From assembly GCA_026394215.1 (NCBI GenBank), contig JAPKYR010000216.1:1-32042 (forward strand): DNA of 32,042 bases, read 5' to 3'. Position 1 is the first letter of the stretch. The number at the start of each line of letters is the position of its first letter. Positions 1 through 32,042 of the stretch are shown piece by piece. Below the pieces are notes generated by a model. The model was given only the letters and a program-made list of their open reading frames with translations, ran no database searches and was not told the origin of the DNA. Made by a program: the position numbers and the translations under genes. The DNA comes from a bacterium. GTDB taxonomy: Bacteria > JAJVIF01 > JAPKYR01.

Positions 1-602
1 TGATAATCCGTGCCGGGACTCAGCAGCACCATGCAGGTCGGCCTGTTCTGAAAACCATCTTCCTGCATCTCATCCGCCGCTTCCAGAATCGACAGGTTCG
101 CGCCTATGCTTGCCCCTACTATTCCAATACTAGATGGATTAACGCAATCCAAGTTCCGCAAATATGCCAGCCCTGCCTGGATATCTTTCTGGCAATCCGC
201 CCAATTTTCATTGTTGAAATCCTCGTAGTTTATAGTCCCCCCGGCAGTCGATTCACCATGCCCCCTCATATCGATCGCAAGGGAATTAATTCCCGCTTCC
301 AGAAGTTTCTGCTGGAATCCTGCGTATGAATTTCTGTCCGATCCGAGCTGGTGAATTAACAGGCATGCCGGCCTGCGCTCGATCCCCGATGCTTTGACTA
401 AGGTCCCGATAATCGTGATACCGTCCGAAGTCGTAATTTCGACACGGCCATGGTCGGTTGCCCCGGCATTGTCCGTCCCGTCTGCGACGTTCTGATTGCC
501 ATTCGAATCGGAAGCATCTTTGTTGCCGGTACATGCTCCAATCACAAGTAGAAGAATTATAAGCGGAATGAGCCCCGGCAAAATGATTCTATTATTTTTC
601 AA
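1..602 (-). CDS. Alpha/beta-hydrolase lipoprotein, 3' end outside window
   Basis: About 200 codons are open from a TTG start at 602 to the window edge, so the C-terminus is missing. TTG is chosen because GGAGAG lies 7 nt upstream and the signal peptide begins directly after it. Residues 1-24 form a lipoprotein signal: a hydrophobic run ending in the lipobox I-G-A-C, with Cys24 as the predicted lipidation site. A Ser/Asn/Asp-rich linker follows, and then an alpha/beta-hydrolase fold: an LIHQLGSDR oxyanion-type turn, an IDMRGHGES strand-turn, and the nucleophile elbow GASIGA. The nucleophile is typical of dienelactone-hydrolase or esterase relatives. The Asp and His of the triad would lie beyond the window. 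It probably acts as an envelope-anchored esterase or peptidase of unknown substrate. The gene starts directly after the terminator-like hairpin of the S55 gene, so its own promoter position is unclear. Confidence 0.8.
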   Translation of the reverse strand, partial: MKNNRIILPGLIPLIILLLVIGACTGNKDASDSNGNQNVADGTDNAGATDHGRVEITTSDGITIIGTLVKASGIERRPACLLIHQLGSDRNSYAGFQQKLLEAGINSLAIDMRGHGESTAGGTINYEDFNNENWADCQKDIQAGLAYLRNLDCVNPSSIGIVGASIGANLSILEAADEMQEDGFQNRPTCMVLLSPGTDY

Positions 603-619
603 TGCCAGTCTCTCCTTTT

Positions 620-662
620 AAAAAAAATGCCTCGGCAAATTGCTGATAAATCTACCGAGGCA
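620..662 (-). terminator. Rho-independent terminator after S55 gene
   Basis: TGCCTCGG (628-635) pairs with CCGAGGCA (655-662). Read on the minus strand, the hairpin is followed by eight T residues (620-627). It lies 28 nt past the S55 stop codon. The T-tract runs directly into the ribosome binding site of the downstream hydrolase gene, so termination here must be partial if that gene is served by the same transcript. Confidence 0.8.
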
Positions 663-689
663 GAATTTTTCCGGAACGATTACTGTCTG

Positions 690-2834
690 TCAATCTCCAT
701 CTCTATATGGATTTCTGCTGCGGGGCCGAGGTTCAGGTTCCTGGCCCATGTCGGTATTCGGAGTCATGGTTTCATCCGTATATTCCCCATCCATCCCGCT
801 TTCATCCACATAATCCTCGCCAACTATCTCAATCGGAAGACTGTAGTAACCATATATTACGTCATCCATCATCATTACGGTTTTTACCGGTTCAGGCTCT
901 TTGTAATTATCCTGCAGATAATAATAAGGATCTGTCGACCCTAACCTGAGAAGCTCAATGACGATAGAATTATATGGATCCATTTCCTCGAAAGCCTTGA
1001 TCGATTCATCCAGGTTCTCAGGCGGCATGTAATAATAAGATCCGATGTCCATAGACGGATCATAGTAATAGCCCATACCGTACATCCCGGAGCTGCTACC
1101 GCCCATGATTTCGATCGATGTCTGACCGACCGGAAAATCGTCGGGAATTACCATGTCGATGACTTTTTGAATCGTATCCTGCCTGTACGGCCGGAGCGTC
1201 ACGAGCAGTTCGATTGTGTCGCCGGGATGATATTTGACGAGGTTTGACGCCATCCCCATTGTTGCGTCGTATCCGGGCGCCATCGGCATACCGTTCATGT
1301 ACGTACTTTGATCGTAAGGATAAGGAGCCTGCTGCAGCCACAGAGCCGCATTGTTAATTGAAGAGTCTTTCTCGACTTTATCCGCTTCATCATTAGACGG
1401 GCCTGTGTACCCTTGAGCGCCGGGTCCCATATTCGGGGCGTTATTGAACCGCGCGCGCGTGATATCCATCGTCTGCCTTGCGCTGGTTATCTCTACATTT
1501 ATCTCGACCCTTGTCAGTTTTATCTCGCGGTATGAATTTCCGGTTGTCAGCATACTCAAAGCCTGCATGAATTCACCGAGAGCCATGGATGTATCATAAT
1601 CTCCCCAGACAAGGTTTTCCCGGGTAATGGGATTTTCGAGACCTTCGCCATAAATTGAAAAACCAACCTTCACCGTTCCAGGTCCCGATCTGTCAGACCC
1701 AAAGACAAGCCCTTCCATAGGCAGCATCATGCCAAGCATGGGTAGCCAGTCTTCCTTATTGATCACACTGTAATCGAAATTTCGCGTGCGGTCGATATCG
1801 CGGTCGACTACCTGCATATGAAAATCCACGAGGTCCGGAACCATTCCCAATTGTCCCGCGATACACGATAGACGGTCCTGGGTCACAGTACCCACGACTT
1901 CGAGCGGTTGTCCCATCTTGTACGACCTGTCCATGGCAGGCATTGTGAAAAGAATCTCGGTTGTGATGAATGGAAGGTTTGTTTCGCCATCGGAAAGGAA
2001 CGGATGTCCAAACGCTAGAAACCTTCCGTCATCGCCGACCCACGTTAATGTCCCGACAGCGGTCAGGTCGAGGTCGCCCGTAGCCAACTGCGCTCCGATA
2101 CTGGCTCCTCCTTCGAGGTTAACCGGACCAAGCATCGTCGGGACGCCGTCTTCCATGCTGCTGCCAGGTCCCTGTACCAGTTCCATGTATGGGAGTTTAT
2201 CTTTCGCAAATTCATTCAGGGAATCGAATCCCCTCTGCGATAATCCCGAAACTATCAGAGGGGTTGCGCACGGTTTCATAATCAGGGTTTCATCGCCATA
2301 TATGTCCTGAAGCTGCGCAGGATCATCGCCATAGTCTGCGAGATAAATGCTTTCGACAGTCCTCTCTCCAAGCTCAATCGGCGCATCGAGACATTCCGGA
2401 GCCTGGCCGATTCTGACAGGTTCCTCATCGGGATATGTCCAAGCGCGGAGCATTTCGTGAATCGGGGTTGCGCCGCAAACATCGCCCTCCGTATAATACG
2501 CGCCCCAGCTCACTGCTCCGATTAATTTACCGTCAATGTAGATCGGGCTTCCCGAATAACCTCCGGCGATCCCGCCCGATGCATCGACAACATCTCCTGA
2601 AATCCGGATTAATATCAACGGTCCGCCGTTGAATCCCATGCTTCTGAAAACATTTATAACCTCGACGTCGAATTCACGGATTTCGGTACCCTGAATTACT
2701 GTCTTCCCGATACCGTGCATTCCAGGCTGGATTTCGCTTACCGTCATTGTCGGAACATCCGCCAATGCTGGTACGGTAATAAATAGAAAAAACATTACAC
2801 TTAATCCGGTTAACAGGATGGATCGAAAGTTCAT
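690..2834 (-). CDS. Exported SpoIVB-type (S55) peptidase-domain protein
   Basis: The protein has 714 residues. Residues 1-25 form a Sec signal peptide (hydrophobic LLTGLSVMFFLFITVPALA). Residues about 30-330 match the SpoIVB peptidase (MEROPS S55) domain. Hallmarks are an N-terminal GMHGIGKTVIQGT segment followed by FDVEVI, the nucleophile region GGYSGSPIYIDGKLIGAVSWG near residues 91-111, and a following ATPIHEML. These agree with the Bacillus SpoIVB family, whose active serine lies in a G-x-S-G-S-P turn. The remaining ~380 residues have no domain I recognise and include a Tyr/Met/Pro-rich stretch (about residues 580-615) and an acidic, Pro-rich tail. ATG at 2834 is preceded by TGGAG. In spore formers SpoIVB cleaves SpoIVFA, but no sporulation genes are visible here, so a general envelope role is more likely. 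Whether it is catalytically active is not shown. Confidence 0.8.
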   Translation of the reverse strand: MNFRSILLTGLSVMFFLFITVPALADVPTMTVSEIQPGMHGIGKTVIQGTEIREFDVEVINVFRSMGFNGGPLILIRISGDVVDASGGIAGGYSGSPIYIDGKLIGAVSWGAYYTEGDVCGATPIHEMLRAWTYPDEEPVRIGQAPECLDAPIELGERTVESIYLADYGDDPAQLQDIYGDETLIMKPCATPLIVSGLSQRGFDSLNEFAKDKLPYMELVQGPGSSMEDGVPTMLGPVNLEGGASIGAQLATGDLDLTAVGTLTWVGDDGRFLAFGHPFLSDGETNLPFITTEILFTMPAMDRSYKMGQPLEVVGTVTQDRLSCIAGQLGMVPDLVDFHMQVVDRDIDRTRNFDYSVINKEDWLPMLGMMLPMEGLVFGSDRSGPGTVKVGFSIYGEGLENPITRENLVWGDYDTSMALGEFMQALSMLTTGNSYREIKLTRVEINVEITSARQTMDITRARFNNAPNMGPGAQGYTGPSNDEADKVEKDSSINNAALWLQQAPYPYDQSTYMNGMPMAPGYDATMGMASNLVKYHPGDTIELLVTLRPYRQDTIQKVIDMVIPDDFPVGQTSIEIMGGSSSGMYGMGYYYDPSMDIGSYYYMPPENLDESIKAFEEMDPYNSIVIELLRLGSTDPYYYLQDNYKEPEPVKTVMMMDDVIYGYYSLPIEIVGEDYVDESGMDGEYTDETMTPNTDMGQEPEPRPRSRNPYRDGD

Positions 2835-2866
2835 ATCGTCGGCTCCAGATTTTGAAATTTACCTCT

Positions 2867-2914
2867 ATATTAGCAGGTATACAGATTCAATCTAATAAAC
2901 TCAGGCGAGTTTAT
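2867..2914 (-). promoter_or_regulatory. Putative promoter and operator palindrome for S55 gene
   Basis: On the minus strand TTAGAT (2890-2895) and an extended -10 TGcTAATAT (-10 hexamer at 2867-2872) are 17 nt apart, about 30 nt upstream of the S55 start. A perfect 8-bp palindrome, ATAAACTC-AGGC-GAGTTTAT (2895-2914), touches the -35 box, where a repressor or activator could bind. The -35 match is weak. Confidence 0.4.
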
Positions 2915-2979
2915 CACAAATTCGCATAGGATTGAAACATATGTTGAAAGACACTGATAGGATGGTAAAGTTCAGTGTG

Positions 2980-3030
2980 CCATCTTCTTCCAGAAGATGG
3001 GCCGACTGTGTCGACGGCTTCCAGCCGTCG
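2980..3030 (-). repeat. Two GGA-loop hairpins (H1, H2) of a dispersed family
   Basis: Read on the minus strand, these are perfect hairpins with a 3-nt GGA loop. H1 is CCATCTTCT-GGA-AGAAGATGG (2980-3000, 9 bp). H2 is CGACGGCT-GGA-AGCCGTCG (3012-3030, 8 bp). Each is followed on its 3' side by CACAC or ACACA. Stem sequences are unrelated while loop and flank are constant, and four more members occur in the window. They lie in the 424-nt gap between the S55 gene and fusA. The gap also holds a REP-like inverted repeat and the S55 promoter, and contains no convincing gene. Confidence 0.7.
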
Positions 3031-3121
3031 CAGACGATTTACAAACCAACCCACCCTATTTCGTATCCTCTTAACTCATGCCCTCATATTCAATTTTCGA
3101 TTAAGTTAGTACCATTGGTGC

Positions 3122-3170
3122 CTGTCCCCGATATTTCCAATTTTCCGCTAAAATGTTCCATCGGGGACAG
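3122..3170. repeat. REP-like inverted repeat (CTGTCCCCGAT)
   Basis: CTGTCCCCGAT (3122-3132) and its exact reverse complement (3160-3170) flank a 27-nt AT-rich centre. The CTGTCCCC / GGGGACAG core recurs in the longer element at 6509-6645, so both belong to one REP/REPIN-like family. No RAYT-type transposase is present in the window. Confidence 0.6.
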
Positions 3171-3198
3171 TCACACGGCTTCCGGAATAGGCAATAAC

Positions 3199-3248
3199 TA
3201 TGTGCTGGAAGCACATAACACGCTTAATCATTCGCTGGAAGCGAATGA
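3199..3248 (+). repeat. Two GGA-loop hairpins (H3, H4) at the fusA 3' end
   Basis: H3 is TATGTGCT-GGA-AGCACATA (3199-3217) followed by ACAC. H4 is TCATTCGCT-GGA-AGCGAATGA (3228-3248) followed by CACAC. They are in the opposite orientation to H1 and H2. H4 lies 10 nt beyond the fusA stop codon (3259), where no U-tract terminator is visible, so it may define or stabilise the fusA mRNA end. That function is inferred from position only. Confidence 0.7.
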
Positions 3249-3258
3249 CACACTCTCG

Positions 3259-5343
3259 TTATTCATCCTCTTCGGCGGCATGTCCGGACTGGTAAGCCTC
3301 GATTATCTTCTTCGCGACATCCGGCGGGACTTCCTCGTAATGGTTGAACTCGATTTCAAAGCTTCCCCGTCCTCCCGTCATCGAGTTGATATCGGCGGAG
3401 TAGCTCAGAATCTCCTTCATCGGCACAGTACCTTTCACGACTACGTACCGACCCTTATTTTCGGTGCCAACTATCCGGCCGCGTTTCGACGTCAGGTCGC
3501 CCATAATATCCCCCATGTTCTCTTCGGGGACCTTGATCTCGATATTGTAAATCGGCTCCATCAGTATCGGGGTTGCTTGCTGGAATCCCGCTTTGAACCC
3601 TTTCTTGGCCGCGGTGATAAACGCAATTTCCTTCGAATCTACTGCATGATATTTCCCGTCGTACACTGATACCTTGACATCGACAACCGGCGACCCGGAT
3701 AGCGGACCTGCCACAAGGGCTTGTAGTACGCCCTTTTCGACAGCAGGAATAAACTGCCTCGGAATCGATCCCCCGAAAATTGCATCGACGAACTCGAATC
3801 CTACGCCTCTAGGCTGCGGTTCGAGCCTGAGCCAGCATTCCCCAAATTGCCCAGCGCCGCCGGTCTGCTTTTTATGCCTGCCCTGGACCTCGGCCTTACC
3901 CTTTATTGTCTCACGGTAAGCGACGGTCGGAAGCTTCTGCTCGACTTCGATACCGAATTTATTCTTCAATTTTTCAAGCGAGACAGTTATATGCGCCTGC
4001 CCCATACCGCTGATGACAAGCTCCTTGGTCTCAGGATTCCGGTCAGCGTGAAAACTCGCGTCCTCTTCAAGGATTCGATTCACGCCCTGCGACATTTTCT
4101 GCTCATCGTCGCGGCTTTTCGGGACAATCGCCCGCCAGAATACCGACTGCGGATATTCGACAGGCTTGTAAAGTATTGGTTTTTCCTGATCGCATACTGT
4201 ATTGTTTGTTTTTGTCGCGGCCAGTTTTTGAAATGCCCCGATCATTCCGACACTGAGTTCTTTAACCTGTATCCTGTCTTTGCCCTTCAAAATAAACATC
4301 CCGCTCATGCGTTCCTTCGAATCGAGAGTGGAATTATAAACTTGTTGATCGGATGTAATCGCGCCGGAATACACCCGGATTATATTCAGCCTGCCTGCAT
4401 GCGGATCGACAAGCGTTTTGAAACAATATGCGCTGAATGGTTCGTCCAGCGATGGTTTCCGCTCGATCTCTTCGTCCGTACCCGGCTTCGTCCCCTTCTT
4501 CGGAGGCACTTCGGCGGGCGACGGCAATAGATCGCATACCGCGTCCATCAATGTCTGAATGCCTATATTTTTTGTGGCGCTTCCGCAGAAAACCGGAAGC
4601 ACATCGCGTCTTAAAACCGCCTGTTTCAAAGCGCCCGAAAGCTCCGACCTCGTAAGCTCCTCGCCCGAAAACATTTTTTCCATCAGGGCTTCGTCCGTCT
4701 CCGCGATATTATCGATCATCTCCGTCCTGGCTACCTCGATTTCCTCCACCATATCGGCAGGGATATCGACTTTCTCGGGCTTTTTACCGTCGCCCGGGAA
4801 TTTGTACGCTACCCCGCCCAGAAGATCGACTATTCCTTCAAAACCAGCGGCAAGCCCAATCGGATAATTCAATACGAGAGGTCTGCCGAATGTTGCCCTG
4901 ATAGACTCCAGCGCCGTTTCAATATCGGCATTGTCCCTGTCCAGTTTATTTATGAAAATAATCCTTGGTAATTCCAATTCATCGACAAATTCCATGACCT
5001 TCTCAGTCATTACCTCGACGCCCGACATTGCGTCGACCACCAGGACGACTCCATCCGCAGCCCTGAGCGATGCTTTCGTCTCAAGGATAAAATCCGCATA
5101 ACCCGGTGTATCGATTATCGTCAGATTAAGTTTTTTCCACGCGAGCGGATAAAAACTCGTTGAAATCGTGATTTTACGGGCAACCTCCTCATCCTGAAAA
5201 TCGAGAACCGTGTTTCCAGCTTCGATTGTTCCAAGGCGGGTAGTGTCGCCGATGTTGTAGATCATGGCTTCCCCGATAGAGGTTTTACCGCAGTCGCCAT
5301 GGCCTGTTAACGCGAAATTCCTGATGCTGTGAATGTCTGCCAC
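3259..5343 (-). CDS. fusA: Elongation factor G-like GTPase (EF-G2 / FusA2 type)
   Basis: At 694 residues this is full length for the EF-G family. The start is GTG at 5343 with GGAG 8 nt upstream. G-domain motifs visible are P-loop GHGDCGKTS (14-22), G2 KITISTSF, G3 DTPGYADF (78-85) and G4 NKLD (132-135). The EF-G domain II-V order follows, including the domain IV segment GGAGQFGECWLRLEP and the domain V end LTSKRGRIVGTENKGRYVVVKG. Two features place it in the EF-G2/FusA2 branch rather than the main translocase: the GHGDCGKT P-loop, and DTPGY where translocases have DTPGH, which replaces the catalytic histidine. Family knowledge suggests an accessory or specialised ribosomal role; the main fusA would be elsewhere. 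A small hairpin, TGCCCG/CGGGCA (5360-5380), lies just upstream of its ribosome binding site. Confidence 0.9.
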   Translation of the reverse strand: MADIHSIRNFALTGHGDCGKTSIGEAMIYNIGDTTRLGTIEAGNTVLDFQDEEVARKITISTSFYPLAWKKLNLTIIDTPGYADFILETKASLRAADGVVLVVDAMSGVEVMTEKVMEFVDELELPRIIFINKLDRDNADIETALESIRATFGRPLVLNYPIGLAAGFEGIVDLLGGVAYKFPGDGKKPEKVDIPADMVEEIEVARTEMIDNIAETDEALMEKMFSGEELTRSELSGALKQAVLRRDVLPVFCGSATKNIGIQTLMDAVCDLLPSPAEVPPKKGTKPGTDEEIERKPSLDEPFSAYCFKTLVDPHAGRLNIIRVYSGAITSDQQVYNSTLDSKERMSGMFILKGKDRIQVKELSVGMIGAFQKLAATKTNNTVCDQEKPILYKPVEYPQSVFWRAIVPKSRDDEQKMSQGVNRILEEDASFHADRNPETKELVISGMGQAHITVSLEKLKNKFGIEVEQKLPTVAYRETIKGKAEVQGRHKKQTGGAGQFGECWLRLEPQPRGVGFEFVDAIFGGSIPRQFIPAVEKGVLQALVAGPLSGSPVVDVKVSVYDGKYHAVDSKEIAFITAAKKGFKAGFQQATPILMEPIYNIEIKVPEENMGDIMGDLTSKRGRIVGTENKGRYVVVKGTVPMKEILSYSADINSMTGGRGSFEIEFNHYEEVPPDVAKKIIEAYQSGHAAEEDE

Positions 5344-5587
5344 AATATAGCTCCGAATTTGCCCGATTTTTGTCCGGGCACGCTAAAATAAATGTATCCC
5401 TTTCAGGGTAACCTTGGAAAACTAACATATTTCCTTATCGCGGGCAAGGCTTAGGGGGGATTTGTGAGGCGGTAAAGTGAGAAAGTCCCCTTCTGGCGAA
5501 GGAGAAATGGTCAGTGGGTGATAGAGGAAAAAGGCAGCCATCCCTGATTTCCCAATTTATGATTTATAAATGATATAATATAATGAA
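5344..5587. other. Intergenic region between divergent fusA and orphan gene
   Basis: This 244-nt gap contains TGCCCG...CGGGCA (5360-5365/5375-5380), a small hairpin 5' of the fusA ribosome binding site, and a short CCTTC-TGGC-GAAGG hairpin near 5488-5501. An AT-rich stretch with TATAAA and TATAAT (5565-5579) directly abuts the ATG of the next gene and may be its -10 region, although no -35 box is evident. I see no small gene. Confidence 0.4.
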
Positions 5588-6424
5588 ATGGAGTTTTACC
5601 TTATAACAGAATCCACTATCTATCCACGTCACTGCAGGATAACCAGGCAACTTGGGTTGATGGAATTTGCCACCCCGTTTGTTTTGGTAGAGTTAGATGC
5701 GCCTATGCCCTGGTATTTATGGACAGATATTATTAAAGACACGCAACATTCCACTAACCATTTAGTGCTAAGCACCTACATCGATTCCTATCTTTTATGG
5801 CCTAAAATCCCTTCTGGAAAGCAAATACCGGTAAATGCCTGGGAATTTAAAGATGGAATCTCGCATCAGGGCAAGCTGCTCCGTAAAAATTTAAAAAGAA
5901 GTGATCGAGGTTTTATAGTCAACACCTATAAGGAAGCAATACTATATGGGAGTTTTTCGTTCGATCCTGATGGACTCATAAAATCGATGATGGATCATAT
6001 AGATTATGAGGTTAATAAAACAAAATTATATACCACATACAAACTATCCAAAGCTATTCCTGACCCTCCGATACCATTTTACCAGAGATTGAAAGCATTG
6101 TTGATCAACATTTTGTCGAACCAAAAATGCACGCTAATATGTCTAGATAATCCAATTCCTGAAAATATTAAAATCGAATGGCCGCAGGAAGGCAATACAA
6201 GGACGATTTCTCCGGATACACAAATCGATTTTTTATATGACAGAGTTAGAAAGTCTAACTGCATAATAACAGGTGAGATTAAAATTCCAGATTTAAGAGA
6301 AATTAAGATTGATGGCATACATGGCAATCCAAGAGAAGTCAATGAGTATCTTTTTGAGTCATTAAAAACACCATTCGTGATTTCATCTCCTTCAGAGCAT
6401 GAAGACTGGTACATAACATATTAA
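5588..6424 (+). CDS. Orphan hypothetical protein on an AT-rich island
   Basis: The protein has 278 residues with no domain I recognise. It is predicted soluble, without signal peptide or membrane segment, and rich in Ile, Lys, Asn and aromatic residues. The coding DNA is markedly more AT-rich than the genes on either side and uses A/T-ending codons, which suggests recent acquisition. There is no Shine-Dalgarno sequence before ATG 5588; TATAAT at 5574-5579 sits only 8 nt upstream, so the message could be nearly leaderless. Some sequence features are LVLSTYIDSYLLWP, a DIIKDTQH segment and a C-terminal SSPSEHEDWYITY. It stands alone, on the opposite strand to both neighbours and beside a REPIN-like element. 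Genomic islands often carry defence or immunity cargo, but nothing in the sequence shows that here. Confidence 0.75.
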   Translation: MEFYLITESTIYPRHCRITRQLGLMEFATPFVLVELDAPMPWYLWTDIIKDTQHSTNHLVLSTYIDSYLLWPKIPSGKQIPVNAWEFKDGISHQGKLLRKNLKRSDRGFIVNTYKEAILYGSFSFDPDGLIKSMMDHIDYEVNKTKLYTTYKLSKAIPDPPIPFYQRLKALLINILSNQKCTLICLDNPIPENIKIEWPQEGNTRTISPDTQIDFLYDRVRKSNCIITGEIKIPDLREIKIDGIHGNPREVNEYLFESLKTPFVISSPSEHEDWYITY

Positions 6425-6435
6425 ATAATAAATCT

Positions 6436-6452
6436 TGGGCAGCGGGTGCCCA
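6436..6452. repeat. Short hairpin after orphan gene
   Basis: TGGGCA-GCGGG-TGCCCA forms a 6-bp stem 12 nt after the stop codon at 6424. There is no following U-tract, so it is at best a weak 3' end structure. Confidence 0.35.
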
Positions 6453-6508
6453 CGACATTAGTTCTTTGTCTCAAGCAACCAAAATGGAAGTTGATCAAAT
6501 GGCATTTA

Positions 6509-6645
6509 GGAAATTGGGGGAAATTGGGGACAGGTAACTCATTTCGAAAATCCGGTATATTCGAATAAGATTGGGCACAACAAAGCGCATTTGGCTGGTC
6601 AATTGAAAAGAGTTACCTGTCCCCAATTTCCTGTCCCCAATTTCC
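6509..6645. repeat. REPIN-like nested inverted repeat
   Basis: A perfect 22-bp inverted repeat (6519-6540 against 6610-6631) encloses a 69-nt centre. It is nested in a second 11-bp pair, GGAAATTGGGG (6509-6519) and CCCCAATTTCC (6635-6645). Both arms contain GGGGACAG/CTGTCCCC, as does the shorter element at 3122-3170. Two REPs in inverted orientation around a short spacer is the definition of a REPIN, a non-autonomous element mobilised by RAYT (IS200/IS605-like) transposases. The element ends 4 nt short of the usp stop codon, so it forms the 3' end of that transcript. No encoded transposase lies in the window. Confidence 0.75.
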
Positions 6646-6649
6646 GGTT

Positions 6650-7519
6650 TCACTTAAACAACATCACTGGCGATTTTGACGTCCTCAAAACCTCCTCCGC
6701 GACCGATCCGAGAAAAAATTCCCTTATCGGCCGATCCCCGAACGCCCCCATGCAGATCAACGATTCCGGGTTGGACTCGCTCATTTCAAGTAGTGCGGGT
6801 GCAGCCCTGTCGCCTGATTCATGATTCGTAAATTCAGTATCATACGACGCGGTTATTTCCTTAGCCTGCCCCTTTGTCATCTCCAGCCAGGTTTCATCCG
6901 ACCAGCTCATAACCACTCTGACCGGGATTTTCATGTTCTCCCCAATCATCCCAGCCCATGCAAGCGCCTGTCTGGATCTCGGAAGGTTGTCGAACCCCAC
7001 TATGACCGACTTCAATTCCGCATACTCGCTTGTCGCTAAGAACACCGGACATTCGCCTTTACGAATAACCGCCTCGCTCGTGCTTCCCCATAATCCGGCT
7101 TTTAATTTCTGCATCTCCCCCCACAGTCCCATGAAAATCACATCGGCGTTTGCCGACTCATCTATCAGGAATTTTATCGGATTCGCGGCCTCGACCCGTG
7201 TCGTATATTCGACCGGATTTTCAACTTCCTTAGAAAGCTCCGAAAGAGCCTTGACCTCTTCCAGAAGGTCCTCACCCCTGGCAATCAGTTTGGCTTTGAG
7301 TTCCAGCTTGATTTTCTGCCGGTATGGGATATCGCCAAGCGTACCGATTCCCTGCAACGCCATCACGGTAAGATCGAACACGGGATTCGCGAGAACCCTC
7401 TCATCGGCGATGTAAGTAATATCAATCCTGCCCGGAACATGCCTCGCGAACTCAATCGCGTATCGTAACGCGGAATTTCCAAGGTTGGAGCCATCGTACG
7501 GGACCAGGTATTTTTTCAT
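6650..7519 (-). CDS. Tandem-domain universal stress protein (UspA family)
   Basis: The protein has 289 residues and two Usp domains. Domain 1 starts at residue 1 with the typical KYLVPYDGSNLGNSALRYAIEFA; domain 2 begins near residue 168 with SVIVGFDNLPRSRQALAWA. The second domain has an intact nucleotide-binding signature G-2x-G-9x-G-S (GAFG...FFLGS) followed by SVAEEVLRTSKSPVML. The first has a near match (GLWG, then ten residues, then GS), so domain 2 at least probably binds ATP. It is cytoplasmic. Its ATG overlaps the stop of the upstream Wzz-like gene by ATGA, which implies translational coupling. Usp proteins act as nucleotide-dependent regulators under stress. Coupling here to an envelope polysaccharide-type membrane protein is the useful clue to its role. 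Confidence 0.88.
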   Translation of the reverse strand: MKKYLVPYDGSNLGNSALRYAIEFARHVPGRIDITYIADERVLANPVFDLTVMALQGIGTLGDIPYRQKIKLELKAKLIARGEDLLEEVKALSELSKEVENPVEYTTRVEAANPIKFLIDESANADVIFMGLWGEMQKLKAGLWGSTSEAVIRKGECPVFLATSEYAELKSVIVGFDNLPRSRQALAWAGMIGENMKIPVRVVMSWSDETWLEMTKGQAKEITASYDTEFTNHESGDRAAPALLEMSESNPESLICMGAFGDRPIREFFLGSVAEEVLRTSKSPVMLFK

Positions 7520-8718
7520 ATCTCTACCGTCCTCGCATTAATCGGATGCACGCCGTATTCCTCGCCGACTTCGGTCATTGCGAGAAGTTTATCCAGTGTC
7601 GATACCGTCCGCGTTGCAATACCCGAATCCCGGATTGCGGGACGGATCTCGGCTTCGAGCGCGGGTAAATCCATCAACCGCGCGTATGTCGTGTCGACTC
7701 GCTCTCTATTCAGATAACTTTCGATCATGTTCTCATCAAGTTTAAGCTGAAGATACTGCTGTTCAGAACCCATGCCGAGATTGTATTGCCCGGTGAGATA
7801 TTCCCTGATACCCCTTGCTTCCGCGATCATCGCGTCTATAGACGGCGTATCCGCAGCCACACTCTGCTCTGAGAAATCGATCGAGGTGTTGAGCATAGCC
7901 AGCCTGAATCGCAACGCCGTGGTAATAATGTCATTGATCAAAGTCGTGTCGGGAGGTCCCTGCGGCTCAGACAATAAATTCCGCCTCTCACTATTCTCGC
8001 GAAGCTGCTGAAGCGCCGCTATATACGACTGGGTCTCGCCTTCCGATATATAATCCTGCGCAAGCGCGTCGGCATAAGTGCTGAGCCATTCTCCCGGTGC
8101 TACGAGAAGGTCGGGAACGCCGTACTTTTCGGAAATTCTCGCGATCTCTTCCTCAGCGACCCTTGCGTCCTCCATCGCGCCATCGAGCCTTTGGCGGATT
8201 ATTGTCGATGCGCGATGTTTCTGGACCGCCTCATTCATAAACTGTTCGAGCGCCAGAGCGTACTCGTTGCAGAAATCGGCGGCAAGATCCGGATCTTTGT
8301 AGGTAAAAGAAAGCGTAACAGTGTTCGTCTCGCCATCATAATTGAATCCGAGCTGGGACATGAATTTATCGTAGAATTCGCTGACACTGCCATACTTCTC
8401 AGGATCGTAAAGTTGATCGAACCTGTCCCCGATTACCCTGTCGGCGAGATTTCTGGAATAGATAAGGGTCGAGAGGTCATAACGCTGCTCTATCGGTTCT
8501 TCCTCAAGAAACACCGGAAGTGGATTCGCCAGAAGCCTCGATAAATCCATCTGCTGCTGCTGGGCTTCGCGATTCTTGAAAGCGAGGAGCGCATCCGCCC
8601 TGTACCATTTCGGGCCTGTCATGGAAATCCCGAAAGCGTAGGCGAAGCACAGCGCGATAACGAGGAGGTATCGCCACCGGTTTGGGAATATCGTATTTCG
8701 AATAAAGATCCCGATCAC
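7516..8718 (-). CDS. Wzz-like coiled-coil membrane protein
   Basis: The protein has 400 residues and starts at GTG 8718. An adjacent ATG is out of frame, and no good Shine-Dalgarno sequence is visible. One membrane segment at residues ~15-35 (WRYLLVIALCFAYAFGISM) is followed by the ADALLAFKN strand typical of Wzz-family chain-length determinants, then a long helical coiled-coil region (about residues 165-340, rich in E, A, R, Q). The motif FTYKDPDLAADFCNEYALALEQF resembles the Wzz/GumC D-P-x-x-A-x-x-x-x-N segment also seen in the gene at 21273-22697. Unlike that protein it has no second C-terminal membrane helix and ends in a polar tail, so it is either a truncated relative or a periplasmic coiled-coil protein anchored only at its N-terminus. 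Confidence 0.7.
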   Translation of the reverse strand: MIGIFIRNTIFPNRWRYLLVIALCFAYAFGISMTGPKWYRADALLAFKNREAQQQQMDLSRLLANPLPVFLEEEPIEQRYDLSTLIYSRNLADRVIGDRFDQLYDPEKYGSVSEFYDKFMSQLGFNYDGETNTVTLSFTYKDPDLAADFCNEYALALEQFMNEAVQKHRASTIIRQRLDGAMEDARVAEEEIARISEKYGVPDLLVAPGEWLSTYADALAQDYISEGETQSYIAALQQLRENSERRNLLSEPQGPPDTTLINDIITTALRFRLAMLNTSIDFSEQSVAADTPSIDAMIAEARGIREYLTGQYNLGMGSEQQYLQLKLDENMIESYLNRERVDTTYARLMDLPALEAEIRPAIRDSGIATRTVSTLDKLLAMTEVGEEYGVHPINARTVEI

Positions 8719-8843
8719 ATCAGAATTAAGGATAACATATCAACGCTCAAATAGGACAATTTTTTAACCCGATTCATGATTACATCGATCATCGGCTGTT
8801 TCCGCTTCAACTGCCAAGCCGCGCAGTATGAGTGCATCATCTA

Positions 8844-8920
8844 ATGCAAATCCCGATGCAAATCCCGGTAGCAGCTATCCCGGAGCGTTAGCGGAGGGTA
8901 GCTGCTATCCGGGATTTGCA
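8844..8920. repeat. Long imperfect hairpin with GNNA core plus 12-bp direct repeat
   Basis: ATGCAAATCCCG is repeated directly (8844-8855, 8856-8867). The second copy begins a long hairpin, arms 8857-8880 and 8897-8920, with one mismatch and one bulge. On the plus strand the apex contains GGAGC-GTTA-GCGGA: a GNNA tetraloop closed by two G-C pairs and a purine-only internal loop (G.A, G.G, A.G). The same core, GAGCG-T-n-AGCGA, makes up every unit of the array at 26672-27051. The surrounding 324-nt gap between the divergent Wzz-like and mrp genes contains no convincing small gene. Confidence 0.65.
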
Positions 8921-8976
8921 CAAAATACTTTGCCATGCTGCTTAGTAGTTAGAATTGTCAATCCCGCTCAACACCC

Positions 8977-9004
8977 TTGCACCTCACAAATATATGCGTA
9001 TATT
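8977..9004 (+). promoter_or_regulatory. Putative sigma-70 promoter of mrp
   Basis: TTGCAC (8977-8982) and TATATT (8999-9004) are separated by 16 nt. The -10 box ends 38 nt before the mrp ATG, and AAAAGGA provides a Shine-Dalgarno sequence at a suitable distance. Confidence 0.5.
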
Positions 9005-9042
9005 TATAACCTTCCTAAAATAAATTGAAAAGGATGCATTGA

Positions 9043-9843
9043 ATGACCAATACGAATGAAATTCCCGAGCCTGAATCTATGCTTGACGTGAAAAACGTAA
9101 TTCTGGTGGGTAGCGGAAAGGGTGGAGTTGGTAAAAGCACAGTTGCGGTGAACCTCGCGGCGGCATTCAAAGCAGGTGGTGAAGAGGTCGGCATAATGGA
9201 CGCCGACATATATGGTCCCTCTATCCCTCCCATGCTCGGCATCTCCGGGATGCCCCTCGTGGAAGACGGAAAAATGATCCCCATAATCGGACATAGAATT
9301 AAAACCATGTCCATCGGCTTTCTGACCCGTGAGGAAGAAGCGCTTGTATGGCGTGGTCCGATCCTTCACAAGGTTCTAAGGCAGTTTGTACGGGACGTCA
9401 ACTAGGGACATCTTGACTGGCTCGTTGTCGACCTCCCTCCCGGAACCGGCGATGTCCAGCTATCTCTCGCGCAACTGGTCAAGGCTAACGGCGCGCTGAT
9501 GGTCACAACGCCGCAGCAGATGGCATTCCGCGACGTCCGCCGCGCCGCGACGATGTTCAATAAAGTCGAAGTTCCTGTTCTGGGGCTGGTTGAGAATATG
9601 TCATATTTCATCTGCCCTCACTGTAAAGAAAAGACAGAAATTTTTCCCGGCTCGCATCCCGACAAGCGCGAAATATCGGAAGGATTCAGCATCGAGACCC
9701 TCGCGCGGATTCCGATCGAACCGTCGATCGCGCAGTCCGGGGAGAAAGGTGTGCCGATAGTTTTCAGCGCGCCGGAATCGGAGACCGCGAAGCAGTTTAT
9801 GGAATTGGCGGAATTGTTGAAAAAGAAATTGGGGAATCGGTAG
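9043..9843 (+). pseudogene. mrp: Mrp/NBP35-family Fe-S carrier ATPase with internal TAG
   Basis: The frame from ATG 9043 reads as a complete Mrp/ApbC/NBP35 P-loop protein (266 codons) except for an amber codon at 9403-9405. Before the stop come the deviant Walker A GSGKGGVGKST, the MDADIYGPSIP signature, and WRGPILHKVLRQFVRDVN. After it the same frame continues with LDWLVVDLPPGTGD, TPQQMAF, NMSYF and the CPHC (CxxC) motif that binds the transferable Fe-S cluster. The family normally has Trp at the interrupted position, so TGG to TAG is a single G-to-A change. Possible fragments are 9043-9405 (120 aa) and, from internal ATG 9499, 9499-9843 (114 aa); neither alone would be functional. TAG is not recoded generally, because this gene and the gene at 28097 both end in TAG. 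Alternatives are a recent nonsense mutation, amber suppression or an assembly error. Confidence 0.85.
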
Positions 9844-9845
9844 AC

Positions 9846-9894
9846 CATACGCAGGATGCGTATGACACCCCTAAACGTTCGCTGGAAGCGAATG
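9846..9894 (+). repeat. Two GGA-loop hairpins (H5, H6) between mrp and argS
   Basis: H5 is CATACGCA-GGA-TGCGTATG (9846-9864) followed by ACACC. H6 is CGTTCGCT-GGA-AGCGAATG (9876-9894, one G-T pair) followed by ACACG. They fill the 60-nt gap between two convergent stop codons (mrp at 9843, argS at 9904), so both messages end at or in them. H6 shares its TTCGCT-GGA-AGCGAATGACAC core with H4 at 3228-3248. Confidence 0.7.
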
Positions 9895-9903
9895 ACACGT
9901 ATG

Positions 9904-12021
9904 CTACATTACATCCGGGGTTGCGATTCCAAGCAGTCCCAGCGATGTTTCAATATTTATCCGTACTGCCTTTACGAGTAAGAGCCTGTCGCGACGGACA
10001 GTTTCCTCGGAAGTTAAGACCGGACATTGATGATAAAAATCGGAAAATTTCACCGCCAGATCGTACGCGTAATTCGTAAGATAAAATGGCTTTTTGTCCT
10101 CGACCACCTTGATAATGTGTTCCGGAAGTTTATTGAGAATCTTGACCAATTCAATTTCCACCGGAAGAAGTTCACGATTGAAATCCGAAAGGGCGATATC
10201 GTTGGGGGTTTCAATGCCCTCCGATTCCGCCTTCCGCAAAATACTCATAGCACGGGCGCCGGCATACTGGATATACGGCGCGCTGCGGCCATCGAAATCA
10301 AGGACCTCATCAAAATCGAACCTGATCACCTTGTTCGTATCGACCCGAAGCATGCCGAAAATCAACGCGCCCATCGCGACAATTTCCGATATCTTCACTT
10401 TAATTTCATCGTCCAGTCCCGGATTTTTTTCCTTAACCACACTAAGCGCCCTATCCCTGAGTTCGGAGATAACATCGTCATAAAGCACCACTTGCCCTTC
10501 CCGGCTCGAAATTTTTCCCCCGGGCAACATGACAAGCTCATATGACAAATGGAAACACCGCTCCCACTGCGGAAATCCCATCAGCCTCAACACCTGGAAC
10601 AACTGCTGGAAATAAAATTTCTGCTCGTTCCCCACGACATAAATCGATTCGTCGATCCCGTACTCCTCGAATTTCAATTTCGCGAGCGCAAGGTCTTTTG
10701 ATCCGTACAGCGATGATCCATCTTCGCGAACAAGGACTAAAACACGGTACTTGTCCTGCATCGGCTCCCCGAATCTTTTTTTAAGCTGATTATCGATCTC
10801 GACAATCGCTGCGCCCATCGAATCTACGACGATTCCTTGTTTCTCCAAATCAATAGCGATTAGTAATCCTTCACGCTCAACTTCTGATTCTTTAAACTCA
10901 ACATCGAACTCCACACCTATTTCATTGTAAATCCTTTTAAAATCATCAAAGCTCCATTGACGAGTTTCATTATATAAATCCAACAATTTTGGATCTCCAA
11001 TTTTCCACCTATTAGCTATATCGAGGACCTCAATTGGTCGATTCAGCCTCTGGTGATAATCCGATTGACTCCTAATTTGATTAAGGTTAAGAAGCAAAGT
11101 ATCCGCATTTACCCAATCCAAATCCCCAAATGGCTCAATTCTTATATCCCCTGCTCGTCGTCTCAATTCTTTTGCCTGACTTGCCATCCAATCAACGATT
11201 TTTATTACATCATTATTTGACCTTCCCTCAAATAAATCTTCCTCATTGCGGGCTATTCCTCGAACATTAAATGGAAGCGTATATAATCCGAACGTGGCTT
11301 CATCGCTACCATACGCATTGTAAAGAATTTTATTTAGGGGTTTTAGTATTTCCCAAACCTGGTTTAGCAGGTTTTCAGAATCAGTAAGTTTCTTTTGCGC
11401 ATCGGCATATATTTCCCCAAGCCACTTTCCCCTTTCAGCGACTCCATCCGGCGCATCCTTCAAATCGGGATGATATTTTCCCAGATACCACAGCGCCTTG
11501 AATACGTGGCTTCCGATGTCGCCGTAATAATTCGCCGCGATCGTGTCCCGCCCGGCATACCTGTAACATCGCACAAGCGACGCCCCCGTTACCGCGTTCC
11601 TGACATGCCCGATATGAAAAGCCTTATGCGTATTCGGCTGGGAATACTCGATCATCACGCGGCCACCATGCGATTCCATCCTCGCCCAGTCGGTCCCGTC
11701 GCCAAGGATTCTCCCCAGAAGTTCTCTCGTAAATTGTTGCGGTTTAAAGAAGCAGTTAACATATCCTTTGACCGCTTCAACTTTTTCGAAATCACCGGTG
11801 TTCCTGATTTTTTCCGCAATCAAATCGGCGAGCGTACCGGCATATTTTTTCAGTTCATCTTTCTCAAGGTCGGGTTTTGAAACCCTCGCGATCTGGAACA
11901 GGTTTGATAAAGCAAGCCCCATCTGCCCTTCGAACGGGATCTCCCGAAGCTGCGGCTCGATTTCGGGCAGATTTGCATCCTTGAAAATATCTACGATCAG
12001 GCCTTTGAGTCTTGCATGCAT
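9904..12021 (-). CDS. argS: Arginyl-tRNA synthetase with large internal insertion
   Basis: The enzyme charges tRNA-Arg with arginine in the cytoplasm. In order along 705 residues: an N-terminal Add-1 domain (1-115); a class I catalytic core with IEYSQPNTHKAFHIGHVRNAV (HIGH at 136-139) and KISSRE (503-508, the KMSKS equivalent); and a C-terminal DALR anticodon-binding domain starting YIQYAGARAMSIL and ending LGLLGIATPDVM. Typical bacterial ArgRS proteins are about 550-590 residues. The excess is roughly residues 217-338, between LGEIYADAQKKL and GDPKLLDLYNETRQWSFDDFKRIY, where homologues have only a short linker. DNA at about 10820-11395 is visibly more AT-rich than the rest of the gene. It is the last gene of the polysaccharide block, 9 nt after the preceding stop, with a poor ribosome binding site. 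Confidence 0.93.
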   Translation of the reverse strand: MHARLKGLIVDIFKDANLPEIEPQLREIPFEGQMGLALSNLFQIARVSKPDLEKDELKKYAGTLADLIAEKIRNTGDFEKVEAVKGYVNCFFKPQQFTRELLGRILGDGTDWARMESHGGRVMIEYSQPNTHKAFHIGHVRNAVTGASLVRCYRYAGRDTIAANYYGDIGSHVFKALWYLGKYHPDLKDAPDGVAERGKWLGEIYADAQKKLTDSENLLNQVWEILKPLNKILYNAYGSDEATFGLYTLPFNVRGIARNEEDLFEGRSNNDVIKIVDWMASQAKELRRRAGDIRIEPFGDLDWVNADTLLLNLNQIRSQSDYHQRLNRPIEVLDIANRWKIGDPKLLDLYNETRQWSFDDFKRIYNEIGVEFDVEFKESEVEREGLLIAIDLEKQGIVVDSMGAAIVEIDNQLKKRFGEPMQDKYRVLVLVREDGSSLYGSKDLALAKLKFEEYGIDESIYVVGNEQKFYFQQLFQVLRLMGFPQWERCFHLSYELVMLPGGKISSREGQVVLYDDVISELRDRALSVVKEKNPGLDDEIKVKISEIVAMGALIFGMLRVDTNKVIRFDFDEVLDFDGRSAPYIQYAGARAMSILRKAESEGIETPNDIALSDFNRELLPVEIELVKILNKLPEHIIKVVEDKKPFYLTNYAYDLAVKFSDFYHQCPVLTSEETVRRDRLLLVKAVRINIETSLGLLGIATPDVM

Positions 12022-12030
12022 AATATGTAT

Positions 12031-13974
12031 TTATTTTGTCTTGTCCGGATTTCCCTTATTGTTTTTTGATTTCGAGAGTGAACCGGCCGTTTCATCCGAT
12101 CCTTGCGATCCGTTCCCTTTTTCGGAAATATACTGTTTGTAGAATTCCATAACGTCCGGCTCGTCAAGGATATCGATCGGCTCTATTCTGCGGCTGCGAT
12201 CAACCAGCTCGGCAGCCTGGATCAACGATTTCTGCTGGCACTGGAACGACATCCAGACCATCGTAACGGCAAGCAGCGCGAGAAGAAGAAGGGCGGCGGG
12301 CACGCTGCGACGCATCTGTCTCGACTGCTGCGCGATCGCTACGCTTGTTTTTCGCGATTCGTATGGTTTCGCGACCTGATCGTAATCGTCCGCAAGAACA
12401 TAAAGATGCCCCGTATTCTGCGTGGGGCCGTACTGGAAATTCGCGCTGCCGGAGACGACTTCAATGCGTTCGAAGTGGCTCGACGGGAGCTCGACAACAT
12501 CCGCTACGGTCCCGTTCTCTTCATACCATCCATTCAATTTGACGTCTATATATCTGGCGCCATTCAAACCGTTAATACGGATAAAAATATAAGGATCGTT
12601 CGCCACTACAAATGCGTCGGCGCCGTTTAACTGGTTTGCGGACGCTCCACGGTGGACGTATCGGGTGCGAAGCTGGTCCTCCAATACTGGCGACTGATAG
12701 CCCTCAAGAGCATATTGGTGCAGAAGCATCGGATCTACAGACTCTATTATCCCCCCATTCATTCTGAAATCCTGCAGCGCAATCTGAAGTTCCGGGTTGA
12801 ATAAGGCAATGGTGTTCTGTTCGGTCGCCATCTCAGGTACTAATGTTATTAGGTTCGTATAATCGTTCAGAACCGGATTGGAATTAAGTAATTCAAAAAC
12901 TCCTACGACTTCCAGTTGAACCCCGGTTCTCTGATGAATCGCAAGCTGGTTCAATGCAAGAGCGATATTTCCGTTTCTCTCGCAATAATACGATGAATAG
13001 AGGGACGGGATATCCAGAATCGCAACCTGGCCGCGCCTGAGCTGTTTCGGGGGCGGCAGAAGGGACAACGGCTGCGACCTTTCAATAGCGTTCAGATCAT
13101 GCCACGACCATCTTGAACTCCGTTTCTGAATAAATCCCGAGCACCATACCGGATACCCCCCGGCCGCTTTGACAAAATCCGCTATGTCCAGAATATCGAA
13201 AGTGGTTGGCGGGTTTTCAATATCGGGCTCGATAAGAACTATCGCGAGCCGGCCATTCCTCACAACCTGATTGATAGTCAGGGCAAGGTGCATTGCAGAT
13301 GTTTCCGTTCGGCTCGATAACGGCTCGAATGTATTCGACGCGAGCCGGAAATTTATTACCACGCCATTCACGCCATCATGAACCATCTGCTGCGTAGTGT
13401 CCGGCGCCTGTATCATGTTGAGATACCCGTTATCATTACGATAATTCAACACGGGATCCATTCCGACAAGGATCAGATGATCCTTATCGTTCTCTCTGAG
13501 GGCATATATTATCTGGTTGAAGGTTTCACGTTTGAGCGCAAGACGGAAATCAAGGAACATCCTGAACTCCGGACGCTGATCGCGCATGCCTCGTGAATAT
13601 CTCGGATAAGGATATGCCACAAGCGGGGTATTGGTGATTTCAAAAAACCTGTTTACCGTGTATGGAGAATAATCTGCCATCCCGACTATGCCATCAATTC
13701 CCCCACCCGGAAAATTCAGCGTTTCCGGGCCACATACAAGCCACCCGACAAATGCTTTTTCGTCCTTGATAGTGTTATAAAGACTGTGAATCAGGTTGGT
13801 TATCTCCCGCATGGTATCGGGATGATATAGAAGCGGAACTCCTGTGCCGTTTGCCCACCTGAGATCACCGTCATTTCCCGTGCTATGCTCCATTTCCGGA
13901 TCCACAAGGTAGCTGACCGTTACGCGACCGCTTCCCGACTCACCCTGGAAAAACCATGCGGGCGCGCGATCCAT
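12031..13974 (-). CDS. Glycoside-hydrolase-like membrane protein, C-terminal part (frameshifted)
   Basis: The frame covers 647 codons from ATG 13974. Residues ~1-290 look like a (beta/alpha)8 sugar-hydrolase region with a GWLVCGPETLN segment (Glu84 as a candidate acid/base). A Rossmann-like region ~330-450 resembles the GH42 trimerisation domain, and then a beta-rich region follows. A transmembrane helix lies near 557-577 (VPAALLLLALLAVTMVWM), after which comes a charged ~65-residue cytoplasmic tail. The protein begins abruptly and lacks a signal peptide, although its topology needs one. The overlapping upstream frame (13940-14392) supplies exactly that. Removing one T from the five-T run at 13949-13953 would join the two frames as ...RARMVFQGESGSGRV.... 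The likely product trims or senses extracellular polysaccharide at the membrane; the hydrolase assignment is tentative. Confidence 0.6.
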   Translation of the reverse strand: MDRAPAWFFQGESGSGRVTVSYLVDPEMEHSTGNDGDLRWANGTGVPLLYHPDTMREITNLIHSLYNTIKDEKAFVGWLVCGPETLNFPGGGIDGIVGMADYSPYTVNRFFEITNTPLVAYPYPRYSRGMRDQRPEFRMFLDFRLALKRETFNQIIYALRENDKDHLILVGMDPVLNYRNDNGYLNMIQAPDTTQQMVHDGVNGVVINFRLASNTFEPLSSRTETSAMHLALTINQVVRNGRLAIVLIEPDIENPPTTFDILDIADFVKAAGGYPVWCSGFIQKRSSRWSWHDLNAIERSQPLSLLPPPKQLRRGQVAILDIPSLYSSYYCERNGNIALALNQLAIHQRTGVQLEVVGVFELLNSNPVLNDYTNLITLVPEMATEQNTIALFNPELQIALQDFRMNGGIIESVDPMLLHQYALEGYQSPVLEDQLRTRYVHRGASANQLNGADAFVVANDPYIFIRINGLNGARYIDVKLNGWYEENGTVADVVELPSSHFERIEVVSGSANFQYGPTQNTGHLYVLADDYDQVAKPYESRKTSVAIAQQSRQMRRSVPAALLLLALLAVTMVWMSFQCQQKSLIQAAELVDRSRRIEPIDILDEPDVMEFYKQYISEKGNGSQGSDETAGSLSKSKNNKGNPDKTK

Positions 13975-14392
13975 ATGTACGCAACATCTGCGATCGTACC
14001 GACTGGTTGGATTCCTCGGAAAGCGGTCCAGTGGAGCAGAATCCGGACGGGTCGAAATATTCCCCTCTTACCTCCATCACTGGTATCTGCTGAGCTTCAT
14101 CCGAAAATACAGCGGCTCTTGGCGGTATTTCGAGTTCGGGAGGAAAAATCGCAAGCTGGGGAATCTCAGTGTCTGGCTCCGGCACAGGGGGGCCAACCAT
14201 CGAATCTTCCCAGACCGAAAAAGTAACCGAATCCTCCGGCATAACAATTGATTCAGAAAATACTGAGTTTAATTCGACCTGCGATCTTCCATAGCCCGGA
14301 AGAAATAAAAGAACCAGAAGACATAACCCAACAGCCCGGATCGAAATGATCGTCCCGGCTTTGGAATTTTTATGCCCGGTTCCGGTTCTCAT
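13940..14392 (-). CDS. Signal-peptide-bearing N-terminal part of the split hydrolase-like gene
   Basis: The frame has 150 codons from ATG 14392, which follows the stop of the GT4 gene by one base. A longer frame back to 14560 exists but runs inside that gene, so I reject it. Residues ~18-40 form a signal peptide (ISIRAVGLCLLVLLFLPGYG), followed by a Pro/Glu-rich, low-complexity region and VRGEYFDPSGFCSTGPLSEESNQ. The frame stops at 13940, 35 nt after the next frame's ATG. Taken with that frame it makes a protein with signal peptide, hydrolase-like domain and C-terminal anchor. I see no independent function for it, so I read it as the 5' half of one gene broken by a +1 shift. Confidence 0.6.
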   Translation of the reverse strand: MRTGTGHKNSKAGTIISIRAVGLCLLVLLFLPGYGRSQVELNSVFSESIVMPEDSVTFSVWEDSMVGPPVPEPDTEIPQLAIFPPELEIPPRAAVFSDEAQQIPVMEVRGEYFDPSGFCSTGPLSEESNQSVRSQMLRTYGSRARMVFPG

Positions 14393-14393
14393 A

Positions 14394-15563
14394 TTAAATA
14401 TTTCTAAGCGATACGGAGAATAATTCCTTAATAATTTCGCCGCGGGTCTCCCAACTGTTTTCTTTCGCGATCTGAACCCGCTTTGACCTTGCCGGTGAAT
14501 CCCCAGCCTCGTCCAAAGCTTCTTCAATTTTTGCGACAAATTCGTCAGAATCACCCGCAATATACGCGAGTTCCCTTTGCTTCACAACTTCGGGCAACCG
14601 GGTCGCGACAACCGGAATACCCAGAGCGAAATACTCGTATAATTTAAGGGGATTTACAACCCTCGTAAGATCGTTAATCTCGAACGGAATCGTGCCGACA
14701 TCGAACCTTGACGCATAGTACGGCAATTCATTATATGGGACACTTCCGGGAGCGAATACGTTCCGGAAGTCGCCGTGCGCCGGTTTGTCCCTTTTCCAGG
14801 TACCAAGAAGGACAATCGACCAGTCCGGATGAGCCTTCGCGGCAGCCAGCAGATAATCAAGCTCCATCCAGGGCGCAATGTCCCCCATGTAGCCGATTAC
14901 CGGTCCGGCAAGCGATTCCATATCTATCGCAGGTTTTTTCGGACGACCACGTTTTTCACGGCTGATAAAATGCTCCGGGTCGCAGCCGTTCTGAATCACG
15001 ACTATATTTTTATTATATTTCAAAAGCAGATTTTCAAGCCCTTCGTTTGTGGCGATAACAAGGCTGACCTTCCCCGCTGTCTCGAACATCGCTTCCCTGA
15101 TTTCGTCCCTGAAACGCTCTTCGCCCGGAAACTCACCGAAAAGATCGAAACAGTCGAAGACCGAAAATACCTCGTTATATTGCCCGATCGATCCAAGTCC
15201 CGACGGAGAAAATAGCCACGTAATTATTTTTTTACCTTTTGGCAAATGTGGTTTGAGATTCTGCGCGATACGCTTTCCGGTTAACTCGATAGAACGCCGG
15301 TATCCTGTCGCGCGTGGATGATACGGGGGCGCTTTGTATATATATAGATTTTCCGAGATTTTTTTCAAACCGAGTTTGTGCGCTCCAAGAGCCGGATCGA
15401 GAAGCCTGCCTTCGAAAAACCTCCTGATCCTCGACGGCGTTTCCTCAACATAAACGACCTGCATGTACTTCGAAAGCTCATGCGCGAGATGCTGGTGACG
15501 CTGCATCAAACCATCGTACGGAATGCATTCGAGCATGACCAGTATTCCGTCGTCCAGCTTCAT
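14394..15563 (-). CDS. GT4-type glycosyltransferase
   Basis: The protein has 389 residues and a GT-B fold. The N-terminal half begins GILVMLECIPYDGLMQRHQHLAHELSK. The C-terminal half has VIGYMGDIAPWMELDYLLAAAKAHPDWSIVLLG and the nucleotide-sugar-binding signature NPLKLYEYFALGIPVVATRLPEV, characteristic of family GT4 and related retaining transferases. It has no membrane helix and would act at the cytoplasmic face of the inner membrane, adding a sugar to the lipid-linked repeat unit of the polysaccharide built by this operon. The donor and acceptor cannot be read from sequence. Its ATG overlaps the preceding gene's TAA by one base (TAATG), which implies translational coupling. Confidence 0.88.
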   Translation of the reverse strand: MKLDDGILVMLECIPYDGLMQRHQHLAHELSKYMQVVYVEETPSRIRRFFEGRLLDPALGAHKLGLKKISENLYIYKAPPYHPRATGYRRSIELTGKRIAQNLKPHLPKGKKIITWLFSPSGLGSIGQYNEVFSVFDCFDLFGEFPGEERFRDEIREAMFETAGKVSLVIATNEGLENLLLKYNKNIVVIQNGCDPEHFISREKRGRPKKPAIDMESLAGPVIGYMGDIAPWMELDYLLAAAKAHPDWSIVLLGTWKRDKPAHGDFRNVFAPGSVPYNELPYYASRFDVGTIPFEINDLTRVVNPLKLYEYFALGIPVVATRLPEVVKQRELAYIAGDSDEFVAKIEEALDEAGDSPARSKRVQIAKENSWETRGEIIKELFSVSLRNI

Positions 15564-16552
15564 TATCCGGCTGTCCCTTCCTCAGTTTTTGAAATCCCCA
15601 GGCCCTTTTTCCATAAATCGAACACAAACGCGTTCCATCGATAATGCGGGAGCCATCTTTCCTTCCGCGATGGCTGCAGCGCGATCCTGATCCCGAAATA
15701 TGCAACCTTCACAAGGCTCCCGATAACGGTACAGAACTGATACCACCACACCATTGGCAATGAATAATGTTTTCGGGTGAATATTTTCGCGCTGTCGTAC
15801 TGAATCAGCCTGCGATGCGACGTCATCTTCTCAAAACTCTGGCCTTCCAGATGCACTATTTTGTAACTCGGCAAAATTGCAATCTTCCAGCCTGCTTTAT
15901 TTATCCGCAAGCACCAGTCCGTTTCCTCGTAATACGCGAAAAATGACTCCTGATCGAACTTGCCAACCTTATCGATGACATCCCTTTTAATGAAAAATGC
16001 CGCTCCGGATACATAATCGACCTCCATCGGCTTTGTCATCGACTTATCCGGTACGACGCCAAGCGCCTTTCGTTGATTGCCAAAAATCCATCCTGGAAGA
16101 AAAGCCGTGGTGAAAATACTCCAAGCAGACGGAAAATATCCGAAACTGGTCGTGGGACTTCCGTCGTCATGTGTAAGCATCGGACCCGCGACCCCAACTC
16201 CGGGATTTTCGAGAAGATATCTGAATATCCCACCGATTGCGCCGGGGGAGACGATTGTGTCCGAATTCAGAAGCCCGATAATTTTTCCCTTCGCGAGTTC
16301 CATCCCCTGATTATTCCCGCCGGTAAATCCGGTGTTAACATTATTTTCGATGAGGGTAAGGTGCGGATCGGACCCGAACCTCTCGCGAATTGCCCCGGCC
16401 GATCCATCTCTGCTTGCGTTATCTATCAATATCAGTTCCCATCGGACATCCGGAGGGTTCGCAAAAATACTATCAAGGCAATTCAGAGTGATTTCCTTCG
16501 TATTCCACGAAAGGACAACAAGGCTGAGATCGATTGCGTCTCCTTCTTTCAT
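15563..16552 (-). CDS. GT2-family glycosyltransferase (WbbL-like)
   Basis: The protein has 329 residues and a GT-A fold. Residues ~8-50 are LSLVVLSWNTKEITLNCLDSI...ELILIDNASRDGS, the UDP/dTDP-sugar-binding start of GT2. ENNVNTGFTGGNNQGM and LLNSDTIV (the DxD region) follow, then YVSGAAFFIKRDVIDKVGKFDQESFFAYYEETDWCLRI, with the E-E-T-D-W acceptor-site motif typical of rhamnosyltransferase-like WbbL proteins. A hydrophobic stretch near 270-290 may sit on the membrane. The ATG follows the phosphatase-like gene by 11 nt with AAGGGA as ribosome binding site. It probably extends the lipid-linked glycan in the cytoplasm; the sugar is unknown. Confidence 0.9.
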   Translation of the reverse strand: MKEGDAIDLSLVVLSWNTKEITLNCLDSIFANPPDVRWELILIDNASRDGSAGAIRERFGSDPHLTLIENNVNTGFTGGNNQGMELAKGKIIGLLNSDTIVSPGAIGGIFRYLLENPGVGVAGPMLTHDDGSPTTSFGYFPSAWSIFTTAFLPGWIFGNQRKALGVVPDKSMTKPMEVDYVSGAAFFIKRDVIDKVGKFDQESFFAYYEETDWCLRINKAGWKIAILPSYKIVHLEGQSFEKMTSHRRLIQYDSAKIFTRKHYSLPMVWWYQFCTVIGSLVKVAYFGIRIALQPSRKERWLPHYRWNAFVFDLWKKGLGISKTEEGTAG

Positions 16553-16563
16553 TTATTTATCCC

Positions 16564-18246
16564 TTAATTAAGGTACCCCAGCCCTTTCAAAAGATCTTCC
16601 ATCTCCTGGGAATCCTCGCATGACGGACCTGTTTGTATTTCGTGGACCTCGAAACTCTCCCTCAGCTCGGGATTCTGCAGGAGGAACCCTGCATTGACCG
16701 CCTCGTCAAATACCTTTCCGTCCATCCCCTTATCCAGTTTCAATCCCCAGCATCGTAGAATTGTCGGCGCAACATTCTCTATTCCCTTCTTTGTCAGGGT
16801 TATTCCCTTTCCGATCATGGGACCCTTAAGGATGAGAATCCCTTCACGACGGTGAAATCCGGCTCTCGGCTGCGACCATGGACCGACCATCGGCGGTTCC
16901 GCATCCTCGCCTATCACCATCGTATATCCTCTCAGCCCGTACATTATATCCGGCGCGCTCTCAAGATATTCGCCGGAATATATTTCCTCCCTTGGCTCGA
17001 CCCAGTCGAACAATGGCTTGTTATCGCCCGGATGATTTATTTTTTTTAACTCGGAAATTAATTCTTCCCTGACCTGGTAATATTCAGCGCCCAACTGAAC
17101 CGTCCCGTACGGCTCGCGTCCGGCAATGTTCAGAAAAATTCCCTGCTCCACGCCTCCGCCAGAATATGCGCGCGTATTTTTCCATTCGATCAGCGAATAC
17201 GGATCGAATCGCGATTCTCCACCTGGTCCTTTTGCACCTTTTCCGCCATTCATCCCAAGCATGGCGCGAAGTGGTTTTTTCACCGATTCGGGCAACACTC
17301 TTCCGATCTTCTTCTTGAATCCACCCTCGACTTCCGGACGGAATTTCAGAAACCCGATCTCGCTCAATAATTTATTTAATTTGAGGATTTCCTTCAATGG
17401 ACCAAAACCATGGTCGCTCATCACTACGATCAGATCTTCGTCGGTCATCGACCCGGCGATATCTCCGACGACTTCATCAACTTTCCTCAAAACCCCCAGC
17501 ATTTTTGTTTTCAGTTCAAGCTCCCATTTATCAAGACCCGAATCACTTTTCGACGGAACCAGTACCTGCCAGAAAAGATGCGACAACCTGTCGGGAGCGA
17601 CTAGCACGAAAAATGTCAGGTCTGTCGGATATTTCCCCATCAGATACCGTACAGCCTTCCCCCCGGCTTCAGTCGCACGACTTACCTGATCCACAAATTC
17701 ACCGCACTTTACCGGGTCCTTCACATCCGGGCTTACCCCGCGAAGGAGATCGACGTCCGAGATATAATCCCCTGTCTCGCGGATAATTTCATCTACCAGG
17801 CCTTTCGGATAACCGATCTCGTCGCGCGCCGGAGGTACCGGCATTCCGCCGATCATATAACCATCGACTTTTACGGGCGGAAAAGTCAGGGGGAGATTAA
17901 TCAGCCCTGTTTTTTTCCCCTGCGCGTTCGCGATCTCCCACAATTTCGGACCGCCGATGCTTCCCGATGTAACCCATTCGCGATCCGTCGACTCGGACCC
18001 CATCCGGCGTCGGAAGTCATATACGCCATGGCGCCCCGGAGTCCGCCCGGTGTAAAAACTCGACCATGCCGATGCCGTAACCGGGGGGATCGTGCTTTCA
18101 AGAATTCCTTTCGCACCCGAATTAATAAGACCTTCAAGATTGGGAAGGTCTCCGGACTTGATCAACGGCTCAAGAAGGTCCCACGTAGCCCCATCGAGCC
18201 CGATTATCAGAACGCGGGATGCAGGTTTAGTATTGCAGGAAACCAT
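16564..18246 (-). CDS. Alkaline phosphatase superfamily phosphodiesterase-like hydrolase
   Basis: The protein has 560 residues of the type I phosphodiesterase / nucleotide pyrophosphatase branch. Metal and nucleophile motifs are present: LIIGLDGATWD (Asp18), PPVTASAW with Thr57 as nucleophile, APDRLSHLFW (Asp219, His223) and VMSDHGFG (Asp278, His279). A C-terminal metal-binding His is likely in the GFHRREGILI segment. No clear signal peptide or membrane helix is seen, which is unusual if the substrate is extracellular. Relatives frequently sit in polysaccharide or glycoconjugate loci, where they may act on phospho-linked head groups. The 5' end overlaps the flippase gene by 40 nt; no better internal start exists before the first motif. 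Confidence 0.85.
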   Translation of the reverse strand: MVSCNTKPASRVLIIGLDGATWDLLEPLIKSGDLPNLEGLINSGAKGILESTIPPVTASAWSSFYTGRTPGRHGVYDFRRRMGSESTDREWVTSGSIGGPKLWEIANAQGKKTGLINLPLTFPPVKVDGYMIGGMPVPPARDEIGYPKGLVDEIIRETGDYISDVDLLRGVSPDVKDPVKCGEFVDQVSRATEAGGKAVRYLMGKYPTDLTFFVLVAPDRLSHLFWQVLVPSKSDSGLDKWELELKTKMLGVLRKVDEVVGDIAGSMTDEDLIVVMSDHGFGPLKEILKLNKLLSEIGFLKFRPEVEGGFKKKIGRVLPESVKKPLRAMLGMNGGKGAKGPGGESRFDPYSLIEWKNTRAYSGGGVEQGIFLNIAGREPYGTVQLGAEYYQVREELISELKKINHPGDNKPLFDWVEPREEIYSGEYLESAPDIMYGLRGYTMVIGEDAEPPMVGPWSQPRAGFHRREGILILKGPMIGKGITLTKKGIENVAPTILRCWGLKLDKGMDGKVFDEAVNAGFLLQNPELRESFEVHEIQTGPSCEDSQEMEDLLKGLGYLN

Positions 18247-19721
18247 ACTGTCGAACCCGGTTTAATTACCTCACGGACGATCACCCATTCGGCAGGTGAA
18301 ATCACCTTGAGAATGAGGACCAGTACCGGGAATCCAATGACAATAAGGGCAACACCAAACTGCCAGTGGATTCTGTACAGGTGTTCCGCCAGCAAGTCGA
18401 TTATGATACCACAGAGGGTGGGAAGTAAGAAAAGATTCATGACATTAAGGGGACGCCCGATCCTCTCAAGGAGCCAGAATCCATAAATGAGAATGGTCAA
18501 TTCACAGGCAATTGACGCATACCCGGCTCCAATCACCCCATATCCCTTGATGAGGATAATCTCCAGAATAGCAAGCACGATGACGCCGGCGAGGACCGTC
18601 CGGAATTCAAATTCAGGTTTTTTAAGCGCGACAAAAAGGCTTCTTAAAACCTGCGACGGGAACGAAAGCGCTACCGACCATCCTATCAGGGGATATATTT
18701 GCAGCGCCAGTGCGTAGGTTTGTTTAAAAGATGGGTCTAGCGACGTTACAAGCGGCAGGACCTCGTTTCTTGCGACCACGAGCAGTATTATCAACGGCAG
18801 CGCCACTATATACAGGAATTTCATAAGCGAGGTCGAGTAGTTTTGAAAAATATCATTTTCCTCTTCCGCTTTCCTTGCGAGGGTTGGGAAAATCGCCGGG
18901 CGTACGCTTAGGGGGATAAATTTAAGCTGTATCAATAGCTGGCTTGGCGATGAAAACTGCGTGATATAATTCTGACCGGCAAGGCTTTTTATGAAAAACG
19001 GGTGCATGCGATCCTGCAAAGTGCGAAGAAGCGTCCCGTATCCAAGTCCAAGCGATTCCTTGAATAATAACCACGCTTCCAGAAAGTCCAAATGGTACTT
19101 TGGTTTTACGACGAATGCTGTCAAAACGATATTTACAACTATTACATAAATGAAATTCGATACAAACAGCCATGTAAAAAACATCGATAATGGCCATGCC
19201 TGTTTCGAACCTACTATATATACAACCGCGCTGACGATCGCCTGTAAAACCAGCAAGATGGCTTCGATCCACAACTTTTCGTATGCCTTGAACCCCGCAC
19301 CTGCCGACGATGCTGAATAACCGACAATATAAGTTCCGGTCATCGCAATCGACGATATTATAAATTCTCCCTTAAGACCTTCCCCAGCCAGGGAATAATG
19401 CGCGTATATATACGTAACAGGCACGCAGATAATCATTAATATCAGGCCGAGTAAAAAACTCGCGAGGTAGCATGTTCCCAGATGATACGGACCATTTTTT
19501 AAATCGGTAGCTATCTTCCGTATCGCGACCGATACCATCCCGTCCTGAAAATTCATCGCGATAAGCGCCGCGAATGCGGTAATGAGGTAGTAAATGCTTT
19601 CCAGCCCGGCATCGAGAAACTGGAGAAGATAAATCGACCCGATAAACAGCACGAATTTGGCGATTATATTCGCCAGAAGCATGCTGAGCGCATTGAAAGC
19701 AAGGAGCCTTGCGCGGGTCAT
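18207..19721 (-). CDS. Wzx-type polysaccharide flippase
   Basis: The protein has 504 residues with about 12-14 hydrophobic helices and a pattern typical of the MVF/MOP polysaccharide transporter superfamily. The N-terminal amphipathic ARLLAFNALSMLLANIIAKFVLFIGSIYLLQFL, the helix with QDGMVSVAIRKIA and the later FIPLSVRPAIFPTLARKA are family-like. It would flip undecaprenyl-linked repeat units from the cytoplasmic to the periplasmic leaflet. Its ATG directly follows the stop of the ligase/polymerase gene, with no gap. The adjacent order (Wzz, Wzy-like, Wzx, transferases) supports the assignment; substrate specificity is unknown. Confidence 0.9.
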   Translation of the reverse strand: MTRARLLAFNALSMLLANIIAKFVLFIGSIYLLQFLDAGLESIYYLITAFAALIAMNFQDGMVSVAIRKIATDLKNGPYHLGTCYLASFLLGLILMIICVPVTYIYAHYSLAGEGLKGEFIISSIAMTGTYIVGYSASSAGAGFKAYEKLWIEAILLVLQAIVSAVVYIVGSKQAWPLSMFFTWLFVSNFIYVIVVNIVLTAFVVKPKYHLDFLEAWLLFKESLGLGYGTLLRTLQDRMHPFFIKSLAGQNYITQFSSPSQLLIQLKFIPLSVRPAIFPTLARKAEEENDIFQNYSTSLMKFLYIVALPLIILLVVARNEVLPLVTSLDPSFKQTYALALQIYPLIGWSVALSFPSQVLRSLFVALKKPEFEFRTVLAGVIVLAILEIILIKGYGVIGAGYASIACELTILIYGFWLLERIGRPLNVMNLFLLPTLCGIIIDLLAEHLYRIHWQFGVALIVIGFPVLVLILKVISPAEWVIVREVIKPGSTVWFPAILNLHPAF

Positions 19722-21266
19722 TTAAACTTCAGCCTCTTCAGTAATGGAACTTTGGGGGATTTCGGAATGTTCGGGCGGAGGAAGAGCATCTCTGGGTACG
19801 CCCTGGTATCTAAGAACAATCATGACAAGGCCGAACAGTAATAATGTCAGGGCATACGCCCCCTGCGACCGTATAAGCATATTGTTCGTGTGGATGACAG
19901 GGAGCATGGCGATCATCGCGGACAGGGTCCCTATCACCCATCCCCTGTCTGCCGGGTACATTTTCCTTTTCAGAAGAGACCCGCAGACAGCGTATATGCC
20001 TCCGAAAAATACGATGATCACCCCCAGCCCCAGGATGCCAAGTTTATACCAGAACCATATATAGGCGGAATGAAGGTACAACTCCACTCTCGCGAAATCT
20101 TCCGTATTGAAATTCTTTACGACTAATTTCCCCGGACCATAACCGATAATCGGGCGATCCATGATCTCGTCCCACGCGGTTTCGGTCTCAAGTTCGCGGA
20201 ACTGGATGCTTGAATCGACTCCGCCCACCATCCCGAACATCCTCATCACTCTTACAGCAAGCGCGACTGTCACGGTTGTCCTTACAACCGGAACTGCGAC
20301 GCATCCCAGCGCCAGTATGAGGAATAACGATCCTATAAAAACAAGTAAGCTTCTTCCCCATTTACGACGCAGGACTTTATCTATAAGGAATGTCGCGATG
20401 ACCAGCGCAATGAATGTCCCGCCAATTGCTCCCCTGAACAAGGAAATAAAGACCCTTGCCAGGCTTGCCACAAATCCGAACTGATAAAACCTTTTCCTGG
20501 CAAGCCCAAGGTTGTCGTCGTGAATCAGAATCATCCCGAGAAGGGGAGCCAGAAAAAAATTAAAATCGTAGGGGCCGCTACCGTACCGGATCGATTCGAT
20601 TCCCACATATCCGTTACGGAATGTGTTAAAAATTATGTTGTAGCCCCATAGCGGGATAAGAATTATCGTATTGAAGAATAGAAACCAGTCCAGGTAAAAA
20701 TACCTCGACTCATTCGTCTTCCCTGGCTGATAGAAAACCCTCGCGAGCACCACAATCCCGGCGTATAAAAGCAGCGGGATGATATCGTAGAAAAAATTAC
20801 TGAGTAAGTTTCCATAAATCAGAGAGATAGGAAGATACGTCAACGCCATCAGAAGAGGCATCAACAGGATCCATTCGAGCGCCGAAAGAGGTCTTAATTT
20901 CCGATTGCTGACCATCTCGCGAGCGATATAAGAAAGCAGAAAAATCACGTATAAAATCAGAACCCCCCCTCCGAACCACTGGGTTTGAATTAAAGACGGG
21001 ATCCCGGTCAGTTCATACTCTCTCGCCGCATCCGCGAGCGCATTCAGCGACCCGATAGTGCTCTCAGTGAAGAGGAGGACCATCACTCCGATAAGCCCGT
21101 ATCGCGGACGGAAAAACGCAAGTGCGAAAATACCGATTCCCGCAACTACGCCTCCGGCATATCCAAGATTTTTGAAATTGGTGACAAGATAGAAAACGCT
21201 GAAAACAGCGATAACGAGGAGTATCTCAATCAGGTAGAGACGTCTGCGGATAACGGGGGCTGTCAC
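19722..21266 (-). CDS. O-antigen ligase / Wzy polymerase-like membrane protein
   Basis: The protein has 514 residues and starts at GTG 21266. At least ten membrane helices are visible, with a short C-terminal Pro/Glu-rich tail. Near residues 360-410 the WaaL/Wzy signature region is clear: a periplasmic loop with RELETETAWDEIMDRPIIGYGPGKL, then LHSAYIWFWYKLGILGLGVII. This G-Y-G-P-G ... H-S-x-Y-x-x-x-x-x-x-x-G-x-x-G pattern is shared by ligases and polymerases, so the two cannot be separated from sequence. Between a Wzz-like gene and a flippase, a polymerase role is the simpler reading. It lies 6 nt after the Wzz stop. Confidence 0.85.
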   Translation of the reverse strand: MTAPVIRRRLYLIEILLVIAVFSVFYLVTNFKNLGYAGGVVAGIGIFALAFFRPRYGLIGVMVLLFTESTIGSLNALADAAREYELTGIPSLIQTQWFGGGVLILYVIFLLSYIAREMVSNRKLRPLSALEWILLMPLLMALTYLPISLIYGNLLSNFFYDIIPLLLYAGIVVLARVFYQPGKTNESRYFYLDWFLFFNTIILIPLWGYNIIFNTFRNGYVGIESIRYGSGPYDFNFFLAPLLGMILIHDDNLGLARKRFYQFGFVASLARVFISLFRGAIGGTFIALVIATFLIDKVLRRKWGRSLLVFIGSLFLILALGCVAVPVVRTTVTVALAVRVMRMFGMVGGVDSSIQFRELETETAWDEIMDRPIIGYGPGKLVVKNFNTEDFARVELYLHSAYIWFWYKLGILGLGVIIVFFGGIYAVCGSLLKRKMYPADRGWVIGTLSAMIAMLPVIHTNNMLIRSQGAYALTLLLFGLVMIVLRYQGVPRDALPPPEHSEIPQSSITEEAEV

Positions 21267-21272
21267 CGCTAT

Positions 21273-22697
21273 TCACGCTCCATTTCCGGCCCGTTTCTGA
21301 AATTGGCTGTCCTTCTTCAGGAACACTACCGCGATCCCGAACCAGAAAGCGACCAGGAATGTTCCGAAGGTTACTACGAGCTTCCGTGGCCGGACAGGCT
21401 TTGTCGGCACAAGGGCGGAATCCAGAATCGAAAATGGCTCTTCATTTCGAAGTTCCTGGATTTTTGCCTGCTCAAGCTCCTGTGTTATTACCAGGTAAAT
21501 CGCTTCCTGCACGCTGCGGTCTCTTTCCATTTCGACAAGCTGACGCTCGTCCGGCGGAAAACTCTCAAGCCTTGAATCCAAGTCCGCCAGAATCCCCTTT
21601 GCGACATTCTCCTGTGCCTGGTATGCCGATGTTTCCACCAACAGATTTGCTATTGAGGCGTCATAATAATCGGAGAATTCGCGGTATAGTTCACGCCGCA
21701 CACTGTCTATTTGTGAATCCAGCAATATAACTTCAGGATTATTCGCGGTCGCCCAGAGCAGCGTCTGCTGACGGGTGAGTTCAAGATCGCTAAGCTGTCC
21801 CCTTAGAGCCGCGATAGCCGTGTCCCCTAACGCTTCGATTGCCGGGGCCGGCGGATTGGCTTCCGGATTTTCACCTGCAGCAAGCCAATCGTAATAACCC
21901 TTCATATCCATCCCTGCCGCTTCCATTCCTCTGGCCATACTCAGGCTACCCTGATAATCGATCTCACTTTGCGCGACTATGGATTCAACTTCCGAATACG
22001 ACGAGATCAACTGCTTGGCCTGTTCCTCGACTGCGAGGATTCCGGTCTCCTCTTTGAACTGCTCGATCTGAGACTCAACATTATGGAGGGTATCCTCTAC
22101 CTCAACCTGCCGGGCTTCAAGAAACGTAACTAAATCGGATTGGGTATTCCGGTTCAGTTCATTAAGGAATGCCAATGTCTGCTCGACATACGCGTTCGAT
22201 ATTTCTGCAGCCAGCGCCGGGTCGGTATGAAGGTAGCTCACCATCGCGACGCCGCGGTTCGCATCATATACTCCGATACGTTTCTGCATCAACTCGGCGA
22301 CTTTCTCAGTCCGCTCTTCTTCAGTCAAATCCCTCCCCCTCATTATTTCCGGATAAGTCTCGGCAAGATCGATCCCTTTCTCATCCTTAATGTAATTGTA
22401 AACGCGCACGGCAATTGTACGGCTTTCAAGGATCGCGACATGGTTGTAGACTGCCGAGGACGAATCTAGAAGCCTGCTCATCCCAACAAAAGACATATCC
22501 ATCTCGCTTAAACTTCTGCGCATGAATGACGAAGCGGCCTGAAGCGGGAAAATAAGCTTGGTCGTACCTTCGTATACCGGCTTCAGAATAAAAAAGACGA
22601 GGACAACAGCTACCAGCGTCGGAATCAACGTGATGGCGGCCAGCAGAATCCAATGTCGTCGTATGACTGTAAAATAGCTCTGGACAGGTGCTTCCAT
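21273..22697 (-). CDS. Wzz/GumC-type polysaccharide chain-length determinant
   Basis: The protein has 474 residues from ATG 22697. A longer frame starting with TTG at 22769 is rejected because the promoter at 22741-22769 would lie inside it. The architecture is textbook Wzz: an N-terminal TM (RHWILLAAITLIPTLVAVVLVFFIL, ~13-37), a VYEGTTKLIF strand, HTDPALAAEISNAYVEQTLAFL, a long periplasmic coiled coil (~180-420), a FSILDSALVPTKPVRPRKLVV Pro-rich segment, and a second TM (VTFGTFLVAFWFGIAVVFL) with a short basic tail. No cytoplasmic BY-kinase domain is attached. It is the first gene of the polysaccharide block and would set modal chain length with the Wzy-like protein. No strong Shine-Dalgarno sequence is seen. 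Confidence 0.88.
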   Translation of the reverse strand: MEAPVQSYFTVIRRHWILLAAITLIPTLVAVVLVFFILKPVYEGTTKLIFPLQAASSFMRRSLSEMDMSFVGMSRLLDSSSAVYNHVAILESRTIAVRVYNYIKDEKGIDLAETYPEIMRGRDLTEEERTEKVAELMQKRIGVYDANRGVAMVSYLHTDPALAAEISNAYVEQTLAFLNELNRNTQSDLVTFLEARQVEVEDTLHNVESQIEQFKEETGILAVEEQAKQLISSYSEVESIVAQSEIDYQGSLSMARGMEAAGMDMKGYYDWLAAGENPEANPPAPAIEALGDTAIAALRGQLSDLELTRQQTLLWATANNPEVILLDSQIDSVRRELYREFSDYYDASIANLLVETSAYQAQENVAKGILADLDSRLESFPPDERQLVEMERDRSVQEAIYLVITQELEQAKIQELRNEEPFSILDSALVPTKPVRPRKLVVTFGTFLVAFWFGIAVVFLKKDSQFQKRAGNGA

Positions 22698-22740
22698 AAT
22701 TCTGAACCGTTTCAATGGTGCGGTCTGAACGGCGCATTGG

Positions 22741-22769
22741 ATTATAAAACCGACTGAAATCAAAGTCAA
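22741..22769 (-). promoter_or_regulatory. Near-consensus sigma-70 promoter of the polysaccharide operon
   Basis: On the minus strand TTGACT (22764-22769), a 17-nt spacer and TATAAT (22741-22746) form a near-perfect housekeeping promoter. The predicted transcription start near 22733-22735 gives a leader of about 37 nt before ATG 22697. It could drive the whole head-to-tail run down to argS. Confidence 0.75.
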
Positions 22770-22898
22770 AACTTTATCGAAGTTTATTCATCGGCATGGG
22801 ACACGATTTGATCCGATTAAGGGATATTAATTGCGGGGGGACGTTATCCGGTAACCTGCGATCGGTTAAGAATACTTGATATTGTATGTCTAATATAG

Positions 22899-22926
22899 TT
22901 GACCGATTCCGGTACCTTGTGATAGC
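22899..22926 (+). promoter_or_regulatory. Possible promoter of FN3 lipoprotein gene
   Basis: TTGACC (22899-22904), a 16-nt spacer and TGtGATAGC (-10 at 22921-22926, extended TG) precede the lipoprotein start by about 50 nt. The -10 match is poor and other AT-rich hexamers lie nearby. It is divergent from the polysaccharide promoter. Confidence 0.3.
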
Positions 22927-22938
22927 CTGTTAGTATCA

Positions 22939-22977
22939 GCCCGCTAAAAAATAGATGGCGGGCAAGCGGAGGTCCTT
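22939..22977 (+). promoter_or_regulatory. Structured leader with competing stems over the RBS
   Basis: GCCCGC (22939-22944) can pair with GCGGGC (22958-22963). Alternatively CCGCT (22941-22945) can pair with AGCGG (22965-22969), which overlaps the GGAGG Shine-Dalgarno sequence (22968-22972). The two pairings are mutually exclusive, so the ribosome binding site could be masked or free. The loop carries AAAATAGATGG (22948-22958), which also occurs in the leader of the lipoprotein gene at 27168-27950. Confidence 0.4.
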
Positions 22978-24048
22978 ATGCGAGTCCAGAATATACTCCT
23001 TGTTCTTGCCATTTCTTTAATAGCAATAGTTTCCTGTAATGGCGGGAGCGACGTAAACCCAGCAGCGCCGACCTATCCCAGCGGAAAACCGTCGGGATTG
23101 GACTTCACGGTAGGAAGTCACTCAGCCACAATAACGTGGAACGCTGTTCCCGGCGCGACGGGATATTACATCTACATCTCCAAAAATGGAGCGGCATTCC
23201 AACGCTATGACAGCGGATTAATAATTACCACCAGTTTCCAGGTTTTCGATCTGGTTAACGGCCAGACATATTATTTCGGGGTTTCCGCTGTCGGTTCCAA
23301 CGGCTGGGAATCGTCTATCGCTTACATCGGTGGAGCACCCGCAGCGGTAGCCGTCATTCCGGTATTTTCAGGAACGGGACCCAATCCTGATGAAGGCCCG
23401 CCTGAACCACTGCAAAATGTCCAGGGCGAACCCAAAGACTCTTATGTCGTCTTCCATTGGGAACCAAGCCCGAGCGGCGATGTGGTCGGCTACAGAATCT
23501 ACAGAACATTCGAGGGACTCCCGGATTGGACCATCATCCGCGATAACTACCAGGATCTTTCGTTCAGCGATTCCGACCTGACAAACGAGATCGATTACTC
23601 TTACTACGTAACTGCTATGGATTCGGAAAACCTTGAGAGCGTAGCTTCAAACCAAATCACATTGACTCCCAAAGATTTCATACCGGATGTTGTTACAGGC
23701 CTGATCTCGGTAACTAACCCGGGAAGAATTGTCCTGGAATGGGATAAGGGAGTTGAAACCGACCTGTTCGGGTATTCAATCGAAAGAGTCGAAGGGTTTG
23801 TACCGTTGACTGGCGGCGAAATTGTTATCAGGTACATCATTCCGATGCCGACCAGTTCCGATCCTGAATTTCCGAACTATGCCGTCCCTGGCCTTATCGG
23901 AGCTTACCAGGATCTCCCAAGGGAGAAGATCGTGCTCACAGATGCGGCGGTCGAGGTCGGCAAGGCTTACATCTACCGGATTGCCGCGATTGATTTGTCC
24001 GGGCAGGAAGGACCCTCTGCCAGCACTACAACACAACCGGTCTATTAA
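22978..24048 (+). CDS. Fibronectin type III-repeat lipoprotein
   Basis: The protein has 356 residues. A lipoprotein signal occupies residues 1-20 with lipobox A-I-V-S-C (Cys20). At least three FN3-type beta-sandwich repeats follow: ~37-125 (SATITWNAVPGATGYYIYIS...TYYFGVSAVG), ~145-235 (VVFHWEPSPSGDVVGYRIYRT...YSYYVTAMD) and ~243-350 (IVLEWDKGVETDLFGYSIERV...YIYRIAAIDLSG). Each has the FN3 Trp and Tyr core positions. No catalytic domain is seen, so it is probably a surface or periplasmic binding or scaffold lipoprotein. GGAGG gives a strong ribosome binding site at 22968-22972. It is monocistronic: its own terminator follows at 24073. Confidence 0.88.
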   Translation: MRVQNILLVLAISLIAIVSCNGGSDVNPAAPTYPSGKPSGLDFTVGSHSATITWNAVPGATGYYIYISKNGAAFQRYDSGLIITTSFQVFDLVNGQTYYFGVSAVGSNGWESSIAYIGGAPAAVAVIPVFSGTGPNPDEGPPEPLQNVQGEPKDSYVVFHWEPSPSGDVVGYRIYRTFEGLPDWTIIRDNYQDLSFSDSDLTNEIDYSYYVTAMDSENLESVASNQITLTPKDFIPDVVTGLISVTNPGRIVLEWDKGVETDLFGYSIERVEGFVPLTGGEIVIRYIIPMPTSSDPEFPNYAVPGLIGAYQDLPREKIVLTDAAVEVGKAYIYRIAAIDLSGQEGPSASTTTQPVY

Positions 24049-24072
24049 GTAATAATTATTTAAAAAAATCAG

Positions 24073-24096
24073 GGGCGCTGCAAGGCGCCCTTTTTT
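24073..24096 (+). terminator. Rho-independent terminator after FN3 lipoprotein
   Basis: GGGCGC (24073-24078) pairs with GCGCCC (24085-24090) around a 6-nt loop and is followed by TTTTTT (24091-24096). It lies 24 nt beyond the stop codon. Confidence 0.92.
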
Positions 24097-24119
24097 CTTT
24101 ATCCATACTGTTAACCCTG

Positions 24120-24147
24120 TTTACATCCTGCCCGCTTCGCGTATAAT
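24120..24147 (+). promoter_or_regulatory. Promoter abutting the start codon of the membrane protein gene
   Basis: TTTACA (24120-24125) and TATAAT (24142-24147) are 16 nt apart. The -10 box ends 10 nt before ATG 24158, so transcription would begin about 2-5 nt from the start codon. There is no room for a Shine-Dalgarno sequence, which implies a leaderless or nearly leaderless mRNA. Confidence 0.7.
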
Positions 24148-24157
24148 TACATTTTCC

Positions 24158-25105
24158 ATGGACCTTTCAACTGCAGGAATATATGCTTCAGCTTTTCAGG
24201 GAATCAGAAAATTTCCCCTGGTCTACCTTTTCCTGTTTTTCTGGACTCTGGTTGTGACTATCATCGTAGCGATTGTCGTCACTATCGGTTCATCCATCTA
24301 TATGGGCTCGATTATGGTCGTGTCCCTCAACGAAAACTCCGGTAGTACCGCGTTATATCTTTCTATGACATATGTCGGTATTATTCTCCTCGTCACATCT
24401 ATTCTCCTTGCAGCCACAAAAGCCGGATTCATGGCGTTCGGGAGCGCAGTCAGAAAAGAAACAACCCCGACCCCGCTTCATTTTTTCCGTGGGATAATAA
24501 AATATACACCGCCGTTATTTATCGGGGGGCTCGTTGTCGGGATGCTGACTTGCATCCCTTTCCTCGCGTTTCTTGCGCTGGCCCGAATCAACCTTGCGGG
24601 GGTTATCTCCGATGTTTTCACGTCGGGATGGAATTACCGGCAGGCGATCGGTATCTTCAATTACTTGTGGGAGCTTGGACAGGTCGCGGCGCTATGTAAC
24701 GTGATTATTTTTTTCTGGCTGACGCCATGGGATGAGATGGTGGTTCTGTACGATATCCCCTACCCCGAAGCGCTCGCCAAAAGTTTTTCATTTGTGTTTT
24801 CAAAAAGGCATTTTTTTCGGGTCCTTCTGCTTATTGTTGTAAATATAATTCTCTCGCAACTCGTACTTTTGCTGACAAATGCCGGGGCGTTTAATACCGA
24901 GCTCCATAATGGGTTCGGCATAGCCTGGCTGAATGTGCTCCTCGGATCGTCGCAGAATATCGCCACGACAATTATCCAGTTCGTACTTTACCCATTTTTT
25001 ATATATACTCAGCTCTACCTTCTGCCCTGGCCGGAAAAAGCGAAAGCGGAAATTCTACCTGAGATGGCAGATTTGATAAGAATCACAGCCCCTCCTGTGG
25101 CATGA
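24158..25105 (+). CDS. Polytopic membrane protein of unknown function
   Basis: The protein has 315 residues with about six predicted membrane helices: ~21-46, 67-87, 116-140, ~178-196, 222-245 and 265-290. There is no signal peptide, and the N-terminal segment AGIYASAFQGIRKFPLVYLFLFFWTLV has the look of YciC/DUF-type glycerophosphoryl-related membrane families. The segment FWLTPWDEMVVLYDIPYPEALAKSFSFVFSKRHFFRVLLLIVVN is reminiscent of that group, but I do not recognise a named family with confidence. No transporter motif or catalytic residues stand out. It is transcribed from the promoter at 24120-24147, and its stop lies 34 nt before the pepA start, so the two are probably co-transcribed. 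Confidence 0.75.
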   Translation: MDLSTAGIYASAFQGIRKFPLVYLFLFFWTLVVTIIVAIVVTIGSSIYMGSIMVVSLNENSGSTALYLSMTYVGIILLVTSILLAATKAGFMAFGSAVRKETTPTPLHFFRGIIKYTPPLFIGGLVVGMLTCIPFLAFLALARINLAGVISDVFTSGWNYRQAIGIFNYLWELGQVAALCNVIIFFWLTPWDEMVVLYDIPYPEALAKSFSFVFSKRHFFRVLLLIVVNIILSQLVLLLTNAGAFNTELHNGFGIAWLNVLLGSSQNIATTIIQFVLYPFFIYTQLYLLPWPEKAKAEILPEMADLIRITAPPVA

Positions 25106-25139
25106 AACAGCCATGTCGCGGCTTGAAAGGACTTTGACT

Positions 25140-26648
25140 ATGAAATTCAACGTTAAACTCAATTCCGGAAATCTTTTACAGGCAAACTATCCTGTGCTTG
25201 TCGTTCCAGCTTTCGAGGATCCCGCTCTCCCGCCGGATTTAAGGGAACTCGACAAATTATGGAAAGGGGTGCTCGCAAGCGCTCTTAAGAGCGAGGTCCT
25301 CACAGCCGACGGGGAACTATATATCGTGCCGAACCCGATCGGAAAGGGCATCCACAGAATCGCGTTTGTCGGGATGGGCAAAAGCGATCAGTGCGACCTT
25401 GAAAAATTGAGGAATATCGCCGGCACTGCCGCGAATTCGCTTCGAAAACGCGATGTCGGCAGGATATGTTTTCTGGTCGAACCATTTATCACGTTCGATT
25501 ATAAAATCGAGAATGTCGGGCAGACCCTTCTGGAAGGCGCTTTGCTGGGATCGTACAGCTTCGACCAGTTTAAAGCCGAAAAAGATACCCACGTTCTCTC
25601 CAACGTTGAGCTTCATCTGCCGAAACATATCAATATTAAGGACCTGATGCCGATGCTTGATGAGACACTCGCTCTCACCACTTCGACTCTCATGACCCGC
25701 GACTGGTGCAATACGCCGGGGAATCTCGCAACGCCGACTCATCTCGCCCGTCTCGCGAAAGATATCGCGAAGGAAGCGGGGCTTTCGGTGAAAGTCCTCG
25801 ACGAAAAGGACTGCGAGAGACTGGGGATGGGCTCATTCCTTGCCGTTTCGCGGGGTTCCGACGAACCTCCGAAATTTATCGTCATCGACTATAAACCGAA
25901 ACGACATTCAAAAACCATATGTTTCGTAGGTAAAGCGATCACATTCGATTCCGGCGGAATTTCCCTCAAGCCCGGCAAGGACATGCACTTAATGAAAGCC
26001 GACAAGGGCGGCGGGCTTGCGGTTCTCGCGACCATGCGCACTGTGGGTATGTTGCAGCCGGATAATGTCCGGATAATCGGTATCGTCCCGGCTTGCGAAA
26101 ATCTTCCCGACGGCAGGGCGACAAAACCCGGCGATATCGTGACCACCATGGGCGGAAAAAGTATCGAGGTGCTCAATACCGACGCCGAAGGAAGGCTCAT
26201 TCTCGCGGACGGTCTCGAATACGGATGTTCCGAATACCGCCCGGACGCGATTATCGATGTCGCGACACTCACCGGCTCATGCGTTATCGCGTTGGGTCAG
26301 GATATGTCGGGCTACTGGACCGACGATAAAAATATCGCTGAAGCCATAGAAAAAGCGGCGGAAATCTCCGGCGAAAGAACCTGGCGCATGCCGCTTCATA
26401 AACCGTATGCCGAACAGCTTAAAAGCGATTGCGCGGATACCGCCAATATCGGCGGACCATGGGGCGGATCGATCACGGCAGCGCTGTTTCTGAAGCAATT
26501 CGTCGGCGACACACCGTGGATGCATCTCGATATCGCCGGACCGTTCTGGGCGGAGAAATCATCCGGATATCTTACCAAAGGCGCGACCGGCTACGGCCCG
26601 AGGCTTCTGTACAGATTTATCACCCAATGGGCCGCCACAGTAAAATAA
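25140..26648 (+). CDS. pepA: Leucyl aminopeptidase (M17)
   Basis: The protein has 502 residues from ATG 25140, which has AAAGGA 9 nt upstream. An earlier in-frame ATG at 25113 has no ribosome binding site and would add an unusual nine-residue extension. The C-terminal catalytic domain has both hallmark motifs: GKAITFDSGGISLKPGKDM (Lys265 and Asp270 as metal ligands) and the M17 signature NTDAEGRL (346-353). Between them lies MKADKGGG. It is a dinuclear metal exopeptidase, normally hexameric and cytoplasmic, that releases N-terminal amino acids; some members also bind DNA as transcription factors. The N-terminal domain is weakly conserved. No U-tract terminator follows: the hairpin array begins 24 nt after the stop. 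Confidence 0.95.
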   Translation: MKFNVKLNSGNLLQANYPVLVVPAFEDPALPPDLRELDKLWKGVLASALKSEVLTADGELYIVPNPIGKGIHRIAFVGMGKSDQCDLEKLRNIAGTAANSLRKRDVGRICFLVEPFITFDYKIENVGQTLLEGALLGSYSFDQFKAEKDTHVLSNVELHLPKHINIKDLMPMLDETLALTTSTLMTRDWCNTPGNLATPTHLARLAKDIAKEAGLSVKVLDEKDCERLGMGSFLAVSRGSDEPPKFIVIDYKPKRHSKTICFVGKAITFDSGGISLKPGKDMHLMKADKGGGLAVLATMRTVGMLQPDNVRIIGIVPACENLPDGRATKPGDIVTTMGGKSIEVLNTDAEGRLILADGLEYGCSEYRPDAIIDVATLTGSCVIALGQDMSGYWTDDKNIAEAIEKAAEISGERTWRMPLHKPYAEQLKSDCADTANIGGPWGGSITAALFLKQFVGDTPWMHLDIAGPFWAEKSSGYLTKGATGYGPRLLYRFITQWAATVK

Positions 26649-26671
26649 TTATTTAGTTCAAAATTAAGTTA

Positions 26672-27051
26672 CAGAGGCACGAGCGTCAGCGAGTGCTATT
26701 GGTGCTTTAAAGCACGAGCGTCAGCGAGTGCTATTGATTCTTTCAAGCACGAGCGTCAGCGAGTGCTATTGGTGCTTTCAAGCACGAGCGTCAGCGAGTG
26801 CAATTGGTTCTTTCAAGCACGAGCGTAAGCGAGTGCTATTGGTTCTTTCAGGCACGAGCGTCAGCGAGTGCAATTGGTTCTTTCAAGCACGAGCGTCAGC
26901 GAGTGCAATTGGTTCTACCAAGCACGAGCGTCAGCGAGTGCTATTGGTTCTTTCAGGCACGAGCGTCAGTGAGTGCTATTGGTTCTTTCAAGCACAAGCG
27001 TAAGCGAGTGCAATTGGTTCTTTCAAGCACTCACTGACGTTCGTGCCTCTG
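26672..27051 (+). repeat. Tandem GA-hairpin array with terminal inverted copy
   Basis: Ten direct 35-bp units start at 26677 and recur every 35 bp to 26992. An eleventh, inverted unit lies at 27027-27046. Each unit is a 20-nt hairpin, GCACGAGCGTCAGCGAGTGC, plus a 15-nt linker such as TATTGGTTCTTTCAA. As RNA on the plus strand the hairpin has a GCAC/GUGC stem, a tandem G.A/A.G step, two G-C pairs and a GUCA or GUAA loop. The array is bounded by CAGAG (26672-26676) and CTCTG (27047-27051), so its ends form an imperfect 25-bp terminal inverted repeat. Unit 9 changes G-C to G-U and the inverted unit changes the same pair to A-U. It lies between the convergent pepA and lipoprotein genes; the 519-nt gap holds no convincing gene. 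Confidence 0.93.
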
Positions 27052-27088
27052 AAATAATCCCGTTGATTCACAACATATCTACCCACAT

Positions 27089-27122
27089 AAAAAACCCCCC
27101 GGGATCTTTTTCCGGGGGGTTT
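27089..27122 (-). terminator. Terminator of the PKD lipoprotein gene
   Basis: AAACCCCCCGG (27092-27102) pairs with CCGGGGGGTTT (27112-27122). Read on the minus strand it is followed by TTTTTT (27089-27094). It lies 46 nt beyond the lipoprotein stop. On the plus strand only a short T-run follows, so it works best for the minus-strand gene but may also stop read-through from the array. Confidence 0.88.
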
Positions 27123-27167
27123 GAGAATACACAACCTCGTTGCTTGCATTTTATTTATTCAATAATT

Positions 27168-27950
27168 CTATGGGCTTTCATGTGGGTAACAGCATATATG
27201 AACCGAGTCGGTTGCGGAACTTCCTTCCGCATCCATGACCAGCACAGATGGTTCATAGTCTCCAGGGTCTTTATAAAAATGGGAGTTCACAAGCCCCGCA
27301 CCCGGATCGGAATTGTCGCCCCAGTACCAGACCGAATCATACGGCGGCGTCCCGCCTGTCACTATCGCCTTGAACGCAATCGACATAGGCGCAATACCGC
27401 TCTGCCTGCTCACTATCATTTCAACCTCTATCGGCACCGGATCGAACGCGCCGTATATTCCCGGTTCATCAATCGACATGACCGCGTGCATGCCATCATT
27501 TTGTACCGGTGCGGTTCCGGCAGCTTCCCATGCGTACGATGCGTTGATCTTGAAACCGCGTCCCGCGAATCCAGGCGACTTGTATTCAGCAAGCTGGAAG
27601 CTTACAACAACAGGAGCCTGGAACACCATATCATCTCCCGTCATCTCGAAAGTCCCCAGCCTTATATAGATCGGCCCGGCAGGAGTCGTGGGAACATCCC
27701 CGGGGAAACCCCTGACCGAAAACGAAAATGTCGCGTCATCAGGGATAGCTCCAGCCGGGAACTCCAGATTGATCCCTATATCGCTGAATCCAAATGAACC
27801 ACCCGATGGATCCACGGTGCCGCTTCGCCACTCGGTTGGGTCGATTGTCGGAGAAATCGGATTTTGATAAATTGAACTGCTGTTGCACCCGACTAGAAGT
27901 ATGCTCAACAGCGTTGTTAATATTATTGGACTGGTCCATGGTACACGCAT
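27168..27950 (-). CDS. Lipoprotein with ZU5-like and PKD-like domains
   Basis: The protein has 260 residues. A lipoprotein signal (1-22) ends in the lipobox L-V-G-C (Cys22). Residues ~43-130 follow a ZU5-like pattern: SGTVDPSGGSFGFSDIGINLEFPAGAIPDDATFSFSV. Residues ~185-255 follow a PKD pattern: PMSIAFKAIVTGGTPPYDSVWYWGDNSDP...HFYKDPGDYEPSVLVMDAEGSSATDSV, with the W-x-x-G-D-N core. Two adjacent Cys residues near the C-terminus (HICCYPHESP) are unusual. It is probably an adhesive or scaffolding envelope lipoprotein. GGAGG at 27959-27963 is a strong ribosome binding site. Transcription ends at the terminator at 27089-27122. Confidence 0.85.
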   Translation of the reverse strand: MRVPWTSPIILTTLLSILLVGCNSSSIYQNPISPTIDPTEWRSGTVDPSGGSFGFSDIGINLEFPAGAIPDDATFSFSVRGFPGDVPTTPAGPIYIRLGTFEMTGDDMVFQAPVVVSFQLAEYKSPGFAGRGFKINASYAWEAAGTAPVQNDGMHAVMSIDEPGIYGAFDPVPIEVEMIVSRQSGIAPMSIAFKAIVTGGTPPYDSVWYWGDNSDPGAGLVNSHFYKDPGDYEPSVLVMDAEGSSATDSVHICCYPHESP

Positions 27951-27958
27951 AGGACGAT

Positions 27959-28008
27959 CCTCCGGTAGTCATTCTTAATACTTATTAATATCCATCTATT
28001 TTCCGGAG
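27959..28008 (-). promoter_or_regulatory. Structured leader masking the RBS of the PKD lipoprotein
   Basis: On the minus strand CTCCGG (28003-28008) is complementary to CCGGAG (27960-27965), which contains the GGAGG Shine-Dalgarno sequence. AAAATAGATGG (27992-28002) follows the first arm directly. The same 11-mer sits between the pairing arms in the leader of the FN3 lipoprotein gene at 22978, suggesting shared post-transcriptional control of two lipoproteins. Confidence 0.4.
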
Positions 28009-28096
28009 ATGTTTACAAAATTAAGCCAGATGAACTCCTTAAAATTCCGGCTAACCTTATTCTATTAATGGACGAGAGAGGGAATTCCCCGACTCC

Positions 28097-28588
28097 CTAT
28101 GTTCCCGATACCTCTTCCCTGCGTTTTATCAGGAGCCTGATAAGCTCCACTTCCCTGACACTCGACTCGGTGATTCGCGCGACCTCCTCTACCGACGCCC
28201 CTCCCCTTAGAAGCTCCGCTATCCTCTTATTTTTATCGCCTTCCTGTTTCCCTGATTTTTCACCGGCCTCAATCGCGAAAATAATTCCGCGCTCCTCAAG
28301 AGTTTTCAGCCTTTCACTGTTCAATACCCCTTCCAGACGTGAAATCATCGTTCCGGCTTCACGGTTCAGACGTTCGAGCTTTTCTGTGCGTTTATCAAGC
28401 CCGGATGTCACGGAATCGTAATCGGCAAGGAGCTTATCGCGGGTTTCCTCGACCATATCGTCAAGCTCCCTTAACGTCCGACCATCAGAAAGCTCCTTTC
28501 GAATCGCCCTTGCGTCGCGAAGGAACCTGTTCCCAATATACAGGAGCACAACAACAATTATCGCGAGAAGTACCGAAACGGTTCCCAT
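28097..28588 (-). CDS. SwrB/DUF6115-like membrane-anchored coiled-coil protein with C-terminal HTH
   Basis: The protein has 163 residues. One N-terminal membrane helix (~4-19, VSVLLAIIVVVLLYIG) is followed by a charged coiled coil (~25-100, heptad-like K/E/L) and a linker. A C-terminal helix-turn-helix-like segment follows: NKRIAELLRGGASVEEVARITESSVREVELIRLLIKRR. This order (TM, coiled coil, sigma-region-4-like HTH) matches the DUF6115/SwrB type known from Firmicutes, where SwrB promotes flagellar basal-body assembly. No flagellar gene is present here, so only the architecture is transferable. It ends in TAG and lies 37 nt after the preceding gene, probably in the same transcript. Confidence 0.7.
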   Translation of the reverse strand: MGTVSVLLAIIVVVLLYIGNRFLRDARAIRKELSDGRTLRELDDMVEETRDKLLADYDSVTSGLDKRTEKLERLNREAGTMISRLEGVLNSERLKTLEERGIIFAIEAGEKSGKQEGDKNKRIAELLRGGASVEEVARITESSVREVELIRLLIKRREEVSGT

Positions 28589-28625
28589 CTTTTTTTTTAT
28601 CCCGAATAAATTTCAGAAACCCGGC

Positions 28626-29441
28626 TCAAGTATTACGAATAACTGCCTGGATTATCGCACCGGTTCCCTTATCAAGGCCGATGATTATAACACAATTTCC
28701 CTGCTCATTTTTGCACGTCGTCCAATCCTTGTTGAAATACAGCTTGAGTTCCCTGCCCGCATGGTTGAATTCGCTTTTCCGGACAAGGGATAGATTGATA
28801 TTCCTGTATATCCCCATCATCTCAAGTTTCTTTCCGGGATCCCGGCCAATCCCCGCGATCGTCTTCTTCTTAAGTGTTTCCCAGCATTTCAAAATAAATC
28901 CCCTGTCGAGGCTCGACCAGTCGCAAGCTTTCACGACCATCGGGATATCGAGCATGCGATCCGGGTCTCTTCTAACCACCATGCCCTTAAACAGCTTCAA
29001 CTTCCATGGCCTTTCGATATGGATCGGATTTGGAAAAGCCGAGACAGCCTTATTAGCCGTTATCTTTAAGCCAATAGCCGATTCAGCAATCCCTTCCGGA
29101 AAACCTGTATTGACCTGCCATGGCTCCTGAATTTTGAATTTACAATCTATCTCTCCGGATTTTACGTCGGAAGCTGCAATTACATCAAGACAAACAGGAT
29201 CGGACTCAAACCGGACATCAACCGCTGCTCCCGATGCTTCTAAATAATCCAGCTTCCGGGTTCTCCCGATTTTAATTTCATAATCCGTTTTAAAAAATGA
29301 GGGTTGGATGTCGAATTCCGGATGTTTCGACTCGGTTCCATCGATCATGGTTATGCCGGTCACCTTCACGCCTGCCATAATACGATGAAAACCCGACCTT
29401 AATTCAGCCGACAGGTTATTTATTCCGTTCCGCTCTCGCAT
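28626..29441 (-). CDS. Uncharacterised protein, second gene of a conserved-looking pair
   Basis: The protein has 271 residues with no family I recognise. No signal peptide or membrane helix is seen, and it looks predominantly beta-strand. Some segments are PSFFKTDYEIKIGRTRKLDYLEASGAAVDVRFESDPVCLDVIAASD and a basic C-terminal half ending DKGTGAIIQAVIRNT. It contains four scattered Cys residues but no obvious metal-binding pair. ATG 29441 lies inside the end of the upstream gene (22-nt overlap), with GGCGGA nearby, consistent with translational coupling; an internal ATG at 29375 is a possible alternative start. Tight coupling suggests it functions with the upstream protein. Confidence 0.7.
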   Translation of the reverse strand: MRERNGINNLSAELRSGFHRIMAGVKVTGITMIDGTESKHPEFDIQPSFFKTDYEIKIGRTRKLDYLEASGAAVDVRFESDPVCLDVIAASDVKSGEIDCKFKIQEPWQVNTGFPEGIAESAIGLKITANKAVSAFPNPIHIERPWKLKLFKGMVVRRDPDRMLDIPMVVKACDWSSLDRGFILKCWETLKKKTIAGIGRDPGKKLEMMGIYRNINLSLVRKSEFNHAGRELKLYFNKDWTTCKNEQGNCVIIIGLDKGTGAIIQAVIRNT

Positions 29442-29956
29442 ATTTCCGCCAGTGCTTCCCCGACCCTGTTCAGTGGTTCGGTGAAATCAAGGTCTTTCGA
29501 AAGCTCCGAAAGCTTCTCCGCGATTTTTTTCGTCTCCGACTCATCCGCTGCGTTAAAAATCAGCTTCACAGGATTTCCGGTCGATGTCACCTGCATAATA
29601 ACCTCCCCCACCTCTCCGTTCTGCCATTCTCCCGCTTCCGATAATGGGTCGATATTTGTAGGTTCGATCACAACCAGCCTGCCATGCAATTGCCCTTCAA
29701 GTTCGCTTAAAAGCCTGTCGCCTGTGAAAATCCAGTCCGCGTTCGGTTTCGATGCTTTCAGGAGAGTCCCCACGATCGCATCGAGAAGGAGGTACCGCCT
29801 TAGCGCGCCGCCATAGATCAGCCTTTGGAGTTTGGAAGGACGGATAGGTTCGACATAGCGAAAATCCAGCGGAAGTCCGCGCATATCGGTGATCAGTATC
29901 CCACCCGACCAGCTTTCATCGGTAACCGCTCTGGCAGTGATATAGGCAAGCTGCAT
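29420..29956 (-). CDS. Conserved-looking hypothetical protein, first gene of pair
   Basis: The protein has 178 residues. The N-terminal half has a distinctive pattern: GGILITDMRGLPLDFRYVEPIRPSKLQRLIYGGALRRYLLLDAIVGTLL. I recall similar 'L-x-x-D-x-R-G-x-P-L-x-F-R-x-x-x-P-x-R-P-x-x-x-Q-x-x-L-Y-G' segments in uncharacterised proteins of several environmental phyla, but know no function. The central WIFTGDRLLSELEGQLHGRLVVIEP resembles an alpha/beta strand-turn-helix. The C-terminal third is acidic and helical. It is cytoplasmic by prediction. AAAGGAG 9 nt before ATG 29956 is a good ribosome binding site. It lies downstream of the htrA terminator, so it probably has its own promoter, which I could not identify. 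Confidence 0.75.
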   Translation of the reverse strand: MQLAYITARAVTDESWSGGILITDMRGLPLDFRYVEPIRPSKLQRLIYGGALRRYLLLDAIVGTLLKASKPNADWIFTGDRLLSELEGQLHGRLVVIEPTNIDPLSEAGEWQNGEVGEVIMQVTSTGNPVKLIFNAADESETKKIAEKLSELSKDLDFTEPLNRVGEALAEICESGTE

Positions 29957-29990
29957 GGCGATAATCTCCTTTGAATATTTGACTAATTAC

Positions 29991-30022
29991 GCAAAAATAC
30001 AGGAGCGATAGTCTCCTGTATT
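29991..30022 (-). terminator. Terminator downstream of htrA
   Basis: AATACAGGAG (29996-30005) pairs perfectly with CTCCTGTATT (30013-30022) around a 7-nt loop. Read on the minus strand a run of T follows (29993-29997). It separates the htrA transcript from the gene starting at 29956. Confidence 0.75.
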
Positions 30023-30123
30023 AGTATCAAAATTCAGAGTTTAAGGTACTTAATAGGATTAAAGATGGCTGGCAACCAATAACCTTTATTCCGATTCCAC
30101 TTAGAAGAACATTATTGCACAGA

Positions 30124-30144
30124 GGAGCCGTGGCATGCGACTCC
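30124..30144 (-). other. Hairpin directly after the htrA stop
   Basis: On the minus strand GGAGTCG pairs with CGGCTCC (one U-G pair) around a 7-nt loop, 5 nt beyond the stop codon. There is no U-tract. It could protect the 3' end upstream of the real terminator at 29991-30022. The rest of the 193-nt gap shows no gene. Confidence 0.35.
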
Positions 30145-30149
30145 GGCAC

Positions 30150-31394
30150 TCACTCCGCCAAAGTCATCTGGATATCCATCTGCTCGCCACCACGCATAAT
30201 TGTAAGCGTCACTGCGGTTCCTATAGGCATCCTGACGATTTTGCCCGACAGCACCGTCAAATCATCTATCTTTTCACCATTAAGCGCGATGATTATATCC
30301 CCGTCTCTGTAGAACGAATATTGCCTGAACTGATCCTGAAGGACCACTCTCTCGGTTCCGCCCTGTAATCCAGCCTGCTCCGCAGCCGATCCGTTCTCGA
30401 TATCCTGAACAAGCACGCCGTATTTCACCGGAAGTTCAAGCGCCTGGGCGAGGTTCGGACGAATGGTAAATCCAGCGAAACCAAGCGACGGCCTCTTCAC
30501 CCGACCGAACTCGATAAGATCGTTCGATACGCGCTTGGCGGCATTCACAGGGATCGCGAAATTGATCCCCTGGCTCCCGCCCGACTGGCTGAAAATAACC
30601 GTGTTGATTCCGATGACTTCACCTGATGAATTGATCAGAGGCCCTCCTGAATTTCCGGGGTTGATGCTCGCGTCGGTCTGTATCATATTCTCATACGATG
30701 TATCCTGCGTGCTAACCGGACGATTAAGCGCCGAAATCACCCCGGCAGTAACTGTCGAATCGAGTCCGAATGGATTCCCGATCGCTATCGCCCTCTGCCC
30801 GACGATCAGAGCATCGGAGTTCCCAAGCGGCGCGACCCAGCTCGGGTCTATATCTTCTTTCGGGATTTTCAAAACTGCGATATCGGTCATCTGGTCTGTC
30901 CCGACCAGTTCAGCCGTAAACTCATCGCCCGATGATAACCGCACCGTGATCTCCTGTGCTCCCTGAACCACATGATTGTTTGTGAGGATATACCCCTCCT
31001 CGGAAATTATAAATCCCGACCCGGTTCCCTCCTGAGGCACGATCTGGAAGAAAAAATTCCGGTAATACTGCGTCGTGCTGACATGGACAACCGACGGGCT
31101 TAGCGCGCTGTAGACTTGCGTAACTACTTGCTCGGTTGGATCAAGGCCGTTCACCAACGTATCCTGACTGTTATCGGCAGCCTTAGTTGGATCAATTGTA
31201 GAACCGTTGTCGTATGATACCGGTATACTCTGACCCTGGTTCTGGGTTGCCTCCTGGTTTGTAACATTCGCAAGTTGCGTTTTAATCTCTTTATCAAGGT
31301 TGTTCTGGAAAATGAAAAACGAAATCGCACAACCGACTGCAGCCCCTATTATGGCCGAGATAATTACTGTCGCTGTTACTGAAATTCTGGACAT
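30150..31394 (-). CDS. HtrA/DegS-type trypsin-like serine protease with PDZ domain
   Basis: The protein has 414 residues from ATG 31394, chosen for GAGG 8 nt upstream. In-frame ATGs at 31442 and 31472 and a TTG at 31502 are possible but lack a ribosome binding site. An N-terminal helix (~3-28, VTATVIISAIIGAAVGCAISFFIF) acts as signal anchor. A Gln/Asn/Thr-rich linker precedes the chymotrypsin fold with the triad His (YILTNNHVVQ), Asp (TDIAVLKI) and Ser (NPGNSGGPLIN). A single C-terminal PDZ domain follows (VLVQDIENGSAAEQAGLQGG...GDIIIALNGEKIDDL). One PDZ and a membrane anchor resemble DegS or Gram-positive HtrA rather than DegP. It degrades or senses misfolded envelope proteins. A promoter lies at 31565-31593. 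Confidence 0.9.
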   Translation of the reverse strand: MSRISVTATVIISAIIGAAVGCAISFFIFQNNLDKEIKTQLANVTNQEATQNQGQSIPVSYDNGSTIDPTKAADNSQDTLVNGLDPTEQVVTQVYSALSPSVVHVSTTQYYRNFFFQIVPQEGTGSGFIISEEGYILTNNHVVQGAQEITVRLSSGDEFTAELVGTDQMTDIAVLKIPKEDIDPSWVAPLGNSDALIVGQRAIAIGNPFGLDSTVTAGVISALNRPVSTQDTSYENMIQTDASINPGNSGGPLINSSGEVIGINTVIFSQSGGSQGINFAIPVNAAKRVSNDLIEFGRVKRPSLGFAGFTIRPNLAQALELPVKYGVLVQDIENGSAAEQAGLQGGTERVVLQDQFRQYSFYRDGDIIIALNGEKIDDLTVLSGKIVRMPIGTAVTLTIMRGGEQMDIQMTLAE

Positions 31395-31564
31395 TATCTT
31401 TTTCCTCGCTTCTATGTCGCGATCCGACTTATTTCGCACCATCGGCAATATAATATCGGCTCGCGACAGCATTTCTGCTTTCGCCCCGGTGTAAAAGCCC
31501 AAGGATTGTGATACGCGAGATTCTACTACGGTTCACGCCCTGGTTCAAAAGATATATCTCTGTA

Positions 31565-31593
31565 ATGATATGCGCGGCAATGGTGTTTAACAA
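31565..31593 (-). promoter_or_regulatory. Putative sigma-70 promoter of htrA
   Basis: On the minus strand TTGTTA (31588-31593), a 17-nt spacer and TATCAT (31565-31570) form a good match. The predicted leader to ATG 31394 would be about 165 nt. The palindrome AGATATATCT (31550-31559) lies at the predicted start of transcription. The promoter is back to back with that of ccdA. Confidence 0.5.
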
Positions 31594-31647
31594 ATTCAGG
31601 CTTTTTCAACAGTCCGCGAAAAAGTAGTTGCTATCCGGGCGCATTGC

Positions 31648-31675
31648 TTTACTCACACCCGACTCATGTTATAAT
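31648..31675 (+). promoter_or_regulatory. Extended -10 promoter of ccdA
   Basis: TTTACT (31648-31653), 16 nt and TATAAT (31670-31675), preceded by TG in TGtTATAAT, form a strong extended -10 promoter. The predicted leader of about 70 nt ends in CAGGAG, 5 nt before the ATG. Confidence 0.7.
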
Positions 31676-31753
31676 CCCCTGAACCTTCGAAGTTGTTTCG
31701 ACGGGGTAGATCGGCAGGAAGGTTATTTTTACTGAGATTTTTCAGGAGCTTTT

Positions 31754-32042
31754 ATGGAAACAACCAGTACTATTTCATTCCTTGGCGCATTCACAGCCGG
31801 ATTCCTGAGCTTTCTGACCCCATGTGTGCTGCCACTGGTTCCCGTCTACCTTTCCATACTTTCAGGAACATCGTTCAACCAGATGCTCGGCAAGGACAAA
31901 TTAACGCCTGAAGAAACCCGTGCGATACATAAAAGAGTTCTTTCGAACGCGATCATGTTCATCCTCGGTTTTTCACTCGTTTTCATTGCCCTCGGACTTG
32001 TCTCGGGCCAAATCGGTAAATTGCTCACTCAGTGGGGATTCA
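31754..32042 (+). CDS. ccdA: Cytochrome c biogenesis protein CcdA (DsbD-like), 5' part
   Basis: Ninety-six codons are seen before the window ends. ATG 31754 has AGGAG 5 nt upstream. The first helix carries the family signature: FLGAFTAGFLSFLTPCVLPLVPVYLSILSG, where the Cys of TPCVLP is one of the two membrane-embedded redox cysteines. A polar loop (~44-66) and a second helix (AIMFILGFSLVFIALGLVSG) follow. CcdA passes electrons from cytoplasmic thioredoxin across the inner membrane to reduce periplasmic thiols, for cytochrome c maturation or protein repair. The second Cys and the remaining helices lie outside the window. Confidence 0.93.
   Translation, partial: METTSTISFLGAFTAGFLSFLTPCVLPLVPVYLSILSGTSFNQMLGKDKLTPEETRAIHKRVLSNAIMFILGFSLVFIALGLVSGQIGKLLTQWGF

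Follow-up and report, generated by a model that had tools for sequence, protein, structure and literature searches.

A tandem hairpin array downstream of pepA as a probable expansion of one REPIN of a class-3 TnpA_Y1 system

Downstream of the pepA gene in a 32,042-nucleotide stretch of DNA (hereafter the window; contig C81 of a 3.45-Mb genome in 321 contigs), positions 26672-27051 are occupied by ten direct 35-bp units followed by one inverted unit, each capable of folding into a short hairpin. A preliminary description of the sequence had left two readings side by side, namely a 3' mRNA element composed of protein-binding sites and a mobile repeat that had expanded, and the locus thus raises the question of which of them accounts for the array.

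Architecture of the array and its surroundings

The organization of the locus was as follows.

25113-26648, plus strand: pepA (M17 leucyl aminopeptidase), upstream of the array; PF00883, E 6e-119
26672-26696, plus strand: left end, a complete REP, foot CAGAG (26672-26676) and hairpin of unit 1 (26677-26696); tagged match with 0 mismatches
26697-26711, plus strand: 15-bp linker after unit 1, TATTGGTGCTTTAAA
26712-27011, plus strand: nine inner footless hairpin units (2-10) at an exact 35-bp pitch with 15-bp linkers, starting at 26712, 26747, 26782, 26817, 26852, 26887, 26922, 26957, and 26992
27012-27026, plus strand: last linker, AATTGGTTCTTTCAA, taken as the spacer of the short REPIN from which the array would descend (units 10/11)
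27027-27051, minus strand: right end, a complete REP, inverted hairpin (27027-27046) and CTCTG (27047-27051; CAGAG on the minus strand)
27092-27122, no strand given: G+C-rich 13-bp hairpin, terminator-like; -25.1 kcal/mol, z -4.2
27168-27950, minus strand: convergent downstream gene; weak PKD_4 match, below cut-off

The division into ten direct units and one inverted unit was borne out both by TRF (26677-27030, period 35, 10.1 copies, 92% matches) and by a pattern search, which returned ten plus-strand hairpins at a 35-bp pitch together with the inverted one; with up to 3 mismatches allowed, these 11 hairpins compared with 0.02 expected from 100 dinucleotide-preserving shuffles of the window. 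The two ends were likewise recovered as the imperfect 25-bp terminal inverted repeats originally described, bounded by CAGAG and CTCTG and differing at 2 of 25 positions. The proposed fold, consisting of GCAC/GUGC, a GA/GA step, GC/GC, and a GNNA loop, was predicted for all ten direct copies, and the GUAA variant of the loop was indeed present (as GTAA) in units 5 and 10. The claim that the substitutions respect this fold held for one stem pair, which was G-T in unit 9 and A-T in the inverted unit, but not for unit 10, where a G → A change fell inside the GA step.

Units 4 and 6 were identical and the remaining units differed by 1-5 bases (0-5 differences in a whole-unit comparison including linkers), as expected of slippage or unequal exchange. 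The CAGAG foot was confined to the outer two copies, and the nine inner ones had linker ends such as TTCAA, TTCAG, and TTAAA in its place. An Rfam scan of the window gave no match at the gathering score, and a coding origin was rejected, since the 35-bp period is not divisible by 3 and the array fits no gene model. The genome assembly is fragmented, and the exact unit count may therefore reflect the way the repeats were assembled. Elsewhere in the window, a perfect short tandem (CCTGTCCCCAATTT x 2.1) was noticed at 6616-6645.

The first position of the array is 24 bp past the pepA stop. The earlier statement that no U-tract terminator follows pepA proved correct for the plus strand inside the array, but the terminator-like hairpin at 27092-27122, which a simple terminator scan had overlooked, sits 41 bp farther on; as read on the minus strand, it runs into TTTTTT and thus resembles a terminator for the convergent gene. 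With pepA upstream and this gene downstream, the array therefore lies between convergent genes, a usual location for REPs (Di Nocera et al., 2013; PMC3733652).

Dispersed copies and structure of the hairpin

Further copies of the hairpin in the same genome, for which a search had been proposed in the preliminary description, were abundant and included variants. The hairpin itself was found 41 times on the plus and 25 times on the minus strand (up to 2 mismatches), and the foot plus hairpin CNGARSCRCGMNCGTNAGNRAGYGS 78 and 73 times, about 151 in total (up to 1 mismatch), the reversed control giving 0/0 in both searches. The copies were mainly extragenic, 15 of 71 falling within ORFs of at least 120 aa as compared with 61.6% of random positions under crude ORF calling. 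Most of the fetched copies formed inverted pairs with the foot CAGA(G/A) pointing out, which is the layout of a REPIN; among own-genome loci selected by a hairpin match rather than at random, and counted by hand, opposed neighbours within 130 bp stood in the order plus then minus, feet outward, at 31 loci including the window, and in the reverse order at 2.

The spacing of the opposed pairs was either 29-36 bp (a short form, of subtype A as defined below) or, mostly, 81-92 bp. Besides the window, nine two-arm places with the short 29-36 bp pitch were found in the genome; at one of them (C53), the REPIN had a pitch of 35 and the spacer TATTGACCAAATCAA, the linkers of the window being of the TATTGGTTCTTTCAA type, and on C186 three hairpins followed one another at 31 and 32 bp, the middle one footless. 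Direct arrays were also present on C96 (four copies at 46 bp), C292 (three at 52-53 bp), and C195 (four at 51 bp, then an opposed copy 98 bp away). The copies of those three arrays were footed, whereas the window array is footless inside and keeps exactly the pitch of the short REPINs. In an empty-site comparison with a genome of the same genus (G001), the contigs ended on both sides of about 24.2-28.9 kb of the window.

Two stem subtypes were distinguished, namely subtype A, that of the window (CAGAG with GCACGA..GAGTGC), and subtype B (CAGAA with CCACGA..GAGTGG), and a further variant with a GC/AA instead of a GA/GA internal loop occurred in this genome and in other phyla. The 5 nt before the hairpin were CAGAG, CAGAA, CGGAG, or similar. 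Around subtype B, the conserved region began at about GTATCAGAA and ended some 16 nt 3' of the hairpin; of 71 tagged copies, 44 had a CA[AC]T motif starting 11-13 nt beyond the 3' side of the hairpin. As known TnpA_REP enzymes cleave at CT or CA outside the hairpin (PMC8266576), CA[AC]T may be a candidate cleavage site.

Covariation, the other check that had been suggested, was detected at three stem pairs. Over 69 distinct hairpins, pairs 1-20, 3-18, and 7-14 were paired in 63, 65, and 64 cases, as compared with means of 39.7, 46.9, and 30.0 and maxima of 51, 55, and 43 in shuffles that ignore relatedness, the search pattern leaving the tested pairs free and many loci having been fetched with patterns free or half-free there. 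The pair types included C-G/G-C, A-T/G-C, and G-C/C-G/A-T, and the alternative pairs recurred in different phyla. Positions 5-16 were G.A in 147 and positions 6-15 A.G in 127 of 154 hairpins; the GA step and the GTNA loop were thus more constant than the three covarying pairs, a constancy partly built in by a search pattern that specified G5/A16 and the loop, with one mismatch allowed.

The predicted RNA hairpin was more stable on the plus strand (-8.5 kcal/mol) than on the minus strand (-5.5 kcal/mol), and ViennaRNA gave -3.6 and -2.8 kcal/mol for the two DNA strands, by itself a weak difference. The near-constant GA step and GTNA loop make strand specificity of the array hairpin plausible. 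For TnpA_REP enzymes, binding and processing are restricted to the correct REP strand, via mid-stem mismatches or loop bases (PMC8266576), and both the GA step and the covariation are in line with such an enzyme recognising a single DNA strand in folded form. The strand-specific structure first proposed would accordingly survive as a feature for recognition of single-stranded DNA, but not as an RNA element of pepA.

Another palindromic repeat, 60 bp long and different from the array hairpin (CAAATCCCGGTAGCAGCTAT CCCGGAGCGTTAGCGGAGGG TAGCTGCTATCCGGGATTTG), was noticed at 8859-8918 of the window; its left part had 24 copies in the genome, 9 of them identical, with a control of 0 (up to 3 mismatches). 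Since a related hairpin lies close to a Y1_Tnp gene on C78, this repeat may be the cognate one of that gene.

Candidate enzymes and their co-occurrence with the hairpin

Eight Y1_Tnp (PF01797) genes were found in the genome. Two of them, on C21 and C97, encode IS200-like HUH/Y1 paralogues with 65% identity. The C21 gene lies between three plus-strand and two minus-strand hairpins of subtype A (GCAC..GTGC), the subtype of the window, and the C97 gene between inverted hairpins of subtype B (CCAC..GTGG); no array-type hairpins were found at the loci of the six other genes. Both proteins keep HxH, W[TA], and Y----Q, and the invariants of the enzyme profile (alignment A2) include H97, H99, W136 followed by T or A, Y157, and Q162. 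The NCBIfam REP-transposase model matched below its cut-off (31-34 versus 80 bits), as is expected because the class is divergent. A PDB sequence search with the enzyme profile gave only a marginal match, to the IS200-like transposase 2f4f (E 0.036), and a structure model was therefore used. The AlphaFold2 model, which is of the homologue L154 and was built from L154 homologues rather than from the C21 or C97 proteins, with a pLDDT of only 71, matched ISDra2 TnpA, IS608 TnpA, and 4er8 (TnpA_REP bound to a REP). To judge from these sequences, the C21 and C97 enzymes likely recognise and mobilise the array hairpins in trans.

Several of the remaining Y1_Tnp loci bore repeats of other kinds. Those on C206, C211, and C305 (L080, L083, and L085) lie inside long terminal inverted repeats, of 27 nt (perfect), 82 nt (80%), and 51 nt (88%), respectively, resembling the "TIRtrons" of the literature. 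On C305, the gene is adjoined by direct repeats of about 200 bp (L085:2714-3960; four to six copies, 60-86% alike), perhaps a gene for a repeat-domain protein. On C291, tandem 23-bp repeats TGTTGTAGGACACGCTTTCCAGT directly precede the gene (L082:1163-1300), with inverted copies on the other sides, and probably represent yet another repeat family with its own enzyme.

Homologues of the C21 and C97 enzymes were found in named genomes of Desulfococcaceae, Bryobacterales, other Acidobacteria, and Planctomyces, and at five such loci (L154-L158) the CCGCGACCGTNAGGGAGYGG hairpin stood on both sides of the Y1 gene, with feet mostly of the form C[AC]GAG (CAGAG, CCGAG) and CNGTA in Planctomyces. Two of these loci, both from Acidobacteria (L156 and L157), have class-3 genes flanked by heterodimeric REPINs with one GA/GA and one GC/AA arm; given that the GC/AA arm also occurs in the genome of the window, the two arm types may be old.

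Among 289 sampled genomes, a strong enzyme match (E below 1e-25) was obtained in three, the genome of the window (G000), G001, and G183, which contained 151, 37, and 172 hairpins, respectively, as compared with at most 3 in every other genome. Since the first two share a genus, this co-occurrence amounts to two to three independent cases. Genomes with weaker Y1 matches (G138 and G275) had no hairpin copies, and no flanking hairpin was found at the other gene of G183 (L162).

Origin of the array and comparison with known systems

The notion of a mobile repeat that expanded was thus strongly supported by the roughly 151 copies, their inverted pairing, the cognate Y1 genes, and the association of hairpin and enzyme across phyla, and the array very probably arose by expansion of a single REPIN belonging to a class-3 TnpA_Y1 (RAYT-like) system. 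Each unit would be a REP. Its imperfect palindrome spans 20 nt, with tandem GA/GA as internal loop and GTNA as loop, and would fold into a hairpin whenever the strand becomes single, as at a replication fork; at the outer ends of the array, the CnGA(G/A) foot precedes it. The C21 and C97 transposases would act on such hairpins, with the foot, the internal loop, and the loop bases distinguishing the correct strand from its complement. The footless interior, the exact short-REPIN pitch, and the parallels on C53 and C186 point to a short two-arm REPIN with a 35-bp hairpin pitch as the founding copy, whose left arm and spacer, without the foot, would have been tandemly duplicated nine more times to give ten copies, most simply via replication slippage between hairpins. 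Mobilisation, binding of single-stranded DNA, and the slippage route are what we infer from these patterns, and an influence on pepA mRNA, if there is any, would be incidental.

An array of REPIN origin might instead have been kept or expanded by selection, as a decoy titrating the transposase, as a site for a host DNA-binding protein, or as a barrier between the convergent genes. An accumulation of nine additional footless copies in a single location is unusual for this genome, and the position between convergent genes is a common one for REPs (PMC3733652), but the arrays on C96, C195, and C292 keep their feet and have other periods and therefore fit repeated neutral expansion, so that we regard selection as unlikely. 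Considerably less probable is an RNA element in the pepA 3'-UTR, in which ten strand-specific hairpins would bind a protein or protect or terminate the mRNA. The array does begin just past the pepA stop with 10 of 11 hairpins in sense, its RNA fold is the more stable on that strand, and for REPs in other bacteria a role in stabilising or terminating mRNA has been proposed (PMC3733652); however, the hairpin family is about equally distributed over both strands, mostly as inverted pairs, has other copies away from pepA, is absent from 22 other pepA-bearing genomes, and co-occurs with the Y1 enzyme across genomes, and the mRNA element was accordingly abandoned as the primary nature of the array. 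An ordinary minisatellite or CRISPR-like array unrelated to REPs, to which the regular 35-bp period might point, is hardly conceivable for a unit dispersed genome-wide as tagged inverted pairs with linked Y1 genes, and a CRISPR array was rejected on the nearly identical linkers, which are themselves repeats and thus no unique spacers.

The expanded REPIN is a further example of a known repeat type rather than a new RNA element, tandem REP arrays being already on record (PMC3116915 and PMC3733652). It provides an explicit, covariation-supported consensus for the class 3 hairpin, common to several phyla, and two enzyme-hairpin subtype pairs in one genome together with an expanded footless array. 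By what means a little-studied HUH branch discriminates between the two DNA strands, and whether class 3 links IS200-type transposition with REP mobilisation, thereby become testable. A bolder version, in which class-3 Y1 enzymes would recognise the folded strand by the tandem sheared G-A loop and GTNA, and footless arms, bound and uncleavable, would be amplified into long arrays serving as sinks or regulators of the enzyme, is speculative and in our judgement rather improbable.

With the IS200/IS605 elements IS608 and ISDra2, the present system shares the HUH/Y1 fold and hairpin ends with a 5' guide-like tetranucleotide, but only two divergent gene copies face about 150 hairpins here, and these are arranged in inverted, outward-tagged pairs. 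The E. coli TnpA_REP/REP system (4er8; Corneloup et al., 2021, PMC8266576) is similar in its HUH fold, predicted here, in the mid-stem mismatches of the REP, and in recognising only the correct folded strand, a specificity that is plausible here; its cleavage at CT/CA outside the hairpin has a possible counterpart in CA[AC]T 3' of the hairpin, whereas identity in the structural match is about 9%. GTAG REPs and REPINs with class 2 RAYTs, as outlined by Bertels and Rainey (2011; PMC3116915) and Di Nocera et al. (2013; PMC3733652), are alike in being short extragenic palindromes with a 5' tag, in tag-out inverted pairs and tandem clusters, served by a dedicated Y1 enzyme flanked by its own REPs. 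Membership in that group was rejected on the CnGA foot, no GT[AG]G being among the 12 commonest feet, and on Y----Q instead of Y---NP.

The closest agreement was with the class 3 REPtrons, a rare class that Quentin et al. (2018; PMC6006769) define from about two dozen proteins with HUH, W[TA], and Y----Q motifs, from Acidobacteria, Planctomycetes, and Proteobacteria, and for which they call for further experiments. CnGA-foot hairpins flank those genes, as they do the C21 and C97 genes and L154-L157 here, the enzyme invariants given above match the class 3 motifs, and the high copy number is shared, up to about 600 hairpins being given there for Solibacter usitatus. That description calls the class 3 hairpins only atypical, with a CnGA foot; compared with it, the present system has an explicit stem consensus, in which the internal loop is GA/GA or GC/AA and the loop sequence is GTNA. 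It further differs in having two paralogous enzymes with a stem subtype apiece, a host lineage with few sampled relatives, and an array of ten arms, nine of them footless.
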